A DNA stretch of 64,000 bases from Methanobrevibacter sp. (GTDB lineage Archaea > Methanobacteriota > Methanobacteria > Methanobacteriales > Methanobacteriaceae): NCBI RefSeq assembly GCF_017410345.1, contig NZ_JAFQQZ010000045.1, forward strand, positions 1 through 64,000, read 5' to 3'. The translations under genes and the position numbers were made by a program. Positions 1 through 64,000 of this stretch are shown here, piece by piece; positions within the stretch are counted from its first letter, which is position 1; every line of letters starts with the position of its first letter. The notes under the pieces are model-generated. The model did not search any database. It saw only the letters and a list, made by a program, of their open reading frames with translations, and was not told where the DNA came from.

Positions 1-204
1 ACCCTGATTCTCTTGATGAAAAACCTGAATGCGGCTATCCCTTGAAGCATATTCCTCCAATCTCTCTAAAGTATCATCAGTTGACCCATCATCAACACAA
101 ATTATCTCCAAATCCTTAAAACTTTGATCAATAATGGAAGTAATAGCCTCATCCAAATAATCAACAGCATTATACGCCGGAACAACAACAGAAATCTCTA
201 CCAT
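1..204 (-). CDS. Glycosyltransferase family 2, N-terminal fragment (runs off the left edge)
   Basis: The first 68 codons are visible and begin with ATG at 202-204. The translation starts MVEISVVVPAYN and contains the DDGSTDDT motif, the nucleotide-sugar binding signature of GT-A fold family 2 glycosyltransferases. These enzymes move a sugar from an activated donor to surface glycans, glycolipids or glycoproteins, usually at the inner face of the membrane. Acceptor and donor cannot be judged because the rest lies outside the window. The gene points away from the secreted protein at 263-1876 and is separated from it by about 60 bases. Family assignment is firm; specificity is unknown. Confidence 0.9.
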   Translation of the reverse strand, partial: MVEISVVVPAYNAVDYLDEAITSIIDQSFKDLEIICVDDGSTDDTLERLEEYASRDSRIQVFHQENQG

Positions 205-262
205 AAAAAACAACCTGAATAATATCTGAAAACTTAAAATTTTCTGCTTTAACTTAAGACAA

Positions 263-1876
263 TTAAATCTTTTTAAAATTTAAATTGCATGATATTCCAA
301 TTCTGAATATCATAATTCCTTTTGCTCCACCTTTCACTGCAGCCTTCGCATCCTTTAAAAGGGCGCTGTGACTTAATTTCTTAGGATTCTTTTCGGATTG
401 GTATGACTGCAATCCAGTCCATATTTGAGCCCCAATTGATTGGTTGACGAATTTTTTTGTAACAGAAGTGACCCATGCCCTATCCTTCTTATAAGTGCCC
501 TTATAAACCATTGGTATCAAAGCATCAGAGTATTTGCTCATTGTTGAGACATCCTGACCAAACTTTTCAGTCATTGCACTGCCCGGTTCAGGCATTAGAG
601 CAGCTGAAACAATGCAATTCGAATTAACCTTATGGACTTCAGTTGAAGCCTTCTTCATAAAGTAGTTGATTGCACGATTAGGATTTTTATATAAATGTGC
701 AGTGCCTCCGAAACGCACATAATCGAAGTGGATTCCATCCACTCCCTTAATCTTAGCATAATTCTTTGCCTGTTTGATTCTTTTATTCAAAAAGGAATAT
801 TTTATCTGGTTCTTCTCATTGATTGGCCTTACCCATTTTCCTCCGCTATAGCAGACCTGCATCCATATATGAACCTTCATTCCATGCTTATGGGCCTTTT
901 TAATGAAGGAAACAACAGCTGATTTTCCATACCTTGATACCGCATTGGCATGAAGGAAGATATGTTTGGTTCCCCTATTCGCAAGGCTTTTAAGATTCAC
1001 CTTTTTCATGTCTGAAGACCATAGCCAATAGCCGTCACCTTTAGGCATTTTAGCCTTGAACTTGATTTTGCAAGAGCCATTTGAAGCCAAATAAGGGGAA
1101 CTGCTTTTAAATGTATATTTTACAGTATATGTTCCCTTCTTAAGATTCAAATATATTTTGGCACTGCCGTACTTATTGGTTGTGACAGTATATGTTTTGC
1201 CTGCAACCTTGATTGTGACCTTTTGGTTTTTTATTGTATTGTTCTTAGCATCAAGCAATTTCACATAAAACAGACATTTGGAGCCTTGGCGATAATTGAT
1301 GTACTTATCACCGATTCTCAATTTGGTCTTGAGAGGGGATAGAACGGTCACATTGCAGACTTTGCTTGCATTGCTTGTCAGATTATCGCCCAAATAGGTT
1401 ATTTCAGCAAGATAAGTTCCCTTATTCAATTTGACATTTAGCTTAACTTCCCCATTTGAATCGGTTGTTTTATTGTAAAGGATTCCATTCAATGATATTT
1501 GAATAGGTCTTGAAAACAATGCTGTGCCATTGGATGTCAGCTTAATCTTAATTGTAGTTGTGAATGACTCATATCCCTTTAGGTTTGATGCTGTGATTGT
1601 GGAGTTTGACTTTTCAGCAGGAACATCATTCCCATCATCTTCAGTTGAATCATCCCCATCTTCAATATCATTTGCATCGCCATCATCATCACTAAGAGCG
1701 GAACCATCGCCAACAGTCTCGCCATCACTTTCTGGATTTGAAGGATCATCCCCCATAATTTCCTGCATATCAACCGCATTTTCATCAGCAAGGAAAGCGA
1801 CATTCTCTTCTGCTGAAACTGCAGTGACAGAAAGCAATAGTAAAGCGAAAAACAATAATGCCAATATCTTTTTCAT
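263..1876 (-). CDS. Secreted Ig-like protein with C-terminal glycoside-hydrolase-like TIM barrel
   Basis: The ATG at 1876 is preferred over the one at 1888 because the strong site GAGGT lies between them, six bases before the second ATG. The 537-residue product has a signal peptide (about 1-22, ending VSA), an Asp/Ser/Glu-rich linker (about 40-90), then Ig-like beta repeats (about 95-280) of the kind common in Methanobrevibacter surface proteins. The last 250 residues look like a putative glycoside hydrolase barrel: alternating strands and helices with DGIHFDYVRF, a signature resembling the DUF4015/GHL10-type families. It probably acts outside the cell on wall or host glycans, but no substrate is evident. 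No C-terminal anchor is visible. Confidence 0.75.
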   Translation of the reverse strand: MKKILALLFFALLLLSVTAVSAEENVAFLADENAVDMQEIMGDDPSNPESDGETVGDGSALSDDDGDANDIEDGDDSTEDDGNDVPAEKSNSTITASNLKGYESFTTTIKIKLTSNGTALFSRPIQISLNGILYNKTTDSNGEVKLNVKLNKGTYLAEITYLGDNLTSNASKVCNVTVLSPLKTKLRIGDKYINYRQGSKCLFYVKLLDAKNNTIKNQKVTIKVAGKTYTVTTNKYGSAKIYLNLKKGTYTVKYTFKSSSPYLASNGSCKIKFKAKMPKGDGYWLWSSDMKKVNLKSLANRGTKHIFLHANAVSRYGKSAVVSFIKKAHKHGMKVHIWMQVCYSGGKWVRPINEKNQIKYSFLNKRIKQAKNYAKIKGVDGIHFDYVRFGGTAHLYKNPNRAINYFMKKASTEVHKVNSNCIVSAALMPEPGSAMTEKFGQDVSTMSKYSDALIPMVYKGTYKKDRAWVTSVTKKFVNQSIGAQIWTGLQSYQSEKNPKKLSHSALLKDAKAAVKGGAKGIMIFRIGISCNLNFKKI

Positions 1877-2005
1877 AATTAACCTCATTTAAATTGCTAT
1901 GCTAAAATTTTTTCAATTAATAATATAATAAAAGAATAAAAATTTCACCCATTTAGAATAATAAAAGAATAAATTATACCTATTTAGAATAAAATAAATT
2001 TTTTC

Positions 2006-3676
2006 CTATTTATGAGCATAATAAAATATTAATTCATCATCCTTGATCTCATCAAGTCTTGCAAATCCGAATCTTTCAAATTGTACAATGTCCCCAACCT
2101 TCAATTCATTGCAGTCGATTTCACAAAGACCTTCAGTTACAGATGCATCATCCATTACAACCTTGGCCTTGATTGCATCTGTTGGAACCCATTGAATGAT
2201 TCTTGCCTTAGCATCTCTTGCATCTTCAAATGATTTGCTGTGGAATTCAGCATTTCCCTCTTTAATTTCAACATTTACAGCATCCATTAAACGACTGATT
2301 CCATCAGTCAGATCTGCTGCAGGAATATAGACTTCCTTATCAAATACAAGAGTCCTATTGCCCCTTTCCTCGAAGTCAGGATGCAATGGCCTTTCAATTG
2401 CTAATCCTAAATCTTCATTTGGAACATCTGCAATATCTATTTTTACAGGATTTGGAACAAAGAAGTATCTGTTAACCTTTTGCTCAATTATATTCCTGTT
2501 CAATCCATAGATCTTTTTCCAACTGATAGCTGAATCAGACATCTTAATGCCTATCTCCACCATCAATTGGGTAATGGTTTCCGGTTGGATACCCCTTCTT
2601 GCAATGGCTCTCAAGGTTCCAAGCCTTGGATCATCCCAGCCACTGTAAGTGCCGTCTTCAATTCCAGCCATAGCCTTTGAAGTGCTTAATGCAATGTCTT
2701 CCATCTTCAATCTGCCGTAATGGATAAATTCAGGAACTTCCCAATCCATGTGCTGGTAAAGGTACTTTTGCTTCTCGCTGTTTGCCAAGTGGTCTTTTCC
2801 CCTTAGGACATGGGTCATTCCAAGAAGATGGTCATCTACAGATACTGAGAAGTTCATCATAGGATAGACTCTGTATTTAGTGCCCATTCTTGGGTGTTCC
2901 TCTTCAACAATTCTCATTGCAACCCAATCACGAATGGCCGGATTCTTATGGTTAATATCTGTCTTGATTCTAAGTACAGCTTCACCGGCTTCCATTTCAG
3001 GGAACCTTTTCCAAAGCTCCATGTTTTCCTCTACAGTGTTGTCTCTGCATGGACAAGGCTGACAGCTGTCCTTAAGCCTCTTGAACTCTCCTCCATCACA
3101 GGTGCACATGTAGGCTGCTCCACGATTGATGAGCTCTTCAGCATATTGGTAATAGATTTCAAAGCGGTCGCTTTGATAGTAAACTTCATCTGGCTCTATT
3201 CCAAGCCATTTCAAATCCTCTTGAATCAATTCATAGGCAGGTTCGTAAATACGTTTAGGATCTGTATCCTCTATTCTTAAAATGAATTTTCCACCGCATT
3301 TTTTCACATATTCCCCATTTGGAACAGCTGCCCTTGCATGTCCAATGTGCAATGGACCGCTTGGGTTAGGTGCAAAACGCATTACAACATCCTTGTTTTT
3401 TCCTGGAAGCTTTGGCAATCCTTCCTCTTTTTTCTGTTTTTTCTCTTCAACAGCGACTCCCAATTCTTCCATCTTGGCTTTCTGTTCCTCAGGGGAGAGT
3501 GCATTCACTTGAGCCACTATCTTTCCGGACAATGGACCGATTTCCTTTGCCCTTGGCCTAAGTTCAGGTTCACTGCTCATGATGGAGCCCATAACTGCCC
3601 CAGGATTTGCACTTCCCTTATGTTTTGCCGCATTCAATAATGCATGTTTAAATACAATTTCTTCTAATTCATCCAT
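2006..3676 (-). CDS. gltX: Glutamyl-tRNA synthetase (archaeal class Ic)
   Basis: Charges tRNA-Glu, and in methanogens usually also tRNA-Gln, whose Glu is then amidated by GatDE; the amidase is not in this window. The class I HIGH motif is at residues 103-113 (PNPSGPLHIGH) and the KMSKS-type motif appears as LSTSKA. A Cys-rich stretch (CTC, then CQPCPC) could bind zinc. The C-terminal half is the beta-barrel anticodon-binding type seen in archaeal and eukaryotic enzymes. The ATG at 3676 is chosen because the upstream GTG at 3685 belongs to the Shine-Dalgarno-like GTGAT. Length (556 residues) fits the family. In Methanothermobacter gltX directly follows idsA; here about 12 kb separates them. 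Confidence 0.96.
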   Translation of the reverse strand: MDELEEIVFKHALLNAAKHKGSANPGAVMGSIMSSEPELRPRAKEIGPLSGKIVAQVNALSPEEQKAKMEELGVAVEEKKQKKEEGLPKLPGKNKDVVMRFAPNPSGPLHIGHARAAVPNGEYVKKCGGKFILRIEDTDPKRIYEPAYELIQEDLKWLGIEPDEVYYQSDRFEIYYQYAEELINRGAAYMCTCDGGEFKRLKDSCQPCPCRDNTVEENMELWKRFPEMEAGEAVLRIKTDINHKNPAIRDWVAMRIVEEEHPRMGTKYRVYPMMNFSVSVDDHLLGMTHVLRGKDHLANSEKQKYLYQHMDWEVPEFIHYGRLKMEDIALSTSKAMAGIEDGTYSGWDDPRLGTLRAIARRGIQPETITQLMVEIGIKMSDSAISWKKIYGLNRNIIEQKVNRYFFVPNPVKIDIADVPNEDLGLAIERPLHPDFEERGNRTLVFDKEVYIPAADLTDGISRLMDAVNVEIKEGNAEFHSKSFEDARDAKARIIQWVPTDAIKAKVVMDDASVTEGLCEIDCNELKVGDIVQFERFGFARLDEIKDDELIFYYAHK

Positions 3677-4593
3677 AATTATCACAAAATAAAATAAATT
3701 TAAAAACAGTTTAAAAATAAATAATAATTCTTAAAATTATGTTATAATTTATGAAATTAAACTTATATAAATATAATTAAAAATAACTAAAGAATCCAGT
3801 AAAAAAAAAAAAAAAAGTTATTGAAAATAATAGCTAAAATCTAAAAGTGAAATATTTATTAAAACTAAAAATAGGTAAAATCTAATATGTCCGCAATAAA
3901 ATGCAAACATATTAGATAGGCAAATCTAATAAATAGGTTTAGCAACAATATTTATCAGACAATAATATTTAGACTTTTTTTATATTTAAATCAAACTATG
4001 AAAATTGGGAAAAATATTCATGAAGATCTTATAAATTAATTATTATAGTGATTTTTATTGATGAGATGTAGATAAGATTTAATAGATATTTGGAATTTAA
4101 TATCTAAATTAATATAAATGGAATATTGATTAATTAAATTGCATAGATTATCAGCAAAATATAATTTAATCAATCGTGTTTTTAATTAAAATTAATGAAA
4201 AAATTTCTTAAAAATTTACTATATTAAACTATGAGTAAAAATCAATTTTTCAGAAGAATTTTTTCAAATGAAAAAAAAATATTTTAAAATTCTTTTCATC
4301 TAAAAATTTTACAGTAGAAATACACCTCTCTCTAATATATGAAAATTTTTGTCAAATAATGAATTTTCCTTATAAAGAATTGGAAAAAAATAAACTAATT
4401 ATAAATATTATGCAAATAATAAAATTATATGATATGAGAAAAAAATATTTTTTTCTTGTGAATGAAAATAGGGGATATATAAAGCAAAAAATAGTGGAAA
4501 ATTTTCTATTGTATATCCTGAAAATTTAATGAAAATTCTCTATGAACAGAAAAATAATTTACAAATACTATTAAATAAAAGGACTATGATAAA
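3677..4593. other. AT-rich intergenic region with one perfect 11-bp inverted repeat
   Basis: About 900 bases between the divergent gltX and the gene at 4594. No convincing gene is seen. The one clear structure is an 11-bp perfect inverted repeat, ATCTAATATGT at 3880-3890 and its complement at 3907-3917, with a 16-base loop. Long A and T runs cover the rest. Promoters for both flanking genes must lie here, but the composition makes TATA boxes too common to place with confidence. Confidence 0.6.
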
Positions 4594-5094
4594 ATGGACG
4601 GAAGATTGGATATAGATTCTTTTGAAAAGGCAATAAATGGTTTAAATAAAAATCTAAGTGATGTCGGATTGCTGTTTAGAGCAAATATGCCACTCTTGGC
4701 AACTGATGCAACTCAAGAGACTAAAGAAAACTGTGTGGACAAGATGTCTGACAGGATAGCTGAATTGCTTGATTCATTTAGGGAAAGCTATTCATATTAC
4801 AACGACTTTTATGAAAAGATGAAAGAGAACATCAGAAATGACAATATAGAAAATCCAGAGGAATATGATGTTTTCTTCAATCATGCAAATGAGACATTTC
4901 CAAAATACATTGATGAACTCGGACAAAGCATTGACAGCCTATGTGACATTCCAGTGAAGACCGAGAAGTTTGAAAGCACCATGAGAGAATTGGGGGCCAT
5001 CATTGAGAACTTCCGTTTTGACTTCAAGAGAACATTGGCAGTCTCTGACGTTTATGAAGTTCAAAAGCAAATGAAAGAGGAAAACAAATCTTAG
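4594..5094 (+). CDS. Hypothetical helical protein preceding the methyltransferase trio
   Basis: A 166-residue soluble, acidic protein with no signal peptide or membrane segment. It is rich in Glu, Lys, Asp and Asn, and its long stretches of heptad-like hydrophobic spacing suggest an all-helical or coiled-coil fold. I do not recognise a family. It begins about 10 bases after AAAGGA, a plausible ribosome site, and ends 41 bases before the first methyltransferase gene on the same strand, so it may be cotranscribed with them. Codon use is regular, supporting a real gene. Function unknown. Confidence 0.7.
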   Translation: MDGRLDIDSFEKAINGLNKNLSDVGLLFRANMPLLATDATQETKENCVDKMSDRIAELLDSFRESYSYYNDFYEKMKENIRNDNIENPEEYDVFFNHANETFPKYIDELGQSIDSLCDIPVKTEKFESTMRELGAIIENFRFDFKRTLAVSDVYEVQKQMKEENKS

Positions 5095-5135
5095 ATATTG
5101 AAAAAAGGTTTTTATAATCCAATTATGGTGATGAA

Positions 5136-5951
5136 ATGGCATTTCAAATAAATGATCCTGAAGAGATTGATTGGGCTTATTTCTGGAGAGAGAAACTGGA
5201 AGCAAAAAAAGACAGGTCCAAAGACTGGAATAAGGCAGCCCCTAATTTTGGAAAATCCGCTAAAAAGGATGATTATCATACCAAATTGATTGAAAGAATT
5301 GATGTGACTAAAGATGATACTCTTCTTGATTTGGGATGCGGCGAAGGAAGCATAACCATTCCACTTGCCAAAAAGGCAAAAGCAGTGACTGGTGTTGATT
5401 CAGCATACAGAATGCTTGAGATATTGAATGAAAAGGCCCAAAAAGAAAACGTGACCAATATAAGAACAATCGAAGAGGACTTGACTAAAATTAAAATTGA
5501 CAATGTGGGAAAGCATGATATCGTTGTGGCTTCAAGATCATTGAATGGAGTGCTAAACATAAAGGAAACCATTGCAAATATCAATGAAATAGCTGACAAA
5601 TACGTTTACATAACCCTTTTCGGACCGAACAACTGGAAACTTGAAAAGGAATTTTATCAATCCATCAATAAGGAATACTTTGAATTTCCATCACACAGAT
5701 ACTTCTTCAACATACTTGTGGATATGGGAATCTATCCAAATGTTGAAAACCTTAACATAGGCCAGAGCAGGGAATATGAAAGCATTGAAGAGGCAATGGA
5801 AAGTGGAAAATGGAGATTGGACACCTTAAATGATGAAGAGAAAGAAGAGTTGCACAAATATCTTGAAGATATCCTTGAGAGAAATGATAATGGAAAGCTT
5901 TCAAATCCAAATGACAAGGCGGATTGGGTATTATACTGGTGGAAGAAATGA
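5136..5951 (+). CDS. SAM-dependent methyltransferase, copy 1 of a tandem trio
   Basis: A 271-residue class I methyltransferase. SAM-binding motif I is LLDLGCGEGSI (63-73), and the acidic residue after strand 2 is in TGVD (88). The N-terminus has a Trp-rich helix (EIDWAYFWREK) and the protein ends WVLYWWKK, features shared by all three neighbours. Translation starts at an ATG just after GGTGAT. The stop overlaps the next start as ATGA, so the two are translationally coupled. Such proteins methylate small molecules or cofactors in many anaerobes, but the substrate cannot be read from sequence. The presence of three coupled paralogues suggests a multi-step or heteromeric role. Confidence 0.88.
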   Translation: MAFQINDPEEIDWAYFWREKLEAKKDRSKDWNKAAPNFGKSAKKDDYHTKLIERIDVTKDDTLLDLGCGEGSITIPLAKKAKAVTGVDSAYRMLEILNEKAQKENVTNIRTIEEDLTKIKIDNVGKHDIVVASRSLNGVLNIKETIANINEIADKYVYITLFGPNNWKLEKEFYQSINKEYFEFPSHRYFFNILVDMGIYPNVENLNIGQSREYESIEEAMESGKWRLDTLNDEEKEELHKYLEDILERNDNGKLSNPNDKADWVLYWWKK

Positions 5952-6769
5952 AAAAGAAGATAACTATTGAAGATGAAAATGAAATCGATTGGGAAGAGCT
6001 TTGGACCAGGAAAATGGATAAGAAAGGAGACAGAGGCAAAGACTGGACCAAAGCGGCTGTAAAATATAGCGAGCGTGCTAGCAAGGACAATTACACAGAA
6101 CAATTGATTTCAAAGATGATTCTATCCAAAGAGGATACCGTTTTAGATGTCGGCTGTGGAGAGGGAAGCGTGACAATCCCTTTATCCAAAGAAGTCTCTA
6201 GTGTTACAGCCATCGATGCAACCGAAAAGATGCTTGAGATATTGGATGAAAAGATCAAAGTGGAATCCATAGATAACATCAAGACCATCAAGGATGATGT
6301 GAATGATGTGACATTGGAGAAATACGGAAATCATGACACCGTTTTAGCGTCCAGAGTAATAAATGGAATAAAAAGCCCAAGAAAAGTCTTTTCCAACTTC
6401 AATGAAATAGCCAATAAATATGTCTTCATCACATTATTCGGACCGAATAACTGGAAGCTTGAAAAGGACTTCTTCAAATATATCAATAGCGAATATGGCG
6501 GTGCCCCATCATACACCATTCTTTTGAATCTCCTTGCAGAAATGGACATCTATCCGAATGTGGTTAATTTGGATGTTGGACCAGTCAGAACATATAAGAC
6601 AATAGAAGAAGCCATTGACAATGGAAAATGGAACTTGGCCAAATTCAGCAAAGAAGAACAGGAATTATTGCCAAAATATCTTGAGTCAATTTTAGAAGAA
6701 AATGAGGATGGTCTGTTGACCAATCCTAACGACAAGCCAGATTGGGTATTGATTTGGTGGAAAAAATGA
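5948..6769 (+). CDS. SAM-dependent methyltransferase, copy 2 of a tandem trio
   Basis: A 273-residue paralogue of the preceding gene. The start at 5948 is chosen because its ATG overlaps the upstream TGA (ATGA) and GGTGG lies just before it; an earlier in-frame ATG at 5924 would overlap copy 1 by 28 bases. Motif I reads VLDVGCGEGSV. The central stretch FGPNNWKLEK matches copy 1 nearly residue for residue, and the C-terminus again ends WVLIWWKK. It is more similar to copy 1 than to copy 3, so these two probably come from the more recent duplication. Substrate unknown. Confidence 0.88.
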   Translation: MKKKITIEDENEIDWEELWTRKMDKKGDRGKDWTKAAVKYSERASKDNYTEQLISKMILSKEDTVLDVGCGEGSVTIPLSKEVSSVTAIDATEKMLEILDEKIKVESIDNIKTIKDDVNDVTLEKYGNHDTVLASRVINGIKSPRKVFSNFNEIANKYVFITLFGPNNWKLEKDFFKYINSEYGGAPSYTILLNLLAEMDIYPNVVNLDVGPVRTYKTIEEAIDNGKWNLAKFSKEEQELLPKYLESILEENEDGLLTNPNDKPDWVLIWWKK

Positions 6770-7590
6770 AGATTGAAGAAAGAATAGATTCTTTAGACCA
6801 AGATTGGGAATACATCTGGCAAAAATCCCTCAAAAAAGGATTAAAAAAGGAAAAGGATTGGGATAAGATAGCCTCCGAATATGGCAAATGGCTTGAAAAT
6901 GATGATTATCCAGATGTTTTGCTCAATGAAATGAGAATAAACCCTGAAGATACTGTTTTAGATATAGGTTGCGGTGAAGGTACAATAACAAGAAAAATAG
7001 CTAAAAAGGCCAAATCAGTCACTGGAATCGATAAATCAGAAAAGATGCTTGAAGAATTGAATAAAAAGGCTAATGCTGATAATATAACTAATATAAACAC
7101 CATTCAAAAGGACATAAATGACCTTGATTATGATGAGATTGGTGATTATGACATAGTACTTGCTTCAAGATGTCTAAATGGGATCTATCATATTAAAGAA
7201 ACTCTTTTAACACTTAATGAAATAGCTAATAAATATGTTTACATAACTGTTTTTGGATCATCAACCCATAAATACAAAAAGGAAAAGGCAGAAATAGCTG
7301 GAAAGCCATTTAAGGCAGGTACAGACCATATGGTTTTGGTAATGCTTCTGAAAAGCCTTGGAATTGAAGCAAATATACATCAATTAGACTGTAAAAATTT
7401 AAAAGAGTACCATACAATCGATGAGGCAATAGATAGATCCATCTGGAGACTTGGAGACCTTGAGGAAGAGAATAGAATTGCCTTAGAAAACTATTTTAAA
7501 GAAATATTCGTTAAAAATGAGAGAGGAAACTGGGTCAATCCTAAAGATAAAACAGATTTAGTATTGATTTGGTGGAAAAAAGAAGAATGA
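6766..7590 (+). CDS. SAM-dependent methyltransferase, copy 3 of a tandem trio (divergent)
   Basis: A 274-residue paralogue, again joined to the previous gene by an ATGA overlap at 6766-6769, with GGTGG just upstream. Motif I is VLDIGCGEGTI. It keeps the N-terminal Trp motif (DWEYIWQK) and the C-terminal WWKK, but the FGPNNW loop of copies 1 and 2 is replaced by FGSSTHKYKK, with a different following segment. That suggests a changed substrate pocket. It ends 45 bases before the convergent aldo/keto reductase gene. Substrate unknown. Confidence 0.88.
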   Translation: MKIEERIDSLDQDWEYIWQKSLKKGLKKEKDWDKIASEYGKWLENDDYPDVLLNEMRINPEDTVLDIGCGEGTITRKIAKKAKSVTGIDKSEKMLEELNKKANADNITNINTIQKDINDLDYDEIGDYDIVLASRCLNGIYHIKETLLTLNEIANKYVYITVFGSSTHKYKKEKAEIAGKPFKAGTDHMVLVMLLKSLGIEANIHQLDCKNLKEYHTIDEAIDRSIWRLGDLEEENRIALENYFKEIFVKNERGNWVNPKDKTDLVLIWWKKEE

Positions 7591-7635
7591 AAAATTAAAA
7601 AACTATTTTTAAAAATAATAAAAAAAGAAAAAGGA

Positions 7636-8805
7636 TTATTGGTATTCTTCATCATGGAAGAAATCAAAGACCTTTTCCATTTCTGCAGGGATATCGATTC
7701 CTTGCGGACATTGAATATTGCACTCACCACAGAAAGTACAGCTGTCAGCCCTTTCATCCTTATTAACTAACCAGAAATAAGGGGCTGCAGTCTTATCAAT
7801 GTAATCCAGACTTTTTGCAATGTTATACTGCTTGAAGCAATGTGGAATGTCCACCCTGTTATGGCAAGGCATGCAATATCTGCATCCTGTACATGGAATC
7901 TCTTCCCTTGACTTGTAAACTTGAGTGACGTCCTTCAGTATTTGCCTGTCATGTTCGCTCATTGAATTTACATCACAGTTTTCAGCGATGGCAATGTTCT
8001 GCTTTACCTGATCCATATTGCTCATACCACTGAATACAGAAGTTACAAGAGGCTTGTCCCATAAATATTCAAATGCCCATTCGACAGGACTTCTTTTCTT
8101 ATCGGCAGTATCCCAAAGAGCCTGCACTTCATCTGGAATGTTATTTATCAGGCTTCCCCCTCTGAGAGGTTCCATAATGACATTTCCGAGACCTGCCATT
8201 CCTACAAATTCCAAACCGCCAAGACCGCTTTTATAGTCCTCATCAAGGTAGTTCACTTGTGTCAATATCACATCCCACTTATCATAGGAATCCATGATGT
8301 TGAAGAATACATCCAAATCATCGTGGAATGAGAATCCTACATATTTGGCTCTTCCATCTTCTAGAATGGAATCCAAGAATTCCAACACATCCATTCCATA
8401 TAGCTTATTCCAGAAGTCTATCTTAAGGGAATGCAACATGTAAACATCAATATAATCGGTTTGCAGCCTTTCGAGCTGCAAATCAAGGAACTTATCCATA
8501 TCCTCCCTTTTGTTTACAAGCCATCCGGGCAATTTGGTCTGTATGACAACATCATCACGGATGCCTTTCTCTGCAAGGTATTTGCCTAAGAAGGGCTCGG
8601 CATTTCCTCCTAAGTTTCTGTTTTTACTATGAAATGAATAAGCGAGATCAAAATAATTGACTCCATGTTCGATTGCATAATCGAACATCTTGGTAGCCTC
8701 CACCTCATCGATTTCATAGAAATGCTCCTTATGAGGCAAACGCATACATCCAAAACCTAAATTGGATACTTCTAAATCAGTTTTTCCCAATTTTCTATAA
8801 AACAT
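7636..8805 (-). CDS. Aldo/keto reductase with C-terminal iron-sulfur domain
   Basis: A 389-residue member of the archaeal/clostridial aldo/keto reductase group that adds a ferredoxin-like tail. The N-terminal TIM barrel (about 1-290) shows the expected Asp/Tyr (FDLAYS), Lys (IQTKLPG) and His (YMLHSLK) catalytic positions. The tail carries CTGCRYCMPC and CTFCGECNIQCP, which fit one or two 4Fe-4S clusters. The likely role is a cytosolic redox reaction on a carbonyl compound with electrons routed through Fe-S centres; the physiological substrate is unknown. AGGTGA stands six bases before the ATG. The gene converges with the methyltransferase trio. Confidence 0.92.
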   Translation of the reverse strand: MFYRKLGKTDLEVSNLGFGCMRLPHKEHFYEIDEVEATKMFDYAIEHGVNYFDLAYSFHSKNRNLGGNAEPFLGKYLAEKGIRDDVVIQTKLPGWLVNKREDMDKFLDLQLERLQTDYIDVYMLHSLKIDFWNKLYGMDVLEFLDSILEDGRAKYVGFSFHDDLDVFFNIMDSYDKWDVILTQVNYLDEDYKSGLGGLEFVGMAGLGNVIMEPLRGGSLINNIPDEVQALWDTADKKRSPVEWAFEYLWDKPLVTSVFSGMSNMDQVKQNIAIAENCDVNSMSEHDRQILKDVTQVYKSREEIPCTGCRYCMPCHNRVDIPHCFKQYNIAKSLDYIDKTAAPYFWLVNKDERADSCTFCGECNIQCPQGIDIPAEMEKVFDFFHDEEYQ

Positions 8806-8935
8806 TGTGTCACCTAAAACAAGTCTTAATTATATGATAATATGTTCGATAAAATATATAAAAATAGCTAAAAAAAGTTAAAATAAGATAAAATAAATTA
8901 TTTATTAAAAAAATGAAAATGAAAATAAAAAGCAA

Positions 8936-9346
8936 TCAGTCTAAGAAATTGTCTACATGATTGAAGAACAGATACAAATTGGAATCGGCCTTTTTCAATC
9001 GTGCCTTGTATTCAATCAATAAGTCAATCCTTTCATCATCACTCAGATATCTTCCATCAAAAATCAAGGGAATTTCAGCCAAGTCTCCCATAAAGAGAAG
9101 CTTTACCTGGTCTTTGGTTAAAATGGATGAAAATCTAATCAAGTTATTGAAATTTTCCAAAGTGAAATCCAAATCATTGGACTCCAGATATTCCTTGAAC
9201 TTGTCGATTTCCTCTTTGTATATGGGAACCAATCTGACTGCAATTCTATGATTCCATTCCTCATCCCAAGGATGCAATTCCTTTAACTTTTCTATTAGAA
9301 AATTAGCGGAATCCTCTAAATTGTCCCCAAATTCATTAAAATCCAT
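8936..9346 (-). CDS. Hypothetical acidic protein
   Basis: A 136-residue soluble protein, rich in Asp, Glu, Leu and Phe, with predicted helices throughout and no cysteine cluster, signal or membrane segment. The start follows AGGGAT. I do not recognise a family. It lies between the aldo/keto reductase and a zinc-ribbon membrane protein, all on the minus strand, with a 52-base gap to the latter. Function unknown; regular amino-acid composition supports a real gene. Confidence 0.65.
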   Translation of the reverse strand: MDFNEFGDNLEDSANFLIEKLKELHPWDEEWNHRIAVRLVPIYKEEIDKFKEYLESNDLDFTLENFNNLIRFSSILTKDQVKLLFMGDLAEIPLIFDGRYLSDDERIDLLIEYKARLKKADSNLYLFFNHVDNFLD

Positions 9347-9398
9347 TCTATCCCTAAATCTAAATTGTCACAGACTGATAAAAATACATATCCCTAAA

Positions 9399-9641
9399 TC
9401 ATCCCATTGACATGATAAGGATTATTATAAATAATATTATAAGAACTGCACAACATGTAGAACCCGCATCTCCAGAATTATTAGCGCTGCTAGGTTTTTG
9501 AGAAGTGGTAGAACTATTAGTTGAGCCATCATCTCTTAGATTAGTAGTGAAATTTGAAGTTGCCAACTTTGTTCCGCAATTTCCACAGAATGATGCAACA
9601 TCCTTATTTTTATGACCGCATTTCGGACAAAATTTTGACAT
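9399..9641 (-). CDS. Small zinc-ribbon protein with C-terminal membrane anchor
   Basis: An 80-residue protein. The N-terminus holds two CxxC pairs (FCPKCGHKN and FCGNCGTK), a classic zinc ribbon. A Ser/Asn/Thr-rich linker follows, then a single hydrophobic helix at the very end (AVLIILFIIILIM). The topology suggests a tail-anchored cytosolic zinc ribbon. Such proteins are common and uncharacterised in Methanobrevibacter and Clostridia. A very strong GGGGGT precedes the ATG by six bases. Confidence 0.85.
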   Translation of the reverse strand: MSKFCPKCGHKNKDVASFCGNCGTKLATSNFTTNLRDDGSTNSSTTSQKPSSANNSGDAGSTCCAVLIILFIIILIMSMG

Positions 9642-9747
9642 TTTTTACCCCCTTTATCTACAACTAAATTAAAAATAAATTAAATTAATGACTGAATTAA
9701 ATAAATTAAAACTATAAGAAATTGGAATAAAATAACTAAAAATGCAT

Positions 9748-10665
9748 TTAAGCATTTTCAGTCATGATAGGAACAACCTGTTTCTTACGGGAAACGACAC
9801 CTTCAAGTAAAACAGTGTTGTCTTCCAATTTTACATCATAAGCCTTTTCCACAAGTGAAGCATCTTTTCCAAGAGCAATCACTTGAGAATTGCTGTTTAC
9901 GATATCAGTAATTAAAAGCATGAACAAGTCCAAACCTTCATCTTCAATGATCTTTTCCATTCCTGCTTCCAATTCATCCTTCATTTCCATAACATCTGCA
10001 ATGTCTGCAGTGTTGACTTGATTTACAATGGATTTTACATCCTTAAAGTCAATCTGCTTTGCATCAAGGCTTAAGATTTCCTCAATTGAAAAACTGGATA
10101 AGTCTGTTCCTGCCTTTAGCATTTCCAAACCGTAAGTTTCATAATCAATTTCAGCAATCTCTGCAAGTTCCTTCACTGCTTCCTTATCATCTTCAGTAGT
10201 GGTTGGAGATTTCAAGAGCAAAGTGTCTGAAATGATTGCAGAGAGCATCAATGATGCGATGGTCTTGTCAGGAGTGAATCCATTTTCCTTATATAACTTG
10301 AATAGTATGGTTTCGGTACATCCTACAGGTTCTGTTCTGATGAATAACGGATAGGAAGTTTCAAAAGCTATCTTATGATGGTCTACAAGCTTTAGGATCT
10401 TTGCATTTTCTATATTGTCCACGGATTCGCTTGGACTGTTATGATCCACAAGAATCACTTCTGCACCATCTTCGATTTTTTCAATCAATTCAGGAGCTTC
10501 CAAATCAAAGTAATTCAAGACATATTCAGTTTCCTTATTTAAACTGCCTAATCTGCATGCAAGAACATCATTGCCTAATTTGGTCTCCAAGTCAGCCATT
10601 ACAAGACTTGAAGTAATTGAATCGGTATCTGGACTTTTATGTCCAAAAATATAAGTCTTACTCAT
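9748..10665 (-). CDS. ppaC: Manganese-dependent inorganic pyrophosphatase (family II, DHH)
   Basis: Hydrolyses pyrophosphate to phosphate in the cytosol, pulling biosynthetic reactions forward. Family II signatures are HKSPDTDS near the N-terminus, LVDHNSPSES and the DHH motif VDHHKIA, followed by the C-terminal DHHA2 domain ending with SRKKQVVP. The product is 305 residues from the ATG at 10665, chosen because AAGGTGA lies six bases upstream; the longer reading begins in untranslated leader. No partner genes sit beside it. Confidence 0.95.
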   Translation of the reverse strand: MSKTYIFGHKSPDTDSITSSLVMADLETKLGNDVLACRLGSLNKETEYVLNYFDLEAPELIEKIEDGAEVILVDHNSPSESVDNIENAKILKLVDHHKIAFETSYPLFIRTEPVGCTETILFKLYKENGFTPDKTIASLMLSAIISDTLLLKSPTTTEDDKEAVKELAEIAEIDYETYGLEMLKAGTDLSSFSIEEILSLDAKQIDFKDVKSIVNQVNTADIADVMEMKDELEAGMEKIIEDEGLDLFMLLITDIVNSNSQVIALGKDASLVEKAYDVKLEDNTVLLEGVVSRKKQVVPIMTENA

Positions 10666-10778
10666 TTTTTCACCTTTAATTATTGAATGATAAATTATCA
10701 AAATAACAATTATAATATTGACTTTTCACATTATTAAATATTTATAAAAATTTAAAAAAAGATTAATTGAATATTAAA

Positions 10779-10818
10779 GTTTAGAAACTTAGATTGTTGA
10801 AAATCTAAGTATCTAAAC
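10779..10818. repeat. Long stem-loop
   Basis: GTTTAGA at 10779-10785 and ACTTAGATT at 10787-10795 pair with AATCTAAGT (10802-10810) and TCTAAAC (10812-10818). This gives a 16-pair stem broken by a single A-A mismatch, with a six-base loop. It lies upstream of ppaC and is the first of several strong hairpins in the 10.7-11.2 kb gene-free stretch. Confidence 0.75.
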
Positions 10819-10820
10819 CT

Positions 10821-10913
10821 GAATCATAAACTATACCAAAAAAAGAAAACTAGAAACTAATGTAAAGGGGGTGATATGTTAAAAGAATATTCTAAAAGTA
10901 TAGTTCATAATTC
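10821..10913 (-). repeat. Large stem-loop whose loop carries ATCACCCCC on the minus strand
   Basis: Sixteen-base arms at 10821-10836 and 10898-10913 pair with two mismatches. Both are A-C on the plus strand and therefore G-U wobbles on the minus strand, so a minus-strand RNA would form an unbroken 16-pair stem. The 61-base loop holds ATCACCCCC in minus-strand sense (plus-strand GGGGGTGAT at 10867-10875). That is complementary to the loops of the array at 14073-14270, on the far side of hsdS-hsdM. Confidence 0.6.
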
Positions 10914-11064
10914 TATGTATATAAGTATATTTATTAAATATATAAATAGTTTGCTATTGATAGCACAAAAACTAGTGAAAAAATCGTAAAAATATCAAAT
11001 AATTTTGAATAAAGTAAAATATAATTAAAAAAAGTAAGAGATTTTTTTATAGCTTATTAAAATA

Positions 11065-11177
11065 ATTTTGATTATTCCAAATAGAGATAAGACGAATGTA
11101 ATGTTTTTTTGAGAGTTGAATTTGGAATAATCAAAATGATCAATCAAAGAAATATTATTGAAATAATAGTTCTTTGA
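11065..11177. repeat. Two adjacent strong inverted repeats downstream of hsdM
   Basis: An 18-bp perfect inverted repeat pairs 11065-11082 with 11120-11137 around a 37-base loop. Seven bases later, 11144-11151 pairs with 11170-11177 (8 bp) and 11153-11159 with 11162-11168 (7 bp), separated by one mismatch and closing on a two-base turn. They stand 260-380 bases beyond the hsdM stop and are much stronger than usual in this AT-rich background. They could end the hsdSM transcript or mark element boundaries. The rest of 10666-11440 shows no gene. Confidence 0.7.
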
Positions 11178-11440
11178 AAGTTTTAAGTATTTTCCGTAAG
11201 AAACCGTATGTTTCCAATGAAAAGATCTTAAGTATTCATTTCACCAAAAACTACATGTTCCTTGTTCATTATATTATCTTAATAAATATAAGCCCATATT
11301 CCAAGAGCATTTGAAAAGAAATAGAAAAATTAGAAGAAAAATGAGAATTAAAAAGAATAAGAATTAAGAAGAATAGAAAAAATAGAAAAATAATAAAAAT
11401 TAAAAAGAAATAGAAAATAAAGAGATTAAATTTAAAATAA

Positions 11441-13309
11441 TTATCTAAACAAGTCATTTTCAATGTTTAACTCCTTATAAACATCTTCAATCTCTTTTGT
11501 AACTTTCTTTATCTCTTCGCTAACAAGCTTATGTCTGGACACCAAGTCCTTAGGGTCAATGATTTCCTCTTCCTCATAAGTGTCAACATAACGAGGAATA
11601 TTCAGGTTAAAGTCATTTCTCCTTATCTCTTCCAGGCTGGCCCTATGGGAATAGCCGTCCTTTTCTTCCCTGTAATAATAGGTGCTGACTATCTTATAGA
11701 TGTCCTCTTCCCTTAGATTATTGATAAGCTTGAATTTATTGTAGTCACGAGAAGCGTCAATGAACAATACATCATCATAAAGATTCCTGTTTTTCTTGAA
11801 TATCATCATACATGCAGGATTATTGGTACTATAGAACATGTTTGCAGGAAGGCCGATTACCGCATCAAGATAATTATATCTGTCAACAATGATTCTTCTG
11901 ATTGTTCCTTCAGCGGCAGACCTGAACAGTACTCCATGAGGAACAACTACAATCATTATTCCATCCTCATTCAAATGATAGAGCATATGCTGGATGAATG
12001 CATAATCAGCTTTGGTACGTGGCGGAAGAATGTTGTAATCCTTAAATCTCACATCATCAAGAAAACTCCTATCGGCAGTCCATTTGGAATTGAATGGAAT
12101 CTGACTTACAATGGCATCAAATGTATAATTCAAATGCTGAGGCTGCTCCAGGCTATCTCCCTGCTTGATGTCAAAATCCTTGTAATGGATATTATGCAGG
12201 ATCATGTTCTCCCTTGCAATGTTATAGAATGATGCATTAAGCTCCTGACCGCATATGAAATCACAAGGCAATTCCTTGTTTATCTCTAAAAGCAGGGAAG
12301 CGGAGCCGCAGCAAGGGTCATAGACAGAATCAAGATGTTCCTTCTGTGAAGCTATCAGTTTGGCAATCAAGGTGGAAACCTCTTTTGGAGTATAGTAATC
12401 GAAGGAGCTTGATGAATTCAATGAAAACTCACTCAACAGATATTCAAAGCTGTTTCCAATCAGATTATCAATATATTTTTCATATTCCTCATCATCTAAG
12501 GAATAGCTATCCTCATTTAAGAGAGACTTATTTAAATCATAAGAAAGTTTTTCTTCAGCCAAATCATAAGCCAAGCTTTCATCTTTAAGATTAGTCTTCA
12601 TTTTTTCATCAACCAATGAATCTAAAGATTCAAAATCTGCTTCGATGGCTTTTAGATTTGGTTTAAAACTCATTGCATGAGGTTTTCTTCTTGAATGCAC
12701 CCTCCTTTCGGAACCCATTAATGAAAGATGATTATTCTTATTATATTTCCTATTGTCTAAAATTGATTTGCTTAAAAGGGTATTGTCCCTGCTTTCCTTA
12801 TCCAAATCAAAGTGAACGAACCTTAAAGCATCCAGAATATTGAATACAACCCTATTCTTGTCTTCCATTCTCTTTCCTAATTGGGATGCCCTTAAGTCCA
12901 CACCTTCAAAGAGGTTCTGGAAATCCTCCTGGCTTTCCCTTCCAACAGAAGAATCGCTGATTTCATTGAATGCCTTTTCCAATTCCTCAATTATGATGCT
13001 TCCATAATTCTTTGATGATACAATGTTCTTATACAAAAGGCTAGGACTTAAGAAGTATCCTATATCTTCAATTGACCTTTCCCTTAGGCCTTTCTTATAA
13101 TTCCTATTACTATAAGCTTCCTCAAAGCTGATGTTTTCTCCCTTCAATTCATTATTGATATAGGTCTCCAGCTTTTCAGAGAGATACTTATAGGAAATGA
13201 ATCCTAGGAAATACTTTTGAAACTCATCATCTGTCAGGAATCCGATTCTTTTTTCTCTTTTCAAATCCTCATAGATGGACCATAATTGACGCCCTAAAAC
13301 ATTTTCCAT
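11441..13309 (-). CDS. hsdM: Type I restriction-modification methyltransferase subunit, altered motifs
   Basis: A 622-residue HsdM-type N6-adenine DNA methyltransferase. The N-terminal helical HsdM domain (about 1-170) is followed by a roughly 110-residue polar insertion (about 172-280), then NSFEYLLSEF and YYTPKEVSTLIAKL, which open the catalytic domain. SAM motif I is DPCCGSASLLL (331-341), where the family usually has GSGSLL. Catalytic motif IV is SQIPF (402-406), where NPPF or NPPY is expected; the catalytic Asn position is Gln. The downstream CATALYTIC-domain landmarks (KADYAFIQHMLYHL, VVPHGVLFR, VIGLPANMFYS) are intact. It lies 44 bases after the specificity gene. No restriction subunit is present in the window. 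Confidence 0.88.
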   Translation of the reverse strand: MENVLGRQLWSIYEDLKREKRIGFLTDDEFQKYFLGFISYKYLSEKLETYINNELKGENISFEEAYSNRNYKKGLRERSIEDIGYFLSPSLLYKNIVSSKNYGSIIIEELEKAFNEISDSSVGRESQEDFQNLFEGVDLRASQLGKRMEDKNRVVFNILDALRFVHFDLDKESRDNTLLSKSILDNRKYNKNNHLSLMGSERRVHSRRKPHAMSFKPNLKAIEADFESLDSLVDEKMKTNLKDESLAYDLAEEKLSYDLNKSLLNEDSYSLDDEEYEKYIDNLIGNSFEYLLSEFSLNSSSSFDYYTPKEVSTLIAKLIASQKEHLDSVYDPCCGSASLLLEINKELPCDFICGQELNASFYNIARENMILHNIHYKDFDIKQGDSLEQPQHLNYTFDAIVSQIPFNSKWTADRSFLDDVRFKDYNILPPRTKADYAFIQHMLYHLNEDGIMIVVVPHGVLFRSAAEGTIRRIIVDRYNYLDAVIGLPANMFYSTNNPACMMIFKKNRNLYDDVLFIDASRDYNKFKLINNLREEDIYKIVSTYYYREEKDGYSHRASLEEIRRNDFNLNIPRYVDTYEEEEIIDPKDLVSRHKLVSEEIKKVTKEIEDVYKELNIENDLFR

Positions 13310-13353
13310 ATCATAACCCCTAATTTAAACAATAAAGCATTATTAAAAATTAA

Positions 13354-13914
13354 TTACTCACCTAATTTCTCAAATAGATTCTTCATTATCAGCTTTTCAT
13401 TCTGCCTTTCCAATTCAATCAATTCCTGATTCAAATTAATTCTCTTGTCCATTAACTTGAATAGCCTTCCATATTTAACTTGAGTCTCATAATCAGGTAT
13501 AGGCAGGCAAATTTCCTTAAGGTGAGTGGTCTTAATGATCTTTAAGGTAGTTCCTTCCTCTATCTTATGCAGTTCCCTTGGGAAAATGTCGCTTTTTAGA
13601 AGGTGGTAAACGAAATCAACATCAAATCCTTCCCTAACCCTTACAACCGCATAGTACATAGGTATGATGATTCCTTCCCTTTCAAGCTTGCTTACAGTGG
13701 ATCCTGCAAGCAGAATGACAATATCGTCCTTTCTTGAATAGAACTTACTGTTTATGTCATCTGAAACATCTTCAAAATCAGTGTCTATATTTGAACTGTC
13801 TTCATATGTCTTTTTAAGTACTTCCTGTTTAATTGTATAACCTTTTTGATAACGTTTGATTCTGATTCCAGTGAAAATTTCTGCAACATCATCAAACTTA
13901 TATTTTTTAATCAT
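13354..13914 (-). CDS. hsdS: Type I specificity subunit, half-length (single target-recognition domain)
   Basis: A 186-residue protein with one target-recognition domain, including the typical start YKFDDVAEIFTG and the end segment LKEICLPIPDYETQVKYGRLF, followed by a conserved-helix coiled coil (LNQELIELERQNEKLI). Full HsdS proteins have two such halves at about 400 residues. A half-size subunit would need to dimerise and would then recognise a symmetric bipartite site. AGGTGA precedes the ATG. It is the first gene of the hsdS-hsdM pair, and its upstream side carries the G5-loop hairpin array. Confidence 0.85.
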   Translation of the reverse strand: MIKKYKFDDVAEIFTGIRIKRYQKGYTIKQEVLKKTYEDSSNIDTDFEDVSDDINSKFYSRKDDIVILLAGSTVSKLEREGIIIPMYYAVVRVREGFDVDFVYHLLKSDIFPRELHKIEEGTTLKIIKTTHLKEICLPIPDYETQVKYGRLFKLMDKRINLNQELIELERQNEKLIMKNLFEKLGE

Positions 13915-14072
13915 ACACTCACCTGATTTGACTAAAATAAAACTATAAAATATCTTTCATATAATATTATGTAATAACTTGTTCTTAAACTTAAGTGCAT
14001 AAATTATATGAAAATGGTGGAAAATTAGGAGAAAATAAAGAAAAAAATGGTAGAAAGTAATATGGGAAAAAA

Positions 14073-14270
14073 GATAACACCCCCATTACCTTTTTTTCCA
14101 CGAATAAGAATCACCCCCAATCCTTATCCAAACAAAAGGAATATAATTCACCCCCAAATTACATTCCAATAGACAAAATCATAAGCACTCAATAAGGAAC
14201 TTGAATAAGAATCACCCCCAATTCCTATTCAAAATAAGGAATATAATTCACCCCCGGATTACATTCCTTA
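14073..14270 (-). repeat. Array of five stem-loops with G5 loops (minus strand)
   Basis: Five hairpins: 14073-14090, 14102-14129, 14138-14167, 14201-14232 and 14235-14270. Stems are 6, 10, 11, 12 and 13 pairs. Three central loops are exactly CACCCCCA on the plus strand, so UGGGGGUG in a minus-strand RNA; the other two loops also centre on C5/G5. Internal A-C mismatches of the plus strand become G-U pairs on the minus strand, which favours minus-strand RNA. The second and fourth share one arm sequence and the third and fifth another, so a two-hairpin unit of about 100 bases has been duplicated. The loops resemble a Shine-Dalgarno site. They end 160 bases before hsdS. Confidence 0.75.
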
Positions 14271-14391
14271 ACTTATGAACGAATGCATAAGACTGATTTC
14301 AGATATTTTTCAATTAATCTTTTTTTAATTTTTTAATTTTTTATGTGTGATATCAATTTGGATTAGATCTTATTTTAATCAATCATCAAAT

Positions 14392-14602
14392 TCAGTGCAA
14401 GCAATATGAACAAAACGAATCAAGCAAAAGGTGTTACAGTTAAACAAACGAAGAGGTCGAAATTGCACTGATCACCAGAGATACATTTCTTATGTTCTGA
14501 ATTCCAATGAAACATCCAATGATTGAAAAAAATAAGCAAACTTAATTTTCACTTAAGTTTTTTCTAATCACAATAAGTATTATAAACATACTAGTATATA
14601 AA
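14392..14602 (-). other. Gene-free leader with long-range inverted repeat, hairpin and TATA-like box
   Basis: TCAGTGCAA at 14392-14400 pairs with TTGCACTGA at 14463-14471 across 62 bases that are less AT-rich than the surroundings. A perfect 8-bp hairpin with a 7-base loop lies at 14538-14560. On the minus strand TTTATATAC at 14594-14602 resembles an archaeal TATA box and would place a start near 14570. That would give hsdS a leader of about 650 bases that includes the G5-loop array. Nearer TATA-like sites also exist, so this promoter is only one option. Confidence 0.4.
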
Positions 14603-14787
14603 TGTTTCGTTCTTAAATTTAATGACAGTAATCTAAAATCATATGACATTATAAAATTGATAATAAAAAATATAAAAATAGGTTGAAATAATAGAAAAAA
14701 TAGAAAGAATAGACTAAAAAAGCTAAATAAATTAAATTCAACAAAATCTAAGAAAAATAAAGAGAATAAAATAAAAAATAATTAAAA

Positions 14788-15555
14788 TTAATTAAAATCT
14801 TTATTATAGGCTTCTGTATCTTCCACACCATTGGTATAATGCTTGTTATTGACTGTATCAATAGCTTCATTTGGACCGTTTAGACGGTCAATATGATGAA
14901 CTCCATTTGAATCGTCATATTCCCGGATATAATCTGCATCCTGTCCAGACCAATAATAGCCATCAGGCACATTTCTTGATGAAGATGAATTGGACCTTGT
15001 GCTATCAACTCCAGTATTTGCCACAGCAGAAGTATTTGTAGCATTTGAGCTTTGATTCTCACCATTGAAAGTTTCTGTACTGTTTGTCTCCTCATTGAAG
15101 TATTCATAGCGAGCGGAAGCAATCATATGCTCAAGCATTTCAGGATCCTTACAGATGATTAGAATATTGTCATGGGTGATATGATTTCCAATGAAAGCCA
15201 TATATGTTCCGTTTTCCTCATTATGCCAAACAGTTTGGTTTCCTAAGGTATCCTGAACCGAATTTGCCACAAAATCATTTCGTATATACTCCAATTCAAC
15301 AGCTGCAACCTGATTGCCCTGTTCACTGTTGAAGTACATCACTGTCAGATCATGTTGAGTGTCATTAATGAGATTAATGCCATTGTTAATTACTGTATTT
15401 GTAGATTGATCACTTATTGGCATCTCAATGCTGGAAGTGCTTGTAAGGTCCACTCTTTCATATTTAATAGTTTCATCATATCCCAATAAGAAGAAAGAAG
15501 TGGCTAAAACCACGACAATCACTAGCAATACCAATAATACACGTCTTAAATCCAC
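14788..15555 (-). CDS. Membrane-anchored extracytoplasmic protein of unknown function
   Basis: A 255-residue protein with one N-terminal hydrophobic segment (LLVLLVIVVVLATSFFLLG) after a short basic start, then an outward-facing domain rich in Thr, Asn and Ser with several N-glycosylation sequons. Residues about 35-150 resemble small alpha/beta domains of uncharacterised Methanobacteriales surface proteins. A Ser/Asn-rich linker (about 165-200) and a Tyr/Asp-rich end follow. The start codon is GTG at 15555, supported by GGGAGG four bases before. No family recognised. It sits alone between idsA and the hsd locus. Confidence 0.75.
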   Translation of the reverse strand: MDLRRVLLVLLVIVVVLATSFFLLGYDETIKYERVDLTSTSSIEMPISDQSTNTVINNGINLINDTQHDLTVMYFNSEQGNQVAAVELEYIRNDFVANSVQDTLGNQTVWHNEENGTYMAFIGNHITHDNILIICKDPEMLEHMIASARYEYFNEETNSTETFNGENQSSNATNTSAVANTGVDSTRSNSSSSRNVPDGYYWSGQDADYIREYDDSNGVHHIDRLNGPNEAIDTVNNKHYTNGVEDTEAYNKDFN

Positions 15556-15761
15556 ATAAACCTCCCCATTAACTAATCTTTTAAAAATTAGTTTATTACA
15601 ATTATTAATTTAAATTAAATTATTTATAAACTTAACTTAAGAAATGGGCAAAAATAGGGTAAAAATGGATAATATGAATGAAAAATAGTTAAAATGAAAA
15701 ATAGAAAAAATAGATAAAAATTAATGAAAAATAATAAAAAAAATAAGAAAATACTGAAAAT

Positions 15762-16757
15762 TTAGGAAGATCTGTCTATGACAAAATCTGCCAAATCAAT
15801 AAGCATCTGTTTAGCTTCAGAGTCAGGCAATATTTCGAGTACTTTCTTAGCACCATCAACGTTTTCTAAAGCGAGATTGTGAGCATATTCAATGGAACCA
15901 TATTTATTGAATAAATCAATGGCTTCATGTATGTTCTCTTGTGAAGAATTCTCCTCTTTTAAGATTTCAAGCAATCTTTCATGGTCTTCACCTTCGGATT
16001 CAGCCAATGCCTTAACGACCATAAGGGTCATCTTTCCTTTTGCGATGTCACTGCCGACAGGCTTTCCAAGGTCCTTTTCATCACTGATCACATCAAGATA
16101 ATCATCCTGAATCTGGAAAGCTGTACCAATCATTCTTCCATATTCATAGAGAGCTTGCACTGTCTCATCATCTGCTCCGCCCATGATTGCTCCAGCTTTG
16201 GTTGCAGCTGCAATCAATGCACCTGTTTTCTTGAAGATCATTTCAGAATATTCGTCTTCCTTGACATCAAAGTTTCCTTCAAAGCTCATATCGGAAGCCT
16301 GACCTTCACAGATCTTAACACAGGCATCTGCAACGGTAGCCAATGCATTTGCAACATTTGCAGGATGTGCATTTTCCTCCTTGGAAGCGATTACCATTTC
16401 AAATGCCTTTGAGAATAGGGTATCCCCTGCCAAAATGGCTACAGGCTCATCCCATACCTTATGTACGGAAGGCATTCCCCTTCTCATGTCATCGTCATCC
16501 ATGATATCGTCATGGATAAGTGAAAAGGTATGAATAAGCTCCAAAGCAGCGGCAGTCTTAAGTGCATCCTCCTTTTTTCCTCCAACCGCTTCTGCAGAGA
16601 TTAAAGTGAGTGCTGGCCTAAGCATCTTTCCGCCAGCTTTTGTTAAATAAAGACAAGCATCCTGTAAATCCTGTGGTTCAATAACACTAAGATTCTCTTC
16701 AATTGTTTTTACAACATCTTTGGAATATTGTTTTAAAACATCAGTAACATCAGACAT
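15762..16757 (-). CDS. idsA: Short-chain isoprenyl diphosphate synthase (farnesyl/geranylgeranyl)
   Basis: Condenses isopentenyl diphosphate with allylic primers to make the C15/C20 chains of archaeal ether lipids. The first Asp-rich motif is [12 protein letters not shown] and the second is QDDYLD. The LRPAL and GDTLF landmarks of trans-isoprenyl synthases are also present. Length (331) is typical. GAGGG precedes the ATG. It is the last gene of the minus-strand isoprenoid cluster mvk-ipk-fni-rnj-idsA, matching the order remembered for Methanothermobacter. Confidence 0.96.
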
Positions 16758-16874
16758 GATTTTCCCTCAAACTAATATTTATTGAAACTTTATTAAATAC
16801 TTAATTGCAATTTAATGAATAATAATTGATTTTTTTAAATAAATAAGCCCAAATAGTTAATTAAATTAACTAAA

Positions 16875-18221
16875 TTAGTGTCCATTGAACACTTGAGCCT
16901 GAGCATTTCTTAAAATATGAATATTGTTTCCTATTCTGTATCCTTCCTCTTCTGCAAGCTCACCATAAGCGACCAGCATCTCCAATTCACCGTGGGCAGG
17001 TATGATGTGTTTTGGCTTAAGCATTCTTAGGAAATCCCTGTGGTCTTCACGGCCTGCGTGTCCTGAAACGTGAGCGTTTGCATAGATCCTTGCACCGTTC
17101 GCCTTCAATTTGGATTCAAGGATATGCCTGTTTGCGGCATTGGTCGGATTTGGAATGATTGGCGCTGAGAATATGACATTGTCTCCTTTCTTCACATTGA
17201 ATGGAGTTCTTCCACTGGCTATTCTTGGTAAAAGAGCATCAGGCTCCCCTTGGTGACCTGTAGTGACCAGGAGATATTTGTCCCTTTCCTCTTCAGCCTT
17301 CATAAGGGCTTTGTTTACAGCCTTAGGAGACCCATGAACATAAGCGTTTCCAGGCAATTTCAAGATTCCTAAATTCTGTGCTATGCCACAGAACCTTTCC
17401 ATGGAACGTCCCAAGAAGAGAATATCCCTATCGCTGTCCTTTGCAATGTCTGCAATGGTCTGAAGCCTTTCGATATGTGATGAGAAAGTGGTTACGATCA
17501 TACCGTTCTTTGCCTTTAAAGGCTCTCTCATCAAGTCCTCCAGGATGATTCTAGCAACTTTTTCTGAATATGTTCTGGTTTCAGTGTAATTGATTGCATT
17601 GGTGGTCTCTACAATTAGAGCCAATACTCCTTTTCTTCCCAATTCCCTAAGCCTGTTATAGTCAGGTGGCGGTGAAACCTTCTGATGGTTGTCAAACTTA
17701 AAGTCCAATGCATAGACGATTATTCCCTCATTGGTATGCAATACCGGGAAGACCGCCTGTGGAATACTGTGGGTTGACTGAACGAATTCCAAGGTGATGT
17801 CCTTTGACAATTTGATCTTGCTTCCAGGATTAAGCGGTCTGATTGGATTGTTTACCTTGAATTTACGTTCTCCCTTGATTTGCTTTTCAATCAGTGCAGT
17901 GGTATAAGGGGTTCCGATGATTGGTGCATCGTATCTGTGAGCCAATTTGGCTACAGCACCGATGTGGTCCAAGTGACCGTGGGAAAATACTATTCCCTTT
18001 ACCTTTCCGTCAACGTCCTTCATGATTGTATCGTCTGGAATCACTCCCCTTTCGATTAAGTCCAAACTGTGCATTCTGTCTATGTCTGTATCTTCGTGAA
18101 TGCTGATTCTGTCCAAGTGGATACCCATATCGAATATGATAACATCTTCCCCTACCTTTACGGCAGTCATATTCTTTCCTACTTCTTCGTATCCACCTAT
18201 TGCAATAACTTCTACAGTCAT
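16875..18221 (-). CDS. rnj: Archaeal RNase J (metallo-beta-lactamase/beta-CASP)
   Basis: A 5'-3' exoribonuclease of the archaeal RNase J group acting in mRNA turnover and RNA trimming. The zinc motif is SHGHLDHIG (HxHxDH). The beta-CASP region contains TTFSSHIERL and HVSGHAGREDH, and the C-terminal zinc-ligand motif is IPAHGELEM. Length (448) matches the family. AAGGAGG is placed seven bases before the ATG. Its location within the isoprenoid cluster is conserved in Methanobacteriales and has no obvious metabolic reason. Confidence 0.95.
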   Translation of the reverse strand: MTVEVIAIGGYEEVGKNMTAVKVGEDVIIFDMGIHLDRISIHEDTDIDRMHSLDLIERGVIPDDTIMKDVDGKVKGIVFSHGHLDHIGAVAKLAHRYDAPIIGTPYTTALIEKQIKGERKFKVNNPIRPLNPGSKIKLSKDITLEFVQSTHSIPQAVFPVLHTNEGIIVYALDFKFDNHQKVSPPPDYNRLRELGRKGVLALIVETTNAINYTETRTYSEKVARIILEDLMREPLKAKNGMIVTTFSSHIERLQTIADIAKDSDRDILFLGRSMERFCGIAQNLGILKLPGNAYVHGSPKAVNKALMKAEEERDKYLLVTTGHQGEPDALLPRIASGRTPFNVKKGDNVIFSAPIIPNPTNAANRHILESKLKANGARIYANAHVSGHAGREDHRDFLRMLKPKHIIPAHGELEMLVAYGELAEEEGYRIGNNIHILRNAQAQVFNGH

Positions 18222-18359
18222 TTATTGCCTCCTTTTTGTTTTTTTTTCCGTAAAATAATTAGTATAATTAAGTAATTTAAGTTTATAAAAATTCATCGAA
18301 TATAAAATAATCATATAAATTAAAAATAAGAGTAAAGACTCTTAAATTAAAAAATAGAA

Positions 18360-19409
18360 TTACTTTCTTGCATAAGCCTTAGTATCGAATCCTCTTGATT
18401 CAAGCCAGTTCTTGGTTTCCCCTTTGATTATGAGGTTTGAATTCTTAAGCTCTTCGATATTTGAAGCTCCAACCAAAAACATTGCTATCCTTAAGGATTC
18501 ATTGAATCTTTCAACCATTTGAACCAAAGCTTCCTGTCCTTCATAGGCTCCTTTAAGTGCTGGCAGTGCCATTCCCACAGCATCTGCGCCAAGCGCAATT
18601 GCCTTTGCAGCATCAAGTCCTGAACGGATTCCACCGGAAGATATTACTGGAACATTGACGGAATTTACAACTTCTGCAGTGCTTACAGCAGTAGGGATTC
18701 CCCAATCCCAGAAGAGCTCTCCCATGTATCTGTCATCAGCACGGTATGTTTCAACAGCAGCCCAGCTGGTTCCGCCAGCACCTTCAACATCAATGAAGCG
18801 GACTCCTGCCTTTTCAAGTGCAATCGCATCCTCTGCACTTATTCCTGTACCTGTTTCCTTTGCCATGACAGGAACATCCACCGCCTTGCAGATTTCAGCT
18901 ATTGAATCGAGATATCCTCTGCCGTCAACATCCCCTTCAGGCTGGATTGCTTCCTGCAATGGATTCAAATGAATTGCCAATATATCACTGTCCAATATTT
19001 CAACGGCTTTCTGTGCAAGATCAGACTGAGGAGCTCCGATATTACCTAAAACAAGTGCGGAGGGAGCATATTCCCTTACAACATCATAAGTGTCTCTTAA
19101 ATCTGGATTTACAATGGCCGCCCTTTGGCTTCCTACACCTAAACCAATCTGCTTGTCCTCTGCGACAATGGCCAATTCCTTATTGATGTCCTTTGCAGCT
19201 TCATGTCCGCCAGTGATGGCTGTAATGAACAATGGAGATTCCAGTTTCTTTCCAAAAGCCTCTGTTGAAATGTCAATTTCTTCCTTATGAACTTCAGGCA
19301 ATGCTCTGTGAATGAGTTCAATGTCTTCAAAGCCTGTAGTCTTGTCCTTATAATTAACATCATAATTCTTGCAAATTAATAAATGTTCTAATTTTCTATC
19401 TGAAATCAT
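18360..19409 (-). CDS. fni: Isopentenyl-diphosphate delta-isomerase, type 2 (FMN-dependent)
   Basis: Interconverts isopentenyl and dimethylallyl diphosphate using FMN and NADPH. Landmarks of the type 2 enzyme are the N-terminal [28 protein letters not shown], the [13 protein letters not shown] loop and the flavin phosphate site [20 protein letters not shown]. The ATG at 19409 is chosen because GAGGAAA lies seven bases upstream; the 30 extra codons further up would be AT-rich leader. The product is 349 residues. It acts between isopentenyl phosphate kinase and IdsA, both neighbours. Confidence 0.95.
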
Positions 19410-19891
19410 TGTTTCCTCTTTGATAATTAATAAATTAAGTATGATAAGCTTAAAATTAATATTAAATAATGTTCCATCATTGGAACCTAAAAAAAGCAAT
19501 CTAATATAAACTGTTTTTAAATAGTAAACCTTTAAAAGCAGTCTAAATATCTAAAATAAACTGATCAATATAAATTCTTTATAAATAGAAAAATTAAATT
19601 TAACAAAGCCCTTATGAATAAAAGTTAAATTAAATAAAATATTCTTACGTGTTTAATTAGGTCCCGAATGAATTTAAAAACATTAAAATCCGACTTAATA
19701 TTAATTCTAATCTTTTAAATTCAAAATATATGAAAATTGCATATATTTTAACTATTTATAATTTTTTATTTTCATTATATTTAAATATTGGGTAAAAATA
19801 GGGCTTTTTTCATGAAAAATAATGAATAAGATTAGAAAAAATAAAAAAATAGAATAAAAAAGTTAGTATAAATAATAACAGAATGAAAATA
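19410..19891. other. Gene-free spacer between ipk and fni
   Basis: About 480 bases of AT-rich sequence. It should hold the fni promoter on the minus strand, but no single TATA box, repeat or hairpin stands out. No open frame with a ribosome site is seen. Confidence 0.5.
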
Positions 19892-20707
19892 TTATTTTCT
19901 GCAGATTTTAGTTCCATTCACTTCCATGCCCTGCAATGCCTTTGCGATTGCTCCCTCTTCATTTGCATTGATGATTTCAGAGCTTATTCCATAATCCGCC
20001 AAGTCCAATAGCTCCTTCACTTTGCCGACCATGCCGCCGGTCACATCGACATTGGTTGTGGATTCAAGGAACTTGATGTCCTCAATGGAGTTCACTTCAT
20101 CTATATGGACCGCATCATCATGGATCTTAGGGTTTTTGGTATAGACCCCGGCCACATCGGTTCCAAGGACAATCCTATCTGATTTGAGGAACTTTGCAAT
20201 GTATTGGAGAACTTGATCCCCTGAGATGACCGCTATCTTCACTTCATCGTCAATGACTACATCTCCAAAGAGAACAGGGACGAAACCTTCTCTAATATAT
20301 GTCTTTAAAAGATCCAAGTCAAAATCATAGATTCTCTTATTGTGTGAAGTTATAAAGGAAGATGGAGGTATTGCAATTACTGGAATTCCATGCTCGATCA
20401 ATGATTCGCAGATGATTGAATTCAGCTTCTTGACCTCATTTTGAACCTCTGCAAAGCCTATCCTCTTTTCAAGGTAATCCTTCATTTCAAAAGGACGGCC
20501 TATCTGATACTTCTTAGCAGGAGGATGTCCGAAGGATCCTGCTCCATGAACAATCACAAGCCCGTCTATCAGGTCATTGCTGATTTCATCAGCATATAAG
20601 GATTGTCTGATTTCCTCTGCAATCCTATTCAAGTTTTCATAATCGACTTTAGGTTCCGCGGAATCCTTTTCAGTCAATATGCTTCCGCCAATCTTTAAAA
20701 TAATCAT
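19892..20707 (-). CDS. Isopentenyl phosphate kinase
   Basis: Phosphorylates isopentenyl phosphate to isopentenyl diphosphate in the archaeal mevalonate pathway. It is an amino-acid-kinase fold protein: N-terminal MIILKIGGSILTEK, the HGAGSFGHPPAKKY substrate-binding segment with the signature His, VISGDQVL, and DVTGGMVGKVKELL near the end. Length (271) fits. It lies between mevalonate kinase and the isomerase on the same strand, which reinforces the assignment. The gene starts after GTGATTTT, a modest ribosome site. Confidence 0.94.
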   Translation of the reverse strand: MIILKIGGSILTEKDSAEPKVDYENLNRIAEEIRQSLYADEISNDLIDGLVIVHGAGSFGHPPAKKYQIGRPFEMKDYLEKRIGFAEVQNEVKKLNSIICESLIEHGIPVIAIPPSSFITSHNKRIYDFDLDLLKTYIREGFVPVLFGDVVIDDEVKIAVISGDQVLQYIAKFLKSDRIVLGTDVAGVYTKNPKIHDDAVHIDEVNSIEDIKFLESTTNVDVTGGMVGKVKELLDLADYGISSEIINANEEGAIAKALQGMEVNGTKICRK

Positions 20708-20807
20708 AAAATCACACTATAAACATTAAAATATTAAGAAATTAATTAAAATTTTTTTATAATAAACATGAAATTTTTAAATTGTAAATAAATAATAAAA
20801 AAATATT

Positions 20808-21791
20808 TTATGGTAAAGGAGGAGCTCTCCTATTTACTAAAACACCATCCTTTGAGAATTTCACCTTGATTGTCTTGTCTTCAACATTGATTGCCTCTGC
20901 AACTTCGTCGACATTGTCTTCCCTGCATAGGGAAATGATGCTTCCTCCACCGCCGGAACCTGTTATCTTGGAAGCAAGGGCTCCATTGTCACGGGCGGTA
21001 TATATCATTCTTGACAATTCATAAGTGTTGACTCCTAAGGAGTCAAGTAATCCCTGATTCAAGTTCATCAATTCAGCTATTCTTTCAACATCATTCTTAA
21101 GGATGGCTATCCTTGCCTCATTTGCTATCTTGCCCATTGTGGATATTATCGGATCCACCAATTCAGGATATGTGTCCTTCAATGTCTTCACATTCTTGAC
21201 CATTTTGGCGGTGTTTCCATATTTATTGGTAAAACCTACAACAAATGGAGCATCCAAATGACTGTCAAAGCGAACTATCTTCTTCTCACGGGATAAGTAA
21301 ATCAATCCGCCATATGTGCTTATCAAGGTGTCCAATGGGCTAGCTATGCCCTGAACTTCCTCTTCCACTCCATGGGCTTCCCTTGCAAGGGTTTCCTTAT
21401 TGAATTCAACCCCATGATAATGATGCAATGCTGCAATGGTGGCTACAGTTACGGCAGCGGAAGACCCTAATCCGGATCCGATAGGAAGATCAAGTGACAA
21501 GCTCATATCAATGGCACTGTGGTCATGGAACTTTCCCATAGCATTCAAGATATAACGGATAATGCCCGGCTTTCCTTTCTTAAGGGTATAGGTTCCTCTT
21601 CGAGTGTCCATTACTAGTTCAAAACCCAAATCCTTGGACTTCAATGTGGAGTAATTGTTCTGAGACTTCTTCAGACTTACAACTGCCCTTTTATTGACTG
21701 CCCCTGCAATGGCCGGCTCATCATATACGACTGAATGTTCACCGAAAAGGATGGTCTTTCCAGGTGCAGAAGCTACTGATATGTGTCTCAT
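20808..21791 (-). CDS. mvk: Mevalonate kinase
   Basis: Phosphorylates mevalonate at the entry of the isoprenoid pathway. GHMP kinase motifs are in order: PGKTILFGEHSVVYDEPA (about 10-27), the ATP loop PIGSGLGSSAAVTVA, and KITGSGGGGSIISL near the C-terminus. Length (327) is typical of archaeal enzymes. GGGAGAA stands just before the ATG. It heads the minus-strand cluster that continues with ipk, fni, rnj and idsA. Confidence 0.96.
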   Translation of the reverse strand: MRHISVASAPGKTILFGEHSVVYDEPAIAGAVNKRAVVSLKKSQNNYSTLKSKDLGFELVMDTRRGTYTLKKGKPGIIRYILNAMGKFHDHSAIDMSLSLDLPIGSGLGSSAAVTVATIAALHHYHGVEFNKETLAREAHGVEEEVQGIASPLDTLISTYGGLIYLSREKKIVRFDSHLDAPFVVGFTNKYGNTAKMVKNVKTLKDTYPELVDPIISTMGKIANEARIAILKNDVERIAELMNLNQGLLDSLGVNTYELSRMIYTARDNGALASKITGSGGGGSIISLCREDNVDEVAEAINVEDKTIKVKFSKDGVLVNRRAPPLP

Positions 21792-21908
21792 TATAATTCT
21801 CCCAATTCACTAATTCAAACATTTGATTTTGCTAAAATAAGTTTTAAAATACTAAATTTGATTTAAATCCAATATAAAACTTTCTTAAATTTGATATATA
21901 TTTATAAA

Positions 21909-21916
21909 TTTATATT
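21909..21916 (+). promoter_or_regulatory. TATA box of the small Cys-rich gene
   Basis: TTTATATT lies about 25 bases before the ATG at 21938, the distance at which archaeal transcription starts. No Shine-Dalgarno sequence lies between, so the transcript is probably leaderless. Confidence 0.5.
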
Positions 21917-21937
21917 AAATAGTATAAAAACTATACT

Positions 21938-22090
21938 ATGAATATGAAAAAAATAAAAGAAAAAGAATGTTATAATTGCAGATATCTGGAATTTGATACA
22001 GGTTTATGCACCCAATTCTTTTGCAGATATCATGAGAAGCTGATCAAACAGGATGACAGCTGTGAGAATTGGATAGAAAAAGAAAATTAA
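21938..22090 (+). CDS. Small Cys-rich protein (putative metal-binding)
   Basis: A 50-residue protein reading MNMKKIKEKECYNCRYLE, then CTQFFCRYHEK and DDSCENW. The five cysteines are spaced as CxxC, C, C and a final CxxW, as in many small uncharacterised zinc- or iron-sulfur-binding proteins of methanogens and Clostridia. The spacing argues for a real gene despite the size. It is divergent from mvk and followed after about 40 bases by a perfect hairpin. A second ATG two codons in (21944) is an alternative start. Function unknown. Confidence 0.72.
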   Translation: MNMKKIKEKECYNCRYLEFDTGLCTQFFCRYHEKLIKQDDSCENWIEKEN

Positions 22091-22123
22091 GAACTTTTAA
22101 AAAAATAGAAAAAATAGCAGCAA

Positions 22124-22165
22124 ACTTAAAGATAAGAATTCAAAAAGAATTCTTAACTTAAAGTT
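22124..22165 (+). terminator. Hairpin of the GATAAGAATTC family
   Basis: TAAGAATTC (22133-22141) pairs with GAATTCTTA (22147-22155) over a five-A loop, flanked by AACTTAAAG and ACTTAAAGTT that extend the symmetry. It follows the Cys-rich gene. A near copy lies at 23469-23512. Confidence 0.65.
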
Positions 22166-22743
22166 CCCATAACATAATTGAGTCTAATAAAACTCTAATT
22201 AATATTATATTTTTGTAATATATAATATTAACTCATATGAAGGAAAAAACTTATCCTATTTAAAAATATTAAAAACTAAAATTTTTTTAAGTTCAACAAC
22301 ATGTTACAATCATTTTATTAGCATAATGAAAATTTTAACAATCTCTAAAGCATATTTTAAAATATCTTTAGAAACAATTTTCATTCTTTCCAATGAAAAA
22401 TTAAAAAGAATCAATATATTTATTCTCATTATCTTAACCTCAATATGTTATGGATATATTTTTATGCAGATAATAAAAACCTTCAAATACATCTTTATTT
22501 TCATTATTAATAAATATTATAGTTTTTTTAAGGATAATATTTCATTTTAATTATTATATTATAAAATAACTGTTAAATTGACTTTATTTTGGAAAATTAA
22601 ACCTTTTTAAAAAATTGATTTAATTTTGTTATAATTTATTTATAAATTAAAATTTTTTAATATAATTATCATTTCAAAAAAAAAGTGAATGAATATAAGC
22701 TTTAAATATTGTTAAAGGCAATCCCCCGAATTTTAGAAAAAAC
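22166..22743. other. Gene-free AT-rich stretch
   Basis: About 580 bases before the site-2 protease. A 74-codon open frame at 22326-22550 encodes a hydrophobic, Ile/Phe/Lys-rich peptide but has no ribosome site and matches the background composition, so it is not called as a gene. Confidence 0.5.
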
Positions 22744-22751
22744 TTTATATA
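22744..22751 (+). promoter_or_regulatory. TATA box of the site-2 protease gene
   Basis: TTTATATA is centred about 25 bases before the ATG at 22773, with no Shine-Dalgarno sequence between. The mRNA is therefore expected to be leaderless. Confidence 0.6.
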
Positions 22752-22772
22752 CAAAAATAGATATTCTTAATT

Positions 22773-23414
22773 ATGTTTACATTTACACGGAAAGAAATAA
22801 GGGATTTGATAATTGCATTCATAGTGCTTTCAATCTGTTTTGCAATATCAAATGTTGGACTTAACCTTAACGGAATCATTGCTCTTTTGCCAATCGTCAT
22901 GGTAGGGGTAGGGCTCGGATTCATATTTCACGAACTTGGACACAAATTCATGTCAATGCAATACGGTTATGAAGCCGAATTTGAATTATGGCCTTTAGGA
23001 TTATTGATCGCACTTGTCACAGCATTTCTTGGATTCGTTTTTGCAGCCCCTGGTTCAGTCAAGACCTATGCAGAAGATATGAGCGATGAGATAATCGGAA
23101 AGATCACAATTGCAGGACCTACAACCAATATTGGACTTGCAATACTCTTTATCATAATTGCAGCTTTAATATATCCTTTTTCAACCAATGGAGGAATCTC
23201 TCACTTGATATACCTTATTTGTACTGTTGGATTCTCTGTCAACAGCTTTTTGGCCGCATTCAACCTATTGCCGTTTTACAGCTTGGATGGAACCAAGGTC
23301 ATGAAGTGGAGTGTTGGAGTCTGGATCGTCGCATTTGGCGTTGCCGCAATAATGCTACTCATATCCATTACAATAGGTGCAGAGAATATGGTTGGAATAA
23401 TCATTGGATTGTAA
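22773..23414 (+). CDS. Site-2 protease family (M50) membrane metallopeptidase
   Basis: A 213-residue membrane protein with five to six hydrophobic segments. The zinc motif HELGH is in the second segment (FHELGHKFMSM). The third ligand region is FNLLPFYSLDGTKVM, a variant of the NPxDG motif. It is the short archaeal type without PDZ or CBS domains. Such proteases cut transmembrane helices to release regulators or process membrane proteins; the target is unknown. It converges with the DUF389 gene, with a strong hairpin between them. Confidence 0.9.
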   Translation: MFTFTRKEIRDLIIAFIVLSICFAISNVGLNLNGIIALLPIVMVGVGLGFIFHELGHKFMSMQYGYEAEFELWPLGLLIALVTAFLGFVFAAPGSVKTYAEDMSDEIIGKITIAGPTTNIGLAILFIIIAALIYPFSTNGGISHLIYLICTVGFSVNSFLAAFNLLPFYSLDGTKVMKWSVGVWIVAFGVAAIMLLISITIGAENMVGIIIGL

Positions 23415-23468
23415 ATGGCAGAAATCAACATAATGCCAAAACAATATTTAATAATTGAAAAAATAGAT

Positions 23469-23512
23469 AAACTTTAAGATAAGAATTCAAAAGGAATTCT
23501 TAACTTAAGTTT
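23469..23512 (+). terminator. Hairpin of the GATAAGAATTC family between convergent genes
   Basis: TAAGAATTC (23480-23488) pairs with GAATTCTTA (23494-23502), with outer arms AAACTT and AAGTTT and a trailing T run. It is nearly the same sequence as the element at 22124-22165. Its place between two convergent stops fits a terminator serving the protease gene and perhaps both. Confidence 0.7.
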
Positions 23513-23556
23513 TGAAAAGCAAATAATAAACTCTTTTTTTTAAAAATCATTTCATC

Positions 23557-24333
23557 TTAAAGCAGCATATAATAAACCGCAGCTATACTAGGAAGTGCAA
23601 TGATGATTGTATTTCGAATCATTCTGAAACGATGAATCTTCCATTCCTTTGGAGTCAATTCCTTCATTTTAGGGATTTTCAATACACTCAAGATAATGCT
23701 TGCTGCAAGGAAAATGAAATAGCTGTTTATGATGAATAGGTATCCTGCTCCAAGGAGCATGTCCCATCTTCCATTTGCGATTGAATATCCGCAGGTACAT
23801 AGCGGAGGCATAAGAGCGGTTGCAATTGCAACACCTGGAATGACAGTGTTTGTCTTGTCCAGTCTGGTTTGTCCTATGATTCCGGCAAGTCCTCCGAAGA
23901 ATGCAATGAGCACATCATAAAATGTTGGAGATGTTCTTGCAAGCAATTCTGCAGTCGGTGCCTTAACAGGAGAGAGGAAGAAATAGATGGAAGCGGCCGC
24001 AACACTGATTGCAATCTGTATTGCCAAGCCTGCCATATGATTCTTGAAGAGAGGATAGTCATTTGACACATTCCCATATGCAGAGGCAAGAATGCTTCCC
24101 ATAATAGGTGAGATGAGCATTGCACCGATGATTACTGCAGTTGAACTCATATTGAGACCTACAGAAGCAATTATCATCGCACATACCATTACACACATAT
24201 TGGTTCCGGTTATCTTTCCGCCATCAAGAAGACGTTCACGAATCTCCTCATTTGATGCCCTATCCTCAGACAGTGAAAAGGCCATCTTGATCTTTTCAGT
24301 TATTGTTTGATTTTGATCTTCATTCACACTCAT
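23557..24333 (-). CDS. DUF389 family membrane protein
   Basis: A 258-residue integral membrane protein with six or more helices. The hallmark segment is VIIGAMLISPIMGSILA and later IPGVAIATALMPPLCTCGYSI, both diagnostic for DUF389 (the TIGR00341 group). The biochemical role is not established. The N-terminal 30 residues are cytosolic and polar. It follows the MEMO-family gene on the same strand with a 37-base gap, so the two may be cotranscribed. Confidence 0.9.
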   Translation of the reverse strand: MSVNEDQNQTITEKIKMAFSLSEDRASNEEIRERLLDGGKITGTNMCVMVCAMIIASVGLNMSSTAVIIGAMLISPIMGSILASAYGNVSNDYPLFKNHMAGLAIQIAISVAAASIYFFLSPVKAPTAELLARTSPTFYDVLIAFFGGLAGIIGQTRLDKTNTVIPGVAIATALMPPLCTCGYSIANGRWDMLLGAGYLFIINSYFIFLAASIILSVLKIPKMKELTPKEWKIHRFRMIRNTIIIALPSIAAVYYMLL

Positions 24334-24370
24334 ACTGTCATTTCCTTATTCCTATAAAAACAATTAAAAT

Positions 24371-25219
24371 TTAATACCAAATTCCAGATCCATAGCCTAC
24401 AACAGATGCATAATCCAAAGTGATGTCACCACTTGTTGAATGCTGTAACAATTCAAAGTTTTTCTGTCCCAATTTCTTGGAAAATTCCATACTTGCCATA
24501 GTTGGTCCGTATCCACATATACTAATTTGTTCTTTTTTGACAACTTGATAGAGACCTTCAGTATTTGCATTGAACACTTCATTAAACACAAGGTTGTCAT
24601 GTTCAATGGTCTTTTCCTGAGACTTAAAATGAGATAAATCGGTACTATCAATCAAAGTGATTTTTCTTCCCATATTTTGGCTGGCTTCATGGATGGAATT
24701 TGCAAGATCGATTGAAGCTTCAACTGATTGGTCCATCATGCAGATCGGCACTATCTTGAAATTGCTGTCAAAGTATTTTAAAAATGGAAGCTGAACTTCA
24801 CAGCTGTGTTCATGCTGATGGGCAGCAAAATCGGCTTTGGCAAAATTGGAATTCTTGATTATTTCATCTGCAAGCTCATTGTCCACATCACAGACCCCAT
24901 TCGGCACAATCCATGAGCCTTCATTATATACTGAAACTTCAGCACCGTAGCCTGTGTGGTTAGGATGAAGGATTACAAAGGTTTCCGGAAAGCCGTCCTG
25001 AACCAGTTTTGAATAGGCATGAGCAGCAGTCGGGCCGGAATAGACATAGCCTGCATGGGGAACCATAATTGCATTCACTTGCTTTTCCTTATTGATTCTG
25101 GATAACTTAGGCACTTCTCCAGGACCTAACTTGTGTTTAAAACAATCTTCAATTGATTCATTCAAGTGCTTTACATTACTTTCATAAAATTTGCCTGCAA
25201 CTATAGGTTCTCTAATCAT
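24371..25219 (-). CDS. MEMO-like protein (AmmeMemoRadiSam system protein B)
   Basis: A 282-residue member of the MEMO/DUF52 family. Landmarks are the start IREPIVAGKFYESN, IMVPHAGYVYSGPTAAHAY, and HEHSCEVQLPFLKY. The fold is related to extradiol dioxygenases with His ligands. In archaea this protein often accompanies AMMECR1 and a radical SAM protein, but neither is in the window. The ATG at 25219 is chosen because GGGTGAGA, six bases before it, covers the earlier in-frame ATG (25231). The gene lies next to mvk-side genes in the Methanothermobacter order as remembered. Confidence 0.92.
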   Translation of the reverse strand: MIREPIVAGKFYESNVKHLNESIEDCFKHKLGPGEVPKLSRINKEKQVNAIMVPHAGYVYSGPTAAHAYSKLVQDGFPETFVILHPNHTGYGAEVSVYNEGSWIVPNGVCDVDNELADEIIKNSNFAKADFAAHQHEHSCEVQLPFLKYFDSNFKIVPICMMDQSVEASIDLANSIHEASQNMGRKITLIDSTDLSHFKSQEKTIEHDNLVFNEVFNANTEGLYQVVKKEQISICGYGPTMASMEFSKKLGQKNFELLQHSTSGDITLDYASVVGYGSGIWY

Positions 25220-25391
25220 ATTCTCACCCATTTTTAAAATATAATAAAATTAATTAATATTAATTAAATATAGATTTAATTTACTTAATATAAAAATTTA
25301 TATAAAAAAAGCGAGAATATAAGAAAAAATTTTAAAAATAGATAAAAATTGATAAAAATAGTTTGAAAAGTAAAAATAAAGATTAAATCTT

Positions 25392-25450
25392 CCCAACTAG
25401 TGGAAAGATTTTGATCAAACTTTTGCGAGCCAACGGCGAGTAAAAGTTTG
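25392..25450 (-). terminator. Structured 3' element after rpsB
   Basis: A 9-bp stem (25416-25424 with 25442-25450) encloses a GCC-AAC-GGC inner hairpin. Beyond it, in minus-strand direction, comes a tail reading CACTAGTTGGG. The same layout and tail occur after rplO at 43816-43875, so this is a reused 3'-end element, probably for termination or RNA stability. It starts directly at the rpsB stop. Confidence 0.65.
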
Positions 25451-25452
25451 GT

Positions 25453-26049
25453 TTAGAACTTTAATTCAAAGTCAGAAGATTCAATGTCTAAATCTTCGTC
25501 TTCTCCAAGAATTCCTCTTTCTCTTAAGATTTGTCTTGCAAGTAACCAGTAGATTAAAGCGATAGCTTTTCTACCTTTGTTGTTGGATGGAACACAAATA
25601 TCCACATTTGCAAGTAAGTTTTCAGAATCGCATAAACCTACAACAGGAATACCGTTTTGTTTGGATTCTAAAATAGCTTGAGAGTCGGATCTTGGGTCAG
25701 TTACAACAATGACTTTAGGTTCGATGAATTTAGCGTATTGTGGGTTGGTTAAGGTACCTGGGATGAATCTACCAGGGATGGTCTTGCAGCCGGTGATTTC
25801 ACCGAATTTCTTAACAGGAGCTTGACCGTATTGACGGGTAGCTACAACTAAAATGTCATCTGGGTCGTATTTTGCTAGGAATTTAGCAACAGCTCTGATT
25901 CTTTCATCAGTCTTGCGAACGTCCAAGACATATAAACCATCGGATCTTACACGGAAAATGTATTTTTCCATGTCACTAGTCTTTTGTTGGGTACCAATGT
26001 GTAACCCAGCAGCCAAATACTTTTCTAACGGGATTAATAAATCTGACAC
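25453..26049 (-). CDS. rpsB: 30S ribosomal protein uS2
   Basis: Small-subunit protein at the platform-head junction. Archaeal uS2 signatures include [35 protein letters not shown] and [14 protein letters not shown]. Length is 198. The start is GTG at 26049, with GGTGAT three bases before. It is the last gene of a minus-strand run that includes eno and a ferredoxin, as in related methanogens. Confidence 0.97.
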
Positions 26050-26128
26050 TTTATCACCATATAATATAAAAATCTAATTATTCATTGAAATTTAATTAAA
26101 TTATTAAAAAATAATTAAAAAATAAGAT

Positions 26129-26173
26129 AAGAATTCCAATAAAATCCAACAAGGAAATTATTTAAGAATTCTT
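26129..26173 (-). terminator. GATAAGAATTC-family hairpin after the ferredoxin gene
   Basis: AAGAATTC at 26129-26136 pairs with GAATTCTT at 26166-26173 over a 29-base loop, just downstream of the ferredoxin stop on the minus strand. The arms match those of the elements at 22124 and 23469, but the loop is longer. Confidence 0.5.
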
Positions 26174-26191
26174 CTCTTGAAATCAACAAAT

Positions 26192-26383
26192 TTATTCATC
26201 TTTGATAGTAATGCAGTCGTTAGGACACATGTCGACACATACTTCACATAAAGTACATTCGTCTTCATGATCAGTTACTACTTTGTCTCCGTCTAAGGAA
26301 AAGATTTCCATAGGACACATATCTACACATTCACCACATTCTGCATTTTCACATTTGCTTGCATCAATAATAACAGTTGACAT
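26192..26383 (-). CDS. 2x[4Fe-4S] ferredoxin
   Basis: A 63-residue electron carrier with two cluster motifs, CENAECGECVDMCP and CTLCEVCVDMCP. The first has four residues between its first two cysteines instead of two. It is acidic, as expected for a cytosolic ferredoxin. GGTGT precedes the ATG. It lies between eno and rpsB on the same strand; the partner enzyme is not evident. Confidence 0.95.
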   Translation of the reverse strand: MSTVIIDASKCENAECGECVDMCPMEIFSLDGDKVVTDHEDECTLCEVCVDMCPNDCITIKDE

Positions 26384-26627
26384 TTTTACACCATTTTCTT
26401 CTTAAAAATTTTTTATTAATTAATAATTTAATTAATAAACTTGATAAAACACTATAAATTACTTTTATAAAGCCTATTAATCAATTACCTAAAATTAATT
26501 ATAAACAAAACTTTTTTTGCTATTAAAAAGATTTAATTTAATAATTAATAAATTTAACTACTTATTAAAGTAAATATCGCTCAATTTACCATAATCATGA
26601 ATTTTCTGAAATTAAAACTTATCAAAA

Positions 26628-27875
26628 TCAATATAAGTCCGCCATTCTTGGATTGGACATTTCCTCTTCAATTCTGATAAGCTCATTCAATTTAGCTATT
26701 CTTTCACCGCCTATCGCACCGGTCTTGATCATAGGAGCACCGAATGCTATTGCCAAATGGGCAATGGTCTCATCACAGGTCTCACCGGATCTATGGGATA
26801 CAACAGGCATTACACCATTTTCCTTGGCCAATCTTACTGTCTCATAAGTGTCAGTCAAAGTGCCTATCTGATTCGGCTTGATGATGATTGCATTTGCAGC
26901 TTTCCTTTCAATTCCATAAGCCAATAGCTCACTGTTGGTTACGAAGAGATCATCTCCGCAAATGCGGCATTTGCTCCCTACCTTTCCAGTGAGTTCTGCA
27001 AATCCATCAAAATCCTTTTCATCAAAAGGATCTTCAACATAAAACATATGATAAGTATCGATTAGGTCCTTCACATAATCAACTTGGTCTCCGCTGTCTC
27101 TCTTGAGACCGTCTTGACCGTAGACATACTTGCCTTCCTCTTCACTCCAGAATTCGGATGAAGCCATATCCAAACCAGGCTTAATTATAAAGCCAAGCTC
27201 ATCTCCGACCTCTTCACAGGCCTGAGCTTGAATCTCCAAAGCCTGATTATTGGTGATGTTTGGAATCCATCCGCCTTCATCACCTTTACCGCCCGTGAAG
27301 CTAGAATCCTTTTTAGATATGAGTTCCTTCAATCTCTTATGAACTTCAACATTGGCGAAAACCGCTTCTGTAATGTCGCTTGCTCCTACAGGAACAACCA
27401 GGAACTCCTGAATGTCAGGTGCATTAGGACCTGCATGAGCTCCTCCATTCATCATATTCCCTAATGGATAAGGGATTTCCTTGATGAAATTGCCACCTAG
27501 GAAATTGTAAAGGGGCAAGTTATAACTCATTGCTGCCGCTTTGGCTGCAGCCATGGAAACAGCTACAGTGGTGTTTCCTCCGATTGCAGATAGATTTTCG
27601 GTTCCATCGATTTCCTTAAGGATCTCATCGATGTCCTCAATGTCCTCAGCAGCCATGCCAATAAGTTCAGAGGAAATCAGATCTTCAACCTCAGTGATTA
27701 CCTGACTAACTCCTCCTTCCGGGAAAGAAACTACTTCTCTGGAACCTGTGCTTGCACCGCTAGGGGCAGCAGCCCTTCCAAATCCGTTCCAAGTAATTAT
27801 GTCCACTTCAACAGTGGGATTTCCCCTGCTGTCTAAAATCTTTCTAACACGAACATCTTCGATTACGCTATCCAA
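26628..27875 (-). CDS. eno: Enolase
   Basis: Interconverts 2-phosphoglycerate and phosphoenolpyruvate in gluconeogenesis/glycolysis. Conserved segments are [39 protein letters not shown] and the signature [16 protein letters not shown]. Length (415) is typical. The start is TTG at 27875: GAGGTG lies six bases before, and no ATG exists nearby in frame. A pair of direct repeats at 28009-28067 lies upstream. Confidence 0.97.
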
Positions 27876-28008
27876 AATAACACCTCAAAGCAAAAGAACA
27901 GTTCAAGAACCATTCTTTAAATTATTCAGATATTATTAAGATAATGCAAAACAACTAGCTTTTTAGGATTTTGGACAAATTAATGAATTACTAACTAAAT
28001 GCTGACTT

Positions 28009-28067
28009 TTAAACCTAGTATTAACTAATGAATGACAATCATAATTAATTAAACCTAGTATTCACTA
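28009..28067 (-). promoter_or_regulatory. Direct repeat pair upstream of eno
   Basis: TTAAACCTAGTATT-N-ACTA occurs at 28009-28027 and again at 28049-28067, 18 of 19 bases identical, exactly 40 bases apart. They stand about 135-190 bases before the eno start. A repeated operator or promoter motif is possible; no regulator is known to me for this sequence. Confidence 0.45.
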
Positions 28068-28310
28068 TTTAATTAATAATCAAACCAATGAGATTCAAAG
28101 AATCCTTTAATTCGTCTTACCATAAAATCTATAATGGATATAAAATCATAAAAAAACTAGAAGGTTGATTTATAGATTGCATATGATATTCTTAATTTGA
28201 GAAATAAATAAATTTAAATGATTTTAATAATTTATTTATAATAATATTAAGTCTTTTATTATTTAAATACTTAATCATGAAGAATATATTAAATAAATAT
28301 ATCTCAATAA

Positions 28311-28425
28311 TATTTTGCTAATTTAAGTTTAGCAAACCAATTCTTTTAATTAAAAAAGAATAAAATATTTCGCTGATTAAAGTTTAGCACCCTATTCTTT
28401 TTATTAAAAAAGAATAAGAATAAAG
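28311..28425 (-). repeat. Tandemly duplicated two-hairpin unit after rpoK
   Basis: A 55-base unit starting at 28311 is repeated at 28366 with small changes. Each copy has a short GCTRA-TTTAGC stem followed by an ATTCTTTT/AAAAGAAT hairpin. The unit directly follows the rpoK stop in transcription direction, so a doubled terminator is the simplest reading. Confidence 0.6.
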
Positions 28426-28435
28426 AATAAAAAAT

Positions 28436-28654
28436 TTATTCTTTGTGTCTAACGTTTAAAGGCAAAATGCCTAATTCAAGTTCCTTAGTAGCTATATCAA
28501 TAGGATCAAGAGATTTGGAACTTTTAAGGAATTTATCGATTTCCTTGTGTTTCATAGGCTTTGCACCCATGGAAAGTTGAATAGCCCTTGCACCTAAGAC
28601 TCTAGCCTTCTCGAATCTTGTTAATTTTTTTGTATTGTCTTTATTTGCAGCCAT
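28436..28654 (-). CDS. rpoK: DNA-directed RNA polymerase subunit K (omega/RPB6)
   Basis: Assembly and stability subunit of archaeal RNA polymerase. The core motif [21 protein letters not shown] matches RpoK/RPB6/omega. Length is 72. AGGAG precedes the ATG. It follows rpoN in the conserved minus-strand order. Confidence 0.94.
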
Positions 28655-28769
28655 TATTTAACTCCTAATTATTAAACAATAATCAATTGTATAAACTATT
28701 AATAGCTAATTAATTCTCATAAATGGAGAATAATCATAAGTTAAATGAAAAATATAAAAATGACAATGA

Positions 28770-28940
28770 TTATTCCCAAGTTTCAACATGAGAAATTAAC
28801 ATTCTTCTACAACAATATCTTGTAATACCCATATCATCCAAAATATCTTTTGACTCTTCACCATCAGCTAATCTACGGTTATATTCATCAAAATATGCAG
28901 AAACGGGTTTTCCACAACTTATACATCGTATAGGTATCAT
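28770..28940 (-). CDS. rpoN: DNA-directed RNA polymerase subunit N (RPB10)
   Basis: A 56-residue zinc-binding subunit, too short to show in many gene scans. It begins MIPIRCISCGKPVSAYFDEY and ends RYCCRRMLISHVETWE. The CxxCxnCC arrangement is the atypical zinc bundle of RPB10. It helps anchor RpoD and RpoL in the enzyme. It sits between rpsI and rpoK, exactly where the conserved archaeal order predicts it. The ribosome site AAAGGA is about 12 bases upstream. Confidence 0.95.
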   Translation of the reverse strand: MIPIRCISCGKPVSAYFDEYNRRLADGEESKDILDDMGITRYCCRRMLISHVETWE

Positions 28941-29156
28941 ATAATCATCATTTCCTTTTTATATAAAACATTGCATAATTAAAAAAATGCAATTCAATTA
29001 AATTTTACAGCTTTTTCCAATCATAAATGAAAAATTAAAAAGATTGGAAAATACTTACAGAGAATTTAATAAATTTTACAAGCTCCAAAGAAAAAATGAT
29101 TTTCTCCAAAGAAATGTAAAATTTATCCAAATCTTCATTATGTATAATAAATGAAA

Positions 29157-29555
29157 TTATCTGTAACTTTTTTGTTTACGAGCTCTAGCTCCAGGACCAC
29201 CGTATTTCTTAGGTTCGGAACGTCTTGGATCCCCTACTAACATGGTTCTGTCATATTGAGTGTAAATCTCTTTTAAGTCCATGTCTTGAGTCCATTGCAC
29301 TAAACCTTTTGCAATTACCATACGTGCAGCTTCAGCTTGGCCCATAACTCCTCCACCATTGACTCTGATTGAAATGTCCACTTGATTAGCAACATCTCCA
29401 GCCAATTCCAATGGTTCGGTTAATTTTAAACGTGCAAGTTCTGGAGAATAAAGTTCTAAAGGAACCTTATTGATTCTTACTTTACCAGTACCTTCTCTTA
29501 CAGTACCTCTTGCAATAGCTGTTTTACGCTTACCGCTTGTATGAACAACTTTCAT
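29157..29555 (-). CDS. rpsI: 30S ribosomal protein uS9
   Basis: Small-subunit head protein whose basic C-terminal tail reaches the P-site tRNA. It starts [18 protein letters not shown] and ends with the hallmark [10 protein letters not shown]. Length is 132. GGAG precedes the ATG. It is preceded on the same strand by rplM with a 71-base gap and followed, after about 215 bases without a gene, by rpoN. Confidence 0.97.
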
Positions 29556-29626
29556 AACAATTACTCCATCATTTAATATAATTCGTATAATAATCCTTAA
29601 TTAGAACAAATCAAACTTCACTAAAT

Positions 29627-30055
29627 CTATTCAAATTTAGCCCCTAAAAGTTTAGAGATTTCTCCTAATTCCATTCCTTTTTTAATGTCGTTATATTCAG
29701 CTTCAGGCATGGTTATGAGTTCAGCATCAGCATACTCTTCAGGGATACCTACAAATGCTTTGAATCCTTTGAAAGCAGTTTTACCTTTTGCTTTTTTCAT
29801 AGGTAACATACCTCTTACGGTTCTTCTGAATATATCTTCTGGTCTTCTTGGGTATTTAGGACCTAAGTCACGAGGGTTAGAGATACTTGCTCTGTCTACT
29901 CTTTGTTTGTACTTAGCATAAGCCCAATCTTTATTACCAGTTAACATTATTTTTTCAGCGTTGAGAACTACAATCTCTTCGCCTTCAAGAAGTTGCTTGC
30001 TGACTACACTAGCAAGTCTTCCTAAAATATGTCCTTCACCGTTAATAATCATCAT
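29627..30055 (-). CDS. rplM: 50S ribosomal protein uL13
   Basis: Early-assembly large-subunit protein. Recognisable segments are [17 protein letters not shown], the archaeal [14 protein letters not shown] and [14 protein letters not shown]. Length is 142. Two ATG codons in a row open the frame, and the first follows GGTGT by eight bases; either may be used. It lies 20 bases after rpl18e. Confidence 0.97.
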
Positions 30056-30075
30056 CTTTTACACCAACCCTTCGC

Positions 30076-30441
30076 TTATAACATAATTTTAACATTACTG
30101 CCTTTAGGATTTGCTTCTGCAAGTTCTGCAATGGAAATAGCTTCACTGCCGAATTTTTCTATCTTTGCTTCAGCGTTTTTAGTAAATCCTAATGCTGCTA
30201 TAGTAACTTTGTGATCTAATTTACCATCAGATAATACTTTACCTGGAATAACCACAGTTTCTCCGTCAACAGTGTGTTTGTTAATATGAGAAAGGCTTAC
30301 TTCAGCTTGGTTTCTAGTAGGTTTTTCGAGTTTGATAGCTACTTCTTTCCAGATACCTACTTCTTCCTCATAAGACTGTTTTCTAAGATTGTAAATAAGG
30401 TCAATAAGGTTAGGATTAGTTTTCTTAATTTCTCTAGCCAT
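30076..30441 (-). CDS. rpl18e: 50S ribosomal protein eL18
   Basis: Archaeal/eukaryotic large-subunit protein of the uL15-like fold. It contains NPNLIDLIYNLRKQSYEE, a central NRAEVSLSHIN-like segment (here NQAEVSLSHIN) and VVIPGKVLSDGKL. Length (121) is typical. GGAGG lies just before the ATG and overlaps the end of rpoD, only two bases away, so the genes are probably coupled. Confidence 0.96.
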   Translation of the reverse strand: MAREIKKTNPNLIDLIYNLRKQSYEEEVGIWKEVAIKLEKPTRNQAEVSLSHINKHTVDGETVVIPGKVLSDGKLDHKVTIAALGFTKNAEAKIEKFGSEAISIAELAEANPKGSNVKIML

Positions 30442-30443
30442 TA

Positions 30444-31277
30444 TTAGCTTCCTCCTTCACTAAATGTGATAAACTCGTCTGCTTTAGAATCTAAAACATC
30501 ACAAGCTTTTAATAAAACCTCTTTCGGAGGCATTGATCCATCAGTTTCAATTTTAAAAATAAAATCATTTTCACGATACCCGACAGAAATGCATTTAGAC
30601 TCTGCTGCTTTAGCCGCCCTTACACAAGCCTTACAAAGGGAACAGTTTTCAATATCAACAACTTCAATCTTTCCTTCTTCGCTGTCGAAATCCAATACTC
30701 CTCTAGGGCATGCGTCAACAACTGCGGTAGCAACGGTATTCTCAACTGTTTCCTCAGTTGTGATTTCAGGGTACTGCTTATATGCACAAACAGTGGTTGG
30801 CACCCATTTCGCATGGTCCTTGCCAATTCCCAATTTTGCTACAGCCTCTAAGTCAACTTCCTGATTCTCTTTTAATTTCAAGAGAGGGATGGTATCGTAT
30901 ACTGGTTTAATTTTTGAGTCGCCACAAGATTTCAAATCCTTGGAGTATACGGTTTTAGGTCCGCTTTCCATTAATGAGAAAGAAACGCTGCACCTTGGAC
31001 AGTATTCTCCCTTTTCACTATCACAATCACAATCTTCTGGAAGTACTAATCCTTCAATAGCTTCCGCATCGGAAACCAAAGGAGTTAAACCTAATCTATG
31101 AGCCAATACTTCATCAAACATTGCAGAATCATTCTTAACTATGAATACATCTTCAATAGCTAATTTAGGCACTTTCATCATAGCGATTCTTCTTATTGCA
31201 TTGACAAAAGGAACTTCTGCATCATAGACTATAAAAGTCATAGAATTTTCATCTTGCTCTTTGACATCAATTTTCAT
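30444..31277 (-). CDS. rpoD: DNA-directed RNA polymerase subunit D (RPB3/alpha-like) with Fe-S domain
   Basis: Assembly platform subunit of archaeal RNA polymerase. The N-terminal alpha-like part contains PFVNAIRRIAMMKVPKLAIE. A zinc-like cluster CDCD...CPRC spans residues 83-96. The inserted ferredoxin-like domain holds C190, C212, C215 and C218, enough for one 4Fe-4S cluster, plus C229. Fe-S domains are usual in methanogen RpoD. GGGTTT precedes the ATG. Length is 277. Confidence 0.96.
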   Translation of the reverse strand: MKIDVKEQDENSMTFIVYDAEVPFVNAIRRIAMMKVPKLAIEDVFIVKNDSAMFDEVLAHRLGLTPLVSDAEAIEGLVLPEDCDCDSEKGEYCPRCSVSFSLMESGPKTVYSKDLKSCGDSKIKPVYDTIPLLKLKENQEVDLEAVAKLGIGKDHAKWVPTTVCAYKQYPEITTEETVENTVATAVVDACPRGVLDFDSEEGKIEVVDIENCSLCKACVRAAKAAESKCISVGYRENDFIFKIETDGSMPPKEVLLKACDVLDSKADEFITFSEGGS

Positions 31278-31289
31278 ATTAAACCCTTC

Positions 31290-31682
31290 TTATACTCTTC
31301 TTCCTCTTTTACCGCCTGGTCTTCCAGTACCATCATGAGGTATAGGAGTGATATCTTCAATCTTACCAATTTTGATTCCAGCTCTTGCTAATGCACGAAT
31401 GGTTGCTTGTGCACCAGGACCTGGGCTTCTAGGACCATTTCCACCAGGAGCTCTTACTCTAATATGTAATCCGACAAAACCTTTTTCTTTTGCATCTTCA
31501 GCCGCTCTGTTTGCTGCTTCCATTGCTGCAAAAGGAGAGGATTGTTGTCTGTCTGCACGAACTACTCTACCACCAGACCATTGACAAATGGTTTCTGCAC
31601 CGGTGATGTCAGTTACAGTTAAGATAGTATTGTTAAAGGATGAATAAATATTAGCTATTCCCCATTTTTCGTCTTTTGCCAT
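31290..31682 (-). CDS. rpsK: 30S ribosomal protein uS11
   Basis: Platform protein contacting mRNA in the E-site region. Signatures are [40 protein letters not shown] and the C-terminal [18 protein letters not shown]. Length is 130. AAGGTG lies eight bases before the ATG. It sits 12 bases after rpsD and 12 before rpoD. Confidence 0.98.
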
Positions 31683-31693
31683 AATTACACACC

Positions 31694-32230
31694 TTATTGA
31701 TTTTCACCAGCTTGAGTTGCTGCTTTGTTGTATTCTTCAATCTGTTTAGCTACTGGGGAAGAGTGGTAGAAACCAACTGCTTCTTCTTCTCCTCTTTTGA
31801 CTACATAACTTGGAGAATTCAATTTCTTACCGTTTAAAGCAATGTGTCCGTGTACTACAAACATTCTTGCTTCCTTAGCAGTACGAGCTAAACCTTTTTG
31901 GAAAACTATAGTTTGCAATCTTCTTCTTAAGATATCTTCAACAGTCAAGTCAAGAATGTTTTCCAAGTGAGCGTTTTCATCAAGGATTCCTGATCTTTTC
32001 AAGTGTCCTAATAACTCTTCAGTTTCGACTTTCACTTGATCTTGAGAGAAACCGAGTAAGTATCTTGCTTCCCTACTGTATTTTCTAACTAAAGTATCAG
32101 CTTTCCAAATTTCCTTCTTGTTTTTTAAGCCGTATTTAGACATTAATTTGTTTTCAGTTTTAATTCTTTCTGCATTCCAAGGATGAGGTGGTGTATCATA
32201 CTTTTTCCTTGCTTTTCTTGGATGTCCCAT
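31694..32230 (-). CDS. rpsD: 30S ribosomal protein uS4
   Basis: Primary 16S rRNA-binding protein that starts small-subunit assembly. It begins [21 protein letters not shown], the archaeal type, and has the S4 RNA-binding segment [20 protein letters not shown] and [12 protein letters not shown]. The ATG at 32230 is chosen; the GTG six bases earlier belongs to the AAGGAGATGTGATT leader. Product 178 residues. Confidence 0.97.
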
Positions 32231-32319
32231 AATCACATCTCCTTATCTTAATAAAATCATTATTATAAATCTATATAAAATTTACCCGATTTACCATTCC
32301 ATAGATAAAAGATATAAGC

Positions 32320-32769
32320 CTATCTTCTTCTACGACTTACACCGACAGTGGAACTGTGTCTGAAAGTAGACTTGGTTCTTTGTCCTCTAACTGGTAAACC
32401 AACTTCGTGTCTTCTACCCTTGTAGCTTCTGGTCTTTTTCATTCTGTTCAAATCGTCTCTTAAAGTCATGTCAAGATCAGATTCAATCAAATGAAGGTCG
32501 TCACCAGTAGCATAATCCTTACGTCTGTTTAACATCCAATCAGGAACATTGAATTCTTGAGGATTTTCTAAGAGTGCTTCAATTTTAGAAACATCTTCTT
32601 CAGAGATGTAACCGATTTTGTCATCGGTATTCAAACCAAGGATAAGACAGATAGATCTAGATAAGGATAATCCAACACCTTTAATTTCAGTTAAAGCATG
32701 TTGTATAGTCTTGTTACCATCTACGTCCTTTCTGGATATACGCACTAAGTGCTTAAAGTCGTCTTCCAT
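32320..32769 (-). CDS. rpsM: 30S ribosomal protein uS13
   Basis: Head protein that forms the inter-subunit bridge with uL5. It begins [18 protein letters not shown] and ends with the basic [15 protein letters not shown] and GVSRRRR tail. The ATG at 32769 is chosen because GGAGGT lies eight bases upstream; the longer frame to 32808 has no such support. Product 149 residues. It heads the rpsM-rpsD-rpsK-rpoD transcription unit. Confidence 0.97.
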
Positions 32770-33188
32770 TAAAGTAACCTCCATAATGTTTTTTAGGAGC
32801 GAACCCACGAGACGTTATTTAAAAAATTTAGCGGATTCGAATGCTTTATTTTAAAGCACAGTTTTTTCAACAATGTAAAACTTAGCCTAAAAATAGACTA
32901 AGAGTTCATATCAGTTTCAAGCACATTTAATAATTCTAATTAAATAATAACTACGCTCAGCTTACTAAAAGATAGAGTAACTTAATACTCAATAAATTAC
33001 TAATAAACTTTTAAAGCCATAGATAGATTATAATTTAACCATTTAAAAAAAAAAGCAAACTCAATAAATCCAATTCGTAAAGCTTATTTGAATCGGATTT
33101 ACCTTAATGATAATTTGATAAGTGTGATATTATCATTAATAATAATCCTATTAAATAGAATTACATTAAATTGCTATACACTAATAAA
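32770..33188. other. Promoter region of the rpsM unit
   Basis: About 420 bases without a gene between rpsM and tRNA-Ser. A small hairpin (CTTAG-CTA-AAAA-TAG-CTAAG, 32881-32902) is the only structure noted. The rpsM promoter should lie here. Confidence 0.45.
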
Positions 33189-33273
33189 CGCCGAGACTGG
33201 GATTTGAACCCAGGCGAGGTGAACCCTCACGGGATTTCCAGTCCCGCGCCTTACCAGGCTAGACTATCTCGGC
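33189..33273 (-). tRNA. tRNA-Ser (anticodon GGA)
   Basis: An 85-base class II tRNA on the minus strand. The acceptor stem GCCGAGA (33273 downward) pairs with TCTCGGC (33196-33190), and the discriminator base is G. The anticodon stem CGGGA/TCCCG encloses CTGGAAA, giving anticodon GGA, which reads UCC and UCU. A long variable arm (GTGAGGGTTCAC) marks tRNA-Ser, and the T arm carries GGTTCAAATCC. CCA is not encoded. TATA-like sequence lies about 35-45 bases upstream. Confidence 0.96.
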
Positions 33274-33588
33274 AATCTAGTCACATATCAGACATAGTGC
33301 TGTCTAATATATAATACACTGATATAAAGATATAAGTAATTAATACTATATAAAAGTTTTGATTATCAGACCATAATTTTTGAAAAAATAGAAATGAAAT
33401 CACAATTATGGCCACAAATTAATATTGGACTTGATGATATTTAAAGATTTTTTAGAATTTCATAGTAAAGTTTATATATTAGAACTTAAATTTGGGTTTT
33501 TGCAATATTCAAAAGACGATGAAATTTTTTAAAAAAATATTTTAATCAAAGCTATGATTAGATGAAGGATGAATCTTTAGTTATATTA
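33274..33588. other. Spacer with the tRNA-Ser promoter
   Basis: AT-rich; the minus-strand reading has TATTATATATTAG around 33308-33320 and TTTATATAG around 33345, either of which could be the TATA box for tRNA-Ser. Nothing else seen. Confidence 0.4.
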
Positions 33589-34422
33589 TTATTCGTTCAG
33601 TTTTCTTTCCACTTTGCCGTTTAAGTCATCGATTACATCTTTGATTGCAGGATCATTAGTCAAATCGTATGCAATATTGAAATAGAACAATGCAGGAACG
33701 ACTTTCTTATCTTCATCCAACTGGAATCCGAGATTCTTGCATATGGTTATCACTTCAATGCTTGGCCCATAAGGCAATCCTATAGACTTGAGATATTCTC
33801 TGATATCTTCAATGCCATAATCACCATACTCACTTGGAAGATTTTCATCAATTTCAATAGCTATTTTATTGGAATCATCATAGTAAACTGCCAATTTATT
33901 TAAATAAATTGCTAATCTCAGATCTTCATTATCATTGGAATCATGATATTCATTAAGATAATAAGAGGATAGATTTACAAATGATTTTGCAAGATCTTCT
34001 CTTGAATAGGCATATCTGAAGGATTGAATGCTCAATTTATAATATTCATCCCAATCATTGTTTTCCCTGCTTATTTCACACAATCCAAAAATAGCTTTTA
34101 CATTAATAGGATTATAATCATAGGATAATTCAAAGGATTTTAGGGCATTTTCATAGTCATTGAAATGCAACAACACATTTCCATAGTTGGAGTATAAAGT
34201 GGAATAATCCAGCATGAGAGGATATTTCCTTTTGATTTCCTTATTTGTGGTGATTTGGAATAAAAGCTCTTCAAGAAGGTTTTTGAATATGTATTCTCCC
34301 TCAATGTATTCCTTATTCAAATTGATGTTTTCCTTCCCGAATTCCAAGGCCTCATCATATTTTTCCTCTTTAACTAAGGAATCCATTTCCCTTATTATTT
34401 CTGGTATAGACTTTATTTCCAT
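33589..34422 (-). CDS. Tetratricopeptide-like helical protein
   Basis: A 277-residue soluble acidic protein made of helical pairs. The segment YSNYGNVLLHFNDYENALKSFELSYDYNP (written here in part: ALKSFELSYDYNP) is a clear TPR repeat, and further degenerate repeats surround it. TPR proteins are scaffolds for protein-protein contacts; the partner is unknown. Its start lies 17 bases after the stop of the SHOCT-domain gene, and the ribosome site is weak, so coupling to that gene is likely. Confidence 0.72.
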   Translation of the reverse strand: MEIKSIPEIIREMDSLVKEEKYDEALEFGKENINLNKEYIEGEYIFKNLLEELLFQITTNKEIKRKYPLMLDYSTLYSNYGNVLLHFNDYENALKSFELSYDYNPINVKAIFGLCEISRENNDWDEYYKLSIQSFRYAYSREDLAKSFVNLSSYYLNEYHDSNDNEDLRLAIYLNKLAVYYDDSNKIAIEIDENLPSEYGDYGIEDIREYLKSIGLPYGPSIEVITICKNLGFQLDEDKKVVPALFYFNIAYDLTNDPAIKDVIDDLNGKVERKLNE

Positions 34423-34439
34423 GATATCAATTAGTATAT

Positions 34440-34955
34440 TTAACTGTTCAATAATTCCTTCTTCTTATTTTCAAATTCCTCTTCTGTGATGATTCCATCC
34501 TTTAACAATTCATGATACTTTCTTATTTCCCCTGGAATATCACGGATGATCTGTTTTGCTTGGGTTTCCTCCATGACTTCAAAGGAGCCGGTAGTCAGTT
34601 TATTGATCAATCTGCTTTCAAAGCTGTTCAGCATGTCATCGTCCAATGTCTTCAATAGAAGAGTCCTGTCTGCCAAAGCAAATTGAATCTTGTTGTCAGC
34701 CACTCTTTGAATGTCATCCTCATTGACATCATCATAATCTATAGTATAAGCATCCTTGACCTTGCCGTTCAATCTGCTTCTTTTTTCTACATAAATGGAA
34801 TCCTCATCCAATTTGATGGCTCCATTGAACTTATTATCATTTCCATCAATGGATTCTGTCAAAAGCCCCAGGAAATCATATTCCACATCTCTTGATTTAA
34901 TTTCCCCTTTAGGCATATTCCCTTCAGGATTAAATAAAAAACCTAATTTTCCCAT
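34440..34955 (-). CDS. SHOCT-domain protein
   Basis: A 171-residue protein. The last 30 residues (YHELLKDGIITEEEFENKK) are a SHOCT domain, a short oligomerisation-type module. The preceding part alternates strands and resembles the PH-like domains often joined to SHOCT. The N-terminus (KLGFLFNPEGN) is not recognised. No membrane segment. It is cotranscribed with the TPR-like gene downstream. Function unknown. Confidence 0.75.
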   Translation of the reverse strand: MGKLGFLFNPEGNMPKGEIKSRDVEYDFLGLLTESIDGNDNKFNGAIKLDEDSIYVEKRSRLNGKVKDAYTIDYDDVNEDDIQRVADNKIQFALADRTLLLKTLDDDMLNSFESRLINKLTTGSFEVMEETQAKQIIRDIPGEIRKYHELLKDGIITEEEFENKKKELLNS

Positions 34956-35104
34956 AGTATCAAACCTAAATATTTAAAATAATCATAATCTTGTTAATAC
35001 AATATAACATTTTAAAAACATATAAATTTATCTTAAATGAGAATAAAAAGTATATTAGAAGAAGAGGAAATTTAAATAAATTAAAAATAATGATTGTGAT
35101 TTAA

Positions 35105-35662
35105 ATGGTGAAAGGAAATAAGGATAAGTTTGTACTTGAATTGGGAAATGACGATAATGGACAGCCAAAGACACTTAGCGCTGAAGAGACTTTGCAGCAA
35201 ATGAGAAGAGGCTTCAACAACGGGTCAATCACCTTTGAATATCCCTTCCTATGGCAGGAAATAAAAAGCGAAGAGGAAGATGAATTCACCAACATCGTAT
35301 TGTTGAATAAAAGCAACAATTCCATTGTAAAGGTATCCACACAGCCTTGTCTGGTAAACACTGTTGATGAATTGAAGGAACTTGTGGAAAGGGACCTTAA
35401 GTCAATGGAATGTGAGATTCAGCAGTCTGGAATGGAAAGCTTTGAGAATTATGGAATCTGGGATATAATCTACATTACAAAGGAAGGGTTGGAAGTTGAG
35501 CAATATGCCATTCTAAAGGATAACAACCTATATTCACTTGAATTGTACACAAAGAACAATAGGGATCAAGTTGCAGTAAAATCATTTGTGGAAGTCATTC
35601 AGACATTTAAGATCTTAAAACCTGTTTATAAGGTAGATGGGGATTCATACGAGAAGATATAA
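35105..35662 (+). CDS. Hypothetical protein with a DcrB/PsbP-like pattern
   Basis: A 185-residue cytosolic-looking protein without signal peptide. From residue 40 the order of segments, FEYPFLWQEI, then IVKVSTQP, a helix (VDELKELVERDL), WDIIYI, EQYAILKDNNLYSLEL and a final SFVEVIQTFKI, resembles the PsbP/DcrB fold, in which a small beta sheet packs on helices. That is a pattern judgement only. It is divergent from the SHOCT gene, and GTGATT is its ribosome site. Confidence 0.68.
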   Translation: MVKGNKDKFVLELGNDDNGQPKTLSAEETLQQMRRGFNNGSITFEYPFLWQEIKSEEEDEFTNIVLLNKSNNSIVKVSTQPCLVNTVDELKELVERDLKSMECEIQQSGMESFENYGIWDIIYITKEGLEVEQYAILKDNNLYSLELYTKNNRDQVAVKSFVEVIQTFKILKPVYKVDGDSYEKI

Positions 35663-35815
35663 TCCCTAAACTTATTTTTTTAAAAATAGAAAGAATATTT
35701 TAAAAATAGAATAGAATAGACTAAAAAAATTAAAATTAAAAAAAGAATATTAATTAAAGATTTAAAAAATTAAAAAGATGATGATTAAAAAAGAATAAAA
35801 AAGGATAATCAGAAA

Positions 35816-35998
35816 TTATTTGTCTGCAAGAGTCCAATAGCATCTTTTTGGAGAGACAATAACTTCGTCTTTCTTTAATTCCTTCATAATCTTATCTACT
35901 TCTTTCTTTTCAACACCAGAAATTTCACTAACTTTTGTAGCGTTTAAAGGATCTTCTGAGTTCTTAAATGCTTCAATTACTTTATCTTTATCAGACAT
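35816..35998 (-). CDS. Small winged-helix DNA-binding protein
   Basis: A 60-residue protein with a helix-turn-helix pattern (LNATKVSEISGVEKKEVDKI) followed by a short wing (DEVIVSPKRCYWTL). It fits the minimal MarR/ArsR-like winged helix seen in many single-domain archaeal regulators. GGTGAT precedes the ATG by four bases. Its target is unknown. It lies between the gene at 35105, with which it converges, and cbf5. Confidence 0.8.
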   Translation of the reverse strand: MSDKDKVIEAFKNSEDPLNATKVSEISGVEKKEVDKIMKELKKDEVIVSPKRCYWTLADK

Positions 35999-36134
35999 TT
36001 TATCACCAATTATTACTTATTTTTTAGTTTATTTTTACTTTTACTTTAAATTAATTTTATAAAAAATTAATAAAAATGATTGAATAAACTTGTTCATCAT
36101 CATAAGAAAAATTCCATATTTTAGATAAACCTGT

Positions 36135-37097
36135 TCACCATCCCTTTGGATAAATTCCAGTATCCATAAAGACCTTGTTTGTATCAACCACCAAACCGGA
36201 ATCCGCATTCATTATCTCTCCAGATGAGAACAGTGAAGTTCCTGCAGCCACCAATTCTCCTTTTAAGGACTTGATTGCAACAAGATTTCCCTTTTGAATG
36301 TCCTTAGACAGTTTAGCTATTCCTCCTGCACCAAGCTTTGCCCCTTGGCAGATGGCCTCAACAGCAGAATCCTTTATGAATATCTGGGGAAGGTGAGAGC
36401 TGGCAACTTCCATTGGCTGAATGGCTTTCCGTATGTATGATTCATCACCATCCTCAATATAGAAATGATAGGCATCTGTAAGGTCATGCAGGTTTACGAG
36501 GTCACCCTTTCGCTCATCGAATGGACCCACTCTAGTTCTTCTAAGCTCTGCCATATGAGCTCCGCAGCCCAATGCCTCACCGATATCATGACAATAGGTC
36601 CTCACATAGGTTCCTGCCTCACAGCCTATTCTGAATAGTACATCCTTACCTTCAATCTCATAGATTGTGGAGTAGTAAATGTTTCTTACCCTTAATTCAC
36701 GTTTTACAGCTGATTTAACAGGTGGTGTCTGGTAAATCTTACCGGTAAATTCATCAAAAATAGCTCTTATTTGATCTTCCGGCAATTCCTTGTGCAATGT
36801 CATGAGACATACATATTCCTTACCTGCAGGGAGAAGAAGTTGGCTTACCCTTGTGGCATTGTCGATTCCGATTGGCAGAACTCCAGTCACTTTAGGGTCA
36901 AGGGTTCCTCCATGCCCTGTCTTTTTGCAGCCAAGTATCCTTTTAACCCAGGAATCCACTTCATGGGATGTTGGGCCGGATGGCTTGTCCAAATTGATTA
37001 TACCTTTAGCTATATGTTCCTCTATAGGTCTTTCATATGGATTGCATCCATATTCCGGATTGGTTTCCACATTTGATTTTATGAGATAATCTTCCAT
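36135..37097 (-). CDS. cbf5: tRNA/rRNA pseudouridine synthase (archaeal dyskerin)
   Basis: Catalytic subunit of H/ACA ribonucleoproteins, also able to make tRNA pseudouridine-55. The catalytic Asp is in GHGGTLDPKVTGVLP; KPSGPTSHEVDSWVK precedes it. The C-terminal PUA domain starts near VEAICQGAKLGAGGIAKL. Length (320) is normal. In the Methanothermobacter order it lies between rpl14e and tRNA-Ser/rpsM, and here too, with several genes inserted on either side. Confidence 0.96.
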   Translation of the reverse strand: MEDYLIKSNVETNPEYGCNPYERPIEEHIAKGIINLDKPSGPTSHEVDSWVKRILGCKKTGHGGTLDPKVTGVLPIGIDNATRVSQLLLPAGKEYVCLMTLHKELPEDQIRAIFDEFTGKIYQTPPVKSAVKRELRVRNIYYSTIYEIEGKDVLFRIGCEAGTYVRTYCHDIGEALGCGAHMAELRRTRVGPFDERKGDLVNLHDLTDAYHFYIEDGDESYIRKAIQPMEVASSHLPQIFIKDSAVEAICQGAKLGAGGIAKLSKDIQKGNLVAIKSLKGELVAAGTSLFSSGEIMNADSGLVVDTNKVFMDTGIYPKGW

Positions 37098-37346
37098 AGT
37101 TCATTCCCCAATAGCTAAAAGTCAAAATAGAATTTAATCAGATTTCATTTTTATAATATAAAATAAGATTTTTATTATAAATAAATTTAATTAATTGCAT
37201 TAAAAACTGAAAATAAAATTTTTAAAAATCATTCTACAAAAAATATAAGAAATAATGATTACAAATATAAGATAAATAAAAAAAGAATATCAAAATATTA
37301 ATTTTATACTTAAACATCTATTTTTTAAAGAACGGAGATAGAAAAT

Positions 37347-37823
37347 ATGGTAGAGGATAAAGCTAAAACTGAAAACAATGCAAACCGTATGAGTAAAACA
37401 GAATATTATCTTGCAATCGCACTTGCAGTATCAAAAAGAAGCACCTGCTTGAAAAGACGCTATGGAGCGGTAATAGTAAATAACGATGAAATTATCAGCA
37501 CAGGATATAATGGAAATCCAAGAGGAGAGGAAAACTGCTGCGACAGAGGGTCATGCCAAAGAATGAACCTTCCATCAAATTCCGGAAACTATAACGACTG
37601 CTTTTCAGTTCATGCCGAACAGAATGCTATGATCAGTGCAAGAAGGAAAGACATGCTTGGAGCTACAATCTATCTTGCAGGAGAAATGTCTGTTGATGGC
37701 GATTGGGTAGAAATAGAAGATGCTGAACCTTGTCCTATATGCTTTAGAATGATAAAGAACTCTGGAATTGATAAGATAGTAAGCAAGAAAGGGATCATTA
37801 AGCTACATACACCCGTACAATAA
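37347..37823 (+). CDS. dCMP/cytidine-type deaminase
   Basis: A 158-residue zinc deaminase of the ComEB/dCMP family. The zinc motif is HAEQNAM with PCPICFRMI; a second Cys-rich patch ENCCDRGSCQR is usual for dCMP deaminases. It converts dCMP to dUMP for thymidylate synthesis. GGAGATA stands nine bases before the ATG. The gene is divergent from cbf5 and converges with the exonuclease gene at 37904. Confidence 0.9.
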   Translation: MVEDKAKTENNANRMSKTEYYLAIALAVSKRSTCLKRRYGAVIVNNDEIISTGYNGNPRGEENCCDRGSCQRMNLPSNSGNYNDCFSVHAEQNAMISARRKDMLGATIYLAGEMSVDGDWVEIEDAEPCPICFRMIKNSGIDKIVSKKGIIKLHTPVQ

Positions 37824-37903
37824 TTAAATATTGAATATTAATATCTAATATTAATATTGAATATTGAAAAGGTTTAATATGGATTTCTCTATTGGTTCTT
37901 GAG

Positions 37904-38452
37904 TTAAATCTCAGGATAGAAATCTATATCATAACCTAAACGCCTCATGATTCTTAACTCGTCCCTTGCATCAATAATTGCATTATGGGATTCACAGTAA
38001 TCATCCACACCCAATATCTGAAGCATTGGCTCAACACCATACCCTCTTCTTAACCTGCCTGTCTTGCAACATGGCAAATGACTTGGAATATGAGGATTAT
38101 GCTGCTTATATACTGCAACTTTCATAATGTCTCTCCAGCAAAAGTCGGAAAGCTCAGGCAAATGACGCTTGTCAAAGGAAGCATTGTAAGCAAAGAGATT
38201 ATCAACACCATTGGAATCAAGCAGATATCTTAAATCATCAATGGCATCATCCCTATGTTTTGTGAGAATTTCATGACTTGTCCTTCTCATTGATTTGGAA
38301 TACATTCCACCTATCTTTTCAGCTCTAGGTAAAATATAATAACGAGAATCAGTTCCCTTAAAATTCTTGGATCTGGCAATTATGACACCTATGGACATTA
38401 CCTCATCATTCCAATTTGTTTCTGTGTCTATAACTGCAAACCTTCTTGACAT
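37904..38452 (-). CDS. DEDD-family 3'-5' exonuclease-like protein
   Basis: A 182-residue DnaQ-like fold protein. Exo I is FAVIDTETNW (D, E), Exo II is FAYNASFDKRHL (D) and Exo III is HNAIIDARDELR (H, D), so all metal-binding residues are present. Between them lies a Cys-containing loop (LPCCKTGRLRRGYG). It may trim RNA or DNA ends; the substrate is unknown. AGGGGT precedes the ATG. Confidence 0.85.
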   Translation of the reverse strand: MSRRFAVIDTETNWNDEVMSIGVIIARSKNFKGTDSRYYILPRAEKIGGMYSKSMRRTSHEILTKHRDDAIDDLRYLLDSNGVDNLFAYNASFDKRHLPELSDFCWRDIMKVAVYKQHNPHIPSHLPCCKTGRLRRGYGVEPMLQILGVDDYCESHNAIIDARDELRIMRRLGYDIDFYPEI

Positions 38453-38632
38453 AATAAACCCCTAAAATAAGATTAATAATATAAATTTTAATTTAATAAT
38501 TTATAAAAATAACTAATTCTAAAATATTAAAGATATTTAAAAAAATAGTGGAACAATTAAAATCAGAACATGAAAAAATAATTAAAAAATTGTTAAAAAT
38601 AAAATAAAAATTTTAAATAAAGAATAAATAAG

Positions 38633-38656
38633 AGAACTCTTCAAAGGATGAATTCT
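38633..38656 (-). terminator. GATAAGAATTC-family hairpin after rpl14e
   Basis: AGAATTC and GAGTTCT, read on the minus strand (38656-38650 and 38639-38633), pair with one G-U wobble. The element starts GATAAGAATTC like its relatives at 22124 and 23469. It lies about 100 bases beyond the rpl14e stop, at the end of the L34e-CMP kinase-L14e unit. Confidence 0.45.
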
Positions 38657-38756
38657 TATCTAATACACATAAATGTGCCTATTTTAATATATAAAAAGTT
38701 AAAAAAGTTTTAAATAAAAATGTAAACTAACTGAATTTAGAATCAATGGAATAGAC

Positions 38757-38924
38757 TTATTCCATGATAGGTTCTAAATGGTTGATGTTACAACGTCTGT
38801 TTTTAACTTCGTCTCCTTTTACTTCCACGAAGTTTTCATCAATGATTGCAACAATTTCACATTCTTTACCTGCTTCTCTTCCAGCAGTCTTAATACATTT
38901 TCTACCAACTTCTATAGCTGCCAT
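38757..38924 (-). CDS. rpl14e: 50S ribosomal protein eL14
   Basis: A 55-residue SH3-like ribosomal protein beginning [20 protein letters not shown] and ending RRCNINHLEPIME. Archaeal eL14 normally runs to about 75-80 residues; here the C-terminal extension is absent. The start overlaps the CMP kinase stop as TAATG, with AAGGTGAT upstream inside that gene, so it is translationally coupled. Confidence 0.93.
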   Translation of the reverse strand: MAAIEVGRKCIKTAGREAGKECEIVAIIDENFVEVKGDEVKNRRCNINHLEPIME

Positions 38925-39442
38925 TATATCACCTTTAATGTTGTTAAAATAATTTCCGCAATACTATCAGGGTTAAAGCTGTTAGTATTTATAATTAAAT
39001 CATAAATATCCATATTTCTAATATCTATGTTATGAATATCCATATATCTTAAAGCTTCACTTTCCTCACGAGAAAGAATTTCCTCTTTTGCAAGCTCAAT
39101 TGATTTGCCTTCCCTTTCACATACCCTTTTAGCTCTAATTTCTAAAGGAGCGGTAAAGCAGACTTTCAAATCCGCATCAATGAAATATGCGGAAAGCCTT
39201 CCTTCAACAATAAGATCTTGAGCTTCCTCTGCAAGTTTAGCTTGTCTATTATCAATCTCTTTATCGATGTCAGTATTATTTTCAGCAAATTTGCCGAATT
39301 CAACTGGAGACATTCCCCTCTCTGCAGCCATCTCTCTGAATATCGCACCTGCAGAAACAAATGGAATACCTAACTTCTCAGATAATACCTTTGCAGCAGT
39401 TGTAGTTCCACTACCTGCTGTACCACCGATTGTTATTATCAT
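38924..39442 (-). CDS. cmk: Cytidylate kinase (archaeal)
   Basis: Phosphorylates CMP and dCMP. The P-loop is [13 protein letters not shown] at the N-terminus, followed by [14 protein letters not shown], the nucleoside-binding part. Length is 172. Its ATG overlaps the L34e stop in the correct L34e frame (TAATG at 39440-39444), and its own stop overlaps the L14e start in the same way. This gives a tightly coupled rpl34e-cmk-rpl14e string. Confidence 0.95.
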
Positions 39443-39707
39443 TATTTTCTTGCCTCATCTTTGAAATGCTTACGAGCACATTTTGGACATAAGTATCCTC
39501 CAAATGGACGGTTTGGCCTTTTTGAGATTTAGCTAATTTGCGAATCTCATAAGGACGTCCTCTTGGAACACCATGTAATACAGCACCACATTCAGCACAT
39601 ACATGCTTAGATGGTTTCTTCTTTTTATATCTTAAAACATTAACTCCACCAGGAGTTTTTGTATTTGTTCTTTTGTATGATCTTGATCTAAATCTATTTG
39701 CAGGCAT
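39442..39707 (-). CDS. rpl34e: 50S ribosomal protein eL34, interrupted by a one-base frameshift
   Basis: The first part reads [19 protein letters not shown] and continues through [18 protein letters not shown], typical eL34 with a zinc CxxC. At the A run (plus-strand T5, 39519-39523) the frame breaks: straight reading leaves the family and runs to 39411. One base back, the frame gives [20 protein letters not shown], the expected second zinc CxxC, and stops at 39442, overlapping cmk as TAATG. One A is missing from the run, either by sequencing error, a real mutation, or because the ribosome slips by -1 there. Confidence 0.88.
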
Positions 39708-40435
39708 GTTCTCACCTAATTTGTTTTTTTAAATTTATCTACAAATCTAATCTAATGTCAAATAATTCATATTTGTAGATTCGAGTAAAATAGATATTAA
39801 AATGCCGATTTGGCATAATGTAAATATCATGAAAAAAGTATCATAAAAATAGAATGAATTATAAAAGAATTAAAATTCATTTAGTTAAATGATTAACACT
39901 ACTTAATATGATATTTAACTAATATATACTTTACTGTTTTCTATCCTTTTCTAAAGAATCAAACCTCTCTTAAAATCTACAATTTTCTAGAATCTTAAAG
40001 TCTGATCATATTAGAAAAATCATAGAAATTAAATTTTAAAATCCTAGCAATCTTCAACAACCCAAATTAAGTAGGCCAATCCCACTTAACATGCCAATCA
40101 TTAAAAACTTGCTAAAATTTAGTATTACATATATCGTACTTTTTGGGATTATGATTTTTATTTTGATTAATAAAATTTTTATAGAATCTTGATTCTGATA
40201 AAATCTTAATTAAATTTTTTTAATTGAAACTAGAAAATAATTTTAGATGAAAAATCTAAAAATAACTTAGATTAATAAATATCTAAGATGATATCTATCT
40301 ATCAACAGTATATTTTATAATAGTAGCAACTAAGTATAATTAAATTAATTACATGATTAATTAAAATGAATAGTTAATTAAAACTATCAATTTAATTGAT
40401 TTTTATTTTTATTAAATAATATCAATGGTTTAACA
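39708..40435. other. Gene-free region between DUF106 gene and rpl34e, with one hairpin
   Basis: About 730 AT-rich bases. One short hairpin at 40067-40089 (TTAAGT-A-GG, loop CCAAT, CC-C-ACTTAA) has an A-C mismatch that becomes a G-U pair on the minus strand. The rpl34e promoter should be here. Confidence 0.45.
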
Positions 40436-41044
40436 TTAGAAACCATTCTTGAATCCCATAAATTTCCTAATGATTTGTGACATTCCAAATGTACAAATGA
40501 AGTACCACCATAACCATCCTATTCCATATGGAATGGTAGTTATGTTACCACCATAAAGCATTTGCCCTAATGAGTGGAAGATCGGAGTTAAAGTACAATA
40601 ATAAACAGCTGGAGGAAATACCACAATAATATTTCTAATTGAAGATTGCCACATCCAGGCAAAAATCAATAAGATTGGAACCATAGTAACAATCATTGGT
40701 CTAAATGACATTTTCATAATTTCAGATTGGTCTGCCATCATATCCATTTGCTTAGCTTGAACTTTTGCCATTTGTTTAGTGTCTCCACTGGCTTGGGCTT
40801 CCCTCAACTCTTTTTGAAGAGCTTTGGATTTAGCTTGCATTTCATTCATTTTATCCTGGTCCACCAATAACTTCTGAGCGGTTACAGTCAATAGTGATAT
40901 GATGAATGATATCACAAATACGGTAAGCACTGGGTTATTAGGGGTAGGATCCATTTGAACTAATGGATTTAAAACAGCATTCATGGCATCAAACACAGGT
41001 TGAAGCCAGGAAATACCTAATAAAAAACTACCTTGATACGCCAT
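40436..41044 (-). CDS. DUF106 membrane protein (archaeal YidC-like insertase)
   Basis: A 202-residue protein with three or four membrane helices and a charged coiled-coil hairpin (about 65-115, EMQAKSKALQKELREAQ) between the first and second. This is the layout of the Oxa1/YidC/EMC3 superfamily members of archaea, which insert proteins into the membrane. Its place right after secY and adkA in the conserved order supports a role in membrane protein biogenesis. GAGGAA precedes the ATG. Confidence 0.92.
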   Translation of the reverse strand: MAYQGSFLLGISWLQPVFDAMNAVLNPLVQMDPTPNNPVLTVFVISFIISLLTVTAQKLLVDQDKMNEMQAKSKALQKELREAQASGDTKQMAKVQAKQMDMMADQSEIMKMSFRPMIVTMVPILLIFAWMWQSSIRNIIVVFPPAVYYCTLTPIFHSLGQMLYGGNITTIPYGIGWLWWYFICTFGMSQIIRKFMGFKNGF

Positions 41045-41335
41045 TTAATTCCTCACATGTTTAATAAGTTTTAATAGTAAATCATAATTTTATTTTCTTT
41101 ACAAATTTCAAACATCACATAATAGAAATTATGTAAACTTCCAATTTCATAAATTTTAAAAATATAATAAACTATTAAGTTATAAATTCTTGCAAATTTA
41201 TAAATTAATAATTTAAAATATCAAATAATCTACAAACAATAATCTAAAACAATCAGATCATAATAATGAAAATTTAAATAATTAGAAAAAATCTAATTAT
41301 CTAAATAAGGAATTTAAATTAAATCTATAATCCGA

Positions 41336-41893
41336 TTATTTCAAGACATCAACCATTTTCTTTACAGTTGAAGGCAAATGATTGTCATGATTGGAAATAA
41401 TCTTTACAGTAGCTCCAGTTAAAGTGGCATAAGCCATTGCTGCAGCTCTGTTCATTTCCTGATGTAACTGAATGTCCTTAGCCTTTTCAGCATCTCTTTG
41501 TCTGGTTTCATCACCTAATCTTCTGACGATGACTTCATCAGGATATGCTTCAATTAAAATGAATATATCAGGATTCAATCCTTCTAAGACCCATTTAGGA
41601 AGTCCTGGCAAGAAACCTTTAGGTGTGCTGATAGTACAATGAGTGTCAACGATCACATTAGTGGTTTCGGATTTCTCACTAATTCTGATACCTGCTTCCT
41701 TTTGAATCTCCTTTTGGGTTTCAGCAGGCAATTTTCTTAACTCATCCCTATTTTCAACAAGACCTTTCTCTAAAGCAATTTCAGTCATGATGTCTCCATA
41801 GTTTAAATGAAGATAATCAACTTCCTCTAATGCTTTTTTAAGTACAGTTGTACTTCCAGAACCTGGAATACCAGTAATAACTACCAATTTCAT
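41336..41893 (-). CDS. adkA: Adenylate kinase (archaeal type)
   Basis: Catalyses AMP + ATP to 2 ADP. The archaeal enzyme starts KLVVITGIPGSGSTTVLKKAL, with the P-loop GIPGSGSTT, and has the HLNYGDIM segment for AMP binding. Length (185) fits the trimeric archaeal group. It lies between secY and DUF106 on the same strand; GAGAGGA is upstream of the ATG. Confidence 0.96.
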   Translation of the reverse strand: MKLVVITGIPGSGSTTVLKKALEEVDYLHLNYGDIMTEIALEKGLVENRDELRKLPAETQKEIQKEAGIRISEKSETTNVIVDTHCTISTPKGFLPGLPKWVLEGLNPDIFILIEAYPDEVIVRRLGDETRQRDAEKAKDIQLHQEMNRAAAMAYATLTGATVKIISNHDNHLPSTVKKMVDVLK

Positions 41894-41979
41894 TTAAATC
41901 CTCTCACATTAAACATTAAAATTTAAAATTGTCAATTAACTAATAATAATCACAAAAAGAAAAGTATTTGGAAAATCAA

Positions 41980-43344
41980 TTATTCGAATACTTTTCTTAA
42001 CATTGGGTGCATATCCATAAGTTGCTCTTGAGCAATCTCTTCATAAAGTCTGTAGACAATACCTACAGTAAGCAATACACCAGTACCTCCACCGAGAGCA
42101 CCGGTCAAGTCAGCGATGAACGCCAAAATACCTACAAAGAGACCACCGAGAATTGTAAGAGCCGGAATATACTTTTTCATAATCATATAAAGTTGTCTTT
42201 TACTGCTTCTGAAACCAGGAATCTGTATACCTGAGTTATAAAGTTGCTTGGAAACCTCCTTCGCATTCAAGGAACCGCTGATTTCCACCCATAACCATGA
42301 GAAAAGCACACAACAAGCCAAGAAGAAAATACCATAGAAGACAACCCTTAATGGATTTGTGAACAATACGCTTAAACTGTTAGGAGTGGTCAGCCACAAT
42401 GCAAGTCCGCTGATAGGCCTTCCGCCTGAAACTTCACCTAATATAGGGAAACCGAGTTTCTGGAATACACTGGCGAAAAGTGAAACGTTTACAAGAAGCG
42501 CACTTGTCAAAATAACCGGCATGTTACTTGCGTAAATGAACTTTAAAGGATATTTACCTACAGATCCTCTGATTCTACCGTGTCCTCTTACCTGACCGTG
42601 AGAAATAGGAATCTCAATTCTCATACTTTCACCATATACAGCCATAAGGAACACAACAATGGTTGCAATCAATGGAATCAAGATGGTGAAATTAGGAGAT
42701 CCACCAATGATTGATTGGATAAAACCAGGGAGAATACCTGAAGCTGTAGTGGATGCCGCAGTAGCCGGCAAGAAGTTGAATGTTCCGGTAATAATGGTCT
42801 GTGCTACACCAGCAGCAATGAACAATCCTACACCACTACCGAATCCCCATTTGGATACCACTTCATCAAGGTACAAGATCAAGATAGCGCCGATTACCAA
42901 TTGGAGAATCATTATTCCATAGTATGAAGTGTCTATAGGCACTAAACTTCCAGTAAGTACTAAAACTCCTGCTTCGAAAATTGTGAATAAAATAGCTAAT
43001 AATTTTTGAGTACTTTGAAACATAGCCTTATGTTCATGTTGAGATAAGTCTAAATTTAATATTTTTGCACCGACCAATAGTTGCAATACAATAGATGCGG
43101 TTACGATAGGTCCTATACCTAAAGTAAGAATTGACCCAAAACTACCTGCCATAACAGCTCTCAATTGGGCAAATTGGTCAACTGCAGCTGGACTCAAACC
43201 ATATAATGGAATTTGAGTTAAAAAGTAATATAAAACTAAAACTATAGCTGTCCATTTAAGTTTTTCCCTAAAGTCCTGCCTGTGAATAGGAGTCTTGACC
43301 TCAGGAAGCAACTTAAATATAGGCTTAAAATTCTCTAAAATCAT
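41980..43344 (-). CDS. secY: Protein translocase subunit SecY
   Basis: Channel-forming subunit of the Sec translocon, with about ten membrane helices over 454 residues. The plug region after GLSPAAVDQF and the cytosolic loop RIEIPISHGQVRGHGRIRGS are recognisable archaeal features. GGGGAAA precedes the ATG. Unlike in most archaea, where secY directly follows rplO, a 530-base spacer with two strong hairpins separates them here. Confidence 0.97.
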   Translation of the reverse strand: MILENFKPIFKLLPEVKTPIHRQDFREKLKWTAIVLVLYYFLTQIPLYGLSPAAVDQFAQLRAVMAGSFGSILTLGIGPIVTASIVLQLLVGAKILNLDLSQHEHKAMFQSTQKLLAILFTIFEAGVLVLTGSLVPIDTSYYGIMILQLVIGAILILYLDEVVSKWGFGSGVGLFIAAGVAQTIITGTFNFLPATAASTTASGILPGFIQSIIGGSPNFTILIPLIATIVVFLMAVYGESMRIEIPISHGQVRGHGRIRGSVGKYPLKFIYASNMPVILTSALLVNVSLFASVFQKLGFPILGEVSGGRPISGLALWLTTPNSLSVLFTNPLRVVFYGIFFLACCVLFSWLWVEISGSLNAKEVSKQLYNSGIQIPGFRSSKRQLYMIMKKYIPALTILGGLFVGILAFIADLTGALGGGTGVLLTVGIVYRLYEEIAQEQLMDMHPMLRKVFE

Positions 43345-43795
43345 TTTTTCCCCGTTAATTATTATCTATTAATTCAAATCAGATTTTAATTATTTATATT
43401 ATAAGAATAAATTAAATTCCAACTTTGAATTCATTAATTTTTATAAATTTGTTTAATATATTTCTTTAAATTTTTTTATGATCCAAAATATTAGAAATAA
43501 TCACAATATCAAATAATTAGTGATTAATAATCATGCTAAATTTGCATATATATTATATATAAATATTATAATATTTTAGATTAATAATAAATATAATTTT
43601 TATATAATATAAAGTATTCGATAAATAATACAAAAATTAACTAAATTAATAATAAATTTTAATGAAATCGAGAAGATTAAAATAAAAAAATTTTTAAAAA
43701 ATAGTTAAAAATAGAAAGAATTTAAAAAAAAGAAATCTAAAAAATCTAAATTAAAAAATTAATTAAAAAATTAATTAAAAAAATAAAATAATACA
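43345..43795. other. Gene-free spacer upstream of secY
   Basis: About 450 AT-rich bases following the twin hairpins. It probably holds an independent secY promoter on the minus strand; no unique TATA box can be chosen. No gene seen. Confidence 0.45.
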
Positions 43796-43875
43796 ACTAG
43801 TTAAGAGTGGTTACTCCCAACTAGTGAAAAGAGTTTTGGTCCCGGTTTTGCAGGCCGAAGGCCTGGAAAAGCGGG
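43796..43875 (-). terminator. Twin hairpins at the 3' end of rplO
   Basis: First in transcription order: CCCG/CGGG, TTTT/AAAA and CAGGCC/GGCCTG stacked with single C-C mismatches (43841-43875), a very stable stem for this genome. Second: ACTAGTT...AACTAGT with GAGT/ACTC inside (43796-43825); its AA-CC internal loop becomes two G-U pairs on the minus strand, giving 13 continuous pairs. The tail CACTAGTTGGGA between them is shared with the element after rpsB (25392-25450). Confidence 0.7.
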
Positions 43876-43877
43876 GG

Positions 43878-44315
43878 TTAAAGTTCAACAGCTTCTCCGC
43901 CAGCTTCTTCTATCTTTTCAATAGCTGATTCGGAGAATGCAGGGGATTTGATCACTAAAGGAATGTCAAGGGAACCGGTTGCTAAAACTTTGTTGTAGCC
44001 TAATTCGGTTACGTCAATTACAATGACATCGTCTTCCTTGGTTGCAATTCCTTGCTCTACAAACTCTTCAGCCTTATCATTCAAGAAGTTTAAGTTGACA
44101 GGATAGGATCTGTGAATGGTTTTTTGAGGTCTTTTGAAACCGTGTTTACCGAAGTAATATCTGTTTTCAATTACGGTAGTGGACCAGTGGTGTTTTCCAG
44201 CTCCAGCTTTACCTTTACCACCTTTGTTTCCTGCTCCTCTTCTTCTTTTGACAGAGCCTCCACCGTTAGATCTGGAACCTCTCATTTTATTAATCTTTTT
44301 ACCTTTTCTTATCAT
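43878..44315 (-). CDS. rplO: 50S ribosomal protein uL15
   Basis: Large-subunit assembly protein. The Gly/Lys-rich N-terminus (KINKMRGSRSNGGGSVKRR, KGGKGKAGAGKHHW) and the C-terminal IEKIEEAGGEAVEL are typical of archaeal uL15. Length is 145. AAGGTGGA lies eight bases before the ATG within the end of the uL30 gene. Confidence 0.97.
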   Translation of the reverse strand: MIRKGKKINKMRGSRSNGGGSVKRRRGAGNKGGKGKAGAGKHHWSTTVIENRYYFGKHGFKRPQKTIHRSYPVNLNFLNDKAEEFVEQGIATKEDDVIVIDVTELGYNKVLATGSLDIPLVIKSPAFSESAIEKIEEAGGEAVEL

Positions 44316-44326
44316 AATAATCCACC

Positions 44327-44785
44327 TTAAGCCATTCTTATTGCAAGATTATTAATATCTTCGCCTCTGTAACCTAAGGATCCGCCTTCATTTACAGAAT
44401 GTCTAATTCCTTTGTATCCTTTTCTTGGAGGATGTAAACGGAATACAGGTTTCATATCAATATCTTGAGCTTTGATTTCTCCGTTGATTAATGCATTAGC
44501 CAATTCTTCAAAAGTGGAATAATCAGTGTTTTCAGCCAAGTATTCTTCGCTGAGACGAGCTCCACCGACTAATCTTCCTCTTTTTTCAACAAGTTCAGTG
44601 AGAGTTTCTAAATCAACTTCTCCCCAAGTGATGTAGTCTTTTGCCTTTTGGAGCATACCTTTGTAACTTGGGTTTTCATCAACTAATACAGCATGACTGA
44701 TTCTGTTGAGTCTTAACATTTCTAAAGTACTAGCAATAGGTTGTTTGACCCCAGTAGTACCTCTAATTCTAATTACCAAATACAT
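44327..44785 (-). CDS. rpmD: 50S ribosomal protein uL30
   Basis: Archaeal long form (152 residues) beginning [17 protein letters not shown], with [16 protein letters not shown] and the C-terminal [15 protein letters not shown]. It sits between uS5 and uL15 with about 11-base gaps. GGTGGT precedes the ATG. Confidence 0.97.
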
Positions 44786-44796
44786 GATACCACCGT

Positions 44797-45438
44797 CTAT
44801 TGGATTACTCCCATATTTTTAAGGTCTTGTTCTGAAGCTTTCATTCTGCTTGCTTCTTTTAAAGCTTCGAATACAGCATTAGCAAAGTTTACAGTGGTTT
44901 GGGTTTGACCGCTTGCTTGAGACCATACGTCTTTGATACCAGCAAGGGAGAGAATGGTTTTACCGACATCTCCAATAGCCAAGCCTACACCTGCAGGAGC
45001 AGGTCTTAAGGTTACGTTTACACTGCTTGCTTTACCGGTTACTTTGAAAGGAACGGTGTGTTGTCTTCCACATACACAACCCCAATCTCCACAACCTCTT
45101 CTTACTTTGATAATGTTATATTTAGCATTATCTACAGCTTTTCTGATAGCAGGACCTACTTCTCTAGCTTTACCTTGTCCTAAACCTACGTAACCATTTT
45201 TGTTACCTACTGCAACGATTACTCTAAAGTTTACTTTTCTACCAGATTTGTGCATTCTTTGAACTAAATTTACATCCATTACTTCTTCTTCCAAATCAGG
45301 AAGCAATGCATCTACAATTTCCAATTCCATTATAGGGAGACCTTTTTCGAAGATTTCATCAATATCGGTGATATTTCCTGCTTTTACTTCTTTACCTAAA
45401 TTGGTTTTAGGTTCCCAATCATCCATATTAAAGCTCAT
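44797..45438 (-). CDS. rpsE: 30S ribosomal protein uS5
   Basis: Small-subunit protein important for decoding accuracy. The double-stranded-RNA-like fold is recognised by [20 protein letters not shown] and later [20 protein letters not shown] [10 protein letters not shown] segment is usual for archaea. Length is 213. The start overlaps the uL18 stop by four bases (ATGA type). Confidence 0.97.
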
Positions 45439-46022
45439 AATTCAGCCTCGTCAATTTTATTTTTAATTTCTTCAAAGTGTTCAGGTAAATCAGTAGGTTG
45501 AAGACCTCTAGCCAAGTATTGAGAGAATCTCTTGTTTAATTCCTCTTCATCTAAGCTTTCTGCATATTCTGCAATATGTTCACCATTGATTCTGTCTTCA
45601 GTAGGGATAATAGATTCACCGTATGGTACATTCAAACCAGCATCTGCAGCACCTTTAACAGCAGCAAATACTTTTGATCCTCTAATAGGAGATTTTAAAC
45701 CAATATCAGCAATAGCATAGTCAACACCTGCTGCAACAGCTTTCTTACCACATAAGTATGCGGTTAAATAAACAGCACTAGTGTTTTTGTTTCCTGCTAA
45801 CCATCCTAATTTGTTCAATTCCTTACTGTGAGCTGATACGACAGTTTCATCACCGTCTTTACCGACATTCACAACTTGAACAATACAGTTAGCGTTGGAA
45901 ATTCTTACAACTAATCTGGATTTATCCACATCAACTAATTTCGCTCTGGTAGCATAATCAGTCTTACCTTCTCTTCTTCTTCTGAATGCTACTTTATAAT
46001 TTGATCCGCTTGCCAAGTCCAT
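45435..46022 (-). CDS. rplR: 50S ribosomal protein uL18
   Basis: 5S rRNA-binding protein. Archaeal features are YKVAFRRRREGKTDY, RISNANCIVQVV, and IADIGLKSPIRGSKVFAAVKGA. Length is 195. GGAGGA is placed before the ATG, only five bases after rpl19e. Confidence 0.97.
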   Translation of the reverse strand: MDLASGSNYKVAFRRRREGKTDYATRAKLVDVDKSRLVVRISNANCIVQVVNVGKDGDETVVSAHSKELNKLGWLAGNKNTSAVYLTAYLCGKKAVAAGVDYAIADIGLKSPIRGSKVFAAVKGAADAGLNVPYGESIIPTEDRINGEHIAEYAESLDEEELNKRFSQYLARGLQPTDLPEHFEEIKNKIDEAEL

Positions 46023-46027
46023 TCCTC

Positions 46028-46474
46028 CTATTTGATTAAATCATGGTCTCTAGCGTAAGTTTTCATGTAAGATTTACTTCTGAAAGCTCCACCTTTTGCC
46101 ATCTTGTATAATTTACGGTAGGTAGTAGGGTCAATTTCACCAGAGTCTCTCATATCTTTCAAGTCAGTTCTTAAAGCACGGATGGTTTTCATCCAAACTT
46201 GTTTTTTAGGAGTACGAGCGTTTTTAGCTCCTTTGATACTACCTCTTCCTTTACGTTTACCTTTTTTCTTTTGCTCTTTGATTTTCTTAGATCTGTAGCT
46301 ACTAATACCAGTTTTTGGTCTAGCTTTGATAATACCTTGATCTATAAGTTGTTTAACGCTGTCTCTTGTGATAGCTCTAGAAACTTCTTCAATTTCTTCA
46401 GGGTCTATCCATACACGGTTAACTCCAACTTTAAGTATACTAGCAGCTAATCTTTTTTGTGTAGTAAGATTCAT
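46028..46474 (-). CDS. rpl19e: 50S ribosomal protein eL19
   Basis: A basic 148-residue protein beginning NLTTQKRLAASILKVGVNRV, with DPEEIEEVSRAITR and the Lys/Arg/Gly-rich linker KKGKRKGRGSIKGAKNA. It has its own strong site TGGAGGA. A 477-base gap separates it from rpl32e, which is unusual in this operon. Confidence 0.97.
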   Translation of the reverse strand: MNLTTQKRLAASILKVGVNRVWIDPEEIEEVSRAITRDSVKQLIDQGIIKARPKTGISSYRSKKIKEQKKKGKRKGRGSIKGAKNARTPKKQVWMKTIRALRTDLKDMRDSGEIDPTTYRKLYKMAKGGAFRSKSYMKTYARDHDLIK

Positions 46475-46951
46475 TAATAATCCTCCATTTTAGTTAGCTG
46501 ATAAACTTGAATAAAATTTCTTCAAGTTTCCCTCAATTCAAATAAATTAAAATTCATTTGTTAATTTAATTGTTAGCTTTTAATAAGAAAAAAGATTCCT
46601 TTGCTTGACTTTTGGCCAATATATTTAAAAAATAAATTTTCCATAAATTTACTCATTAAATTACACACAATTAATTATTAAACCTTTATCCGGGAATTTA
46701 ATATACTAAATCCCCAAATCAATTAATTGATTAGAATCATTGTCATATATGTTCTGGCATGAGGTTAAAGACGTTTTTCAATAATCCCTTGCCAACTTTA
46801 TACAACGCCCCTATTTTTCTTAGAAGTAAGCTTTATAAATTTCATAATTTTAAAAATTTACTTTAATTAAATCGCTTAACAATTTTAGGAAATGAAAAAA
46901 CTTAGTTTTATCATCTATCATATGAAAAATTTGCATTTATTGCATTTTCAT
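46475..46951. other. Unusual gap between rpl32e and rpl19e with hairpins
   Basis: No gene is visible. A hairpin GGG-A-ATTTA / TAAATCCC spans 46692-46714. A second, looser pairing joins GTTCTGGCA and TGCCAAC around 46750-46800, in a patch richer in G and C than its surroundings. An internal promoter, terminator or leader for the downstream half of the superoperon is the likely content. Confidence 0.45.
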
Positions 46952-47278
46952 TTATTTGTTTAATACTTTTATACCTAATTCTGATGCTTTAGCCAACATC
47001 AATTCTTTTTTACGTTTACCAATGGTTGCACTGATTCTTGCAGCATCGGTTTCTGCGTCAAGTGCTTCCAAATCTTTCATGTTATTAACAAGAACATCTC
47101 TGTAACCAGAAGGATGTAATCCTCTAGTAGCTCTAGGAGTACGATAACCAATTGATGGCATTGCAGGTTTTCCTGCTTCGTATCTTCTCATTTTACTAGT
47201 TTTTCCTCTAGGACGTCTCCATTTGGTTCCTAATTTTTTATAACGAGCATATTCTTGTCTTTTAAAATCTTTACTCAT
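46952..47278 (-). CDS. rpl32e: 50S ribosomal protein eL32
   Basis: A 108-residue basic protein with [21 protein letters not shown] (in part), [21 protein letters not shown] and the hallmark [16 protein letters not shown]. It is a little shorter than many archaeal homologues. GGTGATTTGA precedes the ATG. It directly follows rplF. Confidence 0.96.
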
Positions 47279-47295
47279 TCAAATCACCATTATAA

Positions 47296-47835
47296 CTATT
47301 CTCTACTAGTTAAATAGATACCATCCTGGAATACTCTAGGATCTTTTCCTCTAATCTTAGTAGCTTGTTCTAAGTTAGCCATAGTTTGACCGACATCTTC
47401 CTTGTTAACACCGGTAATGATTACTTCATCACCTTTTACTTGAACTTTAGCGTCTCCGACAATCTTTGAAGATCTAGGATGTCTTTCTCCAATAAAGTTC
47501 TCGATAGTAACAATTTTTTCCTTGTCTTGAACCTTTACTGCCATTGGAAAGTGAGCGAATACAATTTTCATATGATAAGTGAAACCGTCGGTTACACCGG
47601 TAATCATATTGTTGATGTGAGCTCTAGTGGTTCCAATCATGGATTTGTCTTTCTTTTTAGGGAAAGCGGTTTCAAGAACAACGAGATTATCTTCTTTTGA
47701 AATAGTTACATTAGGGTAAGTAAATTTCCTGGAAATCTCACCGTTAGGTCCTTTCACAGAAACTTCATCTTCAATTATAACTTCAACGCCTTCAGGGATT
47801 TCAATTTCTTCCCTTATAGCTGCAGCTAATACCAT
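47296..47835 (-). CDS. rplF: 50S ribosomal protein uL6
   Basis: Large-subunit stalk-base protein with two repeated domains. Landmarks are EIEIPEGVEVIIEDEVSVKG, RAHINNMITGVTDGFTYHM and RGKDPRVFQDGIYL. Length is 179. AGGTGAT precedes the ATG and overlaps the uS8 end. Confidence 0.97.
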   Translation of the reverse strand: MVLAAAIREEIEIPEGVEVIIEDEVSVKGPNGEISRKFTYPNVTISKEDNLVVLETAFPKKKDKSMIGTTRAHINNMITGVTDGFTYHMKIVFAHFPMAVKVQDKEKIVTIENFIGERHPRSSKIVGDAKVQVKGDEVIITGVNKEDVGQTMANLEQATKIRGKDPRVFQDGIYLTSRE

Positions 47836-47845
47836 ATTTAATCAC

Positions 47846-48238
47846 CTAATACATGTAAGCCAACAAACGTCCGCCGATACCTCTTTCCTTAGCTTCCCTG
47901 TGGGTCATGATACCTTCAGGAGTGGTTACGATTAAGATACCGAAGTTCTTTGCTGGTAAATATCTTTTTTCGAATTTCTCAAATTCATCTTTCTTTACAG
48001 CATGACGAGGCTTGATTACACCACATTGGTTGATGTTACCTTCCAATTGGACTTCGAATATTCCAGCCTTGTTGTCATCTATAAATTCAAATTCACCTAT
48101 ATAATTCTCTTTTTGCATAGTGCTTAACACACGTCCGATCAATTTGGATGCTGGACGAATAGTACAGTGGTCATTTACTTGACGTTCGTTATTTCTAATG
48201 TTTGTTAAAGCATCAGCAAGAGGGTCCATAAGAGTCAT
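47846..48238 (-). CDS. rpsH: 30S ribosomal protein uS8
   Basis: Primary 16S-binding assembly protein. It begins [18 protein letters not shown] and ends with [19 protein letters not shown] and GGRLLAYMY. The ATG at 48238 is chosen: AAAGGTG sits six bases upstream and covers the in-frame GTG at 48247. Product 130 residues, the usual archaeal length. Confidence 0.97.
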
Positions 48239-48252
48239 AATAAACACCTTTC

Positions 48253-48396
48253 TTAATTATATTTTTTAAATCCTATTTTAGGAGCAATTTCTCTAAAACA
48301 TTGCCTGCATAAGTTGAGTCCGTATCTGCTTACAATAGCAGAGTGGTCTCCACAACGGCTACATTTTTTTGAAGCTTTTCCGTATTTTCTTGGCAA
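48253..48396 (-). CDS. rpsN: 30S ribosomal protein uS14 (zinc form), TTG start
   Basis: A 47-residue protein reading [19 protein letters not shown] and ending [17 protein letters not shown]. Two CxxC pairs bind zinc. There is no ATG; the frame starts with TTG at 48394-48396, five bases after GGTGAT, in the position where uS14 lies between uL5 and uS8 in all archaeal spc operons. Confidence 0.95.
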
Positions 48397-48452
48397 TATA
48401 ATCACCTTAATAACATATCATTTTTAATAAACAAATTAAATCCGTTTCAGGA

Positions 48453-48977
48453 CTATTCGTAATCTTCCTCTTCTTGGATAGTAACATTGAATTTTTCTTC
48501 CATAAATTTCATAGTTTCTTCAGGAGTGATTCTATGTCTTTTTGGAATGGATTTCTTTTGGATTTTTCTTCTTTTGATTCTATAACCTGGTTTTTCAAAG
48601 GTGATAGAAAGATTCATACCAAAAATACCAATATCAGGGTCATATCTCATTCCAGGAATATCAATATGTTCTCTAATACCGAAAGAAACATTACCTTGTG
48701 CATCAAATTGACTAGGTCTTAACTTATTGTTGATACCTTCTAAAACCAATTTAATTGCATCTTCAGCCTTTTCTCCACGGAGAGTGACCTTACATGCAAT
48801 AGGTTGTCTTTTTCTGATACCCCATTCTGGGTTAGTGACTTTTGAATAGGTTTTGACAGGAGTCTGACCAGTCATGTTTTCAATAAGAGTCATAGCTCTT
48901 GATAATTTCTCACCAGCTTCACCAACACCAATGTTGATGGTAGCTTTGGAAATGATTACTTCATTCATTGGGTTCAT
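48453..48977 (-). CDS. rplE: 50S ribosomal protein uL5
   Basis: 5S rRNA-associated protein of the central protuberance. Landmarks are [38 protein letters not shown] and [20 protein letters not shown]. Length is 174. The start at 48977 is supported by GGAGGT six bases upstream and overlaps the eS4 stop (ATGA). Confidence 0.97.
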
Positions 48978-49708
48978 TGGTTAACCTCCAATAAATCAAT
49001 AGCTGGTTCGTCTTTACCAATTACAAATGCATATTCTTTTAAGGTTAAGAAAGAATCACCATTTGCCTTTTCGATAATTGCAGTATTTGGCTTGGAAGAT
49101 TCGTCCACAATGACTTCTTTGATCTTACCAAGTTCACCGGTGTGCTTACCGCCAGTAACAAGTACGACCACTCCATCTTCAAATTTGAAGTTTTCCTTGA
49201 TTTCCTGTTCAGGTAAACCGATACATACAACATCTTGACCTGCATATGCATCATCATCAACTAAAACGTTTCTACCATCGTGAAGGTTCAATTGGGTTTT
49301 TCCGCCTTTGATAGTAGATTTGTTTACTATTTTAGCTAATTTGAAACTTGCATCCTCTGCAGAAATTGGGTGTAAAGTTAATCTTCCTTTAGTATCTAAA
49401 AGGATTCTGTAATTTTCTTCAGTTTTAGGAATGGTTAGGATATCCATAAAACCGACAGGGAATTTGTAATCTTTTACAGCTCTTCCATCGATTAATACAT
49501 TACCGGTATTAATGATTCTTTTTGCTTCTCTGGAGTTATCAGCAAGACCTAAAATGTCTCTGATGATAACGAGTAAAGGTAAAGAATCCTTAATGGCATG
49601 TGAACCAGGAGCAGGTTTTACTGTCCAAGTGTCTTCTTTTGGATGGATAGGCCAGCTTTTAGGTGCCTTATACCTTTTAAGATGCTTTCTAGATCCCATT
49701 TTTGCCAT
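48974..49708 (-). CDS. rps4e: 30S ribosomal protein eS4
   Basis: A 244-residue archaeal/eukaryotic protein with S4-like, KOW and central domains. It begins [20 protein letters not shown] and includes [20 protein letters not shown] and [18 protein letters not shown] (KOW). GGAGGAA precedes the ATG. It is coupled to rplE by overlap. Confidence 0.97.
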
Positions 49709-49709
49709 C

Positions 49710-50054
49710 TTATTCCTCCATATTTAATCTTCTTTCATCTTTTAAATCAGCTTCAATAATCATCAAGTTGGATGGGTGGATAGGAAGCAATACAGCATTT
49801 CCGTCAGGTTTGCTTAAGGTAACTCCTTCAACGGTAACCTTGTATCTTTTTGCATCGACGGATTCAACTTTTCCTTCATGACCTTTAAAGTCACCACGAA
49901 CAACTTGAACTTTGTCTCCAACTCTTATTGGTAAAGATCTTTTACCAATGTCTGCTCTTAAATCCTTGCTTAAGTTAGCACTCATGATTTTACGACGAAT
50001 GTGTAAAGGAGCAGTGTAGAGAGCTTTTCTTTGTTTTCTTGGTTGAATTGACAT
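49710..50054 (-). CDS. rplX: 50S ribosomal protein uL24
   Basis: Early 23S-binding assembly protein with a KOW motif ([20 protein letters not shown]). The archaeal N-terminus reads [19 protein letters not shown]. Length is 114. GGTGAT precedes the ATG. It abuts rps4e. Confidence 0.97.
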
Positions 50055-50069
50055 TTAATCACCATAAAC

Positions 50070-50468
50070 TTAAATCAATATGCTTGCTGCACTGCCTACA
50101 CTAGGCCATTTATCAGCAGCCTCTTTAGCGACAGGGCCTCTGATTTCAGAACCTTTCAATACTCCTTCAGGAGTAATGATTACTGCAGCATTGTCTTCGA
50201 ACTTTACACGAAGACCATCAGCACGTCTGTATTCTTTCTTCTGTCTTACAACAACTGCATTGACAACTTCTCTTCTCATGTCAGCAGTTCCTTTCTTAAC
50301 GGAAGCAACTACCATGTCACCGACACCAGCTACGTCGAGTCTTCTGCGGACACCTTTAAATCCTTTTACGGAAATAATTTCGATTTCACGAGCACCGGTA
50401 TTGTCAACACATTGAAGTCTTGCACCAATCGGCAAAGCTTTTGTTACGCTGGATGTAGTAGGTTTCAT
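50070..50468 (-). CDS. rplN: 50S ribosomal protein uL14
   Basis: Inter-subunit bridge protein. It starts [20 protein letters not shown] and holds [19 protein letters not shown] and [18 protein letters not shown]. The ATG at 50468 is preferred because GGTGAT lies seven bases before it; earlier GTG/ATG codons fall within that site. It almost touches the rpsQ stop. Product 132 residues. Confidence 0.97.
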
Positions 50469-50469
50469 T

Positions 50470-50790
50470 CTAATCATCACCTTTTACTTCAACCAATACA
50501 AAATGTTTGGTTTTGCTTAATGGCCTACATTCAGCTATCTTTACAGCGTCACCAATCTTTACATCAAGACAATCTGGTTTGTGAACATTAATTCTTGATT
50601 TTCTCTTTTCGTATCTTTCATATTTTCTAATGAACTTGTAGAAACTACGTTCCACAGTAATAGTCCTTTCTGCTTTATTGGTAGTAACAACACCTTCAAG
50701 GACTTGTCCTCTAACAGATAAAGTACCATGGAAAGGGCAGTTAGGATCATCACATTTAGTTTCTGGTTCCTTAACATTAAGACCAACCAT
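50470..50790 (-). CDS. rpsQ: 30S ribosomal protein uS17
   Basis: OB-fold small-subunit protein (106 residues), archaeal type: [34 protein letters not shown] and [23 protein letters not shown] precedes the ATG. It follows the RNase P protein gene by ten bases. Confidence 0.97.
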
Positions 50791-50800
50791 TTTATCACCA

Positions 50801-51133
50801 TTAAATTTTTTTATATCTTTTTTTTATCCTATCTTCAGGACGATTCAACAATATTTTACCATCAATTTCAACTATGGTTCCATCTGGAACCTTAAATTGA
50901 AATACAGAAACATCTTTCTGAATTAATTTCTCCTTATAAATAAAATTAAAATCATTCCGATTAGAACTTAAGTCTTCACCATGAACCTTCTCTTTAATCT
51001 CAATTCTCAAAGTTTTTTTGGTTTCATCAATAACAGTTCCGCAAAGGCCTATCAAAGAGGGATTGGAACTGTCAACAACTTTAAGTTCTAACCCAATTAA
51101 TTCATGATAGAATATATTTTTTGAGCTTATCAT
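50801..51133 (-). CDS. rnp1: RNase P protein component 1 (Rpp29/Pop4)
   Basis: Protein subunit of archaeal RNase P, which trims tRNA 5' ends. The Sm-like barrel is recognised by [34 protein letters not shown] and [18 protein letters not shown]. Length is 110. Its position between sui1 and rpsQ is the standard archaeal order. Confidence 0.93.
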
Positions 51134-51174
51134 TCTAAGCCTCAGTATGTGAATTAAAGATTTAACCTATGACA

Positions 51175-51519
51175 TTAACGTCTTCTTCTCTTATTGTATT
51201 TCTTATCAGAATCTCTGATTTCAATAGTGTCGGAAGAGAATCCCATTTCAGATAAGACTTCCTTGACTCTTGCCTTATGGTCGCCTTGAAGCTCAATTTG
51301 ACCTTTCTTAGCGGTACCACCGCAGGCACATTTTGCCTTAAGAGTCTTGGTAAGTTCCTTAATATCTATATCATGTTCATCTATTCCTTCGACAATAGTC
51401 ATAAGCTTTCCAAATCTTCTTCTTACTGTAAACACTTTTACAGACTGAACTTCTCTTGCAATTTCCTCGCAAACGCAAAGTTCTTCAGGAAGACCACATA
51501 CATCACAGATTTTTGACAT
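51175..51519 (-). CDS. Translation initiation factor aIF1 (SUI1)
   Basis: A 114-residue factor that checks start-codon pairing on the small subunit. A zinc-like N-terminus ([13 protein letters not shown]) precedes the SUI1 fold, with [29 protein letters not shown] and [11 protein letters not shown]. The ATG immediately follows the L29 stop region, with GGAGAA as the ribosome site. Confidence 0.95.
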
Positions 51520-51726
51520 TTAATTCTCCTTCTGTTTTTGGTTCATAATTGTAAGAACACGAGCAATAGTCCTTTTGAGTTCTCTAATTTTACCAGGGTT
51601 TTCATTAACACCTGCAGCAGCACTTTTGGAAACGTTTTTAGCCAATTCAGCTTTGAGTTCAACTAATTTTTCTTCGATGTCCTCAATTTCCATTTCCCAA
51701 ATTTCTTTACTTCTTAAAATTGCCAT
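51520..51726 (-). CDS. rpmC: 50S ribosomal protein uL29
   Basis: A 68-residue helical-hairpin protein at the polypeptide exit tunnel. It reads AILRSKEIWEMEIEDIEEKL and ends IRELKRTIARVLTIMNQK. It directly follows rpsC and abuts the aIF1 gene. Confidence 0.95.
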   Translation of the reverse strand: MAILRSKEIWEMEIEDIEEKLVELKAELAKNVSKSAAAGVNENPGKIRELKRTIARVLTIMNQKQKEN

Positions 51727-51746
51727 TTTCTCAACTCCTTAAAGAT

Positions 51747-52526
51747 TTATTCCTCTTCGGAATCTTCGGTAGCTGCTTCAAGTTCTTCGAGATCTTCTTC
51801 AGCCTCTTCAGCCTCTTCGATTTCTTCCAATTCTTCAAGATCTTCTTCAGCTTCGACTACTTCTTCGATTTCATCTTCAGCTTCGACTTCTTCAGCCACT
51901 TCCTCTTCAACAATTTCTTCTACAGGTTCTGCAATAGGAGCAAGAATATCTACTTTATCAGGCAATACTGCTTCAGGAGGCATGATTCTGACAACAATAC
52001 CTAAAACACCAGGTTTTAAAGGTGCGGTTGCAAATCCTTCCTCTACGAATTTGGTTGCAGGTTCACCACATTTCTTAATGTAACCTTCAGTGAATTTGGC
52101 TACAGCAGATCTGGAACCTCTGATTTTACCGGATATAGTTACTTCTACACCTTGAGCGCCAGCACCCATGATTCTACGGATAGTGGAATATGCAACTCTT
52201 CTGAAGTGCATTCCTCTTTGGAGCATGTTTGCTATTTTGGAAGCCATGATTCTAGCATTCAATTCAGGAACATCCACTTCCTTAACTTCAACTTGTGGGT
52301 TATCCAAATCAAATTTGGTCTTAAGGTTTTGAGTAATTGCCCTTACGGTTTTTCCACCTCTACCAATTACCATACCAGGTCTTTCAGCATATACGATAAC
52401 CATAGTTCCTAAAGGAGTAACTTGGATTTCCATTCCTCCGTAACCTGCTCTTTCGAGTTCTTTTTCTAAATATTCATCAATTTTGGTTCTTCTGAGACCT
52501 TCTGTAACGAAATCTTTTTCTATCAT
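51747..52526 (-). CDS. rpsC: 30S ribosomal protein uS3 with long acidic tail
   Basis: mRNA entry-channel protein. The KH motif GMVIGRGGKT spans 51-60 and the C-terminal domain includes GAGAQGVEVTISGKIRGSRS. Up to about residue 200 it is ordinary; residues 200-259 form a nearly pure Glu/Ala/Asp tail with a repeated EAEEDLEELE. GGAGG lies at the end of rplV before the ATG. Confidence 0.97.
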   Translation of the reverse strand: MIEKDFVTEGLRRTKIDEYLEKELERAGYGGMEIQVTPLGTMVIVYAERPGMVIGRGGKTVRAITQNLKTKFDLDNPQVEVKEVDVPELNARIMASKIANMLQRGMHFRRVAYSTIRRIMGAGAQGVEVTISGKIRGSRSAVAKFTEGYIKKCGEPATKFVEEGFATAPLKPGVLGIVVRIMPPEAVLPDKVDILAPIAEPVEEIVEEEVAEEVEAEDEIEEVVEAEEDLEELEEIEEAEEAEEDLEELEAATEDSEEE

Positions 52527-52529
52527 TAT

Positions 52530-52997
52530 TTAAGCCTCCACTAAAACTATTTGAATATGGGTAGTTGGAGTGTTAAATGGAGTTACTCTACCAAATGCTC
52601 TTGGCTTAGCTCCTCTAATGACCATACCTCTGTGGGAAGAGATATGTTCGATCTTAAGGTTTTCCACGTCCATACCTTTGTATTCTGCATTTGCTTCAGC
52701 ATTTTCAATAACAGTTAAAATTGCTTTAGAAGCTTTTACAGGGTATCTTCCAGCAGCCCAACCTTTCATGCCTTTTCTGTGACCAACATCTCTGTTGTGT
52801 CTTTTGAAAGGAACAGCTTTTTTCATTTCAATTACATCATTTAAGTATGCTTTTGCTTTAGCAACATCCATGCCTCTAATTGCACTACAAATTTCCACAC
52901 AGTGTTTTGGGGAAACCTTAAGGGATCTTGCCATAGCACGTGCTGTTTTGGATTCGTCAGCATCTTTATTATTGTAAGCGTATTTGTTTTTAGCCAT
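52530..52997 (-). CDS. rplV: 50S ribosomal protein uL22
   Basis: Exit-tunnel protein, archaeal long form (155 residues). Landmarks are [20 protein letters not shown], the [19 protein letters not shown] loop and the C-terminal [19 protein letters not shown] precedes the ATG. Confidence 0.97.
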
Positions 52998-53009
52998 GTT
53001 TTAATCTCC

Positions 53010-53420
53010 TTATTTAAGTGGTACAAACATAGATGATCTAGTAGCTCCCATACCTGGGTCACCATGTTGAACTCTTGCTCTGGTTGGTGCGAATTCACCA
53101 AAGAAGCAACCTAACATTTCAGGGGTGAAGGTTACTTCAACAAAGTCTCTGCCATTGTAGATTCCGAAAGTGGTTCCTACCATTTCAGGAATTACAATCA
53201 TGTCTCTACAGTGAGTTCTAACTACTACTGGTTTTCCACCTTTTTTATCTTGTTTCTGTAATTTTCTCATTTTATCCAACACAGACTGTTGTCTTGGTAA
53301 GAATCCTCTTTTTAAGGATCTTCTTTGTCTTGCTGGTAAAAGTTCAATAAATTCATCCAAGGACATTTCTTTTAATTCTTCAATAGTATATCCTCTGTAT
53401 TTAAATATTTTTCTAGCCAA
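53010..53420 (-). CDS. rpsS: 30S ribosomal protein uS19, probable TTG start
   Basis: Head protein near the A site. It reads [38 protein letters not shown] and ends [17 protein letters not shown]-like (here [17 protein letters not shown]). An in-frame GTG at 53426 is only two bases from GGAG, too close; TTG at 53420 is eight bases away and gives the family N-terminus MARK. I therefore use TTG. Product 136 residues. Confidence 0.95.
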
Positions 53421-53437
53421 TGACACATCTCCTTAAA

Positions 53438-54163
53438 TTATCTTCTTTTTCCAGTACGTTTAGCTGCAATTGAACCGACTTTTCTTCCAGGTGGTGCGTG
53501 TCTTGAAATAGTAGTTGGACGACCTGGGTGTTGTCTGTTACCTCCTCCGTGAGGGTGGTCAACAGCGTTCATTGCTACTCCTCTAACAGTCATAAACTTC
53601 TTACCTTTAGCTTTATAAGCATGCCATCTGACACCTGCTTTGAGGAAAGGTTTCTCTTTTCTTCCTCCACCTGCTACAACACCGATACTTGCACGGCATT
53701 GAGGATGGAATGATTTCAATTCACCAGATGGTAACTCTACAACAGCTTGAGTTGCATCGTGAGTAATCAAAGAAGCATAAGTTCCGGAAGATCTTACGAA
53801 ACGACCTCCGTCTCCTGGTCTGTTTTCAATATTGTAGATTGGAGTACCTTCAGGGATTTCAGCGAGTGGTAAAGTGTTACCAAAACTGATTGGTGCTGAA
53901 ATACCGCATTCGATATCATCATCAATTTGAATGGTTTCAGGAGCTAAAATATGTCTTTTTTCACCATTTTCGAATTTAACTAATGCGATAGGAGCAGTTC
54001 TTGCAGGGTCGTGAATGATTTCTACAACTTTACCTTTTAAACTACCTTCTTTTTCTAAATCATCGTATGCTCTGTATTGGATTTTATCTTTGAATCTGTG
54101 AGAAGCAACACGATGAGCAGGAGTTCCTCTTCCTCTACGTTGGTGTATTAATCGTTTTCCCAT
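53438..54163 (-). CDS. rplB: 50S ribosomal protein uL2
   Basis: Peptidyl-transferase-region protein. Archaeal features are GKRLIHQRRGRGTPAHRVAS, ASLITHDATQAVVELPSGE and the conserved VAMNAVDHPHGGGNRQHPG with its functional His. The ATG at 54163 is chosen, with AAGGAGG before it. Product 241 residues. Confidence 0.98.
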   Translation of the reverse strand: MGKRLIHQRRGRGTPAHRVASHRFKDKIQYRAYDDLEKEGSLKGKVVEIIHDPARTAPIALVKFENGEKRHILAPETIQIDDDIECGISAPISFGNTLPLAEIPEGTPIYNIENRPGDGGRFVRSSGTYASLITHDATQAVVELPSGELKSFHPQCRASIGVVAGGGRKEKPFLKAGVRWHAYKAKGKKFMTVRGVAMNAVDHPHGGGNRQHPGRPTTISRHAPPGRKVGSIAAKRTGKRR

Positions 54164-54175
54164 AATCAATCCTCC

Positions 54176-54436
54176 TTAGAATACTCCCATTTTAACAGCT
54201 ACATCTTCAGCTTCGCCTTCTTCAACAAGTTTGACATAAGCTAATTTTACACCTTTGGAAGTGATGTGAGTGTTTACTCTTGCCACTTCTTGGTCATATA
54301 ACTGTTCAAAAGCCTTTTTGATTTGAGCTTTTGTAGATGTTCTTCTGACAACAAAAGCAAGTTCGTTGTTTTGATCAATTAAATTCATAGTTTTCTCAGT
54401 AACATGAGGTTTAACAATAATCTTATAAGGATCCAT
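54176..54436 (-). CDS. rplW: 50S ribosomal protein uL23
   Basis: Exit-tunnel rim protein that docks SRP and other nascent-chain factors. It includes IVKPHVTEKTMNLID and the core FVVRRTSTKAQIKKAFEQLY. Length is 86. GGTGG lies eight bases before the ATG. Confidence 0.97.
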   Translation of the reverse strand: MDPYKIIVKPHVTEKTMNLIDQNNELAFVVRRTSTKAQIKKAFEQLYDQEVARVNTHITSKGVKLAYVKLVEEGEAEDVAVKMGVF

Positions 54437-54480
54437 AAATATCCACCTTCTTTATACCTAACAGATTCTTTCTGTAGAAT

Positions 54481-55245
54481 CTATTGGAATAATCCTCCTA
54501 ATTTTTCAACAGCGGACTTAGTATAAATAGTTAACCTACCAGCATGAGTACCAGGTGCCAATAATTCAGCATTTAAGTTTTCTGCAGTTACAACTTCAAC
54601 ACCAGCGTGGTTTCTTGCACCTAAGTTGATGCCTTTGTCTTCACCTACAACTACTAATGGTCCTTTACTGGATTTGTATTTACGTCCTCTTGTCTTTCCT
54701 CTACCTGCTCTTATATGTTTACTGTTTTTAGCCTTGATGATGTCATCGTAAACTCCTAATGCCTTGAAGATTTCACGAGTTTCACTAGCGGTCTTAACAG
54801 TTTCCAAATCATCTTCAACAATAATAGGAACTTGTTCAAGATTTTCAATCTTGTGGCCTCTGCCTGCCACTAATTCCTCATTGGTAGTAGCTGCAACAGC
54901 GGATCTGATTGCAAATCTTCTTTCCTTGTTGTTGATTTTTTCGAAATGATTCTTTTCAGCTCTTACAGGGTGAGCCTTTCTTCCACCTTTAGCTTGTGGT
55001 ACGAATGCTGCTCTAGCACCGCTTTTGATTCTAGGTACCATAGCTGCACCTCTACCAGATCCCCAAGATTCTGCAGAAGTTCTTTTACCTGCCATAGGGT
55101 CATTACCCCAAGGTTGGATTCTAGCAGATTGAGCAGAAAGAACTGCTCTTTTAATAAGGTCAGGTCTGTATTCTTCATTAAAAATAGCAGGAAGTTCGAT
55201 TTCCTCTTTCACTTCCCCTTGAATTGAATAAACATTAACTTTCAT
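54481..55245 (-). CDS. rplD: 50S ribosomal protein uL4
   Basis: Exit-tunnel constriction protein, archaeal type (254 residues). Landmarks are RPDLIKRAVLSAQSARIQP, MAGKRTSAESWGSGRG, and RAGRGKTRGRKYKSSKGP. GAGGT precedes the ATG. Spacing to rplC is 12 bases. Confidence 0.97.
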   Translation of the reverse strand: MKVNVYSIQGEVKEEIELPAIFNEEYRPDLIKRAVLSAQSARIQPWGNDPMAGKRTSAESWGSGRGAAMVPRIKSGARAAFVPQAKGGRKAHPVRAEKNHFEKINNKERRFAIRSAVAATTNEELVAGRGHKIENLEQVPIIVEDDLETVKTASETREIFKALGVYDDIIKAKNSKHIRAGRGKTRGRKYKSSKGPLVVVGEDKGINLGARNHAGVEVVTAENLNAELLAPGTHAGRLTIYTKSAVEKLGGLFQ

Positions 55246-55257
55246 TTTCTAACCTCT

Positions 55258-56268
55258 TTATACACCTTGTTTTGAAGCAGTACTGATAAATTCGATTTGA
55301 GGAGCTGCTTCATCAGCTTTCTTAGGTCTGATAGCTTGTCTAAGAATTACTAATCTTTTAGTAGGGCCAGGGACTGAACCTTTGACTAAGACATAGTCGT
55401 TTTTAACTAAACCGTATCTGATGAATCCTCCATCAGGGTTGACTGCATCCACTTCGGACACATCTCCGATCTTGAGGACTTTCTTATTGAATTCGGTTCT
55501 TTTGTGGTATCCCATTTGACCTGCTTGTGCAACAGTCCACATAGTTCTTTCAGGAGACCAAGGACCAATGGAACCTACGTGTCTTCCTTTTCCACTTCTC
55601 ATAGCTTTACCGTATTGAATTCTAATATTCCATCTTTTTACAACCCCTTGGACACCTTTTCCTTTGGTGGTTGCAATAGCGTCTACATATTGTCCTTCAT
55701 TAAAGATATCGCTTGCTCTGACTTCTTCACCTAATAAATTAAGTGCGTAATTTAATTTTTCTTCAGCAGAACTTCCACCTAATGCACATTCGAAGATTTC
55801 AGGTTTTTTCTTAGGTACGCTAGCCATCTTAGGGTTAGTGTGCACTAAAACTCTAACTTCTTCGGTTTTTTCTAAAGCGTCTTGTATTTTTGCAATAGCT
55901 TCAGATTTATCATAGTCCTTAGGAAGAGTGATTTTCCTAGAGAGCTCTTCATCCAAATTATCTGCAATAACTTCGGTGATAGCTTTAAGTCCATGAGCAG
56001 TTTTTTCGTATGATCTTATCCCCATGATTACAAGGGGTGGTACTTCCAAAACAGTTACAGGAGTGAAAACAGTCATACCGTTGGAAGGAGAGTTTTTGTC
56101 AGTGTCTACAACCATAGCATGAGTCATACCTGCTTTGTAACCTGCAAGACCTAAAAGTTTTGGTTCTTCATTACTTGGCCAAGCTTTGATTCTTGGAGTT
56201 TCCTTAGCCGCTCTCTTACGAGGGCTAAATGCCACAGAACCTTTTCTTGGTTGGTGATGTCTTACCAT
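55258..56268 (-). CDS. rplC: 50S ribosomal protein uL3
   Basis: First gene of the S10-type run; helps form the peptidyl-transferase centre. The archaeal 336-residue form starts HHQPRKGSVAFSPRKRA and contains GLAGYKAGMTHAMVVD and the loop HVGSIGPWSPERTMWTVAQ. GGAGGA lies before the ATG. About 655 gene-free bases precede it, with repeats and hairpins suggestive of a regulated leader. Confidence 0.98.
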   Translation of the reverse strand: MVRHHQPRKGSVAFSPRKRAAKETPRIKAWPSNEEPKLLGLAGYKAGMTHAMVVDTDKNSPSNGMTVFTPVTVLEVPPLVIMGIRSYEKTAHGLKAITEVIADNLDEELSRKITLPKDYDKSEAIAKIQDALEKTEEVRVLVHTNPKMASVPKKKPEIFECALGGSSAEEKLNYALNLLGEEVRASDIFNEGQYVDAIATTKGKGVQGVVKRWNIRIQYGKAMRSGKGRHVGSIGPWSPERTMWTVAQAGQMGYHKRTEFNKKVLKIGDVSEVDAVNPDGGFIRYGLVKNDYVLVKGSVPGPTKRLVILRQAIRPKKADEAAPQIEFISTASKQGV

Positions 56269-56925
56269 TTTTTTCCTCCGTTTCTATAATTTTTCCTATA
56301 ATTAATCAGTCTAATCTATTAAAATTTTTTAAAATGTTTTAAATTATTTAAAATATTTTATCTATTTAAATAGATTCTTTACAAATTTTGATTCATTGAA
56401 TTCCAAAAATTATTTTAACGTGTCTAATTTTAAAATAGATTTTGAATCAACAAATCTCAGAATAAATAGCTATATTTGCTCTTTTAGTCAAATTGCTAAA
56501 ATTCTACACTGTTTAAACTTGATTATTCAGTTTATGTTAATAATTTAGCATACAGTCTCCTAATCATATCTAGATAGGGCATACAGTCTACCTTTAAATA
56601 AAAATATCTAGATTAAGACTGTAGAGGCAAAAATTAAACAGCATATAAGCTAAATAAAGCTAGATAAACGTGAAAAACAAGCTCAAACTTGTTTATGTAC
56701 TTCTCAAAGATTTATTATAAAGCTGCCAAAGCTTCATAACTTATTTCATAGCATTATGAAATATCTCCGTTGGGGAGCAAACTTTATAGTGTCTAATTAT
56801 AAAGCAAATCCTTGAAAGCTAAAGCTGACAATAGCTAAAGCTTAGATCTATATGTTTTTTTAATGTATTTATAATATTACGTATTGACGCTACGTAAATG
56901 CGGAAGCCAACAATGAACTATCGGC
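56269..56925 (-). promoter_or_regulatory. Repeat- and hairpin-rich leader region of the L3 superoperon
   Basis: No gene. GCATACAGTCT occurs at 56548-56558 and 56579-56589, 31 bases apart; its inverse core AGACTGTA is at 56616-56623. Two ATCTAGAT palindromes lie at 56568-56575 and 56606-56613. Further toward the SPOUT gene, four perfect hairpins occur: 56675-56694 (7 bp), 56742-56763 (9 bp, four-base loop), 56765-56777 (4 bp, GC-rich) and 56782-56804 (7 bp). Their density suggests a structured leader or operator region. Confidence 0.55.
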
Positions 56926-57741
56926 TTAAAGTATATTGAAAATAGCTAAAGTTGAAATTACAGCTTCTTCGGTTCTTACGGTCTCTGTTCCCTGACGCGG
57001 AATTGTATTTAACTTTATAGTTTCCCACTTGGAACTTTCCACATTCTCGCTTATTGAAGAATATGGTCCTCCGAACACGATAGCTATATGATTTGAACTT
57101 TCCACCTTAGATTTCAATTCGTCAAAAATAGTATCGATTGTATCTGCATACTTTGTAGTCTCAACCACAAAGTCGGGATTAACTAATTTTAAGCTATTTT
57201 TAAGACCTTTATTTGTAGATAATGTCTTAAATCCCCAGTAAATGTCATCTGGTTCATCAGGTGTGACTATTACCTCTTTGGCAAACTTAACAATTTTAAA
57301 GGAAAATATCTTATTAACTGTAAGCTGCTCTTTGCAAAACGCCAATTTATCCATACCTATATCTACAAAGGTGCCTTTCTTGTTCCTTTTTACAGTGAAT
57401 CCTTGTCTGTAATCGCCAAGTTCAGGCTTTCCAACAGGATGATGAGGCACTCTTAAAGGAGGCAATATTCCTACATGACGCAATTCAGCCTTGATTGGAA
57501 TTGCCTTTTTTCTAAGGTACTGTGGAGTGTCCATATATTGAAGAACTTCTGCTATGAAATCTCCATCATCATTTTGTTCACTGTCTGGAATTGAAAGATC
57601 TTTATAAATCACGACTTCATCCACTTCAAAGAGAGCCAAAGCCCTTCCAATCAAACCGACTTTTGAAGTCTTCAATTTTAAGTCCTTGGTTTCTGCAAGG
57701 AATGAATTCGGTATAAAGACTGATACTTTATTGTTTTGCAT
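56926..57741 (-). CDS. SPOUT-class RNA methyltransferase with OB-fold insert
   Basis: A 271-residue protein of the DUF171/COG2106 group, the family of Methanothermobacter MTH1, whose fold is a knotted SPOUT methyltransferase with an OB-like insertion. Seen here are VSVFIPNSFLAETKDLKLKT, RALALFEVDEVVIY, the loop LPPLRVPHHPVGKPELGDYR, and the SAM-knot segment IAIVFGGPYSSISENV near the end. The target RNA is not established from sequence. It stands upstream of L3, the same neighbour as in Methanothermobacter. Confidence 0.93.
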   Translation of the reverse strand: MQNNKVSVFIPNSFLAETKDLKLKTSKVGLIGRALALFEVDEVVIYKDLSIPDSEQNDDGDFIAEVLQYMDTPQYLRKKAIPIKAELRHVGILPPLRVPHHPVGKPELGDYRQGFTVKRNKKGTFVDIGMDKLAFCKEQLTVNKIFSFKIVKFAKEVIVTPDEPDDIYWGFKTLSTNKGLKNSLKLVNPDFVVETTKYADTIDTIFDELKSKVESSNHIAIVFGGPYSSISENVESSKWETIKLNTIPRQGTETVRTEEAVISTLAIFNIL

Positions 57742-58126
57742 ATTATCAAATTTTAATTTCTAATCCATACGCATACATAGATCATAAAGCATTTAGTCAA
57801 AAAGAGAACTAAATTACCGAATATAATCCGAATATAAAAAATAAGAAAATATAAATTCATGATTGCACGATTTAACGAGTTATAAAACATAGCCCAAGCT
57901 AAACCATCAAAAAACCTATGAAAATTGATTCTTTACACTGATATTTAACATTAGACACTATGTTCAATACCAATAAATCATGAAAATTAAATAAAAAATT
58001 TAAAATTTCTTATAAATTACATACTGTAGACATATAGATTAGTAATATTTAAGTTATTTATAGTATATAAAGGTTTTGTTAAAAAAAGTGATTTTTAAAA
58101 TAATCCATGGAGTTTTTTAAACAAGC
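57742..58126. other. Gene-free spacer
   Basis: About 385 AT-rich bases between the ATP-grasp gene and the SPOUT gene. It should carry the promoter of the latter on the minus strand. No repeat or structure stands out. Confidence 0.45.
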
Positions 58127-59239
58127 CTATGGATTATTGGCTTCCAGCTGTGAAAGGTAATTCCCCATATCCCTCCACCAATCATCATGAGGATTGTCTA
58201 TTGGGGGAAAACCGGGACCTGAATTTCCTTCAATGAGGAACATGTCATCCTCATCCAAGCATATGTCCCAACCGACCAGATTAAGACTTTCCGGAGCCAA
58301 ATCATGCGCATTCCTACAAAACTCTACAATCTCATCCCATTTTGGAATGGTCTCACCATATAATGGAATCCCTGAATCTGGATGAGCCTCCACATCGCAA
58401 ATTTGATAGTTCATCCCTTTTAGAATCTTGCCTGTATGATGGTCTATAGGAAATCTGATTCCTCCGCTATGGAGATTATCGGCATGGGCCCCTTCAATCC
58501 CCACCCTAAGATATGCAAAGATTACATCGGTCTTTCCGTTTATGGATATTGTGGCAACTCGTATTGTATTCAAGGAAGAGGGATTTACATCATGAAGCCA
58601 TCCTGTCTGACTATGGTACTCTTCAACTATGTAATCATCTGTCTCGGATATGATCTTATCGTATACACTTCTCAAATCCCATTCATTCATGTCAAAGAAG
58701 ATTATTCCCTTTCCGCCGAATCCTTGCCTTTTCTTAGCGATGAGGGAATTTACATCCTTGAATTTATCTTCGAACTCTTCAAAGGAGATTTCATTAGGAA
58801 TGCACCATTTCCTATGGAGATGCTCCTGCCAATGCCTATAGAAACTTGCCTTGTCATCCAAGAGATTGCGGGATTTTGAATCCTGATTGAACTTGCGCTT
58901 AAGAAACCTCATTCTGATTTTAGTCACATGATGATTTCTCCAAAGCCATCCCTTCCTATTGAAGAGCATTGAAAAGTAGTCTTCAGGTGTCGCTCCAAGA
59001 AAAATCCAGCATAGCATGAAATCCAAGCTTTCAAGTGTGGACCTGAATCTTCCAAGATCTCCCCTTTTCATTTGTTTCTCTCTGAATTCATCTACGAAGA
59101 CATCTTCATAGTAGGGACTGGCCAGATTTCTCAAATGATATTCCTTCCAATCGCTCCTCCAGCCGTCATCCTTTTCAAGAGCTTTCAGTTTCCTTGAAGC
59201 AATGAATTTGAATACAGAGTAAAGGTCTTCTACTTTCAT
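58127..59239 (-). CDS. Sugar-transfer-associated ATP-grasp protein
   Basis: A 370-residue protein of the ATP-grasp type often found beside glycosyltransferases. Seen are the nucleotide Lys segment SLIAKKRQGFGGKGIIF, IVEEYHSQTGWLHDVNPSS, NTIRVATISINGKTDV and the metal-binding end GWDICLDEDDMFLIEGNSGPG. It probably joins a carboxylate to an amine or similar nucleophile with ATP. No sugar-transfer genes lie beside it here. GGGGAGA precedes the ATG. Confidence 0.85.
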   Translation of the reverse strand: MKVEDLYSVFKFIASRKLKALEKDDGWRSDWKEYHLRNLASPYYEDVFVDEFREKQMKRGDLGRFRSTLESLDFMLCWIFLGATPEDYFSMLFNRKGWLWRNHHVTKIRMRFLKRKFNQDSKSRNLLDDKASFYRHWQEHLHRKWCIPNEISFEEFEDKFKDVNSLIAKKRQGFGGKGIIFFDMNEWDLRSVYDKIISETDDYIVEEYHSQTGWLHDVNPSSLNTIRVATISINGKTDVIFAYLRVGIEGAHADNLHSGGIRFPIDHHTGKILKGMNYQICDVEAHPDSGIPLYGETIPKWDEIVEFCRNAHDLAPESLNLVGWDICLDEDDMFLIEGNSGPGFPPIDNPHDDWWRDMGNYLSQLEANNP

Positions 59240-59334
59240 GGTCTCCCCAGAATTAGATGATATGGATAATTTTTTAAAATTTATTCTTTAAAGTCTATTC
59301 TTTAAAGTTTATTCATTAAAAATATTTTTAAAAT

Positions 59335-60042
59335 TTATTCTTTAAAATTCTCAATTCTTAATACAACAACTTTCACATCACGAGATTCATCTGTATGAAA
59401 ATCATAAATTTTTGGTATTGGAAATTTATAGACCAACTTGTGTGTAACTTCAGCACCAAGATTTCTATAGTAGTCAATTACAAACTCTTCAGTATTTTTC
59501 ATATGGAATGAATAGATCACTTCAGCACTTGCAACTGCAAATTCCATAAACTTCCTGTCTGCATGTCTTGACCCTCGCTCTTGAGAGCCAAAAGGTGGGT
59601 TCTGAATGAGAGTGTCAAATTTATTTAATGACATTGCATTATCATTAATATTTTCATAATCATTGCCATCTAATAAATCGTTTATTGAATTAAATGAATT
59701 GATGTCACCAACTATGAAATTTGTATTAGTGATATCTATATCATGTTGATTAGATATGCTATTTTGAGTGATTTTTGCCAAAGCTATGGATTCCTCATCA
59801 ATGTCAACACCTAATGAATAGCTTGCACCCATAAGTGAGGATGCAATTGCAAATATTCCAGTGCCGCATCCAATGTCTAAAATGTTCATGCCCTTGATGT
59901 CACCTAGACCATATGCATTCCACACCAAATCTGCAGCTATTGTTGCAGGTGTGGAGTACTGTTCAAGATCAACCTTTGGATTCGGATGTTTGGGAACATT
60001 TTCCAAAATCATTTCAAGATGTTTCTTTTTTGAAATTTTCAT
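59335..60042 (-). CDS. RNA N6-adenine methyltransferase-like protein (METTL5/COG2263 type)
   Basis: A 235-residue class I methyltransferase. SAM motif I is ILDIGCGTGIFAIAS, with GVDIDEESI after it, and the catalytic motif IV is QNPPFGSQ. QYSTPATIAADLVW near the N-terminus is typical of the predicted RNA methylase group related to METTL5, which modifies an adenine in small-subunit rRNA in eukaryotes. The ATG at 60042 follows GTGAT; the upstream GTG is part of that site. Confidence 0.88.
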   Translation of the reverse strand: MKISKKKHLEMILENVPKHPNPKVDLEQYSTPATIAADLVWNAYGLGDIKGMNILDIGCGTGIFAIASSLMGASYSLGVDIDEESIALAKITQNSISNQHDIDITNTNFIVGDINSFNSINDLLDGNDYENINDNAMSLNKFDTLIQNPPFGSQERGSRHADRKFMEFAVASAEVIYSFHMKNTEEFVIDYYRNLGAEVTHKLVYKFPIPKIYDFHTDESRDVKVVVLRIENFKE

Positions 60043-60366
60043 AAGAATCACAGAAGAGAAAATAATTATAATAATATATATTATATTTTTATTTTATAAT
60101 TTTATTTTTATATTTTGATTTTAGATTTTTTTTAATATTATTTTTATACTTTTTTTAATATTTTGATTTTAGATTTTTTTAATATTATTTTTAAAAATAA
60201 ATTTCAATACCAACTTGATTGAATTAATAATCATAAAATTTAATATTAATATTATTCATATATAATAATATAATGATTGATAAATAATATAAGATTGATA
60301 AATGATAATCAATATTTTTTATCATAAACTTTAAGCATTATTTAAATTATTAAAAAGAGGTATAAC
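60043..60366. other. Divergent promoter region
   Basis: Extremely AT-rich, with TTTTAATATT and TTTTGATTTTAGATTTTT repeated two or three times around 60110-60200. It separates the divergent RNA methylase and pycA genes and must hold both promoters. Confidence 0.45.
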
Positions 60367-61875
60367 ATGTTTGAAAAAGTACTTATTGCAAATAGGGGAG
60401 AAATTGCTATACGTATCATGAGAGCATGTCGGGAATTGGACATGAAAAGTGTAGCAGTATACTCAGATGCTGATAAAACTTCTCTTTATACTAATTATGC
60501 AGATGAAAGCGTTCCTTTGGGAAACCCTTCTCCAAGCCAGTCTTATTTGAACATTGAAAAAATCATAAATGCTGCAATTGATACTGGAGCAGATGCAATT
60601 CACCCAGGATATGGATTTTTGGCTGAAAATCCTGAACTTGGAATTCAATGTGAGAAACATGGAATGAAACTGATTGGACCTCGTGGAGATGCCATTGAAC
60701 AGATGGGAGACAAGATCACTTCCAAAAGATTGATGAAGAAGGCAGGAGTTCCAGTTATTGAAGGAACCGAAAAGGGAGTTTCAGACGTTGAAGAGGCAAA
60801 GGAAATTGCTGAAGCGATCGGATATCCTGTAATCATCAAGGCATCTGCAGGTGGTGGAGGAATCGGTATGCGTGCGGTTTATGAGGAAGATGAACTTGTA
60901 CGTGCACTTGAAGCGACACAATCCGTAGCTTTGAAGAACTTTGGAGACGGAACAGTATTCATTGAAAAATACCTGGAAAGACCAAGACACATAGAATTTC
61001 AGGTATTGGCTGACGAATATGGAAACGCCATTCACGTAGGTGACAGGGAATGTTCCATCCAAAGAAGACATCAAAAGCTATTGGAAGAGGCCCCTTCCCC
61101 AATCATGACTGAAGAATTGAGAGAAAGGATGGGTGAAAGTGCAGTAAAGGCTGCAGAATACATCGGATACAACAGTGCAGGAACTGTGGAATTCCTTTAT
61201 GACAATGGAGAATACTACTTCCTTGAAATGAACACACGTATTCAAGTGGAACACCCAATTACCGAAATCGTAACCAATACTGACTTAATCAAAGAACAAA
61301 TCAAAATAGCTGCTGGAGAGGAATTGGCATATTCACAAAGCGACATCGAAGTGGTGGGACATGCTATCGAATGCCGTATCAATGCTGAAAACCCACTTGC
61401 TGACTTTGCGCCAAACCCTGGTAAGATTACCGGTTACAGATCCCCTGGTGGACCTGGTGTGCGTTTAGACAGTGGAGTTTACATGAACTATACCATTCCA
61501 ACATTCTACGACTCCATGATCTCAAAATTAATCACCAGTGGCCGTACAAGAAACGATGCAGTCAATAGAATGAAAAGGGCATTAAGCGAATATATCATCT
61601 TAGGTGTAAAGACAACCATTCCATTCCATAAGGCAATCTTAAGAAACGAATCATTCCTTGCCGGTGACTTGCACACCCACTTTGTGGATGAGCACAAGAA
61701 ATGGATTGATGCGGAAATGGAAAAGGTCATTGAAGAGGATTTAGAGATGGTAAATCGTATGAAATCCACCTTTATGCCTGGAAAGAAAATTGCAGCAATC
61801 TCTGCAAGTGTTGGAACTTATTTCAATGCAGCTCAAGCTCAACAACAGAAAAAGACTAAAAGTCATAAGAAATAA
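60367..61875 (+). CDS. pycA: Pyruvate carboxylase subunit A (biotin carboxylase)
   Basis: Carboxylates biotin carried on PycB for oxaloacetate synthesis, the entry to the incomplete reductive TCA pathway of methanogens. Biotin carboxylase motifs include [27 protein letters not shown], the Gly-rich loop [26 protein letters not shown] and [11 protein letters not shown]. The C-terminus ends in a short basic tail ([11 protein letters not shown]). GAGGT precedes the ATG. birA follows in the same direction; pycB is not in the window. Confidence 0.95.
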
Positions 61876-61942
61876 AAATTAACTGAAAATCATAAGAATT
61901 AAAAAGAACTTAAAACTGAAAATCATATCTTAAGTGATTATT

Positions 61943-62857
61943 ATGAAAAAGGAAATGATAAAGCTCTTGCTTAGCCAAAATGTAATCTCAGAGGAAGAAG
62001 CTAAACGTTTAGACTTAATCAATGATGAATATATTGAAGAATCCATTAAGGAATTGGGATTTGGAAAGACTGAACACATTACAAAGGAAAAGATTCTTGA
62101 AAACCTTGAAACAGAAGAATTGGCCAAGGAAATCCTTTGTTTTAGAAAAGTGTTCTCCACCAATTCAATAGCTAAATTCCTGGCAAATCACGGTGCGGAA
62201 GAAGGCACTGTGATGGTTTCTGAAATTCAAACAAATGCCAGAGGCAGATTAGGCAAGAAATGGGAAGCTCCTGAAGGGGGAATATGGATGTCTCTTTTAT
62301 TAAGGCCTAAAGTTCCTCCTGCAAGAATCGGATTGATAACTTTGGCAACCGGAGTGGCAATAGCCAAATCAATAAGATCTTTAGGTGTTGACGCCAGAAT
62401 CAAATGGCCAAATGACGTCTTGATTCATGGAAAGAAAATATCTGGAGTTCTAACTGAAGTGAATGCAACCTTCAATGAGATTGACTGGGTTGTAGTCGGT
62501 ATAGGTATCGACAGCAACCTTAAATTGGAAGACTTCTCTGAAGACATTAGGATTGGTACAACTACCCTAACAGAGGAATTGCCTGCTAAAGTTGATGAGA
62601 ATGAACTCATTGCAATTTTCCTGAATGAGTTTGAGGAAGTCTATCAATTATACAAGGATGGTGAGATTGAAACTATCCTCAAGGACTGGAGAGACCTTTC
62701 AGACACCATTGGAAAATATGTGAACATTACTCAAACCGGTGGAAAGATCACCCAAGGTTACGTTGTTGGAATCAACAACGAAGGAAGCTTGATCATTGAA
62801 AGACAAGACGGTGCACTTGAAAAGATCATTTCAGGTGAGCTTAGAACCGTCGAATAA
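61943..62857 (+). CDS. birA: Biotin-protein ligase
   Basis: Attaches biotin to the carboxylase carrier protein. The catalytic core has NARGRLGKKWEAPEGGIW, SLLLRPKVPPARIG and IKWPNDVLIHGKKISGVL, followed by the C-terminal SH3-like domain. The first 70 residues are helical (LLSQNVISEEEAKRL) and may be a degenerate DNA-binding domain. The ATG at 61943 is chosen because the GTG at 61934 forms part of the GTGAT site. It lies 67 bases after pycA, whose product chain it serves. Confidence 0.93.
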   Translation: MKKEMIKLLLSQNVISEEEAKRLDLINDEYIEESIKELGFGKTEHITKEKILENLETEELAKEILCFRKVFSTNSIAKFLANHGAEEGTVMVSEIQTNARGRLGKKWEAPEGGIWMSLLLRPKVPPARIGLITLATGVAIAKSIRSLGVDARIKWPNDVLIHGKKISGVLTEVNATFNEIDWVVVGIGIDSNLKLEDFSEDIRIGTTTLTEELPAKVDENELIAIFLNEFEEVYQLYKDGEIETILKDWRDLSDTIGKYVNITQTGGKITQGYVVGINNEGSLIIERQDGALEKIISGELRTVE

Positions 62858-62923
62858 ATAAAAAATAATTAATTTTTAATTTAATTAAAATAAACAAAAA
62901 TAGTGCTTTAAATTGAAAATAAA

Positions 62924-63018
62924 ATAAAATGAAAATTAATTTTTCATTTTATTACCTCTTTTTTTAAAATAAGAATATCAAAAATAAGTCTTTTTAAGAA
63001 CTATTAAAGAGTTCTTAA
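62924..63018. terminator. Two hairpins between convergent birA and SelA-like genes
   Basis: A perfect 12-bp stem (62924-62935 with 62941-62952, five-base loop) comes first. A perfect 9-bp stem (62994-63002 with 63010-63018, seven-base loop) follows, ending five bases before the convergent stop. Between them is a T-rich run. One probably ends birA and the other the SelA-like gene. Confidence 0.65.
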
Positions 63019-63022
63019 TTGT

Positions 63023-64000
63023 TTAGTAAAATATAATCTCTTTTGACTTTTCTGCATCTTGTGAAATTTTGAGGAATTTCTCAAATGAACCATCTATTTT
63101 CTCATAGAATTCATTCAAGTCCATATCGATTACATCCTGTGTGGATAAATCAATGCGGATTGTAGCAGATGCACCAGGCATTCCCACTGCAGGTATTGTG
63201 ATGACACCATAATCCCTTAATAAAACCATAGCCCATAGGAAACAGCAATCCTTCTTTGATAGCTCTGTTTCAATATCCAATTTTTCCAACTGATCTTTTA
63301 AAGAATCCTCACTTACCATAACTCCAGTTGGTGTCTTTTCAAACATTTCATACTTTTTGCTAAGCAAATCAAAGAATTCATCCTTTCTGGAGATTGCCCT
63401 AATCAGGTTTTCTTCAGTATAATTCCTTATTCCATTTACCATAGCCAATATCAATGGAGGTTGAGCCTCAAGACCGAATTGATTGGCCTTGACCTTTATC
63501 TCGTCAATCCATTCCGCTTTACCTGCCATCAATCCTCCTCTTGGACCAGGCATCAGCTTGTCAGTGCTGGTGACAACCAAATCCGCCCCAAGCTCTGTGG
63601 CTTTCCTCTGATTGAAGACTGCAGTCCTAAGCCTTGCACCTGAAGCATCATCCACAAGGACTGGAATGTCCCTTTCATGAGCCATGTCAATGACTTTCTT
63701 GAACAATTCCTCATCAATCACCTTATGGTCCATTGTAGAGCCTGTTACAACAACTAAAGATGTATTATCAGGAATTGTAAACTTTTCAATGTCAATGAAC
63801 TCACTGTAGCTTGCTCCAACAATTGCACATGACCTTGGAATGGATGGATGTGCAGGAAATTCAGCTAAGAAATGACTGACATGGGAACCTTCCCCGACCA
63901 ATGCCAATATGCTTGCCAGGATTCCGGAGCTTGTCCTGTTTACTGCCAAGACCTTCTCCCCTCCAAGATGCTCCTTTCCCACAACTTGAAGCTCATCTTC
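63023..64000 (-). CDS. SelA-like PLP-dependent enzyme (MJ0158 family), 5' end outside the window
   Basis: At least 325 codons; the frame is open through position 64000, so the GTG at 63982 is just an internal Val. The PLP lysine lies in TSTDKLMPGPRGGLMAG, and the cofactor Asp in VLVDDASGARL. The family resembles bacterial selenocysteine synthase SelA, but archaea make Sec by another route; its archaeal role is unsettled. The C-terminus ends normally. Two hairpins follow the stop. Confidence 0.88.
   Translation of the reverse strand, partial: EDELQVVGKEHLGGEKVLAVNRTSSGILASILALVGEGSHVSHFLAEFPAHPSIPRSCAIVGASYSEFIDIEKFTIPDNTSLVVVTGSTMDHKVIDEELFKKVIDMAHERDIPVLVDDASGARLRTAVFNQRKATELGADLVVTSTDKLMPGPRGGLMAGKAEWIDEIKVKANQFGLEAQPPLILAMVNGIRNYTEENLIRAISRKDEFFDLLSKKYEMFEKTPTGVMVSEDSLKDQLEKLDIETELSKKDCCFLWAMVLLRDYGVITIPAVGMPGASATIRIDLSTQDVIDMDLNEFYEKIDGSFEKFLKISQDAEKSKEIIFY

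Follow-up and report, generated by a model that had tools for sequence, protein, structure and literature searches.

Introduction

RNAs such as CsrB/CsrC and RsmY/Z display many hairpins with a common G-rich loop motif, a design expected of an RNA that binds numerous copies of a single protein (PMC5027483). In type I restriction-modification (R-M) systems, dimers of half-HsdS subunits have been likened to transcription factors whose sites are split palindromes (PMC6158711). In the class of methyltransferases to which HsdM belongs, motif IV, NPP(Y/F/W), forms the catalytic site (PMC3874165), and AGEF is a motif of the pocket (PMC9613975).

Here we analyzed a locus from Methanobrevibacter sp. 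in which a hairpin array with G-rich loops precedes an hsdS and an hsdM gene; the window is the whole stretch of DNA analyzed, 64,000 nucleotides (nts) long. A putative RNA gene, a half-specificity subunit and a methyltransferase with a dead active site are kept together across a rumen methanogen genus, with purifying selection on both protein genes. This suggests the conversion of an ancient defence enzyme into a system with an RNA partner. Should the link prove physical, it would show how a restriction-modification enzyme can turn into an RNA-controlled binder. The locus is concrete and testable, has a fixed loop motif and bears on livestock methane. In a search of the open-access literature, we found neither this RNA nor a catalytically dead Methanobrevibacter HsdM described, and no known system in which a structured RNA accompanies a type I methyltransferase.

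Results

An array of minus-strand hairpins upstream of hsdS

Sequence inspection and folding identified five consecutive hairpins on the minus strand of the window (14065-14269; Table 1), the 3' end of the array lying about 150 nts upstream of the hsdS start. The folding energy of the array was lower than that of all 200 dinucleotide shuffles on both strands (z of -5.2 for the minus strand and -6.4 for the plus strand), and the word YGGGGGTG occurs five times in the window, each time as an array loop, against 1.0 expected by chance. Both results bear out the five minus-strand hairpins proposed in the initial annotation, which was made from the letters alone. That annotation had counted three loops of exactly the same sequence; the count is four (H2 to H5), H1 carrying a variant. 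It had also stated that every A-C mismatch of the plus strand becomes a G-U pair on the minus strand, and this holds for the inner pairs (3-12), whereas H1 has a closing pair that is C-A on the minus strand. The duplication of a two-hairpin unit, which it had noticed as well, is evident from the 89-90% identity of H1-H2 and H3-H4. Among the five hairpins of the window alone, two-sided changes were found in 10 of 13 stem pairs. Outside the array, TGGGGGTGA occurs once in the 1.84-Mb genome, in the apparent ribosome-binding site (RBS) of a small zinc-ribbon gene.

Table 1. Positions of the array and of the neighbouring features in the window
Feature	Position	Strand	Remarks
Operator-like element upstream of putative ncRNA TATA box	14609..14622	-	TTAAATTTAAGAAC; conserved in relatives
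TATA box, putative ncRNA promoter	14595..14602	-	TTTATATA; in 11/11 intergenic regions
Structured 5' domain, putative ncRNA	14360..14574	-	start ATTGTGATTAG; helices GAUUAG/CUAAUC and CAAUCAUURRA/UUYRAUGRUUG
Hairpin H1	14236..14269	-	loop CGGGGGUG at 14249-14256
Hairpin H2	14200..14233	-	loop UGGGGGUG at 14213-14220
Hairpin H3	14136..14169	-	loop UGGGGGUG at 14149-14156
Hairpin H4	14099..14132	-	loop UGGGGGUG at 14112-14119
Hairpin H5	14065..14098	-	loop UGGGGGUG at 14078-14085
U-rich tract 3' of array, candidate transcript 3' end	14020..14064	-	U-rich in all relatives
Second operator-like element, before hsdS promoter	13981..13994	-	TTAAGTTTAAGAAC; conserved in 11/11 genomes
hsdS, single-TRD (half-S) specificity subunit, 186 aa	13354..13914	-	Type I specificity models; Foldseek to HsdS structures
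hsdM, orphan type I methyltransferase subunit, degenerate catalytic motifs	11441..13309	-	Pfam N6_Mtase 4e-90

The array in related genomes

A DNA search revealed related regions in relatives of the same genus, the majority of which are metagenome assemblies. A covariance model of the hairpins (R2) was then searched against 139 genomes of the family and 152 of the phylum. Arrays were detected in 11 of the 139 family genomes, where the filters were stricter and weak hairpins can be missed, and all 11 are Methanobrevibacter; no array was found in any other of the 152 phylum genomes. Single weak matches outside the genus, in G149 and G124, lie inside or beside unrelated genes and were taken as chance. 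The carriers come from ruminant guts and similar sources, and one is labelled M. olleyae. Each array comprises 3, 5, 6 or 9 hairpins, 64 in total. In G005 (G005:C44; L156:3600-3850) only three hairpins are present, one of which combines a 5' arm and a 3' arm of different types; a deletion within the array or an assembly collapse may account for it.

The loop is nearly invariant, with the consensus N-G4/5-UG(A), while the stems covary. The G-run is 5 nts long in 52 of the 64 loops, 4 in 11 and 7 in one. As loops were collected with the pattern GGGG..TG, the UG that follows the G-run is invariant by construction; the next base, which lies outside this pattern, is A in 57/64. Among 36 distinct hairpins, all 12 stem pairs showed two-sided changes, and the covariation score was 0.69 compared to at most 0.21 in slid controls. 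In well-registered stems we counted 60 G-U pairs and 8 A-C mismatches. A function in double-stranded DNA would not give such an asymmetry, and the strand under selection is thus the one displaying the G-rich loops, that is, the sense strand of hsdS. Compensatory changes, whose absence from related genomes the initial annotation had named as a refutation, are present and, together with the 60:8 ratio, they support the earlier proposal that the array is selected as minus-strand RNA.

A probable larger RNA unit with a putative promoter of its own

From its sequence context, the array probably constitutes the 3' half of a non-coding RNA (ncRNA) of ~0.5-1 kb that has a structured 5' domain and is preceded by its own TATA box. 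The TATA box, the start region ATTGTGATTAG and both helices of the 5' domain precede the array in 11/11 genomes. Helix P3, the longer of the two helices in Table 1, keeps 10-11 of its 11 pairs in every one of them, mostly through G-U exchanges. No reading frame is conserved in this region across the carriers, and the unit spans 508-964 nts between the start-like motif and the 3' boundary of the final hairpin. On the 3' side of the array, the order is U-rich sequence, operator-like element, second promoter-like region and the hsdS RBS, GGTGAG. The operator-like element was found twice in the window at up to one mismatch, compared to 1.6 expected; because this count is not above chance, support for the element comes from its conserved placement at both promoters. 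Given the combination of a second promoter-like region, a U-rich tract and an operator-like element, a leader is less likely than a separate RNA gene with putative transcript ends.

Pairing of the loops with the 5' domain was no better than in shuffles, though a CCTC word is present in 11/11. Comparison with all 4227 Rfam families gave no match at E<=1 in window 13000-16000 and nothing at gathering score in the loci of six relatives, and plasmid records contained no match.

Two observations concern promoters elsewhere. In several Methanobacteriaceae (L078, L080, L082, L085-L088, L257), palindrome-like repeats such as GTCATTA...TAATGAC lie on either side of TATA boxes close to hsd genes, which suggests a common regulator of type I genes. 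In G003 (G003:C9, ~75100-75812; L259:1600-2312), a promoter closely resembling that of the ncRNA lies in front of a vWA-like gene, and a single hairpin with the loop UUAGGGGGUGG / GGGGGUGG is present in the 5' region of this gene (R2 E 0.03). Its likely counterpart in G012 (L262) contains GGGGGTGAT, but clear arms are lacking.

Linkage of the array to hsdS and hsdM

All arrays with upstream sequence available (11/11) lie upstream of a single hsdS orthologue group (70-89% identical), in the same orientation, and the upstream regions of another 18 hsdS homologues, when read, contained no GGGGTG array. In G010, an assembly that is 99% complete, the promoter, the RNA, hsdS and hsdM are jointly absent (approximately window 14665-11048) while the same flanking genes are present. 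A local tree of short genes, with modest to weak support, nests G010 among carriers; a joint loss is therefore likely, though it represents one event. The RNA is preceded by a gene of 255 aa (window 14788-15555) that most carriers share (55-86% identity) and that has no Pfam, NCBIfam or PADLOC match; its homologue upstream of the empty site of G010 is 190 aa long (G010:C9; L138:10501-11073). In the genome of the window and in G008, no further hairpin scored better than E ~6. A general RNA-binding protein with many such mRNA targets is thus not indicated, whereas a dedicated partner is.

A half-specificity subunit and a degenerate methyltransferase

Both proteins are homologous to subunits of type I R-M systems. 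HsdS consists of one target-recognition domain (TRD) and a coiled coil; it falls just below the cut-off of Pfam Methylase_S, and its top structural match with Foldseek is Esub1/paratox. In HsdM, motif IV reads [SC][QE]IPFN in all array-linked orthologues versus ANPPFS in every other HsdM of the family that was checked. The protein of the window has QIPF where NPPF/Y is expected, and alignment to solved structures places QIPF on the NPPY of EcoR124I M and 3lkd. The second pocket motif, AGEF, is also lost in the array-linked orthologues. With both motifs gone, these proteins are not expected to methylate. They contain in addition a variable insert of ~100 residues (residues ~171-272) that is predicted to be disordered and looks unlike known RNA-binding domains; the predicted fold of HsdM has low confidence and was used only for noting this insert.

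The dN/dS values of ~0.04-0.33 for hsdS and ~0.07-0.20 for hsdM are low, which indicates that both genes are selected rather than decaying. No hsdR lies between the flanking genes and no HSDR_N gene adjoins hsdSM; an HSDR_N match is absent altogether in four carriers, some of which are incomplete assemblies. We found no correspondence between this locus and the one HsdM named for M. ruminantium M1 (0134).

Discussion

Our preferred reading, which we hold tentatively and with a little less than even confidence, is that an RNA with many identical sites binds a dedicated partner, most likely the complex of HsdS and the pseudo-HsdM. An ncRNA (~0.5 kb here and up to ~1 kb in relatives) would be transcribed from its own promoter in the direction of hsdS, and its 3-9 hairpins would offer multiple binding sites by displaying the same loop (U-G4/5-UGA) repeatedly. 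The partner would be provided by the next two genes, a half-HsdS dimer together with an HsdM incapable of methylation. In the resulting ribonucleoprotein, the RNA would serve either as a scaffold for many complexes or to titrate them from DNA targets, and a former modification enzyme would have become an RNA-controlled regulator that binds nucleic acids. Membership of HsdS in a DNA-binding family speaks against this partnership, as do the variable, seemingly disordered insert of HsdM, which does not resemble known RNA-binding domains, and the fact that the joint absence represents one event. Of the three proposals made in the initial annotation, a protein-binding RNA array remains the best; the 5' half of the RNA, the second promoter and the dead methyltransferase had escaped that annotation. 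A broader claim, which we regard as possible but doubtful, is that a type I DNA methyltransferase has lost catalysis and now works with an RNA partner, the multi-hairpin RNA loading or titrating many HsdS/HsdM complexes. This would be a ribonucleoprotein regulator or defence switch of a new class in rumen methanogens.

The constant position of the array 5' of hsdS, in the same orientation, and the similar operator-like element at both promoters would also suit a cis-acting leader, in which read-through from the upstream promoter into hsdS lets the hairpins control hsdSM by attenuation, processing or autoregulation via HsdS/HsdM binding. However, a second conserved promoter-like region, with its operator-like element and RBS, lies between the array and hsdS and is preceded by U-rich sequence, and up to nine similar hairpins exceed the needs of a leader switch; we consider a leader rather unlikely. 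The RNA may instead be an independent ncRNA that merely neighbours hsdSM and acts on another factor. Contact between the RNA and HsdS/HsdM is something we infer, and the lone related hairpin (GGGGGUGG loop, E 0.03) in the 5' region of the vWA-like gene of G003 would fit an independent ncRNA, but the linkage in 11/11 genomes, the joint absence in G010 and the lack of other hairpin copies in the genome of the window make it improbable.

The two other roles considered in the initial annotation fared worse. Loops mimicking an extended Shine-Dalgarno core could act as ribosome bait by capturing the 3' ends of 16S: pairing between GGGGGUGA and UCACCUCC is possible, one G-U pair included, and the sole TGGGGGTGA outside the array sits in an apparent RBS. 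Yet the canonical and better-pairing GGAGGUGA occurs in 0/64 loops, GGGGTGA precedes 0/38 ORF starts scanned in the window, and the linkage to a dead methyltransferase is left unexplained, so that bait is hardly credible. A DNA element, with cruciforms or single-stranded hairpins serving recombination, replication or as protein sites, is very unlikely. Hairpins could form in DNA too, and repeat copies and a duplicated unit are present, but the strong asymmetry of G-T over A-C concerns one strand only, and place and orientation are fixed, with an empty site devoid of hairpins; these features and the vertical inheritance of the array also tell against the recombination site that had been proposed. 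The two-loop pattern matched 89 stretches of viral contigs, and R2 detected no hairpin array in the 80 loci examined.

Turning to described systems, the array resembles REP/BIME elements in being a series of imperfect palindromes between genes. Unlike them, it occupies a single locus in its own genome, is selected on a single strand and has a conserved loop, and no RAYT-type transposase was seen alongside. The protein genes are organized as in type I R-M systems with a homodimeric half-HsdS ('Type 1 1/2'), with a one-TRD and coiled-coil hsdS followed by an hsdM of the N6_Mtase family; they differ from these by the loss of catalytic motifs in all orthologues, the lack of a linked HsdR, the disordered insert and the associated RNA. 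In METTL14-type inactive subunits, the methyltransferase fold has been kept by selection after catalysis was lost. The likeness to HsdM is an analogy in the retention of a fold without catalysis; the family is different, and RNA binding here is putative. Compared to CsrB/CsrC and RsmY/Z, the loop carries UGGGGGUGA (G4-7-UG) instead of (A)NGGA and thus does not present GGA, and the locus is archaeal, linked to hsdSM, devoid of Rfam matches and of dispersed target hairpins in the searches made; to our knowledge, CsrA is not known from archaea. What the locus has in common with these sponge RNAs is the design of one RNA with many hairpins, here 3-9, and a repeated G-rich loop motif.
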